Source: an uncultured Bacilli bacterium (GTDB lineage Bacteria > Bacillota_I > Bacilli_A > RF39 > UBA660). Taken from it: a DNA stretch of 44,999 nt. The stretch is from contig CANRCZ010000010.1 of assembly GCA_947629265.1 (NCBI GenBank), forward strand, positions 1 to 44,999, given 5' to 3'. The position numbers and the translations under genes were made by a program. Below are positions 1 to 44,999 of this stretch, piece after piece; the stretch's first letter is position 1; the number at the start of each line of letters is the position of its first letter. The notes below the pieces were generated by a model. It was not told where the DNA came from. It worked only from the letters and a program-made list of their open reading frames with translations, and did not search any database.

Positions 1-12
1 AAAAAATAAGGC

Positions 13-807
13 TTGGGGGGGGGTTATCTACTAATAATAATTATACTATTAGTGGTAACTAATGGTATAACATATGGTGTAACTAGCATACAAAGCGAGA
101 GTGTTAGTTACACAAAAGATGGAAAGTTAACAACAGTGAAAAATGCACTAGATGAGTTGATAACTAAGTCATCTAAAGTTGATGATTTAGAAAAAAAAGT
201 AACAGATTATGAAAAGAAAGTGCATTATTTAGCTGATAAAGTGCAAATTGGAGAATATGTTGCCTATGATGCTGGAACATGGGGCGATGCAACTGGTAGA
301 CCGACAGAGCAAGAACAATTTGGTGGAAACGCAGCACATACAAATAAGGGAGCAAGTGTAGAATGGTGTTGGATGAGTAATTATAAAACAACATTACAAG
401 GTTGGCGTGTACTATCTAAAGATGAAAAAACAAAAACCGTAACTATCGTACACGCCGGTCAACCTGAATGTTACAAACACCAAACCGATCAAAATAATAG
501 TATAGATAAATTAAACAATCGAGCTAATGAATATAAAAATTCGTACGCTGAATCTGCACATGCTATGACTGAAGAAGAAGCACGTGGTATCGAACAATCT
601 AACAATTTACGAACAACTGGTGATTGTTATTGGTTAGCTAATGCTTACTCAAGCAATAACCTGGTTTTCGTTAATATGGATGGTGATATCGGACACTACA
701 ACGGCCGCTCGTATGGTTTTCGCCCTGTCATCGTTTTAAAATCTAGTGTTTTAACAACAGGTGAGGGACGAGATAGCTTCGGAAATAAAGCTTGGATATT
801 AGCATAA
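13..807 (+). CDS. Phase-variable surface protein with membrane anchor, coiled coil and lectin-like C-terminus (5' end outside window)
   Basis: The readable frame gives a hydrophobic N-terminal helix (LLIIIILLVV), a coiled-coil stalk (about residues 40-75, heptads with SKVDDLEKKV and DYEKKVHYL), a conserved middle (GWRVL, TIVHAGQPECY) and a C-terminus with YWLA ... GFRPVIVLK that resembles DUF1566/C-type-lectin-like ends. It is a close paralogue of the proteins at 24454-25294 and 25811-26689. By comparison with the copy at 24454 the true ATG lies just upstream of base 1. That frame (AAA ATA AGG CTT at 3-14) runs into nine Gs and then stops at TAA within about 14 codons; with eight Gs it would join this frame. 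The TTG at 13 is only where the open frame begins and has no usable ribosome-binding site. As sequenced the gene is probably OFF. Ligand and function are unknown. Confidence 0.8.
   Translation: MGGGYLLIIIILLVVTNGITYGVTSIQSESVSYTKDGKLTTVKNALDELITKSSKVDDLEKKVTDYEKKVHYLADKVQIGEYVAYDAGTWGDATGRPTEQEQFGGNAAHTNKGASVEWCWMSNYKTTLQGWRVLSKDEKTKTVTIVHAGQPECYKHQTDQNNSIDKLNNRANEYKNSYAESAHAMTEEEARGIEQSNNLRTTGDCYWLANAYSSNNLVFVNMDGDIGHYNGRSYGFRPVIVLKSSVLTTGEGRDSFGNKAWILA
15..23 (+). repeat. G9 homopolymer in the 5' coding region (phase-variation tract)
   Basis: Nine consecutive Gs follow AAGGCTT. The same context recurs at 24475-24483. Long G runs are very rare in DNA this AT-rich, and this one sits where a one-base change decides whether the reading frame continues into the anchor helix. 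Confidence 0.8.
631..725 (+). other. Candidate hypervariable segment of the first lectin-like surface gene
   Basis: It runs from the TGG of YWLA to the CGC of GFRP. It is richer in G+C than the surrounding gene (about 38 of 90 bases by my count) and contains C-ending codons (TAC, AGC, AAC, TTC, ATC, CAC, GGC, CGC) unusual for this genome. It aligns with 25112-25212 and 26501-26598, where the flanks are conserved and the inside differs in sequence and slightly in length. Confidence 0.5.
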
Positions 808-811
808 CTAT

Positions 812-836
812 AAATAGTCTTTTGACTATTTTTTTG
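812..836 (+). terminator. Rho-independent terminator of the first surface gene
   Basis: Stem AAATAGTC / GACTATTT with a TTTT loop, followed by a T run, directly after the stop codon. Confidence 0.8.
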
Positions 837-878
837 TATACTTTAACATTTATAATCAATAATATAAATGGTGATTAT

Positions 879-2321
879 ATGAATAAATCAATATGGAGTG
901 AATATAAAGAAAAAATAAAAACAAAACAATTTAAAGATAATCTATATACCGATATCTTAATAATCGGTGGAGGACTAGCAGGTATCAACGTAGCATTTAA
1001 TTTAAACAAAACCAAATATAAAGTATCACTAATCGAAAAAGATGAACTACTAAGTGGAACCACTAACTATACAACCGCTAAAGTAACATTCCTACAAAAT
1101 ACAGTTTATGACGATATAAAAAAATGTCATGATGAAGAAACAAGTGATCTATATCTAAAATCCCAACTAGAAGCAATAAAAATGATAAAAAACAACATAA
1201 AAAATTATAATATCGATTGCGATTTTCAAGATGAAGATTCATACCTTTTTACCTTAGAAGAAAAAGGTATAAACAAAATAAAAAAAATCATTAAAATATT
1301 ACAAAATAACCATATAAAATATAATATCATCCATAAATTACCCAATGATTTAAAATGTTTATATGGTATAAAAGTCGCTAACTGTGGAACCTTTAACCCC
1401 ATAAAATATGCTTACGGACTATTAAATAATACCAATGTCGATATATATGAACATGTAAGAGCCTTAAAAATAAAAAAAGAAGATGATAAATACATAATCG
1501 AAACCGATAAAGGAATGATTACGACAAAATATATCGTTACTACAACCCATTATCCATTCTTTATCATACCAGGTTTATTACCACTAAAAATGCATCTAAA
1601 AAAATCACATGTTGTTGCAAGTAAAATATCCAAACCATATAACTTTAATGCCATATCCGTAGATAAAAAAGAAATATCCATTAGATACTATCAAAACTAC
1701 CTATTATTTGGTGGTGAGTCGTATAAAATGTCTAACCATATCGATTATGAAAAAAGACAAGATGAACTTATCCAAAACTTTAAAAAATACTTTAATACTG
1801 ATATCAATTATAACTGGTCTACCTACGATTTAGTATCTAATGATTACTTACCAATAATCGGTAAAATAGACGATAATCACTATGTAGCATGTGCCTTTAA
1901 TGCATGGGGTATGACTAATACCACTATCGCTGGTAAATTAATAAGTGATCTAATAAACAAAAGAAATAATAAATATGAACTATTATTTAATCCTAAACGA
2001 GAAATTACCTTAAAAAGAACCTTAAACTTTTTAACCGATAACATTAATATCACTAAAATATATCTAAAAACTAAAATAAATAAAAATAAAGAATTTTATA
2101 AAGATAACGTTAAAATCGTCAATATCGATGGTAAAAGTTACGGTATATACATAGATGATAATCAAAAAGAACATATCGTAAGAAACTTATGTCCTCATGC
2201 CAAATGTAGCTTAATATTCAATTACCAAGATAAAACATGGGACTGTCCTTGTCATGGATCTAAATACGATATCGATGGTAACGTTATCAAGGGACCAAGC
2301 GTTTTCGACATAAAAAAATAG
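879..2321 (+). CDS. FAD-dependent oxidoreductase with C-terminal Rieske [2Fe-2S] domain
   Basis: The protein is 480 aa. The N-terminus has an FAD-binding Rossmann motif (ILIIGGGLAGINVAFNL), a DAO-type fold follows, and the C-terminus has a Rieske cluster motif: CPHAKC, then CPCHGSKY about 28 residues later, supplying the Cys/His pairs that bind the iron-sulfur centre. This layout is that of cytosolic DAO-Rieske fusions found in many Bacillota; the substrate is not known. I chose the ATG at 879 (MNKSIWSEYK) because GGTGATT lies just upstream; extending to 792 adds a poorly coding hydrophobic stretch that overlaps the terminator of the previous gene. It faces rpsD and the two share a terminator hairpin. 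Confidence 0.88.
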   Translation: MNKSIWSEYKEKIKTKQFKDNLYTDILIIGGGLAGINVAFNLNKTKYKVSLIEKDELLSGTTNYTTAKVTFLQNTVYDDIKKCHDEETSDLYLKSQLEAIKMIKNNIKNYNIDCDFQDEDSYLFTLEEKGINKIKKIIKILQNNHIKYNIIHKLPNDLKCLYGIKVANCGTFNPIKYAYGLLNNTNVDIYEHVRALKIKKEDDKYIIETDKGMITTKYIVTTTHYPFFIIPGLLPLKMHLKKSHVVASKISKPYNFNAISVDKKEISIRYYQNYLLFGGESYKMSNHIDYEKRQDELIQNFKKYFNTDINYNWSTYDLVSNDYLPIIGKIDDNHYVACAFNAWGMTNTTIAGKLISDLINKRNNKYELLFNPKREITLKRTLNFLTDNINITKIYLKTKINKNKEFYKDNVKIVNIDGKSYGIYIDDNQKEHIVRNLCPHAKCSLIFNYQDKTWDCPCHGSKYDIDGNVIKGPSVFDIKK

Positions 2322-2336
2322 AGCCTAAGCTCTATT
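2311..2336 (-). terminator. Terminator of rpsD, overlapping both convergent 3' ends
   Basis: On the minus strand AATAGAGC TTAG GCTCTATT is followed by a T run (complement of the A run at 2312-2318). The rpsD stop codon lies inside the loop and the oxidoreductase stop TAG inside the stem. Confidence 0.8.
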
Positions 2337-2930
2337 GTAGAATTCAACGATTAATGATTCATTTATATCAGAATTTAATTCGCTTCTTTCAGGCATTCTA
2401 ACGAAAGTACCTTCCATTTTAGCTTCATCATAAGTAACAAATTCAACACGTTTTTTCATTTGTTCTAATGAAGATTTTACAACCGCTAATTCTTTAGCGT
2501 TTTCTTTTAGACCAATCTTATCGCCAACTTTGCATCTATAAGATGGAATATCAACTTTTTTACCATTGACAGTTATATGACCATGATTAACAAGTTGTCT
2601 AGCACCTTTTCTAGTAGTTGCAAAACCAATACGATATACTAAATTGTCTAAACGACTTTCAAGTAACTTTAAGAATTCAACACCATGAACACCATGTTTC
2701 TTACCAGCCATATCAAATGTACGTCTAAATTGTTTTTCACTTAAACCATACATAAATCTAACCTTTTGTTTTTCTTGTAATTGAATACCGTAGTTAGATA
2801 ATTTTTTCTTTCTAGCTTGACCATGAATACCAGGTGCATAAGGTTTTCTTGCAAGTTCTTTACCAGTTTCTAAAATAGAAAAGCCTAACTTTCTTGATTT
2901 TCTGTAAGTAGAACCAGTATATCTTGACAT
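2325..2930 (-). CDS. rpsD: 30S ribosomal protein S4
   Basis: The protein is 201 aa, the normal length. It starts [16 protein letters not shown], carries the N-terminal S4 region without zinc cysteines, an S4 RNA-binding domain (about residues 93-155, [32 protein letters not shown]) and ends with the conserved [10 protein letters not shown]. It binds 16S rRNA early in 30S assembly and in Bacillus represses its own mRNA. As in Bacillus it stands alone rather than in the alpha operon. It has its own promoter and a leader of roughly 150 nt. The start has an AAAGGAG site. Confidence 0.98.
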
Positions 2931-3117
2931 AATATTCTCCTTTCTACTAACATCTAAAGTTTCTTTGCCAAATTATAGGGTGTTTATTTTAATATCTTCG
3001 CTTTGCAGCTAAAGTTACACAATAACCCAATAAGGTAATAAACACGTTACAAAATTCAAAGAATGCTGCTAGATGAATAGCATTTATAATTATATTATGT
3101 TTTACCCTATAAGTCAA
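2931..3117 (-). promoter_or_regulatory. rpsD promoter and long 5' leader (possible S4 autoregulatory RNA)
   Basis: On the minus strand TTGACT (3112-3117) and TATAAT (3089-3094) are separated by exactly 17 bases, putting the transcript start near 3082 and leaving about 150 nt before the rpsD ATG. Firmicute rpsD genes are known to have leaders that bind S4 for feedback. I could not verify the fold, so the promoter is firm and the regulatory RNA is inference. The rest of the gap up to ezrA (3118-3242) is AT-rich with no other feature seen. Confidence 0.65.
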
Positions 3118-3252
3118 TACCATATAACAAAAATATCGTTTAAATATAACAAAATTATTACTTAAAAAAACAATAATCGATAATTTTATAACAAATTTAT
3201 CTTTTTTACGCATTTTGTCGAATTATGTGGTAAAATAATAATAGGTGATAAT

Positions 3253-4974
3253 ATGGACCAACAGATTATCTTGCTATTTATAACACTTGGTATTGCAGGT
3301 GTTATTACAGTAGTTGTAATTTTAAATATAATTCAAAATAAAAAAAATAAAAAATATCGTGATCAATTAGATAAACTAGAGGTTGAAAAAAACATATTGG
3401 ATAGTTCACCAGTTATCCCCGAATTATCTAAAGTTGAATCGATAACTAAAAATGAAAAGCTAGAGGCAATGTACGATAATTGGAGTCATAGACTTAACGT
3501 CATAAGAACTGAACAGATCCCTAAAATAACCGATATGTTGATCGAAGCCGATTACTCACTTTCCAAAATGGATTACAAAAGTACGATCTATAAAATCGCG
3601 AAATTAGAGATGGAAATCTATAAAGTTAGAACTAACTCAGAGTTCTTACTTAACGAAATTAAAGAAATAACCAATAGTGAAGAGCGAAATAGAGGACTTA
3701 TCATCGGATTAAAAACTAAATATCGTGAACTATACGAAAGGTTTGTCAATTCTAAACAAGAATATGGTGATATCGCTAATATTATAAGCTTACAATTTGA
3801 AAATATCGCTCATCGTTTTGAAGACTTTGAAACCGTTATGGAACAAAATGAATATACCGAGGTAGCCGCTATCGTTAAAAATATCGATCAGATGCTAAAA
3901 CATATGAACAACGTCATCGATGAAATTCCAAGCATTCTTTTAATCGCCAATAGTGTATTACCTAAAAAGATAAACGAGGTAGAAACTGAATACAATAAAA
4001 TGTTAAGTCAAAACTATCCTCTTGATTACTTAAATGTGGAACATAATGTAAGCGAAGCTAAAAATAAAATAAAAGACGTCCTAGAAAAAAGCAAAGTTTT
4101 AAACTTACAAGATAGTCTATTAGAACTTAAAGTTTTAGTCGACTATTTTGAAGAACTACTTACTGATTTTGATAAAGAAAAAGTAAACCGTCACCATTAT
4201 GAAGACGCTAATAAAATATTCAATCAAAAATTTGATAAAATCAGTAACCTTATGTCAGAAATTTTTAGTCAATTAGATGAAATTAAAAATTTATATAATC
4301 TATCTGATGATGATGTTAAAGAACTAGAAAGTATTAGAGATGATCTAACAGCATTACATGATGACTATAAAGTATTAGTCGATCATACAAGTAATAACGC
4401 TTTTGCCTTTTCTAAACTAACTAAAGAATTGGAACAGCTTACTATTAGACTTTCAAAATTAGATGAACGTGTCGACGTTATATTAGATTCTATCGGTAGT
4501 ATGAAAGAAGATGAAATAAGAGCTAGACAACAATTAGATGAGGTTAAAATAATCCTTAAACAAAGCAAAAACAAAATTAGAGAATACAATCTTCCATACA
4601 TACCTCAAAATTATTTTGTCGAATTAAACGATGCCCAATTAGCAATCAAAGAAATCGTTAAAGAATTAGATAAAAAACCAATTACGATCGACGTTTTAAA
4701 TACTAGAGTTGATACAGCTCGTGATCTAGTATTAAAGTTATATACGACTACTAAAGAGATGATTAAAACCGCTATGTTTGCTGAAATGGCAATCGTATAT
4801 GGTAATAGATATCGCTCAAATGTTGAAGAACTAGATAAATATTTAACATATGCTGAAAGCTTATTCTATAAAGGAGAATATCAAAAATCATTAGAAATAT
4901 CGATCAACTCCTTAAACAAAGTTGAAAGTGGCATATATAATAAATTGTTAAAACTATATTCTAGTAATGATTAG
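3253..4974 (+). CDS. ezrA: Septation ring formation regulator EzrA
   Basis: The protein is 573 aa, near the Bacillus length of about 560. One N-terminal membrane helix (residues 5-24) is followed by a long, mostly helical cytoplasmic part made of coiled-coil/spectrin-like repeats (for example YDNWSHRLNVIRTEQIPKIT, SVLPKKINEVETEYNKM). EzrA is a Bacilli-specific partner of FtsZ that limits extra Z-rings and links division to wall synthesis at midcell. An AGGTGAT ribosome-binding site precedes the ATG. The gene stands alone between the rpsD leader and a terminator at 4973. Confidence 0.93.
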   Translation: MDQQIILLFITLGIAGVITVVVILNIIQNKKNKKYRDQLDKLEVEKNILDSSPVIPELSKVESITKNEKLEAMYDNWSHRLNVIRTEQIPKITDMLIEADYSLSKMDYKSTIYKIAKLEMEIYKVRTNSEFLLNEIKEITNSEERNRGLIIGLKTKYRELYERFVNSKQEYGDIANIISLQFENIAHRFEDFETVMEQNEYTEVAAIVKNIDQMLKHMNNVIDEIPSILLIANSVLPKKINEVETEYNKMLSQNYPLDYLNVEHNVSEAKNKIKDVLEKSKVLNLQDSLLELKVLVDYFEELLTDFDKEKVNRHHYEDANKIFNQKFDKISNLMSEIFSQLDEIKNLYNLSDDDVKELESIRDDLTALHDDYKVLVDHTSNNAFAFSKLTKELEQLTIRLSKLDERVDVILDSIGSMKEDEIRARQQLDEVKIILKQSKNKIREYNLPYIPQNYFVELNDAQLAIKEIVKELDKKPITIDVLNTRVDTARDLVLKLYTTTKEMIKTAMFAEMAIVYGNRYRSNVEELDKYLTYAESLFYKGEYQKSLEISINSLNKVESGIYNKLLKLYSSND

Positions 4975-4992
4975 AAGCTAAGGCTTCTTTTT
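4973..4992 (+). terminator. ezrA terminator
   Basis: AGAAGC TAAG GCTTCT followed by TTTT; the stem begins at the ezrA stop codon. Confidence 0.75.
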
Positions 4993-4994
4993 AG

Positions 4995-5023
4995 TTGTAT
5001 CGTATTAAAAGATATGATATACT
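4995..5023 (+). promoter_or_regulatory. Promoter of the methyltransferase gene
   Basis: TTGTAT (4995-5000), 17 bases, TATACT (5018-5023), then AGGAGAG before the ATG at 5043. Confidence 0.6.
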
Positions 5024-5042
5024 CTAAATTAGGAGAGAAAAA

Positions 5043-5909
5043 ATGAAAGTAAATAGAGAATTTAAAGAATATCAAATCCTAGATGCTGGACATGGTGAAA
5101 AAATTGAAACTTGGAAAGACGTTACAGTAGTTAGACCAGATCCGCAAGCTATATGGCCAGCTAATAGTAGGTGGAAAGATTACGATGCTTACTATAAACG
5201 TAGTGATAAAGGTGGAGGATATTGGACCTTTTATAAAAAACTTAAAGATTATTGGGTTATTAAATATAAAGATTTAAACTTTAAAATAGCCCCTACTAAC
5301 TTTAAACATATGGGTTTATTTCCTGAACAAGCAGTCAATTGGGATTATATGATCGATAAAATTAAAAACGCTAAAAATGTTAAAGTACTGAATTTATTTG
5401 CCTATACCGGAGGAGCTACCATCGCATGTAGTTATGCAGGCGCTGATTTAGTTGTTCATGTCGATGCTTCTAAAGGTATGATTTCATGGGCTAAAGAAAA
5501 TATGGTTTTAAACCATTTAGAAAATAAGACTATTAGATTTATTCAAGATGATTGTTTAAAATTTATTAAAAGAGAAGCTAGAAGAGGTCATAAATACGAT
5601 GTTATCATCATGGATCCCCCATCTTATGGTAGAGGTAGCAATGGCGAGGTATGGAAATTTGAAAATAATATCAATGAACTAGTCGAAGCTTGTCTAGATA
5701 TACTAAGTGATAAACCACTATTTTTTCAAATCAATTCATACACAACTGGTATATCAGCTGTCGCTTTAGAAAATATCTTAAGACAAAGTATGAAAAATAA
5801 ATATAAAGGTTATTTCTCAAGTGATGAGGTAGGTTTACCAATTAAAGATAGTGATTTAATCCTACCTTGTGGTATATATGCTAGATTTGAAAGTGAAAAA
5901 TCTAACTAA
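5043..5909 (+). CDS. Class I SAM-dependent methyltransferase, RlmI/COG1092-like
   Basis: The protein is 288 aa. The SAM-binding motif I is VLNLFAYTGGATIACSYAGA (about residues 118-137), followed by VVHVDASKGMISWAKENM and the catalytic-loop motif IIMDPPSYGRG (about residue 190). This combination, with an N-terminal WPANSRW region, is that of RlmI/RlmK-type enzymes (PF10672-like) that methylate 23S rRNA. The PUA domain of full-length RlmI is absent, so the exact target is uncertain. It has its own promoter and stands alone. Confidence 0.82.
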   Translation: MKVNREFKEYQILDAGHGEKIETWKDVTVVRPDPQAIWPANSRWKDYDAYYKRSDKGGGYWTFYKKLKDYWVIKYKDLNFKIAPTNFKHMGLFPEQAVNWDYMIDKIKNAKNVKVLNLFAYTGGATIACSYAGADLVVHVDASKGMISWAKENMVLNHLENKTIRFIQDDCLKFIKREARRGHKYDVIIMDPPSYGRGSNGEVWKFENNINELVEACLDILSDKPLFFQINSYTTGISAVALENILRQSMKNKYKGYFSSDEVGLPIKDSDLILPCGIYARFESEKSN

Positions 5910-6019
5910 TAAAATTTCAATCTAATCGATGATTAATGTCATCAGTTTAAAAAAATATGATATAATATTCATGTACGAAAGTAAGTCAAAAACTTACATT
6001 TATAGAAAGAAGGAGAATT

Positions 6020-6562
6020 ATGTTAGAATTAAAAGGAACACAAACTGAAAAAAATTTATGGACAGCTTTCGCTGGTGAAAGTCAAGCTAGAAATAAATAT
6101 ACCTACTTTGCTAGTAAAGCCAAAAAAGATGGATATGAACAAATAGCAGCGATCTTTGAAGAAACCGCTAATAACGAAAAAGAACATGCTAAAATGTGGT
6201 TCAAAGAATTAATGGGTGGTGAAATTAAATCCACTGAAGAAAATCTATCAATGGCCGCTGATGGTGAAAATTATGAATGGACAGATATGTATTCAGAATT
6301 CGCTAAAACCGCTAAAGAAGAGGGCTTTGATGCTATCGCATTTAAATTTGAACAAGTCGCTAAAATCGAAAAACAACACGAAGAAAGATATCGTAAACTA
6401 CTTAAAAACATCGAAGATAAAGTTGTCTTCAGTAAAGATGAAGATTGCATTTGGATATGTCGTAACTGTGGTCATATCGTTGTTGGTAAATATGCTCCAG
6501 AGGTATGCCCAGTATGTAATCATCCAAAAGCTTACTTTGAATTAAAAGCTGAAAATTATTAA
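6020..6562 (+). CDS. rbr: Rubrerythrin
   Basis: The protein is 180 aa. The N-terminal four-helix diiron domain shows [28 protein letters not shown] (ExxH) and [14 protein letters not shown] (ExxH). The C-terminal rubredoxin domain shows CRNCG and [11 protein letters not shown], the four cysteines that bind one iron. Rubrerythrin reduces hydrogen peroxide in the cytoplasm of anaerobes and microaerophiles, which suits a gut anaerobe. A strong AAGGAG site lies before the ATG, and an extended -10 (TGATATAAT near 5958-5966) lies upstream. The gene is monocistronic, with a terminator at 6561. Confidence 0.96.
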
Positions 6563-6587
6563 ACATATCAAAATTTGATATGTTTTT
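6561..6587 (+). terminator. Rubrerythrin terminator
   Basis: AAACATATCA AAATT TGATATGTTT followed by TT; the stem starts at the end of the stop codon. Confidence 0.8.
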
Positions 6588-6649
6588 AATATATAAAATA
6601 TGGTAAAATAATATATGTATTAGGAGGATTTTTATGGATAGTAATCAGT

Positions 6650-7534
6650 ATGATTTTAAATGTAAGCGGTAGAACTGATATTGTAGCATTCTACACACCT
6701 TGGTTTATAAATAGATATAAAGCAGGCTTTATCGATGTTAGAAATCCTTTTAATCAAAAATTAGTAAACCGTATTTATTTTGATGATGTCGATGCTATAA
6801 TGTTTTGTACTAAAAATCCCATTCCTATCTTAAAATACTTAAAACAAATTAAAAAACCGATATTATTTCATATTACCTTAACACCATATAAAAACGATAT
6901 CGAACCTAATGTTCCACCAAAAGGTAATATCATTAATGCCATTAAAAAAATTAGTGAAATAATAGGTATAGATAATGTCTATATTAGATATGATCCTATT
7001 TTTATAAGTGATAAATATAATATCGATTACCATATAAAATCCTTTGATAACCTATGTAGATTACTAAAAGGCTATACTAAACATATTATAGTATCATTCA
7101 TCGATGAATATAAAAATGTAAGTAAAAATTTAAACATTTTAAACTATCATAAATTAACCGATAGTGACTATCAAAAAATCGGCATCAATTTTAGCAAAAG
7201 TGCTAAAAAAAACAATATGACCGTTCAAACATGTTGTGAAGATATTAACTTAATAGAATATGGCTTTATAAAAGAAGAGTGTATATCTCACACCTTAGCC
7301 TTTAAATTAACTGGTAAAACTAACTTTAAAACTTGGAAAGCTAGAGGTAATAACTGTAAATGTGTCGAAATGTTCGATATTGGTGTCTATAACTCATGTA
7401 GACATTTTTGTAAATATTGTTATGCTAATTTCGATGAAAATAAAGTTGAATTAAACTATCAAAATCATGACGTTAATTCATCACTTTTAGTAGGAAAATT
7501 AAAATATGATGATATAATTAAAATAAGAAAATAA
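6650..7534 (+). CDS. DUF1848 family protein
   Basis: The protein is 294 aa. It begins MILNVSGRTDIVAFYTPWF, the characteristic start of DUF1848, and has FCTKNPIPIL, HITLTPYKNDIEPNVP and a C-terminal cysteine cluster CRHFCKYCYANFDE. The family is thought to be radical-SAM-related with a C-terminal iron-sulfur site; the reaction is unknown. The start is odd: the only good ribosome-binding site (AGGAGG at 6622-6627) serves an ATG at 6634 in another frame, which ends after 12 codons at TAG 6670-6672. The family start at 6650 sits 22 bases from the site. Confidence 0.85.
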   Translation: MILNVSGRTDIVAFYTPWFINRYKAGFIDVRNPFNQKLVNRIYFDDVDAIMFCTKNPIPILKYLKQIKKPILFHITLTPYKNDIEPNVPPKGNIINAIKKISEIIGIDNVYIRYDPIFISDKYNIDYHIKSFDNLCRLLKGYTKHIIVSFIDEYKNVSKNLNILNYHKLTDSDYQKIGINFSKSAKKNNMTVQTCCEDINLIEYGFIKEECISHTLAFKLTGKTNFKTWKARGNNCKCVEMFDIGVYNSCRHFCKYCYANFDENKVELNYQNHDVNSSLLVGKLKYDDIIKIRK

Positions 7535-7543
7535 TTTTTCTAT

Positions 7544-7620
7544 GTTTGCATAGCTCAGTTGGATAGAGTGCTTCCCTCCGAAGGAAGAGGTCATCAGTTC
7601 GATTCTGATTGCAAACACCA
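7544..7620 (+). tRNA. tRNA-Arg (anticodon CCG)
   Basis: The acceptor stem GTTTGCA (7544-7550) pairs with TGCAAAC (7610-7616). The anticodon stem CTTCC/GGAAG encloses the loop CTCCGAA, giving anticodon CCG for codon CGG. The T arm has GTTCGATTC, and CCA (7618-7620) is encoded. Confidence 0.93.
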
Positions 7621-7704
7621 TATAGTAATTCCTTAAACAAAATGTTTAAGTTTAAGATAGTTTATTTTAAAAAAATGTTGTATAATAAAAAACAGGGAGG
7701 TTTT

Positions 7705-8532
7705 ATGGAAAAATTAAATAATAAAAGAAACTTTTATACAGCAGCTAACACCATATTTACAGAATACGATTTTGTAACGACCATTTTATCATTACTTTAT
7801 CAAAATGGCATCTATAAAATTAATGGTGAAGAACTAGCCAGAAAACTATATTGTTACTATAAAGATAGCAAATATGATGAACTATTTATAGATATCGCTT
7901 TAATTAGAGATGAACTAGATAAAAGAGTCGATATCAGTGATGGATTATATAAAAAAGCATTCTTTAGCCGTAACGTTTACTGTGATTTAGTGGATAGTAG
8001 CATGCTACATTTAAACTATGCTATCGATAAAGATATATCAGATCACGAACAAAAATTGAGTGAAGATGGTAAAAAAAGAATAAGAGAAATCGCTGAAGAA
8101 CTTAGTACCCAAAGTATTATCGAACAACAAAGCGACTGTCCATTATATGTTTATGGCTTTAATCCAAATAAAAATTATACACTAATCCACGGTAAAAGAT
8201 CCGCTGATTTATTAAGTTTTGAATTAATAACCGATGGTGATATATCATCTATAAGTTATAAAAAAGACGATAAAAATTATTACGAAGATACTAGCTATCC
8301 AAATAGATATGTCGTATTAAAAGATAATGACGTCGCTAACTTAAAATTAAAAAATGCTTCTTATAGCATTAAACAAGGACTATGTAACGATAAAATTTGT
8401 TACTCTATAGTAAATACCAAAATAACTAATTTAGAAACCCTTAAACAAATTATGAATATCGCTAATAATAGATACGAAGATTATAATCTTACAAATAAAG
8501 CACCTTATGTTAAAAAAATAGTCCTAAAATAA
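7705..8532 (+). CDS. Conserved hypothetical protein, 275 aa
   Basis: I do not recognise a family. The protein starts MEKLNNKRNFYTAANTIF behind a GGGAGG site at 7695; the open frame upstream of this overlaps the tRNA and is not used. The N-terminal 140 residues are helical and polar (ELARKLYCYYKDSKYDELFIDI). The C-terminal part has beta-like stretches (DCPLYVYGFNPNKNYTLIHG, DLLSFELITDGDISSISY). No signal peptide or membrane segment is visible, so it is likely cytoplasmic. A TATAAT lies just upstream at about 7681. It ends at a hairpin shared with tetR. Confidence 0.72.
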   Translation: MEKLNNKRNFYTAANTIFTEYDFVTTILSLLYQNGIYKINGEELARKLYCYYKDSKYDELFIDIALIRDELDKRVDISDGLYKKAFFSRNVYCDLVDSSMLHLNYAIDKDISDHEQKLSEDGKKRIREIAEELSTQSIIEQQSDCPLYVYGFNPNKNYTLIHGKRSADLLSFELITDGDISSISYKKDDKNYYEDTSYPNRYVVLKDNDVANLKLKNASYSIKQGLCNDKICYSIVNTKITNLETLKQIMNIANNRYEDYNLTNKAPYVKKIVLK

Positions 8533-8533
8533 A

Positions 8534-8556
8534 AGTTCCAATCGGAACTATTTTTT
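8534..8556. terminator. Bidirectional terminator between the unknown gene and tetR
   Basis: AGTTCC AATC GGAACT with a T run on the plus side (8551-8556) and an A/T-rich run giving Ts on the minus side. The two genes converge here. Confidence 0.7.
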
Positions 8557-9165
8557 ATCTTTTAACATCATTCTAATCGTATCATATAAAAATGGTTTAT
8601 ATTCATTAATAGGTACTGGTTTTTCTTCAATTATCGTTGAAAAACAAGTTGAACCTACTAATTCAATAATCATAAATAAAGTGATATTAGGATTTTTTAA
8701 TTTGATATTATTATCCTTTAATCCCTTATTAAATAATTCATAAATACCTAATGTATCATTATCGATTAAATTATTGAATCTATCATTATAAATACCTTGT
8801 GATAGATTTTTTTTAATGAAATTTAATATATTAGTATTTTTAACTAATTCATCAATAACATAATTTATAATAAAGATAATCTGATCTTCAAAATTGTTAA
8901 TGTAGTTTTTCTCTAATTCTTCTAAAGCATTATTGAATAATTCTTTGGACTTATAAGTTATTAAATAGTCTTCAATATCATATTTATCATTAAAATATAA
9001 ATAGAAAGTACCTTTAGCAACTTTACAACCATCGACAATTTCCTGAATAGATGTATCCTTAATACCCTTAGTCATAAATAAATTAAAAGCTGACTCTAAT
9101 AATTTCTGCTTTTTTTTATTTTTATTCAAATCAATTTTAGACATTTTATCGTTTTTATTAATCAT
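8548..9165 (-). CDS. TetR/AcrR family transcriptional regulator
   Basis: The protein is 205 aa. The N-terminal helix-turn-helix is typical (KLLESAFNLFMTKGIKDTSIQEI, then VAKGTFYLYFNDKYDIEDYLI). The C-terminal ligand/dimer domain is all helical. It is divergent from the mmpL-type operon, and both promoters carry TGACTA..AGTCA-like palindromes on their -35 boxes, so it most likely represses the efflux operon and itself and is released by an exported or toxic small molecule. The ATG at 9165 has GAGGG 9 bases upstream. Confidence 0.9.
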   Translation of the reverse strand: MINKNDKMSKIDLNKNKKKQKLLESAFNLFMTKGIKDTSIQEIVDGCKVAKGTFYLYFNDKYDIEDYLITYKSKELFNNALEELEKNYINNFEDQIIFIINYVIDELVKNTNILNFIKKNLSQGIYNDRFNNLIDNDTLGIYELFNKGLKDNNIKLKNPNITLFMIIELVGSTCFSTIIEEKPVPINEYKPFLYDTIRMMLKDKK

Positions 9166-9189
9166 ATTATAATCCCTCGCATATAATAA

Positions 9190-9218
9190 ATTGTAACATT
9201 AAAAAAACTGGTAGTCAA
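9190..9218 (-). promoter_or_regulatory. tetR promoter with operator half-site
   Basis: On the minus strand TTGACT (9213-9218), 17 bases, TACAAT (9190-9195). The bases TTGACTACCAGT around the -35 match the operator TGACTAATAGTCA at 9269-9281 in one half and partly in the other, as expected for autoregulation. Confidence 0.65.
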
Positions 9219-9267
9219 TTATTTAATTATAAAAACAAACAATTTTTATTAAAATTTCACTAAAATA

Positions 9268-9296
9268 TTGACTAATAGTCATTTTTGTGATAAGAT
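9268..9296 (+). promoter_or_regulatory. Promoter of the mmpL operon with a perfect palindromic operator
   Basis: TTGACT (9268-9273), 17 bases, TAAGAT (9291-9296). The 13-base palindrome TGACTAATAGTCA (9269-9281) covers the -35, a classic place for a TetR-family repressor. Confidence 0.75.
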
Positions 9297-9327
9297 ACAT
9301 CTTGATTGCTGGTGATAAGGAGGTTAT

Positions 9328-11403
9328 ATGAAAAAATTTAGTGATTTTATTTGTAAACATAAAAAGTTTATTGTAGTCTTATCTTTTATCTTACTAATAC
9401 CAGCTTTAATAGGTATGTATAAGACTAAAATAAATTACGATATACTAGTTTACTTACCAGAAGATATCGAAACAATAAAAGGACAAAATATTTTAACTGA
9501 CGACTTTGATTTAGGAGCATTCTCCATAACCGTCGTCGATAATATGTCTCCTAAAGATATATTAAAATTAGAGGATAGAATAAGAGATATAGAGGGTGTT
9601 GGCAAGGTACTTAGTGTTCACGATCTAGTTGGTACTAATATACCAATCGAAATTTTGCCAAGTGAAATTCGTACCAAAATAAAAAAAGGTGATTCTAACT
9701 TATTAATCGTAACCTATGATGGTTCGACATCATCAGATACTACTTTGAGTGCTATCGAAGAAATGCGTGAGATAACTGATGATAGCGTTAAAATAGGTGG
9801 TATGTCAGCGATGGTACTAGATACGAGAGACGTATCTAATGGCGAGGTTGTAACTTATGTCGCTATAGCGATATTACTATGTGTTATCGTTTTATTGATA
9901 TCACTAGATTCTTATGTAGTACCATTTATCTTATTAGGAAATATCGGTATGGCTATCTTATATAATATGGGTACTAATATTTTCTTAGGTGATATATCAT
10001 ATATTACTAAAGCTATAAGTTCTATCTTACAACTTGGTGTAACAACTGACTTTTCAATCTTCTTATATCATAAGTATGAAAAGTCAAAAAAAGAATTCAA
10101 AACTAAAGATGAAGCTATGAGTAATGCTATTAAAGCTACCTTAGTATCAGTTGTCGGTAGTTCACTTACAACAATAGCTGGTTTCTTAGCTTTATGTACC
10201 ATGAATTTAACTCTAGGTAGAGATATTGGTATCGTTATGGCTAAAGGTGTATTAATTGGTGTTATATCCGTTATTACGATCTTCCCGGCTTTATTACTTA
10301 CTTTTGATAATGTAATTACTAAAACAAGTCATAAAGTTGTCTTACCAAAATTTACAGGTATTAAAAACTTTGCATTAAAACATTATAAAGTTATATTCGT
10401 TGTATTCTTAATTTTATATGTTCCTGCTATTATAGGTAATAAAAATACCGAGGTTTACTACAACCTTGATAAATCATTACCTGAAGATTTAGGTAGCAGT
10501 GTTGCAAGTAGGGAATTAAAAGAAAAATTTAATATCGTATCATCATCCGCTATCTTAATTAGTAACGATATTAAAAACAACGAATTAAACGAAATGGTTG
10601 ATGAAATAGAAGACTTAGATGGTATCGATTTCGTTTTAAGTGCTTCTAAATTAGCGGATATGGGTATAAATATAAATGACGATAGTGATATATCTAAAAT
10701 ATTTAAAAGCGATAAATATCAGTTATTGCTAGTTAATTCAACATACGATATTGCAACTGTAGAATTAAATGAACAAATCGACGAATTAAGCAAAATTGTT
10801 AAAAAATACGATAAAAAAGCTATAATTGCTGGTGAGGGACCACTTATGAAAGATATGGTCGAAATAAGTGATCAAGACTTTAAAAACGTCAACTATACGT
10901 CAATTATCGTCATCTTCATAATCATGATTTTAGTTTTAAAATCTATCAGTTTACCAGTATTACTTGTCTTTGCTATCGAATTCGCTATTATGTTAAATAT
11001 GGGTATTCCTTATTATACTAATACCTCAATACCATTCATTGCATCGATCGTTATTGGTACTATTCAACTTGGTGCAACTATCGACTATGCTATTTTAATG
11101 ACAACTAAATATATCGAAGAACGTAAAAAGGGTGAGAATAAGAAAGAAGCTATGAAGATTGCACTAGATAACTCTGTAAGTTCGATCTTCGTTAGTGGTA
11201 TGTGCTTCTTTGCCGCTACCATTGGCGTAGGTGTTTATTCTAAACTAGAGATGATAGCATCACTTTGTACTTTAATTTCAAGAGGCGCTATCATAAGTAT
11301 GGTTACTGTTATCTTAGTACTTCCAAGTTTGCTTATAATATTTGATAAATTGATTATTAAAACGACTTTAGGTTTTAGAAAGAAGGGAATTTATGAAAAA
11401 TAA
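9328..11403 (+). CDS. MMPL/RND-family membrane transporter
   Basis: The protein is 691 aa. Its architecture is an RND duplication: one N-terminal helix (residues 12-30), an extracellular loop, five or six helices, then the same again. Each half carries the family's signature in the middle helices (TTDFSIFLYHKYE at about residue 240; TIDYAILMTTKYIEERKK at about 590). Such proteins export lipids, drugs or surface polymers using ion gradients. It is the first gene of an operon with the following LxxG-repeat protein (11-base overlap) and is likely under control of the divergent TetR regulator. GATAAGGAGG precedes the ATG. Confidence 0.88.
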   Translation: MKKFSDFICKHKKFIVVLSFILLIPALIGMYKTKINYDILVYLPEDIETIKGQNILTDDFDLGAFSITVVDNMSPKDILKLEDRIRDIEGVGKVLSVHDLVGTNIPIEILPSEIRTKIKKGDSNLLIVTYDGSTSSDTTLSAIEEMREITDDSVKIGGMSAMVLDTRDVSNGEVVTYVAIAILLCVIVLLISLDSYVVPFILLGNIGMAILYNMGTNIFLGDISYITKAISSILQLGVTTDFSIFLYHKYEKSKKEFKTKDEAMSNAIKATLVSVVGSSLTTIAGFLALCTMNLTLGRDIGIVMAKGVLIGVISVITIFPALLLTFDNVITKTSHKVVLPKFTGIKNFALKHYKVIFVVFLILYVPAIIGNKNTEVYYNLDKSLPEDLGSSVASRELKEKFNIVSSSAILISNDIKNNELNEMVDEIEDLDGIDFVLSASKLADMGININDDSDISKIFKSDKYQLLLVNSTYDIATVELNEQIDELSKIVKKYDKKAIIAGEGPLMKDMVEISDQDFKNVNYTSIIVIFIIMILVLKSISLPVLLVFAIEFAIMLNMGIPYYTNTSIPFIASIVIGTIQLGATIDYAILMTTKYIEERKKGENKKEAMKIALDNSVSSIFVSGMCFFAATIGVGVYSKLEMIASLCTLISRGAIISMVTVILVLPSLLIIFDKLIIKTTLGFRKKGIYEK

Positions 11404-13243
11404 AATACTTACAATGTTATTAGTTTCTTCTAGTTTAATCACATCACTACCAGTTTATGCTCTAACTAAAGAAGAAACAGTTTATACTAACTTAAATACA
11501 GATGGTACTGTTAATAGTACGACTGTTAATGAACATTTAATCAACAAAGATGATGAAATTAAAGATGTGACTGATTTAACTGATATCTTCAATTTGAATG
11601 GTGATGAAAAGTTTGATCAAGATGGTGATAACTTAATTTGGAAAGCTGATGGTAAGGATATCTACTATCAAGGTAAAACTGATAAACAACTACCAATCGA
11701 GATTAAAGCTACTTATAAATTAGACGGTAAAAAAATGGATATTGAAGATATGATCGGTAAAAAAGGTCAAGTAACTATCGAGTTAAAATTTACTAATACC
11801 GACAAAAAAGAGGTTACTGTAAATGGTAAAAAACAAACTATGTATACACCATTTGTCGTAACAGCAGCTACAGTTGTATCTAATAAAGAAAATACCGATT
11901 TTAAAGTAAATAACGGTAGAATAATAAGTAGTGGGACAAGAAGCATAATCGCTGGTATTTCTTCACCAGGTCTAAAAGAAAGTTTAGGTTTATCTAATTT
12001 AGATTTTGATAAAACAGTTATTACTTATAATACTGAAAAATTTGAATTGAACGATATTTATATTATGGCAACCTCTAAAATATTAGAAGATAGTGATTTA
12101 GATATCTTTGATAACTTAAATGAAATTTATGGTAAAACAAATGAATTAAACAAAAATACTGATAAATTAGTAAGTGGTAGTAAGGAACTTTATGATAGTT
12201 TAAAAACTTATAACAGTAATTATAAACTATTTAATAAAGGTGTTAATGATTTAAAAGCTGGAACCTCTAAAATAAGTAGTTCATATACAACTATTGATAA
12301 TGGTATTAATAGTTTAAATGATGGTATTCAAACCTTATTAGCGTTTAAAAGTGGTATTAATGATCTATCTACTAATGTAAGTCAAATTAGTGCTAGTACA
12401 ACTACTTTAGCGGGAATAGGTACTGATATTGAAAGTAATATAACTAAAACAATCGCTTTATTAAATTCTAACATTACTGATTTAGAGAAAAGCAAAGCTA
12501 CATTAGAAAGTACAAAAGCTGAATTAAGTAGTACTTTAGATAGTTTAAATAATATTAAATCAACATTAACTGAAAATTCATTAGATACAAATGTTGTTGA
12601 AGATGAAATCACTAAAATAAAAACTAGAATAGCTTCTATCGATAATTCTATTAAAGAATTAGATAGTAAAATAGCTATCAGTAAACAAACTTTAAATAGT
12701 TTAAACAGTACAGGTTTAGCAACTAAAATAACTACTTTAAGTAACGGTTTAACAAGTTTAGATCAAGGAGTTAAAGGATTTACTACTAAACTATCTAGTG
12801 TAACAGATGGTATCGATAAATTAGCCGCTGGATCTAGTGCCTTAACCGCAGGTAGTAGCGAATTTAAAACCGCTTTAAATACATTAGATAACTCAGTTGG
12901 TACATTAGTATCTAGTAGCAATAAATTACTTGATGGTTCTACTAAAATCGAAGCTGGAACTAAAACACTATATAATGGTCTTAAAACATACGATGAACAA
13001 GGTATCAAACAGATCGTTTCATATATCAATAACGATTTAAAAAATGCTGAGGGAAAGACCAGAAAACTAGTAGAATTAGGTAATGAATATAATACCTTTA
13101 CCATGACTAATACCGAAGATAGCAGTACTAAATTCGTTATGGTAATGGATGGTGTAAAGGAAAACAAAGTAGAAAAGAAAGTAGAGAAAAAAGAAGAAAA
13201 AACTAGTGTTATCGATAAAATAAAAAGTTGGTTTTCAAAATAA
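11393..13243 (+). CDS. Secreted Leu-x-x-Gly heptad-repeat protein, MMPL partner (YhgE-like stalk)
   Basis: The protein is 616 aa. It has an N-terminal signal peptide (ILTMLLVSSSLITSLPVYA, cleavage after VYA), a beta-rich domain to about residue 230, and a long helical part (about 250-560) with repeated GxxxLxxG heptads such as GVNDLKAGTSKI, GIDKLAAGSSAL and LDGSTKIEAGTKTLYNGL. The tail is charged (KVEKKVEKKEEK) and ends in a short amphipathic stretch, with no C-terminal membrane helix visible. This family commonly sits beside MMPL transporters and TetR regulators in Bacillota, probably as an extracellular partner of the pump. Its start overlaps the end of the transporter gene. Confidence 0.82.
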   Translation: MKNKILTMLLVSSSLITSLPVYALTKEETVYTNLNTDGTVNSTTVNEHLINKDDEIKDVTDLTDIFNLNGDEKFDQDGDNLIWKADGKDIYYQGKTDKQLPIEIKATYKLDGKKMDIEDMIGKKGQVTIELKFTNTDKKEVTVNGKKQTMYTPFVVTAATVVSNKENTDFKVNNGRIISSGTRSIIAGISSPGLKESLGLSNLDFDKTVITYNTEKFELNDIYIMATSKILEDSDLDIFDNLNEIYGKTNELNKNTDKLVSGSKELYDSLKTYNSNYKLFNKGVNDLKAGTSKISSSYTTIDNGINSLNDGIQTLLAFKSGINDLSTNVSQISASTTTLAGIGTDIESNITKTIALLNSNITDLEKSKATLESTKAELSSTLDSLNNIKSTLTENSLDTNVVEDEITKIKTRIASIDNSIKELDSKIAISKQTLNSLNSTGLATKITTLSNGLTSLDQGVKGFTTKLSSVTDGIDKLAAGSSALTAGSSEFKTALNTLDNSVGTLVSSSNKLLDGSTKIEAGTKTLYNGLKTYDEQGIKQIVSYINNDLKNAEGKTRKLVELGNEYNTFTMTNTEDSSTKFVMVMDGVKENKVEKKVEKKEEKTSVIDKIKSWFSK

Positions 13244-13266
13244 TGAGTAATAGCTCATTATTTTTA
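13241..13266 (+). terminator. Terminator of the mmpL operon
   Basis: TAATGAG TAATAG CTCATTA followed by TTTTT; the stop codon forms the base of the stem. Confidence 0.8.
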
Positions 13267-13318
13267 TACAAAAATTTAAGATTAAGTGTATAATAAACTT
13301 ATAAGATAAGGAGATAAT

Positions 13319-13753
13319 ATGAAAAAATATATCATCATTTTGATATCTATAATATTGATTATAAGTTTTAATATCTGTAAAAATAAAGGAGAAAAGATGA
13401 ATAAAATAAAAATAACCATAAACGATATAACCTATACAGCTACCTTAGAAAATAATGAAACTGCTAAAAATCTAATTCAAAAATTACCCCTAGATATTAC
13501 CATGAACGAATTAAATAACAACGAAAAATACTATTACTTTGATACAACCTTACCTAATAATCCCATTAATATAGATAAAATAAACACTGGTGATATCATG
13601 TTATATGGTGATAATTGTATCGTAATATTTTATCAATCATTTAATACGACATATACCTATACTAAAATTGGTACTATCGATAACCCTAGTTCCTTAAAAG
13701 AAAATATCGGTAATCAAAATGTTAAAGTGTCGATAACTAAATTAGAAAATTAA
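13319..13753 (+). CDS. Cyclophilin-like fold protein with N-terminal hydrophobic segment
   Basis: The protein is 144 aa. Residues 5-19 are hydrophobic (signal or anchor). From residue 27 it has the cyclophilin-like beta-barrel family pattern: KIKITINDITYTATLENNETA, LPLDITMNELNNNEKYYYF, INTGDIMLYGDNCIVIFYQSF, TYTKIGTID. The role is unknown; family members are not proven isomerases. There are two well-formed starts: AAGGAGAT before 13319 and AAAGGAG before an in-frame ATG at 13397. The gene could therefore make an exported and a cytoplasmic form. Confidence 0.82.
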   Translation: MKKYIIILISIILIISFNICKNKGEKMNKIKITINDITYTATLENNETAKNLIQKLPLDITMNELNNNEKYYYFDTTLPNNPINIDKINTGDIMLYGDNCIVIFYQSFNTTYTYTKIGTIDNPSSLKENIGNQNVKVSITKLEN

Positions 13754-13836
13754 ATAAAATTTATATAAATACACCCCAATTTAATCTTTTTTTTTTGAAA
13801 TATCTATGCTATACTTATTAAAGTAGAGGTGGTATG

Positions 13837-14142
13837 ATGGATTTAATCGCATTAATTGCATTAGTAATAATTGTTGTCTTTTTCTTTAAAGACTTTAAAA
13901 GTGTCGTTTACTTTTTAGCCATCGTAGAAATATTTTTTAGATTAGTTCATATCATAGTAAATAAACTAGCGATAGCATCATTAACAACCGTCGTTAATAG
14001 CTACATACCAGCATCGATCGCTAGTATTTTAGCTAAATATTCAAACGGTTTACTTTATGATATCCTAATTTGGGGATTGATTATCCTATTTATTTTCTTT
14101 GAATTCTATTTAATCAAATACTGGATTAAAAAAAATAAATAA
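13837..14142 (+). CDS. Small integral membrane protein
   Basis: The protein is 101 aa with hydrophobic stretches at about residues 3-20, 25-45 and 74-95 and a lysine-rich end (KYWIKKNK). I recognise no family. Two adjacent ATGs (13834, 13837) follow AGAGGTGG; the second gives better spacing. A TGCTATACT extended -10 lies at about 13807-13815 after a T10 run. It stands alone before the ylbD-like gene. Confidence 0.65.
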   Translation: MDLIALIALVIIVVFFFKDFKSVVYFLAIVEIFFRLVHIIVNKLAIASLTTVVNSYIPASIASILAKYSNGLLYDILIWGLIILFIFFEFYLIKYWIKKNK

Positions 14143-14197
14143 TTTTCTTTTTGTTAATTTATTCACGATATAACATATAATAAATTAGGTGATTATC

Positions 14198-14560
14198 GTG
14201 GGTAACTTAACTGAATTTAAAGAGTTTGTAAAATCTAATCCCCATCTAGTTAAATATGTTAAATCTGGGGATATGAACTGGCAAAAATTTTATGAACTAT
14301 ATGACTTGTATGGTAAAGATAACGAGGTATGGAATGACTATAAAGAAAAAGAAGACATTCCCGTATCTAAAAAACCTATAGCGACCTTAGCTTTAGCGGA
14401 TATAGCAACTTGGTTTAAAAGTATGGATGTCGATAAAATGCAAGAGGGTATAAATAGTGTCCAAAGAGTTATTGGCGTTTTACAAGATTTAGGAAACAAC
14501 AATAATACAACTAAACAAGAATATGAACCGAGACCTATTTATAAACATTTTGAAGATTAA
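14198..14560 (+). CDS. ylbD: YlbD-like protein
   Basis: The protein is 120 aa. It starts MGNLTEFKEFVKSNPHLVKYVKSG, with NWQKFYELYDLYGKDNEVWNDY, matching the YlbD family (described as a putative spore coat component in Bacillus). The GTG at 14198 is preferred because AGGTGAT lies 5-11 bases upstream; the GTG at 14189 is inside that site. The next genes are YlbE-like and rsmD, the same order as ylbD, ylbE and ylbH (rsmD) in Bacillus, although ylbF and ylbG are missing. The ylbE-like start overlaps its stop by one base (TAATG). Confidence 0.78.
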   Translation: MGNLTEFKEFVKSNPHLVKYVKSGDMNWQKFYELYDLYGKDNEVWNDYKEKEDIPVSKKPIATLALADIATWFKSMDVDKMQEGINSVQRVIGVLQDLGNNNNTTKQEYEPRPIYKHFED

Positions 14561-14781
14561 TGTCTTTACAAATTCAATTCGCTATTAAAAATAATCCATA
14601 CTATACAAGCTATTTAAGAAATAATTCGTATTGGTATAAAATATTAAATCGCAATCCTAAAGCTTTTAAAGATTTTGAAGAGCAAGTTAAAACTTACTAT
14701 CATTTAAGACCAAGTGATCGATTAGAAAACGCTATAAATACGATAAATATTGTTACAAACTTAATGAGTAATTTAAAATAG
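14560..14781 (+). CDS. ylbE: YlbE-like protein
   Basis: The protein is 73 aa. The fragments KNNPYYTSYLRNNSYWYKIL, LNRNPKAFKDFEEQVK and the position between ylbD and rsmD match the small YlbE-like family. The function is unknown. The ATG overlaps the ylbD stop, so it is probably translated by coupling. The C-terminal residues (LENAINTINIVTNLMSNL) echo the end of the YlbD-like protein (MQEGINSVQRVIGVLQDL), which hints that the two proteins pair. Confidence 0.65.
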   Translation: MSLQIQFAIKNNPYYTSYLRNNSYWYKILNRNPKAFKDFEEQVKTYYHLRPSDRLENAINTINIVTNLMSNLK

Positions 14782-14789
14782 GAGACAAA

Positions 14790-15308
14790 ATGAGGGTTAT
14801 TAGTGGTAAATATAAAGGAAAAATATTAAAAGGTTACGATACATTAGGAACTAGACCAACGATGGACCGCGTTAAAGAGTCCTTATTCGCTATTATTCAA
14901 AATGACATTAAAGATAGTGTATGTTTAGATTTATTCGCGGGTAGTGGTAGTTTAGGTATCGAAGCTTTAAGTAATGGTGCAAATATTTGTTATTTCGTCG
15001 ATAATGGTAAAGAGATTATTAAAGTTTTAAAACATAATTTAAGTAATATCGATAAGGCAGTTGTTATTGAAAAACATTATCATCAAGCTTTAAAAAATTT
15101 TAACATTAAATTTGATATTATTTTTTTAGATCCACCTTATAAAGATAATTTAATTGGGAAAGCTATAGATGATATATTAAAATATGATCTATTAAACGAT
15201 AATGGATTAATTGTTTGTGAATATGAAGAAGAAGATTTCAGTTGTGATTTAAACATTATTAAAGAAAATAGATATGGTAGTAAAAATATAAGAATATATA
15301 GGAAGTGA
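14790..15308 (+). CDS. rsmD: 16S rRNA (guanine(966)-N2)-methyltransferase RsmD
   Basis: The protein is 172 aa, a little short but complete. Motifs: MRVISGKYKGK at the start, RPTMDRVKESLFAII, the SAM motif LDLFAGSGSLGIEALSNGA and the catalytic DPPY (at about residue 113). It methylates G966 of 16S rRNA on the assembling 30S subunit. AGGAGAC precedes the ATG, and the gene is co-transcribed with the ylbDE-like genes. In many Firmicutes coaD follows; here an unrelated small gene does. Confidence 0.93.
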   Translation: MRVISGKYKGKILKGYDTLGTRPTMDRVKESLFAIIQNDIKDSVCLDLFAGSGSLGIEALSNGANICYFVDNGKEIIKVLKHNLSNIDKAVVIEKHYHQALKNFNIKFDIIFLDPPYKDNLIGKAIDDILKYDLLNDNGLIVCEYEEEDFSCDLNIIKENRYGSKNIRIYRK

Positions 15309-15569
15309 ATGGTCATGTATCAAGCAACTAATATATGTTATGGTGTTAATGATAATAGAGATTTTACGTTACTTTATAAAGCACCACTTTATTATATAGA
15401 TATTTTTAATGATAAAATATGTAATGATATCATATTGATTAAAAATTTTGATTTCAATATTTTATTAGCTGAAAATGGTTTAGATAGCTATATGAAAACA
15501 GCTTATAATAAAGATGAGTTAAGAAAAATAATGGATAAATTAGATGAAACGCAGGATACTACAGAATAG
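15309..15569 (+). CDS. Small hypothetical protein, last gene of the ylbD-rsmD operon
   Basis: The protein is 86 aa (or 84 from the ATG at 15315). It starts directly after the rsmD TGA, with AGGAAG just upstream, so it is probably coupled to rsmD. Visible features are a short hydrophobic/aromatic beta-like part (FTLLYKAPLYYIDIF, NDIILIKNFDFNILLAENG) and an acidic C-terminus. I recognise no family. A strong terminator follows it. Confidence 0.6.
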   Translation: MVMYQATNICYGVNDNRDFTLLYKAPLYYIDIFNDKICNDIILIKNFDFNILLAENGLDSYMKTAYNKDELRKIMDKLDETQDTTE

Positions 15570-15573
15570 GATG

Positions 15574-15597
15574 ATAAGTTTTAAACTTATTTTTTTT
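15574..15597 (+). terminator. Terminator after the rsmD operon
   Basis: ATAAGTT TTA AACTTAT followed by eight Ts. Confidence 0.8.
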
Positions 15598-15601
15598 GTT
15601 T

Positions 15602-15631
15602 AATTTTTAACTTAAAATAAGTTAAAAATTT
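15602..15631 (+). repeat. Hairpin and direct repeat unit upstream of the surface-protein cluster
   Basis: AATTTTTAACTTA AAA TAAGTTAAAAATT can fold into a long hairpin. Its right part plus following bases (AACTTAAAATAAGTTAAAA ... GATTGACA) recurs at 17818-17855 at the end of the sortase gene, marking the duplicated unit. Confidence 0.6.
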
Positions 15632-15641
15632 TGTAAGGCGA

Positions 15642-15669
15642 TTGACAAATGTGTAATTTTTGTGATAAC
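15642..15669 (+). promoter_or_regulatory. Promoter of the first tandem surface protein
   Basis: TTGACA (15642-15647), 16 bases, GATAAC (15664-15669) with TG just before it. The -35 context GATTGACA is shared with the poly-G promoter at 17850. Confidence 0.55.
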
Positions 15670-15748
15670 ATAAAATTGTTATCATAGAGAGAGTAGGATA
15701 ATGTACAATTGCTGTATGATGATAGTACTTAGGAGAGGAAGAAATAAA

Positions 15749-17065
15749 ATGAAATTAAGAAAAATATTGTTAATTGCATTAGCACTATCAAGTATGTTTA
15801 TTACTATTAACGCTAGTGCATTAGAGGGTTCAGGTAGTTCAACTACTACAAAGACACTTGCAGATTTAACTGATGCAGAATTCAAAAAAATTGTACCAGA
15901 ATCATTTGACGTAAGTTTTACTAAGTCTGCGTACATAAGTGCTGTTTATGATACATACATAAACGATAATAACGAGTCTTTAAAAGCATTAAAAAACGAT
16001 ACTAGTATAACTGGTTTAAAGGCAAAAATAATCGACCTTTTAAAACAAAATGGGTATTCAGCAGATAACGTTACAGTTGGAAATGAAACTTACAGTTTAA
16101 ATGTTGAGTTACTACCATTCGATGTACCTGCAGTATATGTTTATATTCTAGTTGAAACTAAAGATGCAAACGGGCATATTGCAGATCAACAACATGAATT
16201 ATATGTAAAAATGAACTATGCTAAAGAGTCAAATTATAATGAACAAGACGCAGCCTACGTTAAAAAAGCTGTTGATGGAATTAAATTAACAACTTATAAT
16301 GGCCGCTATGTTGCATTTTCAACTTATAGTTCTTTAGATGATCTTGTTAAAGTTGATGCTTCAGAAGAAGAATTAGCTAATCAAAAATTACCTTATAATA
16401 ATTTTAGTGAATTATTAGATGATAAATCAATAACCGTTAAACCTACGGTATATTGGGGAGATATAGATGGTTTAGAAGATTCAGAAATATATGTTACTAA
16501 TTATCTTTCTTACTATGATATATCATTAAATTTCTATAAAAATGACGTTTTATATGAAACAAAGGTAGTACGTGTTGGTTCAATGCTTGGTGTAACTTTA
16601 GATAATGGAACCGCTGTAAATATAGCACCAATCGAAGAAGATGATAAAACCTATACAGAAATGGTAGCAAAATTAAAAAAAGATGGTTTTAATAATACTA
16701 TTGGTGCATATGAATTAGAAGCTTACGGTCCAACAACTAAAGGAATGAAATTTACATTAGACGTAGACAAAAAATATAATGATAAAAATGTTATAATTTT
16801 ACATAAAAAGAAAGATAACACTTATGAGACATTAAAAGGTACTGTTAAAGATGGAAAAGTTACCATAACTGTTGATGAATTATCACCATTTGTTATAGCA
16901 TTAGATGATAAAACAACAGGTAAAACTGTAACTAAAGTATCAGATGAAAAATCTAATAATGCTCAAACCTCATCATTTAGTGTTATACCTTATATAGCGA
17001 TAGCAATTGGTTCATTATTATTACTAGTTGGTTTAATTATTAAATGGAAAAGGAAAGTAGCGTAA
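15749..17065 (+). CDS. Tandem surface protein 1 (signal peptide, C-terminal membrane anchor, NAQTS sorting-like motif)
   Basis: The protein is 438 aa. The ATG at 15749 follows AGGAGAGG; the frame upstream is not needed. It has a signal peptide (KILLIALALSSMFITINASA, cleaved after ASA), an extracellular beta-rich region, a conserved module YYDISLNFYKNDVLYETK through KDGKVTITVDELSPFVIAL (about residues 255-390) and a C-terminal hydrophobic helix ending KWKRKVA. Before that helix is NNAQTSS, similar to the NPQTN signals cut by class B sortases. It is followed after a hairpin by the sortase gene, so it is the likely sortase substrate. It is paralogous to the proteins at 17912 and 19344. Its ligand is unknown. 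Confidence 0.82.
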   Translation: MKLRKILLIALALSSMFITINASALEGSGSSTTTKTLADLTDAEFKKIVPESFDVSFTKSAYISAVYDTYINDNNESLKALKNDTSITGLKAKIIDLLKQNGYSADNVTVGNETYSLNVELLPFDVPAVYVYILVETKDANGHIADQQHELYVKMNYAKESNYNEQDAAYVKKAVDGIKLTTYNGRYVAFSTYSSLDDLVKVDASEEELANQKLPYNNFSELLDDKSITVKPTVYWGDIDGLEDSEIYVTNYLSYYDISLNFYKNDVLYETKVVRVGSMLGVTLDNGTAVNIAPIEEDDKTYTEMVAKLKKDGFNNTIGAYELEAYGPTTKGMKFTLDVDKKYNDKNVIILHKKKDNTYETLKGTVKDGKVTITVDELSPFVIALDDKTTGKTVTKVSDEKSNNAQTSSFSVIPYIAIAIGSLLLLVGLIIKWKRKVA

Positions 17066-17077
17066 ACTACTCCTTTT
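17048..17077 (+). terminator. Hairpin between surface protein 1 and the sortase gene
   Basis: AAAAGGAAAGTAG CGTAAA CTACTCCTTTT with one bulge, then T/A-rich sequence. The sortase ATG is at 17085, so this may be a leaky terminator lowering sortase expression relative to its substrate. Confidence 0.6.
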
Positions 17078-17084
17078 AATTAAA

Positions 17085-17828
17085 ATGAAAGAATTAAGAC
17101 CAATTCCCGTAATGACATTAATTTTAGTTTGTATTATTTCTATTCTTAAAGTAGTTACATATTACGAAGATTTGAATAAAACAACTGAAACTAATGAAAT
17201 ACTAATCGAAAAAGTTGTAAACACTAAAATTAATAAAACAACTAAAAAAGAAGAAATAAAAATTGATTTTGATAAACTAAAGAAAACTAATAGTGATACC
17301 GTCGGTTGGATTAAATTAAATCAAAACAAAATAAATAATCCGATCGTTCAATCAAAAGATAATTCATACTATTTAACTAGATCATTCAATAAAAAACCAA
17401 GTCAAGTTGGTACAATATTCATGGATTATCGTAATAAATCATTTGATGATCAAAACGTTGTCATATTTGGTCATGCTATTAAAGATGGTACGATGTTTGG
17501 TTCGTTAGTTGATATATTTAAAAAAGATTATTTTAGTAAAAAAGAAAATAACTATATTCAAATAATCGATACTAATAACAAAGTACTAACATATCAAATT
17601 TTCAGTTATTACATTACTGAAAAAGAAGAATATTATATAACACCATCATTTAAAACCGATAAAGAATTTACAACTTTCTTAAATACTATCAAAAAAAGAA
17701 GCAACAAAAATTTTAATATTGAACTAACTAAAGATGATCATATTTTAACCCTATCAACTTGTGTTGGAGTAGGTGAAACAACAAGAAGAAGAGTTATCCA
17801 TGCTAAAAGAATTGATAACTTAAAATAA
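17085..17828 (+). CDS. srtB: Class B sortase
   Basis: The protein is 247 aa. It has an N-terminal membrane helix (about residues 8-26). The catalytic domain carries VGWIKLNQNKINNPIVQ, the active-site histidine in VVIFGHAIKDGTMFGSL, the cysteine in LTLSTCVG and the arginine region TTRRRVIHAKR. GHxxKDGTMF together with TLSTC is the class B pattern. The enzyme cuts sorting signals and attaches proteins to the wall or builds pili. It lies directly behind surface protein 1. No clear ribosome-binding site precedes the ATG, and a damaged copy of its 3' end lies at 19196-19287. Confidence 0.92.
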   Translation: MKELRPIPVMTLILVCIISILKVVTYYEDLNKTTETNEILIEKVVNTKINKTTKKEEIKIDFDKLKKTNSDTVGWIKLNQNKINNPIVQSKDNSYYLTRSFNKKPSQVGTIFMDYRNKSFDDQNVVIFGHAIKDGTMFGSLVDIFKKDYFSKKENNYIQIIDTNNKVLTYQIFSYYITEKEEYYITPSFKTDKEFTTFLNTIKKRSNKNFNIELTKDDHILTLSTCVGVGETTRRRVIHAKRIDNLK

Positions 17829-17849
17829 GTTAAAATTTTCACAAACTGA

Positions 17850-17880
17850 TTGACAAAAAAGCTCGGGGGGGGGGTATAAT
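17850..17880 (+). promoter_or_regulatory. Phase-variable promoter of tandem surface protein 2 (G10 in the spacer)
   Basis: A perfect TTGACA (17850-17855) and a perfect TATAAT (17875-17880) are separated by 19 bases, ten of which are consecutive Gs (17865-17874). The optimum for the main sigma factor is 17, which needs G8. The corresponding promoter of paralogue 3 (19283-19311) has a 17-base spacer with only GGG. Loss or gain of G should change transcription strongly; at G10 it is probably weak. Confidence 0.85.
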
Positions 17881-17911
17881 AAACTTGTTAATAGATTGAG
17901 GAGAGGAAAAA

Positions 17912-19177
17912 ATGAAATTAAAAAAAATATTGTTAATTGCGTTAGCAGTATCAAGTATGTTCTTTACTGTTAATGCTAGTGCCCTAGAAGATACTGAAAA
18001 TCAACAAAAACAACAAGAAAGTACCACTACAAAATCACTTGCAAATATAACAGAAGAAGAATTTAAAAAAATCGTACCAGAATCATTTAATGTAAATTTT
18101 ACTAGATCTGAACATGCAAATGCGGTTTATGAGTCAGAATTGAAAAAAGATGATAAACGTTTAAATGCGTTAAATTTAGATGCTCTTGAAGATGAGTTCA
18201 AAAAACAGCTTGACAAGGTTTTTGAAGAGAATGGATATTCAACAAATGAAAAAGTTGAAAATGCAGATTACTACGTAGATTTGACTTTATTTTCACTATT
18301 TTCACCAAAAGAGGATATAGTATCTGTTTCCCTTGTGAAAGACATTGGAAAAAATTTTCAAATAAAAGACGTATATACAATAAATGCAAAAATCAACTAT
18401 GCCAAAGAACCAAACTATAATGAACAAGATGCAGCTTATGTTAAAAAAGCTATTGAAAATATTAAATTAAAAACCTATAAAGATGGTTATTATTCATTTG
18501 TAACTAGCGAAAATTCAAATGATATTCTTGATACATTCGCTACTGATGAACAATTAAAAAATAAGATTTTACCATATGATAATTTATTAGATGACAAATC
18601 AATAGTCATTAAGCCTGTACCATATTTTAATGATTATAATTGGAAATTTGACGATGAGTATCTTTCTTACTATGATATGTCATTAAATTTCTATAAGAAT
18701 GACGTTTTATATGAAACAAAGATAGTACGTGTTGGAACAATGTATGGTGTAACTTTAGGTAACGGAACCATGGTAAATATAAGACCAATTGAAAAATCTG
18801 ATAAGACTTATACAGAAATGGTATCAAAATTAAAAAAAGATGGTTACAATACAGCTATTAATGGATATGAATTAAAAGCTTACGGTTCAACAACTAAAGG
18901 AATGAAATTTACATTAAATGTCGATAAAAAATATAATGGTAAAAACGTTGTAGTTTTACATAAAAAAGCAAATGGTACATATGAAACATTAAAAGGTACT
19001 GTTAAAGATGGAAAAGTTACCATAACTGTCGATGAATTATCACCATTTATGATAGCTTTAGATGATAGAACAATCGTAACTAAAATATTAAATCAAAAAT
19101 CAATCACTATCGCTGCCGTTGTAATATTATTATTACTAGTTATATTGGTTGTTAAATCAAAAAAGAAAGCAGCTTAA
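17912..19177 (+). CDS. Tandem surface protein 2, transcribed from the poly-G promoter
   Basis: The protein is 421 aa. It has a signal peptide (KILLIALAVSSMFFTVNASA), a region LANITEEEFKKIVPESFNVNF shared by all three paralogues, the module YYDMSLNFYKNDVLYETK ... KDGKVTITVDELSPFMIAL, and a C-terminal membrane helix (ITIAAVVILLLLVILVV) with KSKKKAA as the cytoplasmic tail. Unlike paralogue 1 it has no NxQTx-like motif before the helix (VTKILNQKS instead), so it may stay membrane-anchored. GAGGAGAGG precedes the ATG. Expression is likely set by the G-tract length in its promoter. The function is unknown; adhesion or immune variation is a guess from topology and context. Confidence 0.82.
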   Translation: MKLKKILLIALAVSSMFFTVNASALEDTENQQKQQESTTTKSLANITEEEFKKIVPESFNVNFTRSEHANAVYESELKKDDKRLNALNLDALEDEFKKQLDKVFEENGYSTNEKVENADYYVDLTLFSLFSPKEDIVSVSLVKDIGKNFQIKDVYTINAKINYAKEPNYNEQDAAYVKKAIENIKLKTYKDGYYSFVTSENSNDILDTFATDEQLKNKILPYDNLLDDKSIVIKPVPYFNDYNWKFDDEYLSYYDMSLNFYKNDVLYETKIVRVGTMYGVTLGNGTMVNIRPIEKSDKTYTEMVSKLKKDGYNTAINGYELKAYGSTTKGMKFTLNVDKKYNGKNVVVLHKKANGTYETLKGTVKDGKVTITVDELSPFMIALDDRTIVTKILNQKSITIAAVVILLLLVILVVKSKKKAA

Positions 19178-19190
19178 ACTGCTTCTTTTA
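19163..19190 (+). terminator. Terminator of tandem surface protein 2
   Basis: GCAG CTTAAA CTGC extended by an A-rich/T-rich flank (AAGAAA / TTCTTTT). The stop codon is in the loop. Confidence 0.6.
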
Positions 19191-19195
19191 GTAAA

Positions 19196-19287
19196 AAAAT
19201 AAAAAAAGAAGAAATTAAAATTTCAATATTGAGCTAACTAAAGATGATCATAATTTAACCCTATCAACCTATATTGGAATAGTTGAT
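19196..19287 (+). pseudogene. Remnant of a duplicated sortase gene
   Basis: The bases from AAAAAAAGAAG through CTAACTAAAGATGATCATAA to CTATCAACCTATATTGGA align almost base for base with the 3' part of the intact sortase gene (about 17691-17775). The catalytic cysteine codon TGT (17760-17762) corresponds to TAT here, and the rest of the gene is gone. The fragment shows that a surface-protein-plus-sortase unit was duplicated and the second sortase decayed. Confidence 0.8.
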
Positions 19288-19311
19288 AAAAAGATTGGGT
19301 AAAATTATAAT
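19283..19311 (+). promoter_or_regulatory. Promoter of tandem surface protein 3
   Basis: TTGATA (19283-19288), 17 bases, TATAAT (19306-19311), then AAACTTGTTA as in the poly-G promoter. The -35 is made from sequence at the edge of the sortase remnant. The spacer has GGG where the sister promoter has G10. Confidence 0.75.
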
Positions 19312-19343
19312 AAACTTGTTATTAAGTAAAGGAAAGGGAAAAA

Positions 19344-20588
19344 ATGAAACTAAAAAAAATATTGTTAATTGCATTGGCACTATCAAGTATGTTCTTTACT
19401 ATTAACGCTAGTGCAGTAGAAAGTAAAACTACTAAAAAATCATTTGCAAATATAACCGAAGAAGAATTTAAAAAAATCTTACCAGCGGCATTTAATGTAA
19501 GTTTTACTAAATCTGAATATGTAAGTGCTATTTACGAGGCAGAATTAAAAGAAGATGAGACACGCTTAAACGCGCTAAATTTAGAAGACGTTGAAGCTGA
19601 GCTTCAAAAACAACTTGAAAAAATTGTTAAAGAGAATGGCTATTCACCAATTGAAAAAAACGGGAATGAAACTTATTCATTATACGTAAATTTAGATCCG
19701 GCAACAGAAGATATAGTATTTATTGATTTATTTAAAGATACAGAAGAAAGTATTATTCCTCAAAGAGATATGTATGAAACAACTGTAAAGATTAATTATG
19801 CTAAAGAACCAAACTATAACGAACAAGATGCAGCTTACGTTAAAAAGGCCGTTGCTGGTCTAAAATTAAACACTTATAACGATGGTTATTGTTCATTTGT
19901 AACTTACGACAATTTAAACGATATTCTTCATACATTCGCTACAGACGAAGAATTAAAAAATAAAATTTTACCATACGATAATTTATTAGATGATAAATCA
20001 ATAATCGTTAAACCCACATCTACAGCATATTCTGATAAATCAGAAGATGATATGGATCTCGACGATGAGTACCTTACTTACTATGATATGTCATTAAATT
20101 TCTATAAGAATGACGTTTTATATGAAACAAAGACAGTACGTGTTGGAACAATGTATGGTGTAACTTTAGATAATGGAACCGCTGTAAATATAAGACCAAT
20201 TGAAGAAGACGATAAAACATATACAGAAATGGTAACAAAATTAAAAAAAGATGGTTTTAATAATACTATTAATGGATATGAATTAAAAGCTTATGGTTCA
20301 ACAACTAAAGGAATGAAATTTACATTAGACGTAGATAAAAAATATAATGATAAAAATGTTGTAATTTTACATAAGAAAGCAAATGGTACATATGAAACAT
20401 TAAAAGGTACCGTTCAAGATGGAAAAGTTACCATAACTGTCGATGAATTATCACCATTTATGATAGCTTTAGATGATAGAACAATCGTAACTAAAATATT
20501 AAATCAAAAATCAATCGCTATCGCTATCGTTGTAATATTATTATTACTAGTTATATTAGTTGTTAAATCAAAAAAGAAAGCAGCATAA
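19344..20588 (+). CDS. Tandem surface protein 3
   Basis: The protein is 414 aa. It has a signal peptide (KILLIALALSSMFFTINASA), the same ectodomain as paralogue 2 (about residues 20-375) and an almost identical C-terminal anchor (AIAIVVILLLLVILVVKSKKKAA). It differs most from paralogue 2 in the first 200 residues (for example DLFKDTEESIIPQRDMYETT), while the last 150 are nearly the same, so the N-terminal half is the diversifying part or the C-terminal half is being homogenised by gene conversion. It has a fixed 17-base-spacer promoter, so it is probably constitutive where paralogue 2 is switchable. There is no sortase motif. Confidence 0.82.
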   Translation: MKLKKILLIALALSSMFFTINASAVESKTTKKSFANITEEEFKKILPAAFNVSFTKSEYVSAIYEAELKEDETRLNALNLEDVEAELQKQLEKIVKENGYSPIEKNGNETYSLYVNLDPATEDIVFIDLFKDTEESIIPQRDMYETTVKINYAKEPNYNEQDAAYVKKAVAGLKLNTYNDGYCSFVTYDNLNDILHTFATDEELKNKILPYDNLLDDKSIIVKPTSTAYSDKSEDDMDLDDEYLTYYDMSLNFYKNDVLYETKTVRVGTMYGVTLDNGTAVNIRPIEEDDKTYTEMVTKLKKDGFNNTINGYELKAYGSTTKGMKFTLDVDKKYNDKNVVILHKKANGTYETLKGTVQDGKVTITVDELSPFMIALDDRTIVTKILNQKSIAIAIVVILLLLVILVVKSKKKAA

Positions 20589-20619
20589 ACTACTCTTTAA
20601 TCAAAATAAAAATTAGTAA

Positions 20620-20646
20620 GGACACAATTTAACGTGTCTTTTTCTT
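20620..20646 (+). terminator. Terminator after tandem surface protein 3
   Basis: GGACAC AATTTAAC GTGTC followed by TTTTTCTTT. It overlaps the 3' end of the convergent gerAB-like gene. Confidence 0.75.
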
Positions 20647-21714
20647 TAAACTAAAAAGATAGATAATTAAAGGAATTATAAGAAGAAATACAAACAATAA
20701 ATAAGGATAAAAATCTATTTCAAAAGTAAGAGAACTAGCATTATTTTTAAATATACTATTACCAATTATTAACATTATAATAGGAATAACATAATTTAAG
20801 TACTTACTACTTTTAACATTAAACACATGTTTTAAACTATCAATTATATAATAATTTATAAACACTAACATAAAATAAATACATATTATCCACTGAATCG
20901 CTAATAAACTTTCGATCCTTTTAATAAAGCCTCCAATAGTTATCTTGCTTAACATATGATAACTAGGATACTTATATAAAGTCGCTAAATCAGGACCTAA
21001 AACCGTTATTAAAATAATTTCTGAAATAACCTGTATCATCGATAATAATAAATAATACTTGATAACCTTTTTATCATAATCGCCATAATTTTTAATACTA
21101 CCCTTAGGAATTATAGTTATTAAAAAAATAGGTAAAACAGTATAAGCTGTATAAATTAAAGTACCCTTGATAATCGGATTGATACCATTTGCCATAAAAG
21201 GTAATAATTTATCAAAATCCATCTGACCAAATAATCCAAAAATACTTAAAATATATAAAATAAAAGTTGTAAAAAATAAGATGATACTAACCCTACCAAT
21301 TACCTTAATACCACCTTTAAGTAGATAGATGATTGGAACAATTAATACAGCCATAATAGCATAATTCGGTGTCAAATATAAATATTCCGATATGATAAAA
21401 TTGATGATATTATAAGTTAAAATAACCCCCAAACTCATCATAAAAAGTGATAACAATATAATTATGAACTTACCTACATTATTACCAAAGATAGCTAATA
21501 TGTTTTCATTGATATTTTTATCTTTATCGATATTAGCGATTTTAACATATAAAATAACAATAATAATACCAATTATCGTACCAAGTATTGGACATAAATA
21601 TGAGTCATTTTTAGCAATATCGACGATATTATTGATTATAATACCAATAAAACTAGCGCGCATAATAAAGTAAATAATAGAATTTATTTCAAATAATTCA
21701 AATTTATTTTTCAC
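20629..21714 (-). CDS. gerAB: Spore germination receptor subunit B (GerAB family permease)
   Basis: The protein is 361 aa with about ten membrane helices and the amino-acid-permease-like fold of GerAB proteins (NSIIYFIMRASFIGIIINNI, LTYNIINFIISEYLYLTPNYA, LLPFMANGINPIIKGTL). In spores this subunit binds the germinant in the inner membrane. It is the last gene of a three-gene minus-strand operon; its start overlaps the C-subunit gene by 11 bases. The N-terminal ISY..LF-type start of the family is shortened (NKFELFEINSIIYF), but the length is normal. Confidence 0.88.
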   Translation of the reverse strand: MKNKFELFEINSIIYFIMRASFIGIIINNIVDIAKNDSYLCPILGTIIGIIIVILYVKIANIDKDKNINENILAIFGNNVGKFIIILLSLFMMSLGVILTYNIINFIISEYLYLTPNYAIMAVLIVPIIYLLKGGIKVIGRVSIILFFTTFILYILSIFGLFGQMDFDKLLPFMANGINPIIKGTLIYTAYTVLPIFLITIIPKGSIKNYGDYDKKVIKYYLLLSMIQVISEIILITVLGPDLATLYKYPSYHMLSKITIGGFIKRIESLLAIQWIICIYFMLVFINYYIIDSLKHVFNVKSSKYLNYVIPIIMLIIGNSIFKNNASSLTFEIDFYPYLLFVFLLIIPLIIYLFSLKKKTR

Positions 21715-22873
21715 TTATGACCTCCTTGATCGTTTTATCAATAGAACCATTGGATATTAATTTAATATTGACATTAACATTAGAATTGATAGTTGGATAT
21801 ATTTTATCATCCCAACTATTTTTAACTTTATTAAAATATTCATAATTATATTTATACATTAATTCCCCATATCCTAATACATCACTTTTTAATTTCTTAG
21901 TTTCAGATATCGAATTTAAAATCATCATCTTTAAACTATCTTCGATCTTTCTTTCTAATTTATTAATATTGTTAGTATCGTTTAAATCTAAGTTACAACT
22001 AGCATTTTTAAGATAAGCTGTTCCAGTTACATTGATATCGATATTTTTTTTATCTTTTTTAATTTTTAATTTTGAATTTAAAGATTTTATATTAGTTACA
22101 ACTTTACCACCGTTACAAGATACCTCTAATGACATTTGATTGACAGATTTTTTTAAAATACTTACCCCTCTACTAGCTTTATTACTTAGATAACCAACTA
22201 ATTTATCGTTTTTAAATACCCCGATATTGGAAATTTTTAAACTTGATGATTTAATATCTTTATCATCATCACTGATATTTTTATTCGCTACAATACTAGG
22301 TAAGATACTATTTTTACCAGTAGCTAACATATCGATGATGAAATCAGTATATGGTACTGCTAAAGATAGACCAGTACTATCACTGGATGTGGTTATATTT
22401 TTATAGATCGTTTGAGATGGAAAATCTTCTAGGGGTGATAAGATACTTAATATGTCGTGAGCTTTCGTATCTTTAGATAAAATCATATAGAAACTTTTGA
22501 TTGTTTCAGGTTCTCTAAGTAGATAATCACTGATATTTGATAGCCCCTCTTTAGCTAGTACGTCAGAAACGATAATGACACTTAAATGACCTAGGTATAG
22601 TTTTTTAGGACTAGTTAACGATATTTCTTTTAAGGCTTCTGGTAAGCTATCACCTTTACCTGTATATATAACCGTATCAGCTTCTTCATTGTTGATAGAT
22701 TCATTTTTTTTAGAATTGGATATTAAAATACTAACTTTTAATTGGTCATCTTCTTTATCGATAGCCATACCTGTTACAATCGCGAGTTTATTTAATTCGT
22801 TATAATCCCAACACCCTGTTACAAGAAATAGCATAAGGATTATGATAATTATTTTATGTTTCATTTTTATCAC
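21704..22873 (-). CDS. gerAC: Spore germination receptor subunit C (Ger(x)C lipoprotein)
   Basis: The protein is 389 aa. It has a lipoprotein signal peptide with lipobox LVTGC (cysteine at about residue 21), followed by WDYNELNKLAIVTGMAIDKED, the hallmark start of Ger(x)C proteins. LYLGHLSVIIVSDVLAKEGL and the C-terminal domain with YELMYKYNYEYFNKVKNSWD match the family. It sits on the outer face of the spore inner membrane and is needed for the germinant response. It overlaps gerAA by 20 bases upstream and gerAB by 11 bases downstream. Confidence 0.92.
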   Translation of the reverse strand: MIKMKHKIIIIILMLFLVTGCWDYNELNKLAIVTGMAIDKEDDQLKVSILISNSKKNESINNEEADTVIYTGKGDSLPEALKEISLTSPKKLYLGHLSVIIVSDVLAKEGLSNISDYLLREPETIKSFYMILSKDTKAHDILSILSPLEDFPSQTIYKNITTSSDSTGLSLAVPYTDFIIDMLATGKNSILPSIVANKNISDDDKDIKSSSLKISNIGVFKNDKLVGYLSNKASRGVSILKKSVNQMSLEVSCNGGKVVTNIKSLNSKLKIKKDKKNIDINVTGTAYLKNASCNLDLNDTNNINKLERKIEDSLKMMILNSISETKKLKSDVLGYGELMYKYNYEYFNKVKNSWDDKIYPTINSNVNVNIKLISNGSIDKTIKEVISEK

Positions 22874-24308
22874 CTAATCTATTATGATTTTTAGTTAAAT
22901 TTGATAGTCGTTTAAACATTTTAAATCGTGGTTTTCTTAAAATAGCATCATCGTGTTTATAATATGGTGAAAGTGGTGTTAAATAAGGGATACCATCATA
23001 TTCTAAGGAGCATAGTTTGGTTATAAAAATTAGTAAGCATGCTAAAAATCCGATAATTCCAAGTAAGGCTGAAGCAAATAGAAAGATAATTCGCCACCAT
23101 CTTAGACCGTTGACAAAATCGATATCGGTAAATAGTAGGCCACTTATCGATGTTAGTCCGATGATGATAATGACGATCGGTGATACGATACCAGCGGTAA
23201 CAGCTGCATCACCTAAAACTAAAGCTCCAACGATCCCAATAGCGGCACCGGATGCGTTAGGTATTCTTATATCGCTTTCTCTTAGTATTTCAAATGATAT
23301 TATCATAATTAGCATTTCGATGAATGTTGGAAAGGGTACGCCATCTCTTTGAACGGCGAGGGATATTAATAATTCATCGGGTATTATTTCTTGATTAAAG
23401 GTAGTTAAGGCTACGTATAATCCTGGTAATAATATGGTTATAAAGAATGATAACAATCTAAGAATACGGGTTAAATTGATATTAACAGCTTTTTGGTAGT
23501 TATCTTCTGGTGAATGGAGAAAATCGATAAATAAACCTGGTATTATTAGACAAAATGGTGTATTTTCTACTAATAATACCGCTTTACCCTCTAGTAGTGA
23601 GATACATGCTAAATCTGGTCTTTCACTACTTATCAGTCTTGGAAAGGTCGTTTTTTCACCTTTAGTTAAAAATTCTCTAATGTAACCACTATCTAAGATA
23701 CCATCGATATCGATTTCGTTTAGTTGTTTTTCGATTTTTTTAATCATCTGTTCATTACATATATCATTTATATAGGTAATAGTTACTTTAGTTTTAGTTC
23801 TTCTTCCTACAGTTAAATCTTTAAAAAAGAGATTAGGATCTTTTATTCTTTTTCTAATTAAACCGAGATTTTTTTGATGATTTTCGGTAAAACTATCTTT
23901 AGGACCTCTTACGATAGCTTCACTAGTAGCTTCTGATACGCCTCTATCTAAGGTTGTTCTAGTTTCAATCGCTATCGCTTTAGTTTCATTATCAACGAAG
24001 ATACAAGTATAACCACTCGCTAATTTATAGAATACCTCATCGTAGGTATTGCATGTTGTTATATGACTATTTGGTATGGTATTTTTTAGTTCGTTAAACA
24101 GGTTATTTAACATAATTTTGTTACATATGTTGTTACTGATATATTTCATGAAGAAATCACTTATTTTATCATCGCTTGATACACTTTCTAGGTATATATA
24201 ACATATTCTTTTTTTCTTTATTGTTATAATTCTATTTACTATATCAGTACTGTTACCATTTAAGTTAGTTATATATTTGATAATGTCGTCAATATTTTTA
24301 TCTAGCAT
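22854..24308 (-). CDS. gerAA: Spore germination receptor subunit A (GerA family)
   Basis: The protein is 484 aa, normal for the family. It has an N-terminal cytoplasmic domain with SEATSEAIVRGPKDSFTENH and NLGLIRKRI, the strongest family signatures, then membrane helices from about residue 280 (LLSFFITILLPGLYVALTTF, ELLISLAVQRDGVPFPTFIE, ESDIRIPNASGAAIGIVGAL) and the end GIPYLTPLSPY. First gene of the receptor operon. ATG at 24308 follows AGGTGATT. Its presence shows the organism makes, or descends from, endospores. Confidence 0.95.
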   Translation of the reverse strand: MLDKNIDDIIKYITNLNGNSTDIVNRIITIKKKRICYIYLESVSSDDKISDFFMKYISNNICNKIMLNNLFNELKNTIPNSHITTCNTYDEVFYKLASGYTCIFVDNETKAIAIETRTTLDRGVSEATSEAIVRGPKDSFTENHQKNLGLIRKRIKDPNLFFKDLTVGRRTKTKVTITYINDICNEQMIKKIEKQLNEIDIDGILDSGYIREFLTKGEKTTFPRLISSERPDLACISLLEGKAVLLVENTPFCLIIPGLFIDFLHSPEDNYQKAVNINLTRILRLLSFFITILLPGLYVALTTFNQEIIPDELLISLAVQRDGVPFPTFIEMLIMIISFEILRESDIRIPNASGAAIGIVGALVLGDAAVTAGIVSPIVIIIIGLTSISGLLFTDIDFVNGLRWWRIIFLFASALLGIIGFLACLLIFITKLCSLEYDGIPYLTPLSPYYKHDDAILRKPRFKMFKRLSNLTKNHNRLGDKNET

Positions 24309-24323
24309 ATAATCACCTACGGT

Positions 24324-24348
24324 TAGTATGTTACGTTTGAATAATTTT
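24324..24348 (-). promoter_or_regulatory. Possible forespore (sigma-G-like) promoter of the germination operon
   Basis: On the minus strand CATACTA (24324-24330), the consensus -10 for sigma G, lies just upstream of the AGGTGATT site, with a weak TTATAA-like -35 about 16 bases before it. ger operons are known sigma-G targets. The leader would be very short, so this is a suggestion only. Confidence 0.35.
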
Positions 24349-24390
24349 ATAATTTTTTATTGATGATTTTTATGTTTAAAAAAATTTTTA

Positions 24391-24419
24391 TTGAACATGA
24401 TGAAAAAATATTATATAAT
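24391..24419 (+). promoter_or_regulatory. Promoter of the second phase-variable surface gene
   Basis: TTGAAC (24391-24396), 17 bases, TATAAT (24414-24419), then AAAGGAG (24439-24443 region) and ATG. The promoter and ribosome-binding site are intact, so transcription should proceed even when the reading frame is OFF. Confidence 0.75.
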
Positions 24420-24453
24420 TAGAGTGTAAAATAAAGAAAAGGAGAAAGATGAA

Positions 24454-25294
24454 ATGAAAGAGAAAATAAGGCTTGGGGGGGGGTTATTTACTAATAATAT
24501 TAATACTATTAGTGGTAACTAATGGTATAACATATGGAGTAACTAGCATACAAAGTGAGAGCGTTAGTTACACGAAAAAAGATGGAAATTTAACAACAGT
24601 GAAGAGCGCATTAGATGAGTTAATAACTAAGTCATCTAAAGTTGATGAGTTACAGGAAAAGGTAACTGATTATGAAAAGAAAGTACATTATTTAGCTGAT
24701 AAAGTAACAGTTGGAGACTACGTAGCGTACGACGCTGGCACATGGAGTGAAAATAAAGATAGACCAACAAGTCAAGGGCAGTTCGGTGGATATAATAGTG
24801 GTCAAAGTAAAAATGCAAGTGTAGAATGGTGTTATCAAAGTATTTATAAAACGACATTAAAAGGATGGCGAGTGTTAAAAGTTGCAGGTAATCAAGTTTA
24901 CCTAGTCCACGCTGGCCAACCCGAATGTTACTATCATGCAAGTGGTGGATATAGTGATGCAAGTGTAAAAGCATTAAATGACAGAGCGAAGAGTTATATG
25001 GATGGAATATATGCAGACTCAGCACATGCTATGACTGAAGAAGAAGCACAGGCGATTACTGGTAATACAAATGCTACTGAAGATGATTTACGAACAACTG
25101 GTGATTTTTATTGGCTGGCTACTAAATGCAACAGCAACACCTTGTGGCTCGTTTATTTCACTGGCCTCATGTACGGCTCCGATGGTCGCGACTACTCGTG
25201 GGGTTTTCGTCCAGTCATCGTTTTAAAATCTGATGTTCTAACAACAGGTCAAGATAAAGATATGTTTGGAAATAAAGCATGGATATTAGCATAA
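24454..25294 (+). CDS. Phase-variable surface protein with membrane anchor, coiled coil and lectin-like C-terminus (OFF by +1 G)
   Basis: The ATG at 24454 follows AAAGGAG and reads MKEKIRL, then nine Gs. In this frame translation stops at TAA after 22 codons. The long open frame begins one base off (from 24473). With G8 the two join into a 279-residue protein: MKEKIRLGGG, a membrane helix (YLLIILILLVV), a coiled coil (SKVDELQEKV, DYEKKVHYLADKV), a middle with GWRVL and VHAGQPECY, and a variable C-terminus YWLA ... WGFRPVIVLK ending GNKAWILA. It is most similar to the gene at 13-807. It is extracellular by topology. No ligand is known. The next genes are an XRE regulator and a third paralogue. 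Confidence 0.85.
24475..24483 (+). repeat. G9 homopolymer in codons 8-10 (phase-variation tract)
   Basis: The context AAAATAAGGCTT-G9-TTAT is shared with bases 3-27. G8 or G11 restores the frame from the ATG at 24454 into the 25294 stop; G9 and G10 do not. Confidence 0.88.
25112..25212 (+). other. Candidate hypervariable segment (DGR-like) of the second lectin-like surface gene
   Basis: Bases 25112-25203 contain about 50 G or C in 92, in a gene otherwise far more AT-rich. Compared with 26501-26590, fixed blocks (TGGCTGGC, ACCTTGTGG, CATGTAC, TCGTGGGG) alternate with codons that differ at positions 1 and 2 but keep C at position 3 (CTC/GAC, TTC/AAC, GGC/AAC, CTC/GTC). That is the expected trace of adenine-directed mutagenesis of AAC template codons. 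Confidence 0.55.
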
Positions 25295-25342
25295 TAATAT
25301 TTAAAAGTTAACAACTTTTGAACAATAAAACTATAATTTAAA

Positions 25343-25376
25343 AAAATAGGTAATTTTTAAAAATTATCTATTTTTT
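25343..25376. terminator. Bidirectional terminator between the surface gene and XRE regulator
   Basis: AAATAGGTAATTTTT / AAAAATTATCTATTT with Ts on both sides (as As on the other strand). The two genes converge here. Confidence 0.7.
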
Positions 25377-25586
25377 GGTTATAGTTCTTTTTTTGTTTGT
25401 TAATTTGAATATGTAATCTAAACTTACATTGTAAAATTGTGATATTTTTATCATTACCTCGTATGGTAGTTCTCTTTTTTCTGTTTCGTAGTTACTATAT
25501 GCTTGTTGTGTTATGTTTAATATTTTAGCTAATTGTGTTTGTGATAGATCATTATCTTCTCTTAAATCTTTTAATCTTGTATACAT
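25368..25586 (-). CDS. XRE-family DNA-binding regulator
   Basis: The protein is 72 aa from the ATG at 25586 (MYTRLKDLREDNDLSQ); a TTG at 25604 would add six residues. It is a single helix-turn-helix domain: LSQTQLAKILNITQQAYSNYETEKRELPYEVMIKISQFYNVSLDYIF. It lacks any other domain, like small phage-type repressors. It is divergent from the third lectin-like surface gene, whose promoter has three 17-base palindromes and is the most likely target. No good ribosome-binding site precedes either start (an AAAGGA lies about 55 bases upstream), so the protein may be made at low level. Confidence 0.82.
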   Translation of the reverse strand: MYTRLKDLREDNDLSQTQLAKILNITQQAYSNYETEKRELPYEVMIKISQFYNVSLDYIFKLTNKKRTITKK

Positions 25587-25688
25587 TTTTTCACTTATAA
25601 TCAATCAATTATAATTTAATTAATATTTTAATTGATTAATTCCTTTCTATTTTATATTTTTTTGTTTCTTCTAACTAAAATTTTATAT

Positions 25689-25760
25689 TAAAACAAATTG
25701 TTGTATTGACTTTTACAACAAAACGTTTTATAATTAATTAAACTACAACAAAATGTTGTA
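25689..25760 (+). promoter_or_regulatory. Promoter of the third lectin-like surface gene with three operators
   Basis: The promoter is TTGACT (25706-25711), 17 bases, TATAAT (25729-25734). Operators: TACAACAAAATGTTGTA, a perfect palindrome at 25744-25760 just after the transcription start; the same with two changes at 25714-25730, filling the spacer; and another with two changes at 25689-25705, ending at the -35. Spacing is 25 and 30 bases. Occupancy would block RNA polymerase. The divergent XRE protein is the candidate repressor. Confidence 0.85.
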
Positions 25761-25810
25761 ATAAAATATTATTATCATTATTAAAAATAATTAAAAAAGG
25801 AGTTGTTTAA

Positions 25811-26689
25811 ATGAAAAAAATATTAACAAGAATTTTTGATAAGAAAAGATTTGTATTTGTTTTTGGATTATTAATAGGAGTAGTACTTATGGGTGGTGTA
25901 AGTCGAGGACTTGATGAATATACTAGTGCAGGTGTTAGCTATACTGGAAAAGATGGAACAACCGTTTCTGTAAAGCAAGCGTTAGATGATTTGATAACTA
26001 AGTCATCTAAAATTGATACATTAGAAAAACAGGTATCTGATTATGAGAAACAAGTATCTGAATATAAAAAATTAACCATTTATCTAGCAGATCAAGTAAA
26101 AGTTGGAGATTACGTAGCTTATGATGCAGGTAACTGGAGTATAACTGCTGACAAACCAACAGAACAAGGAAAGTTTGGCGGATATACTAAAAATCAAAGT
26201 AAAAACAAAAGTGTAGCATGTTACGAAAGTTCAGCTCCATCATATAATGGTTGGCGTGTGCTTACCGTAAATAAAACCACTCATGACGTGACTATCGTAC
26301 ATGCGGGTCAACCTGAATGTTACTATCATAAATATGGAAATGGTGAAGCTAGTGCACAATTGTTACAAGGACATACAAATGTTTATGTAAATACAACATA
26401 TGCTCAATCTGACCACATAATGACTAAAGACGAAGCTGAAAAAATCACAGGTAATACAAATTCTACTGAAGACACATTACGAAAAACTGGGGCATATTAC
26501 TGGCTGGCCACTGCTTACAGTAACAATACCTTGTGGGACGTGCGCAACACTGGCGTCATGTACAACAGCAGCGGCGGCGGCTCGTGGGGCATTCGTCCTG
26601 TTGTAGTTCTAAAATCTGGTGTCTTAACTACGGGTCAAGGTAAAGATAGTTTTGGAAATACAGCATGGCAATTGGTAGCACCAAAATAG
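25811..26689 (+). CDS. Surface protein with membrane anchor, coiled coil and lectin-like C-terminus (operator-controlled paralogue)
   Basis: The protein is 292 aa. It has a basic N-terminus, a membrane helix (residues 15-31, FVFGLLIGVVLMGGV), SAGVSYTGKDGTTVSVKQALDDLI as in its paralogues, a coiled coil (IDTLEKQVSDYEKQVSEYKKL), a GWRVL and IVHAGQPECYYH middle, and a variable GC-rich C-terminus YYWLA ... SWGIRPVVVLK. It has no G tract: its start is normal, with AAAGGAG and ATG, and control is by the three-operator promoter instead. So the family uses two different switches. It is extracellular by topology; the ligand is unknown. Confidence 0.85.
   Translation: MKKILTRIFDKKRFVFVFGLLIGVVLMGGVSRGLDEYTSAGVSYTGKDGTTVSVKQALDDLITKSSKIDTLEKQVSDYEKQVSEYKKLTIYLADQVKVGDYVAYDAGNWSITADKPTEQGKFGGYTKNQSKNKSVACYESSAPSYNGWRVLTVNKTTHDVTIVHAGQPECYYHKYGNGEASAQLLQGHTNVYVNTTYAQSDHIMTKDEAEKITGNTNSTEDTLRKTGAYYWLATAYSNNTLWDVRNTGVMYNSSGGGSWGIRPVVVLKSGVLTTGQGKDSFGNTAWQLVAPK
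26501..26598 (+). other. Candidate hypervariable segment (DGR-like) of the third lectin-like surface gene
   Basis: Bases 26501-26590 contain about 55 G or C in 90, against a very AT-rich surrounding gene. Most codons in it end in C (TAC, AAC, GAC, CGC, GGC, GTC, AGC). It ends in TCGTGGGGC and ATTCGTCC, matching the end of the segment at 25112-25212. Confidence 0.55.
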
Positions 26690-26879
26690 AACATAAATCC
26701 ACCCAAGCTGGACTTAAGCCCTAGCGAACTGATAATTATTAGGTTAAAATATATAAGTGTTAAATGTGAATAATGAAATAAAAAAAGTATAAATTATATT
26801 TAAAATTTATCATAAAAATACTGTCAAAAGACAGTTTTTCTTTATATATTTAAACAAAATATTACGTCAAAATAATAAT
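26690..26879 (+). other. Intergenic stretch after the third lectin-like gene, with terminator
   Basis: The first 60 bases are unusually GC-rich for the intergenic DNA here (CCACCCAAGCTGGACTTAAG and following). I see no gene, template repeat or RNA in it. The clear element is a terminator at 26820-26843, ACTGTC AAAA GACAGT followed by TTTTCTTT. Confidence 0.6.
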
Positions 26880-26908
26880 TTGAAAAAATATTTAATATAT
26901 AGTATAAT
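26880..26908 (+). promoter_or_regulatory. Promoter of the sensor operon
   Basis: TTGAAA (26880-26885), 17 bases, TATAAT (26903-26908), 29 bases before the ATG at 26937. Confidence 0.75.
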
Positions 26909-26936
26909 GTAAGACAGTGAAGAAGGGATTGATTTA

Positions 26937-27389
26937 ATGGAAAATGTATTAAAATTTATTAAAGAACATAAAATACTTACAACACTTATAATAATGTTAA
27001 TCATATTCATTATACTATTTATTATTTTATATAACGTATTATTCGTTTACAACGACGATAATCGCTTAAACGGTAAAAAAGAGGTTGAAATAAGCGATAA
27101 AAATCAAATCGTCGAATCAATAAAAAAATACGATAACGTTGAAGACGCTAAAATTAACATTGTAACTAAAGAAATAACTATTATAGTCGACGTAACAAAA
27201 GATTTACAAAAAGATAAAGCTAAAGAGATTGCTAATAAAATACTAGATGAATTCGATGATACCGAAAAAGAATATTACGATATTCAAATAATGGCAACAT
27301 GTAAAAAATGCGCTGCCGATGACGATACATACCCTATTATAGGATATAAAAATAACTCTAACGATAAAATAGTATGGAGTAACAATTAG
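26937..27389 (+). CDS. Membrane-anchored hypothetical protein, partner of the GGDEF sensor
   Basis: The protein is 150 aa. There is one strong membrane helix (about residues 14-36), then an extracytoplasmic domain of about 110 residues with an alpha/beta pattern resembling heavy-metal-associated or SEA-like small domains (IVESIKKYDNVEDAKINIVTKEITIIVDVTKDL) and a CKKC motif (IMATCKKCAADDD). I cannot name the family. The next gene starts 8 bases after its stop behind AGGTGAT, so the two are co-translated and the protein may be an accessory of the sensor. Confidence 0.68.
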   Translation: MENVLKFIKEHKILTTLIIMLIIFIILFIILYNVLFVYNDDNRLNGKKEVEISDKNQIVESIKKYDNVEDAKINIVTKEITIIVDVTKDLQKDKAKEIANKILDEFDDTEKEYYDIQIMATCKKCAADDDTYPIIGYKNNSNDKIVWSNN

Positions 27390-27397
27390 GTGATAAG

Positions 27398-29434
27398 ATG
27401 AAAAAGAAAAAAATAATTATTATAATATTAGTAGTAATACTATTAATCCTTTTAGGAGTTGGAGGATATTTCTTCTTCTATAAAAAAGATAACAATAACC
27501 TAACAAGTGCCGATAGACAGTGGATTGAAAAAAATAAAAACGAAATAATCGACATATCCATTATAAACAATATACCAGTCTTTAACTACGATGGTGATGG
27601 TGTCCTATTCGATTTACTAACAAACCTAAAAGAAGAAACAGGACTAGATTTTAACGAACTACCATATAGTACTGGCGATAGTGATGGACTAGGTCTAATC
27701 TTAACTGATGAACTACAAGAAAACGATAAAATAATCTATAAAGATAACTACGTTATCTTATCAAAAGATAAAGTATCATATAACAATGTCGAAGATATCA
27801 AACCAATGGTATTAGGTGTCGCTAAAGAAGATAGCGAAGATACAAAATACTACCTAAAATCAAATAGAGATTTAACCTATAAAGAATATAGTAGCTACAC
27901 AGATTTATTAAGCGAAATAAAAAACGAAAACACAACCATCGATGGTATCGTAATACCTAAAATAACCTACCTTAAAGAAATACTAGAAAACGATGACTTA
28001 TCGATCACTTATAACATATCCGATATGTATAAAAGTATCGTACTAAGACTAGGTGATAACGATAAATTAAACGATATCCTAACAAAATACCTAAATAACT
28101 GGCTAAATACTCAATATAACGATTCATTCAATAGCCATTTCACATCAAGCTATTTCAACTTTAAAGGTATCGATGAACAAGAAAAAACTAACTTTAAAAC
28201 TGGTAAAACATATACATACGGTTTCGTAGCATATGCCCCATACATTAGTATCGTAAACAAAAAAGTAGTCGGTATTAACTATAATATTATCGATGAATTC
28301 GCTAGGTTAAACGATATCGAAATCAAATGGAAAGAATATAAAAGCAATAAAGAATTAGTCGATGCTTTCAATAAAGGTGAATTCGATTTCTTCCTAGATA
28401 CGACTGCTAACTTAGAATATAACGTTGAAACCGCTATATCAAACACTAAATTCGATGACGCTATAGCAATCGTTTCTAAAAATAATGATGATATTATCAA
28501 ATCACCATCATCATTAAAAGATAAAAACGTTATTACAATTAAAGACTCAAAAATAGCTGAATACCTTTCTATCTACGATATCAAAACTAAAACATACGAT
28601 AAATTAATCGATCTATTAAAAAATAAAAAAGAAGATGATATCGTCGTATTAGATTATATGACATACGAAATATATAAAGATAAATACTTTAAAGATTATC
28701 AAGTAGATACTTTATATAACCTATCAAATAACTATCACTTTGTAAGTAACAACAAAGAAGAAAACAAAGTATTCAATGATTACTTTATGTTCTATCTAAA
28801 TTATACCGACGTTAACCAATATAAAAATGTTGTAAGTGCTAATAATTTTAAAGAAAATAACATTATAAAATTTGGACCAATCATAGCTTTAATCGTACTT
28901 ATAATTTTAGTTATATTCCTAATTGTTAGTATCGTCGATAAAGTAAAAAATAGAGAAAAGAAATACGTTATTTCAAAAGAAGATAAAATTAAATATATCG
29001 ATTCCTTAACGTCATTAAAAAATAGAGCTTATCTAAACGATTCAATCGAAAATTGGGATGAAAGTGATATCTATCCACAAGCTATCGTCATCATCGATTT
29101 AAACAACGTTGCCTACATTAACGATAACTATGGTCATCAAGAGGGCGATAACCTAATCAAAGAAGCTGCATCAATTCTAATAAATAACCAAGTAGAAAAT
29201 ACCGAAATAATCCGTACTAACGGAAATGAGTTCTTAATATATATGATAGACTATGATGAAAAACAAGTCGTATCTTATATAAGAAAACTTACCAAAGATT
29301 TCAAAGACTTATCACACGGTTTTGGAGCTGCTATCGGTTATAGTATGATAACAGATGCTATTAAAACGATCGATGACGCTATCAACGAAGCTACTTTAGA
29401 TATGAAAAATAATAAAGAAGAAATTCAAAATTAA
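27398..29434 (+). CDS. Periplasmic-binding-domain sensor with degenerate GGDEF domain
   Basis: The protein is 678 aa. It has a membrane helix (residues 5-27), two extracellular solute-binding-protein-3-like modules (about 35-260 and 265-480; FKTGKTYTYGFVAYAPYISI begins the second), a second membrane helix (about 494-518) and a cytoplasmic GGDEF domain (about 540-675). The domain keeps the nucleotide-site residues in IDLNNVAYINDNYGHQEGDNLI, but the signature loop reads NGNEF instead of GG(D/E)EF, lacking the metal/catalytic acidic residue. It is likely a small-molecule sensor whose output is c-di-GMP/GTP binding or very weak synthesis. There is no EAL domain. Confidence 0.83.
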   Translation: MKKKKIIIIILVVILLILLGVGGYFFFYKKDNNNLTSADRQWIEKNKNEIIDISIINNIPVFNYDGDGVLFDLLTNLKEETGLDFNELPYSTGDSDGLGLILTDELQENDKIIYKDNYVILSKDKVSYNNVEDIKPMVLGVAKEDSEDTKYYLKSNRDLTYKEYSSYTDLLSEIKNENTTIDGIVIPKITYLKEILENDDLSITYNISDMYKSIVLRLGDNDKLNDILTKYLNNWLNTQYNDSFNSHFTSSYFNFKGIDEQEKTNFKTGKTYTYGFVAYAPYISIVNKKVVGINYNIIDEFARLNDIEIKWKEYKSNKELVDAFNKGEFDFFLDTTANLEYNVETAISNTKFDDAIAIVSKNNDDIIKSPSSLKDKNVITIKDSKIAEYLSIYDIKTKTYDKLIDLLKNKKEDDIVVLDYMTYEIYKDKYFKDYQVDTLYNLSNNYHFVSNNKEENKVFNDYFMFYLNYTDVNQYKNVVSANNFKENNIIKFGPIIALIVLIILVIFLIVSIVDKVKNREKKYVISKEDKIKYIDSLTSLKNRAYLNDSIENWDESDIYPQAIVIIDLNNVAYINDNYGHQEGDNLIKEAASILINNQVENTEIIRTNGNEFLIYMIDYDEKQVVSYIRKLTKDFKDLSHGFGAAIGYSMITDAIKTIDDAINEATLDMKNNKEEIQN

Positions 29435-29456
29435 GAGTGATTACACTCTTTTTTTA
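29433..29456 (+). terminator. Terminator of the sensor operon
   Basis: AAGAGTG ATTA CACTCTT followed by TTTTT; the stem overlaps the stop codon. Confidence 0.8.
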
Positions 29457-29524
29457 TGTATAACTCTTATTACTTTTTTCATATAAATGTGGTATAATAA
29501 AATAGTAAGATGGTAGGTGTAATT

Positions 29525-30184
29525 ATGTTGTACGAATATTTTTTATTGTTTTTAATCTATTCATTTATGGGATGGCTTATGGAGGTTATTCTATCATTTA
29601 TTCAACATAAAAAATTTATCAATAGAGGCTTTCTAATAGGTCCATATTGTCCAATATATGGATGTGGCTGTCTATTCATGATAATGACACTAAAAAAATA
29701 CTTAGATGATCCTTTAGCCTTATTTATCATGTCGACTTTAAGTTGTTCAATATTAGAATACGTCACCAGCTATATCATGGAAAAAATTTTTCATGCTAGA
29801 TGGTGGGATTATAGCGATAAAAAATTCAATATCAATGGTAGGATATGTTTAGAAACCCTTGTACCATTTGGTGTCTTAGGATGCTTAGTTATGTACATAA
29901 TAAATCCCTTTTTTACAGGTATCTTAAACAAAATTCCTAATTTAGTTTTAATTATCTTAAGTATTGTTTTATTTATTCTATTTATTGTCGATCTATCAGT
30001 ATCATTTAAAATAATTTATAACTTTAAAAATACAACTAAGAAACTTTCTAAAGATAATACCGAAGAAATAACTAATAAAGTAAGAAATATTCTAGCTAAT
30101 AGATCTATTTTAAATAGAAGACTTGTCAATGCGTTTCCTAAATTAAAAATAAAAAAAATCAATATCAAACTTAGAAAGGAATGA
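29525..30184 (+). CDS. CmpB-like membrane protein (putative ABC transporter permease, PF06541 type)
   Basis: The protein is 219 aa. The family signature is FLIYSFMGWLMEVILSF, RGFLIGPYCPIYGCG, LEYVTSYIMEKIFHARWWDYSDKKFNINGRICLETLVPFGVLG. It has about five membrane helices and a basic C-terminal tail. The family is named as a permease but no transport has been shown that I know of. I prefer the ATG at 29525 over 29510, since AGGTG lies 5-10 bases upstream. A TGGTATAAT extended -10 lies at about 29493. It overlaps nothing; ldh starts 4 bases after its stop. A smaller relative is at 33471. Confidence 0.82.
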   Translation: MLYEYFLLFLIYSFMGWLMEVILSFIQHKKFINRGFLIGPYCPIYGCGCLFMIMTLKKYLDDPLALFIMSTLSCSILEYVTSYIMEKIFHARWWDYSDKKFNINGRICLETLVPFGVLGCLVMYIINPFFTGILNKIPNLVLIILSIVLFILFIVDLSVSFKIIYNFKNTTKKLSKDNTEEITNKVRNILANRSILNRRLVNAFPKLKIKKINIKLRKE

Positions 30185-30188
30185 TTTT

Positions 30189-31097
30189 ATGAATAAGGTA
30201 GTTTTAATAGGTTGTGGTAATGTTGGAATGAGCTATGCTTATGCTTTATTAAACCAACAAACCCACGTAAATGAATTAGTTTTAATCGATTTAGATGAAA
30301 ATCGTATTACTGGTGAGGTAATGGATTTAAACCACTGTTTAGCTTTTGCTCCATCAAAATTGAGTATTAAAGTCGGTAATTATAGTGATTGTAAAGATGC
30401 TAGTATCGTCGTTATAGCAGCAGGCGCTAATCAAAACGTTGGTGAAACTAGAATGGATTTAATTACTAAAAATAGTAGTATTTTTAAAAATATTGTTGAA
30501 AATGTTATGAATAGTGGTTTTGATGGTATTTTCTTAGTAGCAACTAACCCTTTAGATATAATGACTTATATAACTTGGAAATATTCTAAATTGGATACTA
30601 GTAGGGTAATTGGAAGCGGAACTAGTTTAGATACCGCTAGACTTAGATATTTATTAAGTGATAAATTAGGAATAAGCGCTAAGGATATTCATGCATATGT
30701 TATCGGTGAACATGGTGATAGTGAATTTATTCCTTGGTGCAATGCTAATATCGGTCTACAAAATATTAAAGATTATATAAATGAAACTGATATGAACGAT
30801 ATCTATGTCGACGTTAGAGATGCTGCCTATGAAATAATAAATAGAAAAGGATCAACTTGTTATGGTATAGGTATGTGTTTAGTTAGAATTACCAATGCTA
30901 TTTTAGGTGATGAAAATGCTGTTATTACAGTATCAAATTATGATAGCAACAACGACGTTTATGTTAGTACACCAGTTATCCTTAATCGTCAAGGTATTAA
31001 AAAAAGGATATATATGCGTTTAAGTGAGGAAGAAGAGAACAAATTACAAAGTTCTATTGATACTATTAAATCAGCGATAAAGAGTATTGAATTGTAA
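30189..31097 (+). CDS. ldh: L-lactate dehydrogenase
   Basis: The protein is 302 aa. The NAD-binding loop is GCGNVGMSYAYALL. The substrate-loop region is AGANQNVGETRMDLI, with Gln where malate dehydrogenases have Arg. VATNPLDIMTYITWK and the catalytic-histidine motif YVIGEHGDSEFIPW follow. It reduces pyruvate to L-lactate with NADH, the fermentative end step in the cytoplasm. It is co-transcribed with the CmpB-like gene. No hairpin terminator is visible after it, so read-through into the tRNA promoter region is possible. Confidence 0.95.
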   Translation: MNKVVLIGCGNVGMSYAYALLNQQTHVNELVLIDLDENRITGEVMDLNHCLAFAPSKLSIKVGNYSDCKDASIVVIAAGANQNVGETRMDLITKNSSIFKNIVENVMNSGFDGIFLVATNPLDIMTYITWKYSKLDTSRVIGSGTSLDTARLRYLLSDKLGISAKDIHAYVIGEHGDSEFIPWCNANIGLQNIKDYINETDMNDIYVDVRDAAYEIINRKGSTCYGIGMCLVRITNAILGDENAVITVSNYDSNNDVYVSTPVILNRQGIKKRIYMRLSEEEENKLQSSIDTIKSAIKSIEL

Positions 31098-31125
31098 TTA
31101 TTTAATAAATAATTTAAAATAAATG

Positions 31126-31153
31126 TTGAAATTTATATAAATTGTGTTATAAT
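31126..31153 (+). promoter_or_regulatory. tRNA-Arg promoter
   Basis: TTGAAA (31126-31131), 16 bases, TATAAT (31148-31153), 19 bases before the tRNA. Confidence 0.7.
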
Positions 31154-31172
31154 TTTTATATACTCTTTTTAT

Positions 31173-31249
31173 GCACCCGTAGCTCAGCTGGATAGAGTGT
31201 TTGGCTACGAACCAAAAGGTCAGGGGTTCGAATCCCTTCGGGTGCACCA
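31173..31249 (+). tRNA. tRNA-Arg (anticodon ACG)
   Basis: The acceptor stem GCACCCG (31173-31179) pairs with CGGGTGC (31239-31245). The anticodon stem TTTGG/CCAAA encloses CTACGAA, giving anticodon ACG. The T arm is GGGGTTCGAATCCC. CCA is encoded at 31247-31249. The lineage-specific genes and repeats downstream suggest it may serve as an integration site. Confidence 0.95.
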
Positions 31250-31414
31250 GTGACGTTTCTGTTCGAACTTATTCGAACTTAATATAAAAATGAATAGCCT
31301 CTTAGGTTATTTTGATACACTTGTCAAAATACCTAGGGGGTTAATTATTTTGTCAAAACAAAATAATAAAATAAATTAAAAATATGATATACTATATCTT
31401 ATAGGAGGGTTATT

Positions 31415-31798
31415 ATGGATTTATATAATATTAGAATAATAAATTCAGGTAGAAATGAATATAGAGGTAATATAGTTATTGATGAAAATCAATCAATATA
31501 TGGTATTTGTACTGAAAAAAATTACGATAATGAAGATAAAATATTAGGTCAATTAACTTCAGATGGAATGTATATTGAGATTCAAAGTGAAAGTGAAAAA
31601 ATTCCTGTTTTGGCAAAACCTAGTGATTATTTTCCTAAAAAATCTATTGCTCAATCAAGTTATTTTTTTGGTAACTCACTGGATTCTATAAATGATACAA
31701 TATATATTGAAATTACAAATGTTAAAGATATAGAACAGAAATTATCTAATGATTGTAATAAAAAAATGCAATTAATCAATCATCAAAAAAAGTTGTAG
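31415..31798 (+). CDS. Hypothetical protein, 127 aa
   Basis: I recognise no family. The start is MDLYNIRIINSGRNEYRGNI behind AGGAGGG (31403-31409). The N-terminal half looks beta-rich (GNIVIDENQSIYGICTEKN, SDGMYIEIQS) and the C-terminus is lysine-rich. There is no signal peptide or membrane helix. TATACT at about 31389 could be its -10. It is followed by a terminator and lies in the accessory region after tRNA-Arg. Confidence 0.6.
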   Translation: MDLYNIRIINSGRNEYRGNIVIDENQSIYGICTEKNYDNEDKILGQLTSDGMYIEIQSESEKIPVLAKPSDYFPKKSIAQSSYFFGNSLDSINDTIYIEITNVKDIEQKLSNDCNKKMQLINHQKKL

Positions 31799-31829
31799 AT
31801 TACTCCGTCACTCGCACCAGATTTATAAC

Positions 31830-31857
31830 AAACTCGAACTATTAAGCTCGAGTTTTA
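31830..31857 (+). terminator. Terminator after the 127-aa hypothetical gene
   Basis: AACTCGA ... TCGAGTT with a short A/T loop, followed by TTTT. Confidence 0.65.
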
Positions 31858-31910
31858 ATATGTTTTAAAATATGATATAATACTTAAAGTAAAAGAAATG
31901 AGGTAAAATA

Positions 31911-32327
31911 GTGAATAATAAAAAAGATACAATAAGATTAGATTTTAAAACCTGGCTATTTCTATTTTTAACTAGGACAGTTAAAGTGGAGCATACACCA
32001 GTTTTAGAAGAAAGAGATAAATTAACAATGTATGCTAAAGATAGCAGTCCAAATGAAATATATATATTTAAAAATTATGAGGAATATAGAAATTTCTTTT
32101 TAATGTATCTAAATGAAGCAAGCAACAATTTAATAGATTTAGCTATATATACAAAAGGCAGTAAAGGACAAATAATTGCTTTAAAAGGCTTATGTGAGTA
32201 CATTATTGTTAAAAAGAAAGTTAATGATTTTTATAATTCAATTACGCAAGAACAAATAAACAAAATCCATTCAAAAAGTAATTCTATAAGTAAAGAAAAA
32301 GAGATTACTAAAAAACTTAGTTTCTAA
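31911..32327 (+). CDS. Hypothetical protein, 138 aa
   Basis: I recognise no family. It has a GTG start (MNNKKDTIRLDFKTWLFLFL) behind GAGGTAAA. One moderately hydrophobic stretch, KTWLFLFLTRTV, occurs near the N-terminus; the rest is mixed helix (YEEYRNFFLMYLNEASNNLIDL). The C-terminus is lysine-rich. It has its own TGATATAAT -10 (about 31873-31881). It lies between tRNA-Arg and the twin small RNAs; with the 127-aa gene it forms a lineage-specific pair. Confidence 0.58.
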   Translation: MNNKKDTIRLDFKTWLFLFLTRTVKVEHTPVLEERDKLTMYAKDSSPNEIYIFKNYEEYRNFFLMYLNEASNNLIDLAIYTKGSKGQIIALKGLCEYIIVKKKVNDFYNSITQEQINKIHSKSNSISKEKEITKKLSF

Positions 32328-32434
32328 TAAATTATAGTATCATAATAAGTTTTATTGTATTAAGTTGTTATCATTCTTCCTTTAAACACCAGTGATAGAT
32401 ATGTTCCAACTTTTCGAACTTTTATATAGAAGAC

Positions 32435-32583
32435 TTGATAGAAGCTTGTTTTTGTGGTATTATGAATGTGTCAAGGGAACTTGCATAAAATAAAAAAGAG
32501 GAACATTCGATTCTGAAAGTGAATGTCACCTCATTATATGAGTTATGACACTCGTTCAGTGATGAAAGAGTGTCAATTTTTTA
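32435..32583 (+). ncRNA. Twin structured small RNA, copy 1 (promoter, hairpins, terminator)
   Basis: The promoter is TTGATA (32435-32440), 17 bases, TATTAT (32458-32463). The transcript would begin near 32470. It holds a hairpin CAAG-GGAA-CTTG (32472-32483) with a GNRA loop, a second hairpin GAGG.ACATTC / GAATGT..CCTC (32498-32532), and a terminator TGACACTC / GAGTGTCA (32546-32575) followed by Ts. No open frame with a ribosome-binding site is seen inside. Copy 2 lies 297 bases downstream. I cannot assign a known RNA family. Confidence 0.68.
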
Positions 32584-32731
32584 TAACTGCTACCAATAAA
32601 GATAGAAGAAATAAAATGATAGCAATGTAACGAAGAATCTTTATTATAAATTTAAAATAGCTTATATAATAATCAAAAAATAAATGATACTAAAAAAACA
32701 AAAAATAAAATTGAATAGTAACCAAAATGAC

Positions 32732-32885
32732 TTGATAAAAGCTTGTTTTTATGGTATTATGAATATGTCAAGGAAACTTGCACAAAATAGAAAAGGATAC
32801 GTTCGATTGAGTGAATCAGATGTTATCCCTTATATGGATTGCAATTGATATCAACAAACGTTGAAATCAGATGCTTTTATTATTT
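32732..32885 (+). ncRNA. Twin structured small RNA, copy 2
   Basis: The promoter is TTGATA (32732-32737), 17 bases, TATTAT (32755-32760), nearly identical to copy 1. The first hairpin CAAG-GAAA-CTTG (32769-32780) keeps a GNRA loop with a changed base. The second hairpin pairs GGATA with TATCC (32795-32828). The terminator, GCA.TGAT.TCAAC / GTTGA.ATCA.TGC (32841-32874) followed by TTTT, is different in sequence from copy 1 but in the same place, so the structure is conserved while the sequence has drifted. Confidence 0.68.
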
Positions 32886-32920
32886 TATTAGTAAAATAAT
32901 TACAATTGAGAATAGTAGTA

Positions 32921-32960
32921 ACATTATAAAAAAAGAGATAGTTCTCTTTTTTTATAATGT
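32921..32960. terminator. Perfect 18-bp inverted repeat, bidirectional terminator-like
   Basis: ACATTATAAAAAAAGAGA TAGT TCTCTTTTTTTATAATGT pairs over all 18 positions (each arm quoted separately). It could stop transcription from both sides. Confidence 0.7.
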
Positions 32961-33078
32961 CATCACCATATATTTTTTAAAGTAACTTGAACAAGAAAGT
33001 ATAAAAAACGATAAAATAGTTACTTTTCTTTTAGATTTATGCTATAATACTATCTAATTAAAGGTGGTGTATATTATT

Positions 33079-33408
33079 ATGATTAATATCGAAAAAACTA
33101 ACAAAAAATTAGTAAAAGAAAATGATACCTGTGATATAAAATTACAATTAGAACCTGAAGAAAGATTAAATACAACTAAAATTTCTGATGCACATTCAGT
33201 TATGGATGATTTCATGAAAAAATTAGCTAATGATGAATTAGTTCTTGATAAAGAACAACCTATTCAAGAAATAAAATTAGATGATAATTTTATTTACGAA
33301 CAATTAGAAAGCTATAAAAAATTGTTGAAATCACCAATTATACAAGAACTACAAGGTCCAAGTTTAGTAAAAACTAAAACTTATCAAAATAGTAAAAGTA
33401 ACAATTAA
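33079..33408 (+). CDS. Hypothetical acidic protein, 109 aa
   Basis: I recognise no family. I chose the ATG at 33079 (MINIEKTNKKLVKEN); AAGGTGGTG at 33061-33069 is its ribosome-binding site, so the GTG at 33064 is not the start. It is hydrophilic, rich in Glu/Lys/Asp, and probably helical (KISDAHSVMDDFMKKLANDE, YEQLESYKKLL). No signal peptide or membrane helix is visible. The promoter TTACTT-17-TATAAT lies at about 33020-33048, with TGC before the -10. A terminator follows it. Confidence 0.58.
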   Translation: MINIEKTNKKLVKENDTCDIKLQLEPEERLNTTKISDAHSVMDDFMKKLANDELVLDKEQPIQEIKLDDNFIYEQLESYKKLLKSPIIQELQGPSLVKTKTYQNSKSNN

Positions 33409-33424
33409 ACATTGCTACTTTTTT
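33394..33424 (+). terminator. Terminator after the acidic hypothetical gene
   Basis: AAAAGTA A CAAT / ATTG C TACTTTT followed by TT. Confidence 0.65.
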
Positions 33425-33470
33425 AGTATATTTATAAACATAAAAACCATAATAATATTGGTGATAACTA

Positions 33471-33953
33471 TTGAATTACATTAATATCTTTTTTCTATAT
33501 TCCTTTTTAGGACATTTCATAGAAACTTTTTTTTATCCAAATGGTGAAAGTGGTATATTAACAGGTTGGTGGACACCCGTATATGGTATCGGTACCGTAA
33601 TCATTTTATTACTATATAAATTTATTAAAAAATACAATTTCAATAAAATAGTCGAAATTATCCTCGTCTTTTTAAATGGTGCTGTTTTCTTAAGTATAAT
33701 CGAATATATAGGTGGAATACTAATCGAAAAAATATTTAATCAAGTATTTTGGGATTATAGCGGTTTTATGTTTAATTTCGGTAAATATGCCGCCTTAGAA
33801 ATGGCTGTCGTATGGGGTATATCATCATTAATAGTCGTATATGTACTAAGAAAAATAACCTTTAAAATAGCTGAAAAAATACCAAAGCTTTTAACTTTGA
33901 TATTGATTATTTTATTTGGTTTTGATCTATACTATAGTATTCTTCTAAAGTGA
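33471..33953 (+). CDS. CmpB-like membrane protein (putative ABC transporter permease, PF06541 type)
   Basis: The protein is 160 aa from a TTG start behind GGTGATA. The family signature is INIFFLYSFLGHFIETFFYP, GWWTPVYGIGTVIILL, IEYIGGILIEKIFNQVFWDYSGFMFNFGKYAALEMAVVWG. It has four or five membrane helices and is shorter than the relative at 29525 because it lacks the basic tail. The function is unknown. Its 3' end overlaps the convergent carboxypeptidase gene by 47 bases, which is unusual and leaves no room for a terminator between them. Confidence 0.8.
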   Translation: MNYINIFFLYSFLGHFIETFFYPNGESGILTGWWTPVYGIGTVIILLLYKFIKKYNFNKIVEIILVFLNGAVFLSIIEYIGGILIEKIFNQVFWDYSGFMFNFGKYAALEMAVVWGISSLIVVYVLRKITFKIAEKIPKLLTLILIILFGFDLYYSILLK

Positions 33954-34473
33954 TATCTTTTTCATATAACTCTAGCGCTAATTTATTACCAACATATCTA
34001 TAATGCCAAGGTTCATACTTATAACCAGTTATCTTTTCCTTACCCTTAGGATACCTTAAAATAAAACCATACTTATGAGCATTTTCCCTCATCCAATTAA
34101 ACTCTTTAGCTTTTTCAAATAAATTATAATCACCATTCGATCCCATGACGTCAACCGCTAAACCTGTTTGGTGTTCACTATATCCTGGCTTAGCAGAACA
34201 TTTACTAGCATATTTATATCCCCTTGTTTTTACATAATAATCAAACAATTTTTTTTGATATTCATAGCTTCTATAAGTCGATACCGCTATTATTTGATTA
34301 CCCTCTAAACTAGCATCTCTACATAATTTTTCAAAATTAAGAGCTGCTTCAATTACCATATATTTATCATTTTCGGCATATTTTAAATCCAAAAGTCGCA
34401 TATTACTAGGTATATACTCACTATCCAATGGATTATTTTTATTTACTAGAGTGATAATACTTATGCTTTCCAT
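33907..34473 (-). CDS. D-alanyl-D-alanine carboxypeptidase, M15B (VanY-like), without signal peptide
   Basis: The protein is 188 aa. The zinc-site motifs are complete: SEHQTGLAVD (His and Asp ligands) and EPWHYRYVG (catalytic Glu and His ligand), with VSTYRSYEYQKKLFDYYV upstream. The enzyme trims D-Ala from peptidoglycan stems. Unlike its neighbour at 34514 it has no signal peptide or anchor, so it is either cytoplasmic, exported another way, or has lost its N-terminus; MESISIITLVNKNNPLDSEY looks like a VanY catalytic-domain start. AGGTGATT precedes the ATG. It lies downstream of the longer paralogue. Confidence 0.88.
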   Translation of the reverse strand: MESISIITLVNKNNPLDSEYIPSNMRLLDLKYAENDKYMVIEAALNFEKLCRDASLEGNQIIAVSTYRSYEYQKKLFDYYVKTRGYKYASKCSAKPGYSEHQTGLAVDVMGSNGDYNLFEKAKEFNWMRENAHKYGFILRYPKGKEKITGYKYEPWHYRYVGNKLALELYEKDITLEEYYSIDQNQIK

Positions 34474-34494
34474 AAAATCACCTACAATATTATA

Positions 34495-34520
34495 TGAAAA
34501 AAGATAGCTTTTGCTATCTT
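34495..34520 (-). terminator. Terminator of the longer carboxypeptidase gene
   Basis: On the minus strand AAGATAGC AAAA GCTATCTT is followed by TTTTTTC. The stop codon of the gene at 34514 lies in the stem. Confidence 0.75.
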
Positions 34521-35584
34521 ATATAATAAGCATAATATTCATCGTAAGTTAATCCAGATTCATACACTTTAGTAGCGATATCAACCCCTAAATACCTGTA
34601 ATGCCAAGGTTCATAAATATAACCAGTTATATCTTCCTTATCCTTAGGATACCTCAAAATAAATCCATATTTATGAGCATTTTTAATTAACCACTCATAT
34701 TCTTTCGTACCACCAAATTCATTTAAAGTAGTAGTACCAGTCGCCATTAAATCGACTGCTAATCCTGTTTGGTGTTCACTATATCCAGGTCTAGCTGAAT
34801 AAGTATCAGCATTCTTTTTACCATCACTTTTTACATAATTATTATATAGTGTCTGTTGATATGAATAACTGCGATATGGACTAGCGATATAGAAATGTAA
34901 TCCATCCTTTTTAGCAGCTTCAAACATTATTTTAAAAGCTTCATAAGCTTCTTTTTTCATTTGTCTAGTATTACCATATTTAGACTCGATCGTAACTAGA
35001 TCATCAGGAACATAGTTCTTATCAAGTTTATAATATTTGTTTACTAAAACAAGATTACCCTTTGATAGATCGACACTGCTAGTATTAGTATAGTATTCAT
35101 AATCTAGATTAGCATTGACATTAGATATTACTTTATTTATATCTAAATCAGTGTTTTTATTATAATAATTTACATATCTTTTTAAATAATCTTTAATGCA
35201 GTACTTATTTTTGATAATTTCCACAACTTTATCATTGTAAGTAATACCAGTTACATAATAATCATTGTTGATAATGTATATAATTTCTTGAACATTTAAA
35301 TCAGTATTGTTCATAAGTTCTAAATAGCTGTCTAAATTCTCTTTTTTAAAATCTGGATTATCCAATATATCTTTTAAGTTATTAATATATTGGTGTTCTA
35401 ATATAATATTTATTGAAGATTGATCTAATGTACTATTTATCAAATTTATTTCATCGATGTTATATCCTATTTTAGATAGCTCATCTTGTTTAAAAACTTT
35501 TGTTGTTTCTTCATCTTTAAATTTAAGTAAAAATAGTACACTAACAGCGGTAGCAATCAATATAACAATAAGGATTTTTTTCAT
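34514..35584 (-). CDS. Membrane-anchored D-alanyl-D-alanine carboxypeptidase, M15B (VanY-like)
   Basis: The protein is 356 aa. It has an N-terminal signal-anchor (ILIVILIATAVSVLFLL), then about 170 residues of helical, poorly conserved linker domain (tandem DLNVQEIIYIIN-type segments), then a catalytic domain with SPYRSYSYQQTLYNNYV, SEHQTGLAVDLM and EPWHYRYLG, all zinc and catalytic residues present. It acts on peptidoglycan outside the membrane. It is a paralogue of the gene at 33907, probably by duplication. AGGTGATG precedes the ATG at 35584. Confidence 0.92.
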   Translation of the reverse strand: MKKILIVILIATAVSVLFLLKFKDEETTKVFKQDELSKIGYNIDEINLINSTLDQSSINIILEHQYINNLKDILDNPDFKKENLDSYLELMNNTDLNVQEIIYIINNDYYVTGITYNDKVVEIIKNKYCIKDYLKRYVNYYNKNTDLDINKVISNVNANLDYEYYTNTSSVDLSKGNLVLVNKYYKLDKNYVPDDLVTIESKYGNTRQMKKEAYEAFKIMFEAAKKDGLHFYIASPYRSYSYQQTLYNNYVKSDGKKNADTYSARPGYSEHQTGLAVDLMATGTTTLNEFGGTKEYEWLIKNAHKYGFILRYPKDKEDITGYIYEPWHYRYLGVDIATKVYESGLTYDEYYAYYIR

Positions 35585-35631
35585 ATCATCACCTATTTAA
35601 TTATATTCCTTTTTAGTTGCAAACGCAATTT

Positions 35632-35895
35632 TTATTTTAAAATACAATCACTATCTTCATCAATACTATCAAATAAAATTTTAATATCGATTTCTAAAGC
35701 TTGCGCGATATTCCATAAAGTACCTAGTGAAAAAGTTTGATGATAGCTGCTTTCGATATTCATAATAAATCCCTCACTATAATTACAATTATGTGCTAAT
35801 TGCCGTTGGGTCAATCCTTTCAATTTTCTTTGTTTTTTAATGTTTTGACTAACTAAATGATAGACAAAGTTTTCATCTTTATTATTGCATCCCAT
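35632..35895 (-). CDS. XRE-family DNA-binding regulator
   Basis: The protein is 87 aa with one helix-turn-helix domain (QNIKKQRKLKGLTQRQLAHN, then CNYSEGFIMNIESSYHQTFSLGTLWNIAQALEIDIKILF). GLTQRQLA and the spacing of the recognition helix are typical. GAGGAAGA precedes the ATG. It is upstream of, and in the same orientation as, the two VanY-like genes, with 47 bases between, so it may regulate them. No clear operator is visible in the short gap. Confidence 0.82.
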   Translation of the reverse strand: MGCNNKDENFVYHLVSQNIKKQRKLKGLTQRQLAHNCNYSEGFIMNIESSYHQTFSLGTLWNIAQALEIDIKILFDSIDEDSDCILK

Positions 35896-35969
35896 AAATT
35901 CTTCCTCTCTATTTCCATTTTCTCACGAAATTTATTGTATGAACCTCACTGAATGAATGATATGGTATG

Positions 35970-35998
35970 TTGAAAATACTAGATAATTATGCTAAAAT
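35970..35998 (+). promoter_or_regulatory. yqeG-yqeH promoter
   Basis: TTGAAA (35970-35975), 17 bases, TAAAAT (35993-35998) with TGC just before the -10. Confidence 0.7.
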
Positions 35999-36012
35999 TG
36001 AGGTGGTGAGAT

Positions 36013-36531
36013 ATGAAAAACTACATACCGGATATTTATCAAAAAGATATAAAAACAATCAATTATAATAAACTAAAAAAAAGAAAAATCAAATGTTTAA
36101 TATTTGATTTAGATAATACGATTACTAATTATTATAATAATAACATCGATAAAGACATAATTTCTTTGTTTGATAGTCTAAAAAAAGATTTTAAAGTTAT
36201 TATTTTATCTAATAGTACTAAAAAAAGGGTTTCTAAAATTGCAAATAAGTTAAAGGTACAATATATCCCTTTAGCGATGAAACCATTAGCGTTTAATTTT
36301 AAGAGAATAATGAAAAGATATCATCTATCTAATGATGCCTTAGCGATTATAGGTGATCAAATTATGACTGATATCAAAGGTGGAAATAAAGTTAAAATCG
36401 TTACTATTTTAGTTGATCCAATCGATGATAAAGAATTATCTATAACTAAAATAAACCGCCTTATAGAAAATCATAAATTAAAAACATTAAGTAGGAAGAA
36501 TATATTAAAAAGAGGTAATTATTATGGATAG
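36013..36531 (+). CDS. yqeG: YqeG-family HAD phosphatase
   Basis: The protein is 172 aa. HAD motifs: LIFDLDNTIT (nucleophile Asp), IILSNSTKKR (motif II Ser), and GDQIMTDIKGGNK (motif IV acidic pair). The N-terminal YIPDIYQKDIKTINY is the YqeG start. The substrate is unknown, although members related to mitochondrial PGP phosphatase suggest a lipid phosphate. As in Bacillus it is the first gene before yqeH, overlapping it by 8 bases. Confidence 0.92.
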   Translation: MKNYIPDIYQKDIKTINYNKLKKRKIKCLIFDLDNTITNYYNNNIDKDIISLFDSLKKDFKVIILSNSTKKRVSKIANKLKVQYIPLAMKPLAFNFKRIMKRYHLSNDALAIIGDQIMTDIKGGNKVKIVTILVDPIDDKELSITKINRLIENHKLKTLSRKNILKRGNYYG

Positions 36532-37504
36532 ATGCATAGGTTGTGGAGCTATCTTACAATCAGATGATAAATTAAAAGATGGCTACACTAGCAATTTACA
36601 AAATAAGTTATGTGAAAGATGCTTTAGAATTAGAAACTATAATGAACAAAAAGCGGTAGTGAAAGATAGTAGTGATTATATCGATATTTTAAAGAATATC
36701 GGTCAAACTGATGATTTAGTTTTATTAGTTGTCGATCTATTTAATTTTTTTGATCTTAATAAATTAAAAGATTATATCAATAACGATATTATTTTAGTAT
36801 TAACTAAAAGGGATTTATTACCTAGTGATATATACGAAGAACGAATACTAGATTACTTTAATTTAGATATGAATATCAAAGATAAAATTATTATTAGTAG
36901 TCAAAATAACTATCATTTAGATACTTTATATAAAAAGATTAATCAGTATAAAAAAAGCAAAAACGTCTATGTTATCGGTTATACTAGTGCTGGTAAATCA
37001 ACCTTGATTAATAAGATGATCTATAATTATTCTAACCTCGATAGCTATCTAACTACCTCTTATTTACCAACGACAACCTTAGATATGATAAATATCCCCC
37101 TTAATGATGATCTAAATCTTATCGATACTCCGGGATTATTAGTTGATGGTAATATCTTAGAGCTGGTCGATAAAAAAATGTTAAAAAAAATTATCCCTAA
37201 AAATGAGATAAAACCTAAAATATATCAAGTAAATAGTAATCAAATATTTGTTGTTGAAGACTTTTTACGGTTAGATATTAAACATAATAATATTGTCTTT
37301 TTTCTAGCCAATACTTTAAAAATAGATCGCTATTTCAAAGAAAGTGATAAACTAGCAACTTTAGAAAAATACGAAATTGAAATAGATGATAAACAAGATA
37401 TCGTCATTAATGGTTTAGGTTTTATTAAAGTAATGCATAAAGATAAAATAACCTTGTATTTAAAAAAAGGAGTATCCTTTTATATTAGAAAAAGTTTCTT
37501 ATAA
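36524..37504 (+). CDS. yqeH: Ribosome biogenesis GTPase YqeH
   Basis: The protein is 326 aa. An N-terminal zinc finger (CIGCG ... CERCFRIRNY) is followed by a circularly permuted GTPase domain with motif order G4 (LTKRDLLP), G5 (ISSQN), G1 (GYTSAGKSTLIN), G2 (TTTL) and G3 (DTPG). It assists 30S assembly in the cytoplasm. G4 is TKRD rather than NKxD, as in other family members. In Bacillus the next genes are aroE, yhbY and nadD; here the operon ends at a terminator. Confidence 0.93.
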   Translation: MDRCIGCGAILQSDDKLKDGYTSNLQNKLCERCFRIRNYNEQKAVVKDSSDYIDILKNIGQTDDLVLLVVDLFNFFDLNKLKDYINNDIILVLTKRDLLPSDIYEERILDYFNLDMNIKDKIIISSQNNYHLDTLYKKINQYKKSKNVYVIGYTSAGKSTLINKMIYNYSNLDSYLTTSYLPTTTLDMINIPLNDDLNLIDTPGLLVDGNILELVDKKMLKKIIPKNEIKPKIYQVNSNQIFVVEDFLRLDIKHNNIVFFLANTLKIDRYFKESDKLATLEKYEIEIDDKQDIVINGLGFIKVMHKDKITLYLKKGVSFYIRKSFL

Positions 37505-37511
37505 CAAAAAT

Positions 37512-37540
37512 AGTAATGGGTTAAAATACATTACTTTTTA
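37512..37540 (+). terminator. yqeGH terminator
   Basis: AGTAATG ... CATTACT with a ten-base loop, followed by TTTTT. Confidence 0.7.
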
Positions 37541-37582
37541 GTTTTTAAAGGAAATTATAAAGTTTTGTCGTATTATATAAAT

Positions 37583-37600
37583 AGAGGGTAAGTACCCTCT
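37583..37600 (-). terminator. uppP terminator
   Basis: AGAGGGTA AG TACCCTCT with A/T-rich sequence giving a mixed T stretch on the minus strand. Confidence 0.6.
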
Positions 37601-37607
37601 AACCGAT

Positions 37608-38432
37608 TTATCTTAAAAATAGAATAACTAAACTACCAACAATTAAGCAGTACCATACAAAGTAGATTAATTTTCCATTAACCATAATCTTTTTAAAAGC
37701 TTTCAAACTGAAATATGTTCCTACAAAAGCAACTAACATAGACATAAAATAACATACATAGATAAATAGCGATTCATTAAGCTCTAATAAATCCTTTAAT
37801 CCTAACATACTAGTCGCTATACTGATAGGGATATAAAGTAAGAATGAAAAATTAAAAGCTGTTTCACGATCTAACTTTCTAAACATACTACCGACAATAG
37901 TTGAACCACTACGACTGATACCTGGTATTAAAGCTATAACTTGAAATAATCCGATTATAATACTATCTTTAAAAGTAATTTTATTCTTATCCTTACTACC
38001 TTTAAAATCTTTAATGATGAATAAAAATAAACCAGTTACTAAAAGCATTAAACCGATAAATTTGACATTTTCATTTAAGAAATCAAATAAACCTAATTTA
38101 GTAGCGATAAGTCCCATAATACCCGCTGGTATAGTAGCGATAATTAAATATAAACAATACTTAGTATCGTTTAAATATTTCTTATTACCATTTTTGAAAT
38201 AGCTGAAGAAACTTTTAATTAGATTAATAATATCCTTTCTAAATAAAATAATAACCGCTAATAAACTACCAAAATTAGTAATGGTCGCTAAAACCTCTAA
38301 TTGATTAGCATCTAGTTTTAAATTAACGATCTTTTCAAAAATCAATAAATGTCCACTAGAAGAAACCGGTATAGCTTCCATAATACCTTGGACTAAGCCA
38401 AGAAAAACAAATTTAATAAATACTAAAAACAT
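37608..38432 (-). CDS. uppP: Undecaprenyl-diphosphate phosphatase
   Basis: The protein is 274 aa with eight or so membrane helices. The two catalytic repeats are present: GLVQGIMEAIPVSSSGHLLI near the N-terminus and IPGISRSGSTIVGSMF at about residue 175. The enzyme removes a phosphate from undecaprenyl diphosphate to recycle the carrier lipid for peptidoglycan; overexpression gives bacitracin resistance. GGTGATA precedes the ATG. It stands alone on the minus strand. Confidence 0.95.
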   Translation of the reverse strand: MFLVFIKFVFLGLVQGIMEAIPVSSSGHLLIFEKIVNLKLDANQLEVLATITNFGSLLAVIILFRKDIINLIKSFFSYFKNGNKKYLNDTKYCLYLIIATIPAGIMGLIATKLGLFDFLNENVKFIGLMLLVTGLFLFIIKDFKGSKDKNKITFKDSIIIGLFQVIALIPGISRSGSTIVGSMFRKLDRETAFNFSFLLYIPISIATSMLGLKDLLELNESLFIYVCYFMSMLVAFVGTYFSLKAFKKIMVNGKLIYFVWYCLIVGSLVILFLR

Positions 38433-38517
38433 ATTATCACCTATTTAAGTATACACTAATTATTAAAAATAATAAATAAAAAATTAAAATATAAATAAAC
38501 TATTATTAGGTGATTAC

Positions 38518-38739
38518 ATGCTAGGTCGTATCTTTCTTTTTCTATTAGGATTTGGACTAACTGTTATAGGTATGGTTTATATTATAAGTTATCTAAATTT
38601 ATTAACAATCGGGTATAATTTTTTAGAATATGTTAATTTTATAATAAGAAGAATAGAATGTCTATATACGATTATAGGATTAGTACTTATATATATTTCT
38701 ATTTACATGAAAGGAGAAGAAAATGAATTACGTATATGA
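38518..38739 (+). CDS. Small membrane protein, 73 aa
   Basis: It has two hydrophobic helices (RIFLFLLGFGLTVIGMVYII and CLYTIIGLVLIYISIYM). No family is recognised. AGGTGATT precedes the ATG. Its end overlaps the next gene by 17 bases, so the two are coupled. The arrangement suggests a membrane partner for the 208-aa cytoplasmic protein. Confidence 0.7.
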   Translation: MLGRIFLFLLGFGLTVIGMVYIISYLNLLTIGYNFLEYVNFIIRRIECLYTIIGLVLIYISIYMKGEENELRI

Positions 38740-39349
38740 TTTAGTTTTAAATTTTAAAGAACCACTATATGAATTTTATGAATGGAATAAAACCGATGAT
38801 CTAACTAGAGTTAGAAGAATACCTATCTTTAGAATAAAAAGTGATGATTTAGAAAATATTTCTAAAAATTATGTAAAATTTGATCAAACATTACTAAACA
38901 GCTGTAAAAATAAATGCGAATTGATTAATGGCAAAAAGAAAACATTAGAATATGCTTTTCTATTAACCGATACCGATGAGGTTCTAGCCGTCAATATTAA
39001 AAATGATCAAATGTTAGTTAGCAAACTCTTTATCGAAGAAGAATTAGATGTTATCGAAAGATCGATAATGTATAAAACGACCGATATTAAATACGAAATT
39101 TTAAAAATAAGAGATAATGTTATCTTTAAAACTAGAAAAGAAATTGAAATGGAAAAATATATAAAAAAAGAGGTAGAAAAATTAGAAAACGCTAGTATCG
39201 ATAAATTAAAATATATCTATTATGAATGCTTTGACGATGAAGAAGAAGATCGTGATAAAATTATCAAAAAAATAAATTACGAAATAGATAATAATTTTAA
39301 TAACATATCCAAAAAACTATATACTTTCTTTAAATTAGTTCATAAATAA
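38723..39349 (+). CDS. Conserved hypothetical protein, 208 aa (DUF3603-like)
   Basis: The N-terminus YVYDLVLNFKEPLYEFYEWNKTDDLTRVRRIPIFRI resembles the DUF3603 family of Bacilli (YDVW.N....Y....EW...D....I). The rest has ALLTDTDEVLAVN-like beta segments and a helical acidic C-terminus (ECFDDEEEDRDKIIKKINYE). No membrane helix or signal is visible. The function is unknown. AAAGGAG lies inside the upstream gene before the ATG. Confidence 0.7.
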   Translation: MNYVYDLVLNFKEPLYEFYEWNKTDDLTRVRRIPIFRIKSDDLENISKNYVKFDQTLLNSCKNKCELINGKKKTLEYAFLLTDTDEVLAVNIKNDQMLVSKLFIEEELDVIERSIMYKTTDIKYEILKIRDNVIFKTRKEIEMEKYIKKEVEKLENASIDKLKYIYYECFDDEEEDRDKIIKKINYEIDNNFNNISKKLYTFFKLVHK

Positions 39350-39396
39350 GTATATATCTTTTTTTTTGGTAAATAATAAAATCGAGGAGGTAGAAA

Positions 39397-39948
39397 ATGA
39401 AAAAAGTATTAATTAGCTTGTTAGCATTAATTACACTTACTGGTTGCTCACTTAGTACAAAAAATTTAACTAATGAAACACCAACAGAGGTTGTAGAAAA
39501 GTATTTTTCTAACTATCAAACCCTAAGTACTGACGTATTATCACAATTAGATACAGCGATAGAAAAAGAACAATTTACAACCACACAAGCTTCAGATTAT
39601 CGAGAAGTTATGAAAAGACATTATAAAGATCTAACTTATCAAATCAAAGATGAAGTGATTGATGGTGACAAAGCTACAGTTGTAACTGAAATCGAGGTAT
39701 ATGACTATTCAAAAGTATTAAAGGATGCTGATACTTATCAAACAGAACATAAAGATGAATTTAATGATGCTGAAGGTAATTATGATATAAGCCTATTTAA
39801 TACTTACCGTATATCTAAATTAAAAGATGTCAGTGATAAAGTTAAATATACCCTAAATTTAACTTTAACTAAAACCGATGATAAATGGGTATTAGATAAT
39901 ATAAGTGATACCGATGAATCAAAAATACATGGAACTTATATTTCATAA
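39397..39948 (+). CDS. Lipoprotein of unknown function
   Basis: The protein is 183 aa. The signal peptide ends in the lipobox LTGC (Cys 17), so it is lipid-anchored outside the membrane. The mature part looks like an NTF2/DUF4878-type small alpha/beta domain (TPTEVVEKYFSNYQTLSTDVL, then DKATVVTEIEVYDYSKV and KYTLNLTLTKTDDKWVLDNI). GGAGGTAG precedes the ATG. It is a single gene with its own terminator. Confidence 0.8.
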   Translation: MKKVLISLLALITLTGCSLSTKNLTNETPTEVVEKYFSNYQTLSTDVLSQLDTAIEKEQFTTTQASDYREVMKRHYKDLTYQIKDEVIDGDKATVVTEIEVYDYSKVLKDADTYQTEHKDEFNDAEGNYDISLFNTYRISKLKDVSDKVKYTLNLTLTKTDDKWVLDNISDTDESKIHGTYIS

Positions 39949-39973
39949 AGACTGCTAAATGGCAGTTTTTATT
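39949..39973 (+). terminator. Terminator of the lipoprotein gene
   Basis: ACTGC TAAATG GCAGT followed by TTTT. A second, weaker hairpin GGACA TATTAT TGTCC with Ts lies at about 39982-40003. Confidence 0.7.
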
Positions 39974-40028
39974 TAATTAGTTGGACATATTATTGTCCTA
40001 TTTTTCATAACCTTTTATAGGTGAAAAT

Positions 40029-41102
40029 ATGAAAAAAATTTTATTATTACTGTTATTACTTATACCACTTAATACAAAAGCGATCGAAACAAGCGCTAAT
40101 AGTGCTATTTTAATGGATATGGATAGTGGTAGAATACTATATAGTAAAAACATTCATACTAGTAAAAGTATCGCTTCCATTTCAAAAATAATGACGGCTA
40201 TTGTCGCAATTGAAAATAGTGATATTTCTAAAGAAATTACGATCGGTGATGAAATCGATAAAGCTCACGGCTCTGGAATATATATCAAAAAAGGTGAAAA
40301 ACTAAAGATGATCGACTTAATTTACGGTCTCATGCTAAGGAGTGGTAATGATGCTGCATCCGCTATCGCCTTTCATACAGCAGGTAGTATCGATAAATTT
40401 GTAACCTTAATGAACGATAAAGCTAGTGAACTAGGTATGAAAAATACAGTCTTTAATAATCCAAGTGGTCTAGATGATGATACTAAAGGTAACTATTCAA
40501 CAGCATATGATATGGCTGTTTTAATGAGTTATGCTATGAAAAATAGTACCTTTAAAAAAATAACCGGTACTAATAAATATACCCTAAAAACCAATAAAAA
40601 TGTTTATGTTTGGTACAATAAAAATAAACTTTTAAAAACCTATAAATACGCCACTGGAGGAAAAACTGGTTATACCAAAATCGCTAAAAGAACCCTAGTA
40701 ACAACCGCTAGTAAAGATGACGCTAACTTAGTCGTCGTAACATTAAACGATGGTAATGATTGGTTAGATCATAAAAACCTTTTTGAATATGGTTTTAGTA
40801 ACTATACGAACTATAAAATATTAAAAAAAGGTAACTTTAACGTATACGAAGATACCTATTATAATAAATATCAACTGTATTTAAAAAATGATTTTACCTA
40901 TACCTTATTAGCGAATGAAAAAACAAGTATGCTTTTAAAAATTAACTTAGAAAAAAAACGCAATATCAAAGATAATATCAAAGTTGGAACAGTCGATGTT
41001 TACCTAGGTGATAAAATAGTTCATACCGAAAATATCTATGTTAAAAAAATAACCAAAAAGAAAAAGAAAAGCATAATAGAATGGATTAAAAATCTATGGT
41101 AA
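40029..41102 (+). CDS. dacB: D-alanyl-D-alanine carboxypeptidase, S11 family (DacB/DacF type)
   Basis: The protein is 357 aa. It has a signal peptide (ILLLLLLLIPLNTKA). The penicillin-binding active site is complete: SISK (in SIASISKIMTA), SGN (in LRSGNDAAS) and KTG (in TGGKTGYTKIA). The basic C-terminus (KKITKKKKKSIIEWIKNLW) forms an amphipathic membrane anchor. It removes terminal D-Ala from peptidoglycan; in Bacillus DacB does so in the spore cortex. It is the first gene before spmA-spmB-rluB, the Bacillus order, overlapping spmA by 7 bases. Confidence 0.92.
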   Translation: MKKILLLLLLLIPLNTKAIETSANSAILMDMDSGRILYSKNIHTSKSIASISKIMTAIVAIENSDISKEITIGDEIDKAHGSGIYIKKGEKLKMIDLIYGLMLRSGNDAASAIAFHTAGSIDKFVTLMNDKASELGMKNTVFNNPSGLDDDTKGNYSTAYDMAVLMSYAMKNSTFKKITGTNKYTLKTNKNVYVWYNKNKLLKTYKYATGGKTGYTKIAKRTLVTTASKDDANLVVVTLNDGNDWLDHKNLFEYGFSNYTNYKILKKGNFNVYEDTYYNKYQLYLKNDFTYTLLANEKTSMLLKINLEKKRNIKDNIKVGTVDVYLGDKIVHTENIYVKKITKKKKKSIIEWIKNLW

Positions 41103-41677
41103 ATAAAATATGGGGACTATTTATAATTACTGGTATTATCTGTTGTTTACTTACGGGTAAAGTTGAAATACTTAATCAAGAAATACTAAATAGTACTAAA
41201 GAAAGTTTAGACATGATTATCAAAATCTTTCCCGTTATGGCTCTATGGTTAGGTATTATGAAAATAGCATCAGTATCCGGTCTTTTAAAAAAAATATCGA
41301 CCTTACTATCTAAACCACTAAAAAAAATATTCCCGGATATTCCTAAATCACATGAATCATTAAGCTATATAGCTTCTAATGTTGTCGCTAATATGTTTGG
41401 ATTAGGTAATGCCGCTACCCCTTTTGGTTTAAAAGCTATGAAATCATTACAAGATTTAAACGAAAAAAAAGATACAGCTTCAAGAAGCATGATCACCTTT
41501 TTAGTATTAAATACATCAGGCGTAACTATTATACCAACGACGATTATATCACTAAGAATGTTATATGGTAGTACCAACCCTACTGAAATTGTCTTACCAT
41601 GTATTATAGCGACAGTTTTTGGAACATTAGGTGGCCTCATTATCGATTGGATGATAGCAAGGAGAAGAAATGATTAA
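41096..41677 (+). CDS. spmA: Spore maturation protein A
   Basis: The protein is 193 aa with about five membrane helices. The nucleoside-recognition (Gate) domain signature is SYIASNVVANMFGLGNAATPFGLKAMKSLQ, followed by MITFLVLNTSGVTIIPTTIISLR. With SpmB it is needed for spore core dehydration in Bacillus. It overlaps dacB upstream and spmB (8 bases) downstream, so translation is coupled. It supports endospore formation together with the ger operon. Confidence 0.93.
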   Translation: MVNKIWGLFIITGIICCLLTGKVEILNQEILNSTKESLDMIIKIFPVMALWLGIMKIASVSGLLKKISTLLSKPLKKIFPDIPKSHESLSYIASNVVANMFGLGNAATPFGLKAMKSLQDLNEKKDTASRSMITFLVLNTSGVTIIPTTIISLRMLYGSTNPTEIVLPCIIATVFGTLGGLIIDWMIARRRND

Positions 41678-42194
41678 TTTTATATCTAGTTTAATTATTC
41701 CTATAATGGTTTTAGTAATAATTATCTATGGTTTAATTAAAAAAATCGATATTTATGATGAATTTATAAATGGGGCTAAAGAAAGTTTTGATATCGTTTT
41801 AACCATGTTCCCTTGTTTACTAGCTATGATATTTGGTATCAATATCTTTTTAAAAAGCAATATTTTATTATATTTATTTAATATTTTAGAACCACTTTTA
41901 AATTTAATTAATATACCATTTCCTGTCTTTCCAATGATGCTTATGAGGCCGATATCCGGTAGTTCTTCTTTAGCCATTTTAAATAATTTATTAAAAACTT
42001 ATGGACCAGATAGTTTAATCGGTAGACTAGCTAGTGTAATTCAAGGTAGTACAGATACGACTTTGTATGTCATCACCTTGTATTTTGGAAGCATCGGTAT
42101 TAAAAAAATTAGATATGCCTTAAAAGTAGGTTTGCTAGCTGATTTAATTGGTATTATAGCAGCTATTATAACAGTCAATCTATTTTTCACTTAA
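41670..42194 (+). CDS. spmB: Spore maturation protein B
   Basis: The protein is 174 aa. Membrane helices are at both ends, and the Gate domain has VLTMFPCLLAMIFGINIFLK, MRPISGSSSLAILNNLLKTYGPDSLIGRLASVIQGSTDTTLYVI. It partners SpmA in the membrane. AGGAG inside the end of spmA precedes its ATG. Confidence 0.93.
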   Translation: MINFISSLIIPIMVLVIIIYGLIKKIDIYDEFINGAKESFDIVLTMFPCLLAMIFGINIFLKSNILLYLFNILEPLLNLINIPFPVFPMMLMRPISGSSSLAILNNLLKTYGPDSLIGRLASVIQGSTDTTLYVITLYFGSIGIKKIRYALKVGLLADLIGIIAAIITVNLFFT

Positions 42195-42263
42195 AATATA
42201 TAATTTAAGGACCTTTTTATCTTCAATAAATTATGTTATAATGAAAAGTAGAAGGGTGAGAAA

Positions 42264-42980
42264 ATGGAAAGATTGCAAAAAGTAATCGCTAATAGTGGTT
42301 ATACCTCAAGAAGAAAAGCTGAAGAATTGATAGCTAAAGGGCAAGTTAAAGTAAATGGGCAAGTTGTTCGTGAACTAGGTGTAAAAGTTAGCTCTAGCGA
42401 TGAAATAATGATCGGTTTTGACGTTTTAAAAAAAGAAAATAAAGTTTACTATTTATTAAATAAACCAAGAGGTATTATCTCTAGTGCTAGCGATGATAAA
42501 AAAAGAAAGACTGTCGTTGATTTAATCGATACAGATTATAGAATATATCCTGTAGGTAGACTCGATTACGATACAACTGGTGCTTTAATTTTAACCAACG
42601 ATGGTGAACTTACTAATCTATTAACCCATCCTAAAAACAATATCGATAAATTATATATCGCTAAAGTTAAAGGATTGATCGGTAAAAAAGAGGTAAACCT
42701 TTTAGCTAACGGTGTTGTTATCGATGGTAAAAAAACATCTAAAAGCAAAGTTAAAATTAGAAGATACGATAAAAAAACAAATACATCGATCGTCGAATTA
42801 ATAATTCATGAGGGTAGAAATCATCAAGTTAAAAAAATGTTTGAAGCTATCGGTTATGAGGTTATTAAACTTAAAAGAGAACAAATATCATTTTTAAATG
42901 TTAAAGATTTAAAATCAGGTGAATATCGTATTTTAAATCCTAAAGAGGTAAAAAAATTATACTTTGAAGCTACTAAATAA
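42264..42980 (+). CDS. rluB: Ribosomal large subunit pseudouridine synthase RluB
   Basis: The protein is 238 aa. It has an N-terminal S4 domain (MERLQKVIANSGYTSRRKAEELI, VKVNGQVV), then the catalytic GRLDYDTTGALILTNDG with the nucleophile Asp, and HEGRNHQVKKMFEAIGYEV. It makes pseudouridine in helix 89 of 23S rRNA. The position after spmB matches Bacillus, though a separate promoter (TATAAT at about 42236-42241) exists. GGGTGAG precedes the ATG. Confidence 0.93.
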   Translation: MERLQKVIANSGYTSRRKAEELIAKGQVKVNGQVVRELGVKVSSSDEIMIGFDVLKKENKVYYLLNKPRGIISSASDDKKRKTVVDLIDTDYRIYPVGRLDYDTTGALILTNDGELTNLLTHPKNNIDKLYIAKVKGLIGKKEVNLLANGVVIDGKKTSKSKVKIRRYDKKTNTSIVELIIHEGRNHQVKKMFEAIGYEVIKLKREQISFLNVKDLKSGEYRILNPKEVKKLYFEATK

Positions 42981-43008
42981 GATAAAACCGCAAGTTTTAT
43001 CTTTTTAT
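42979..43008 (+). terminator. rluB terminator
   Basis: AAGATAAAAC CGCAA GTTTTATCTT followed by TTT. Confidence 0.8.
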
Positions 43009-43154
43009 ATGTTATATATCAAATTTATGGTATAATATGATAAAAATTTATCAATTTAGGTGATTTGCAACCGAAATTTTACAAAAAACAACTTAAAAGT
43101 GGTAGTGCGCAACCGGTAGAAATTATAAAATTAGGTTGTAAAGGAGGAAAAAAG

Positions 43155-44675
43155 ATGAGTAATAATTTATCTAGCAATTTAAAAAAGATAAGAAAAGAAC
43201 ATAATCTATCACAAGAAGATTTAGCGGATATATTAGGTGTATCAAGACAAGCTATATCTAAATGGGAATCTAATTCAGCTTACCCAGAGATGGATAAAAT
43301 ATTGCAAATATGCAAAAGATTCGATGTCAATATTAATGATCTATTAAATAATGATATCGTCGAGGTTAAAAAGGAGGAAGAATCAAAAAATAGTATAAAT
43401 AAATATATCGATTCATTTTTAAACTATCTAACTAAGACAGTTAACATGTTCTTTAGTTTTAATTTAAAAAATAAAATAAAATGTTTAATCGAACAATGTG
43501 TAATTATTTTTATATTATTTATTCTATTTGGAATCACTGGTTTAGTACTTAGCACGGTTATTCAAAACCTTATCAGTTTTTTACCAACTTATCTATGTTC
43601 TGGTATATTAGGATTATTTGAGACTATATATTTCTTACTAGCTGTTATATTTAGTGTTATTATATTTTTACATATATTTAAGATAAGGTATTTAGATTAT
43701 TATGAGATTGTTAAGGAAACAAAGACGACTGATAATAGGGATGAAATAAAACAAATCGATGATGTAAAAAGTAAAACTAAACTTATTATAAGAGATCCTA
43801 AACATAGTGAATATCGTTTTATTAAAGCATTATTAAAAATTAATGTGGATTGTATCAAGATATTATCTTTAATGGTGTCAATTTTCTTTAGTTTTACACT
43901 AGTATGTTCTGTTATAGCACTAGTTTCATCGTTTATTATTGTCAAGACCGGTTTATTTTTTGTCGGTACTCTAGTTACTTTGATAGGAATTATAATAGTT
44001 AATATCTTATTACTCCTAATGTTTATTAATTTTACATTTAACCGTAAAAGCGATAAGAAGAAATTTATATATGTCTTTATTAGTGGTCTTGTAATAAGTG
44101 GTTTAGGTATCGGTTTAACGTTTATTGGTTCATTAGGTTTCAATGTTGTAAAAGATGACGAAAAACTAATGAAAGATGGTACTATTGAAATAGATATGAC
44201 TGATAATTTAGCGATTTATCCTGAATTTGATTACGAGTTTAAGGAAGCCGATATCAATAATGTTAAAATTGAATATCAAGTTAGCAAGTACTGTGATGTA
44301 GATCAACATAATACTGTTAATATTATCGGCGATTATAATTTGATTTATCCTATCAGTCATTGTGATAATCCTATGGAATTATTAAGAGGCTTTATTGATA
44401 AATTTAATGATAAGAAAATTATAGATATTAATAGTCCTATTATCGATGGTTCTATATCAAATTTAACTATATATGCATCAAAAGAAAATATTGCTAAATT
44501 AAAAAGTAATAATGATAAGTATTATGAGTATGAAACAACTTTAGAAGATTATGAAAATAGAATTTATATGTTAGAAGATAAAATAAGAGAATTAGAAGAA
44601 TTAAATGCTGATTTAGAAAGTACAAATCAAGAATATCAAGAACAAATAGATTATTATGAAAATAATAATGAATAA
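43155..44675 (+). CDS. XRE-type regulator fused to a multi-helix membrane protein
   Basis: The protein is 506 aa from the ATG at 43155, which has AAAGGAGG; the open frame upstream is leader. Residues 5-65 are a helix-turn-helix (LKKIRKEHNLSQEDLADILG, SRQAISKWESNSAYPEMDKI). Then come membrane helices at about 110-135, 150-170, 240-265, 270-300 and 315-340, an extracellular beta-rich part (TDNLAIYPEFDYEFKEADIN) and a C-terminal coiled coil (YMLEDKIRELEELNADLEST). Such HTH-membrane fusions probably act as membrane-tethered regulators sensing envelope stress. The coiled-coil tail is an unusual addition. TGGTATAAT at about 43028-43036 is the likely -10. Confidence 0.8.
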   Translation: MSNNLSSNLKKIRKEHNLSQEDLADILGVSRQAISKWESNSAYPEMDKILQICKRFDVNINDLLNNDIVEVKKEEESKNSINKYIDSFLNYLTKTVNMFFSFNLKNKIKCLIEQCVIIFILFILFGITGLVLSTVIQNLISFLPTYLCSGILGLFETIYFLLAVIFSVIIFLHIFKIRYLDYYEIVKETKTTDNRDEIKQIDDVKSKTKLIIRDPKHSEYRFIKALLKINVDCIKILSLMVSIFFSFTLVCSVIALVSSFIIVKTGLFFVGTLVTLIGIIIVNILLLLMFINFTFNRKSDKKKFIYVFISGLVISGLGIGLTFIGSLGFNVVKDDEKLMKDGTIEIDMTDNLAIYPEFDYEFKEADINNVKIEYQVSKYCDVDQHNTVNIIGDYNLIYPISHCDNPMELLRGFIDKFNDKKIIDINSPIIDGSISNLTIYASKENIAKLKSNNDKYYEYETTLEDYENRIYMLEDKIRELEELNADLESTNQEYQEQIDYYENNNE

Positions 44676-44698
44676 TAAAAAAATTTACGACAAGTGTA

Positions 44699-44751
44699 TT
44701 GACAAAATCAAATTATCACTATATAATTATACTAGCGTGATAATATCACGC
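44699..44751 (+). promoter_or_regulatory. Consensus promoter with a 17-base palindromic operator at the transcription start
   Basis: TTGACA (44699-44704), 17 bases, TATAAT (44722-44727), both perfect. GCGTGATAATATCACGC (44735-44751) is a perfect inverted repeat about the central A/T, covering +1 to +17. No gene with a ribosome-binding site follows within the hairpin-rich stretch. Confidence 0.75.
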
Positions 44752-44828
44752 ATGCACTCTTATCGTTATTTCAATATGAGAGTGCTCAACCAAAACCCCC
44801 TGAAGGAGCGCAATAGCGCTCCATTTTT
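44734..44828 (+). ncRNA. Candidate small structured RNA
   Basis: From the promoter above the transcript would contain a hairpin GCACTCT / AGAGTGC (44754-44785), a single-stranded C-rich stretch (AACCAAAACCCCCTGAAG) and a terminator GGAGCGC AATA GCGCTCC (44805-44822) followed by TTTTT. The open frame over it has no ribosome-binding site and is better explained as chance. The family is unknown. Confidence 0.55.
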
Positions 44829-44832
44829 GTTG

Positions 44833-44855
44833 AAACCCTTTATTTATAAGGGTTT
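44833..44855. terminator. Hairpin AAACCCTT / AAGGGTTT
   Basis: An eight-base perfect stem with a seven-base loop. It may be a second terminator or part of an element end. Confidence 0.5.
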
Positions 44856-44883
44856 GTGAGACAACCAAATTTTAAAAACCAAT

Positions 44884-44906
44884 TTTAGGTGGCATTTAGG
44901 TGGCAT
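44884..44906 (+). repeat. Direct repeat TTTAGGTGGCAT x2
   Basis: Two copies of TTTAGGTGGCAT with an 11-base period (44884-44895 and 44895-44906). Short direct repeats of this kind are typical arm-type binding sites of tyrosine integrases near the ends of integrative elements. No integrase gene is visible before the window ends. Confidence 0.5.
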
Positions 44907-44943
44907 TTTTATAATTTTTTCGTATTTTAAGACATAAAAAAAC

Positions 44944-44971
44944 AATGGAGCTTGAGAAATCAAACTCCATT
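44944..44971. terminator. Hairpin at the window end
   Basis: AATGGAG c TTGA gaaa TCAA a CTCCATT, followed by a T-rich stretch. It could end transcription arriving from either side. Confidence 0.55.
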
Positions 44972-44999
44972 ATTTTATATATTACATACTTATTTCAAA

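Follow-up and report, generated by a model that had tools for sequence, protein, structure and literature searches.

Comparative sequence evidence for a candidate phase-variable poly-G promoter upstream of a surface-protein gene in an uncultured Bacilli bacterium

Results

Genes of the surface-protein and sortase locus

The window, i.e. the whole analysed stretch of 44,999 nucleotides, represents contig C10 in a draft genome of 1.22 Mb and 44 contigs. Three related surface-protein genes and a sortase gene lie close together on its plus strand. The gene at 17912–19177 encodes a protein of 421 amino acids, which was assigned as a surface protein from its translation, its homologs and a structure model. 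By inspection, the N-terminus carries a signal peptide, and a transmembrane helix close to the C-terminus is followed by KKKAA; such an arrangement of signal peptide and C-terminal anchor is found in surface-exposed or secreted proteins. The AlphaFold model (mean pLDDT 73) predicts a beta-rich exterior. A Pfam search revealed no family above its cut-off for this protein family, and comparison of the model to the PDB yielded no fold match with E ≤ 0.001.

Three paralogs of this gene are present in the genome: an upstream copy at 15701–17065 (59% identical), a tandem copy at 19344–20588 (414 amino acids, about 76% identical) and one copy on contig C1 (41%). More distant homologs occur in about a dozen relatives. 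In most members of the family a sorting-type motif (NNAQTSS or PKTSS/PKTG) precedes the final helix, as does NNAQTSS in the upstream paralog; the tandem copies at 17912 and 19344 are without such a motif. The sortase gene (17085–17828; PF04203, E 5e-13; catalytic motif TLSTC) is located between the paralogs, and a terminator-like hairpin (19167–19184, plus strand) lies at the 3′ side of the 17912 gene. On the minus strand the window carries a GerA/GerB/GerC-type spore germination set (20629–24308; PF03323, PF03845, PF05504/PF25198), in a genome of 1.2 Mb.

Anatomy of the promoter at 17850–17880

The plus strand at 17850–17880 reads TTGACA AAAAAGCTC GGGGGGGGGG TATAAT. A consensus −35 box (17850–17855) is followed by AAAAAGCTC and then by a G10 tract (17865–17874), which directly precedes a consensus −10 box without TGn extension (17875–17880). 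The two boxes are thus separated by a spacer of 19 bp (17856–17874), ten positions of which are G, as the sequence-only reading had described. The promoter ends 31 bp upstream of the 17912 gene, and the ribosome-binding region GAGGAGAGGAAAAA (17898–17911, plus strand) precedes the ATG at 17912, with GAGGAGAGG directly 5′ of this codon. By arithmetic, steps of one G carry the spacer through 17 bp (G10, 19 bp; G9, 18 bp; G8, 17 bp), so that the earlier statement that a change from G10 to G8 would give a 17-bp spacer is correct. Two perfect TTGACA/TATAAT pairs are present in the window (0.25 expected), and runs of at least eight G occur in three places, compared to 0.02 8-mer matches expected from shuffled sequence. 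A poly-G locus acting in the coding frame was rejected for 17865–17874, because the tract precedes the ATG at 17912 by 37 bp and is thus outside the reading frame of the controlled gene. A tract of the opc type was rejected as well, since the intact TTGACA −35 box stands outside the tract.

The promoters of the three window paralogs are homologous, and only that of the 17912 gene has the G10 tract and the 19-bp spacer. Both other promoters are tract-free with spacers of 17 and 18 bp: TTGATA-17-TATAAT (19283–19311, plus strand; −35 box with five of six consensus positions) upstream of the tandem paralog, and TTGACA-18-TAACAT with TG before the −10 box (15642–15671, plus strand) upstream of the upstream paralog. 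The relationship proposed for the promoter at 19283–19311 was confirmed: it has a 17-bp spacer and shares AAACTTGTTA after the −10 box with the promoter at 17850–17880. The −35 box starts 22 bp after the end of the sortase gene, and no terminator-like site was found between the sortase gene and the G10 promoter (17828–17850). Thus, read-through from the sortase gene could maintain expression at any tract length.

Recurrence of poly-G promoters in related genomes

A second copy of the promoter, also with G10 and a 19-bp spacer, is present in the same genome at C2:96980–97010 (tract at C2:96995–97004); the reading frame downstream of it is truncated by the contig and has a transmembrane segment at its N-terminus. 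Genome-wide there are about 47 tracts of G8 to G10, and only two of them are located in promoters.

The kinship of the window genome, in a class shared with Mycoplasma-sized families and in a family of about 180 genera, suggests RF39/UBA660. Among 386 genomes of its family, 65, belonging to 42 genera, have a run of at least seven G within three bases of TATAAT. The reversed-pattern control of this survey gave almost no matches. The equivalent C-run pattern before TATAAT occurred in 7 of 291 family genomes; therefore, the G run belongs to the non-template strand. Five genomes examined contained about 76, 34, 28, 14 and 27 matches. Poly-G promoters are also present in other families of the same class. 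Among the matches listed, those in named bacterial genomes stem mainly from uncultured Clostridia and Bacilli. The matches listed (L160–L278) also include Saccharibacteria, Ancillula, Streptobacillus notomytis, a Helicobacter and other distant taxa; given these distant taxa, the poly-G spacer device probably arose or spread many times. The TTGACA-N9-G10-TATAAT architecture is not a chance hit. In the reversed-pattern control columns of three genomes (G117, G176, G280) many G runs are followed by a TATATT-like sequence, which suggests that poly-G promoters with a variant −10 box exist in further genera.

Genes downstream of the poly-G promoters mostly encode secreted or membrane-anchored proteins. 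A strongly hydrophobic N-terminal segment was predicted for 135 of 171 downstream frames (79%) compared to 185 of 769 background frames (24%), and inspection revealed pilin-like, TasA/camelysin-like and wall- or membrane-anchored proteins among the products.

Distribution of spacer lengths

Perfect tract-free promoters from four of the related genomes had a clear peak at 17 bp (53 of 134), and 19 bp was found in only 8. Among poly-G promoters the 17-bp spacer occurred in 13 of 307 (4%; Fisher P about 6e-20 for the comparison to the tract-free set). Their most frequent spacer length was 19 bp with a second peak at 15–16 bp, and the total range in the relatives was 14–23 bp. Spacers of 15, 16, 17, 18, 19 and 20 bp were counted 19, 20, 7, 26, 34 and 14 times in the named genomes (n = 125), 8, 5, 4, 19, 44 and 13 times in the family set (n = 97), and 8, 9, 2, 16, 46 and 3 times in five additional genomes whose promoters have other −35 variants (n = 85).

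A permutation that preserves both margins, i.e. the distributions of tract length and of the non-G remainder, gave significantly fewer 17-bp spacers than expected in all three sets (7 vs. 18.5, P = 0.0004; 4 vs. 10.7, P = 0.007; 2 vs. 17.9, P < 2e-4). The 19-bp spacer was enriched in all three sets, and in the five additional genomes 20 bp was rarer than expected (3 vs. 9.8). The exact P values are optimistic, as copies within a genome are related; nevertheless, the pattern repeats across genera and in three separately drawn sets. The requirement for at least eight G conceals short spacers, but truncation bias was rejected as the cause of the trough at 17, since the depletion is significant when both margins are preserved.

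Tract and remainder compensate each other between genomes: where the non-G part is shorter the G run is longer, with a total close to 19 bp (remainder of 7 with G12, 8 with G11, 9 with G10, 10 with G9). The spacer distributions and this compensation argue, on comparative grounds, that the total spacer length is under selection. In two genomes (G349, G026) entire promoter families have spacers of 15–16 bp with a trough at 17; a single genome (G029) deviates from the general pattern, its median spacer being 17 bp.

Tract-length differences between paralogs

Paralogous promoters within the same genome, with nearly identical downstream flanks (94–98% over 100 bp), differ by a single G: G9/G10 in genome G411 (97 of 100 bp downstream identical), G11/G12 in G278 (98 of 100), G7/G8 in G026 (96 of 100) and G9/G10 in G270 (94 of 100). 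Furthermore, 10 of 18 groups of promoters with an identical non-G spacer sequence showed more than one tract length. Thus, tract length varies between paralogs of the relatives while the flanks are constant. Both copies in the window genome (17865–17874 and C2:96980) have G10. A protein search of genome contigs for a second strain or a relative of the window genome found none.

Upstream of the poly-G tracts in three genera, at a distance of 19–21 bp, a conserved element of about 45 bp (TATACACCCTCTCATAAAGTTGTCTAAAAAAATGATAACATCCC) was observed (L079, L080, L430 (G000), L101 (G026), L357 (G270)), which sometimes replaces the usual start region and is possibly a recombination site or the end of a mobile element. 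A recurrent element upstream of the tracts (GTTGTCTAAAAAAATGATAACAT) had no match in the viral contigs searched.

Coding G9 tracts as a second poly-G system

The sequence-only reading had counted the G10 tract as the third long G run, each controlling a surface protein. Indeed there are three runs of at least eight G in the window, and the other two (15–23 and 24475–24483, both G9 on the plus strand) belong to a membrane-anchored family. Both lie out of frame in the 5′ coding region of this other family, so that they are not part of the promoter switch and would act, if at all, on the reading frame and not on transcription. The tract at 24475–24483 is located 21 bp after the ATG at 24454, and this start is not in phase with the long frame (OFF).

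More than 40 copies of the family are present in the 1.2-Mb genome (window and contigs C1–C43, loci L048–L082); the tract, G9 or in few cases G10, follows the ATG at a distance of about 21 bp. All 27 copies that are distinct around the tract and have a readable ATG are out of frame with it and need G8 or G11, and 12 tract-free members are in frame. The family is either a frame-switch array that is OFF in the consensus, a case of programmed slippage or the product of assembly homogenisation; repeat assembly may have homogenised the copies. The coding tracts of this genome are a frame-based system distinct from the promoter switch and likewise OFF in the consensus. Three loci (L052, L067 near 7725, L078) carry this 5′ segment, up to and including the G9, in front of a different gene family, which would have a pilin-like start (KNKGFTL) in the ON frame; this suggests that 5′ cassettes are exchanged between families at the G9 tract.

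Discussion

Poly-G tracts within promoter spacers are known from tp0126 of Treponema pallidum and porA of Neisseria meningitidis, for which an optimum of 17 nt has been reported; in the case of porA, transcription is abrogated when the 17-nt spacing is shortened (PMC7864442). In opc the poly-C tract encompasses the −35 region instead of lying in a spacer between two good boxes, and in tprL the tract overlaps the −10 region, which leaves the spacing between the boxes unchanged (PMC7864442). The design at 17850–17880 had been compared to both porA and opc. The comparison to porA, which is of the spacer type like tp0126, is appropriate, whereas that to opc does not hold for a poly-C tract spanning the −35 box (PMC7864442).

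The promoter shares with tp0126 the G run within the −35/−10 spacer, a surface-protein gene as target (OmpW-like in the case of tp0126) and total spacer length as the quantity that would vary. tp0126 is, however, a single locus of a pathogen with measured expression, whereas the window promoter belongs to a commensal-type Bacilli relative, is recurrent and is known from its sequence. Moreover, tp0126 is optimal at 17 nt, while the consensus states of the poly-G promoters studied here are off 17. Likewise, porA has its poly-G between the boxes but is found in one pathogen; the window promoter is on the long side (19 bp), and its architecture is repeated dozens of times per genome in relatives. 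In opc the length of a homopolymer also tunes transcription of a surface protein, but this homopolymer is poly-C, and C runs before the −10 box are rare in the family of the window genome. The tprE/G/J/L genes of T. pallidum resemble our case by poly-G near the promoter, a permissive G8 with longer tracts not permissive, and surface proteins as products; the overlap of the tprL tract with the −10 region, with constant box spacing, is the difference. Campylobacter poly-G loci and Neisseria coding-tract loci are the counterparts of the 5′ coding G9 tracts in the window genome and differ from the G10 promoter by acting on the reading frame, not on transcription.

We consider it highly probable that the promoter at 17850–17880 is subject to transcriptional phase variation of the porA/tp0126 type by slipped-strand mispairing and is usually parked in a weak state. 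The spacer-slippage reading proposed earlier is strongly supported by the comparative data: the recurrence in the family, the paralogs one G apart, the selected total spacer length and the enrichment of surface genes. An unstable poly-G tract within the −35/−10 spacing of a sigma-70/sigma-A-type promoter would gain or lose one G per slippage event at replication and thereby change the spacer. The predicted promoter strength is highest with G8 (17 bp), intermediate with G9 (18 bp) and weak with G10 (19 bp), the assembled state; with G11 or more the promoter would be nearly off. The level of the surface protein encoded at 17912 would in this way be switched, reversibly and stochastically, within a cell lineage. 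We infer that 17 bp is the ON and 19 bp the weak state and that the tract at 17865–17874 slips in vivo. The spacer distribution, low at 17 and with maxima at 19 and 15–16, suggests that consensus genomes record a weak state one or two slips away from ON; the majority of the population is probably parked weak with rare ON cells. A MutS domain I was identified at C5:29329 (E 1.8e-48), and a search of 32 genomes found it in 31; loss of mismatch repair was therefore rejected as the source of instability, and a missing MutS does not add to slippage in this genome.

The main rival explanation is a shifted optimum. If rise and twist of a G-rich spacer differ, 18–19 bp could be the ON state, the conserved 19 bp would be ON and slippage would lead to OFF. 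Precise conservation could indeed mean that 19 bp is the functional state: 19 is kept more exactly than a mere OFF state would need, as indicated by the rarity of 20-bp spacers, and the compensation of tract and remainder preserves it. A single optimum, however, leaves the 15–16 bp families (G349, G026) and the trough at 17 unexplained, and the poly-G promoter of tp0126 is reported to work best at 17 (PMC7864442), so that we regard a shifted optimum as unlikely. Slightly less doubtful, and still a tentative alternative, is that most expression stems from read-through from the upstream surface-protein and sortase genes and that the G10 promoter adds a variable increment. The short distance to the sortase gene and the lack of a terminator-like site at 17828–17850 favour this, but the 17912 gene has its own consensus promoter and ribosome-binding site, and the tract would be left unexplained. 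Read-through is compatible with the slippage explanation as a modifier.

A static weak promoter, in which a fixed G run sets a low constant level without biologically relevant switching, appears improbable. It would agree with the presence of MutS and with G10 in both copies of the genome, but long G runs are the least stable way to fix a weak spacer, paralogs one G apart argue against a fixed length, and repeated occurrence at surface genes is in line with contingency loci. The G10 length in a draft metagenome assembly may be wrong by one or more, as homopolymer lengths are error-prone in short-read drafts (PMC4577077). That the length is simply an assembly artefact is nevertheless very improbable, because random length errors cannot yield non-random spacers across many genomes; that a tract exists is beyond doubt. 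Consensus boxes around a 19-bp spacer are a hallmark of MerR-type promoters, and activation by a DNA-twisting regulator of this type bound in the spacer would account for the spacing. A dyad operator within the spacer was looked for and the type was rejected: 17856–17874 contains no inverted repeat, the spacer is mostly G, its non-G part varies between genomes and families with 15–16 bp exist, which makes this explanation extremely improbable.

For the lineage as a whole, we slightly favour a poised system: at up to dozens of surface-gene promoters of uncultured small-genome Bacilli, G tract and remainder would evolve together so as to keep the spacer at 19 (or 15–16) bp, where one or two slips would reach the 17-bp optimum, and each gene would be off or low in the majority of cells and on in a minority. 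In the open-access literature no prior report of poly-G promoter phase variation in RF39/UBA660 or in gut Firmicutes metagenomes was found; most subscription papers were outside the scope of this search. The mechanism itself is already known, whereas the avoidance of 17 bp and the scale in uncultured gut bacteria appear to be new. Phase variation by spacer tracts has been known from few pathogens; the same device is found here in uncultured bacteria associated with the gut, across many genera. Existing metagenomic reads can be used to check the quantitative prediction that 17 bp is avoided, and spacer length offers a way of calling likely OFF and ON states from sequence. The bias towards surface and secreted proteins predicts extensive hidden cell-to-cell variation of the surface in commensals.
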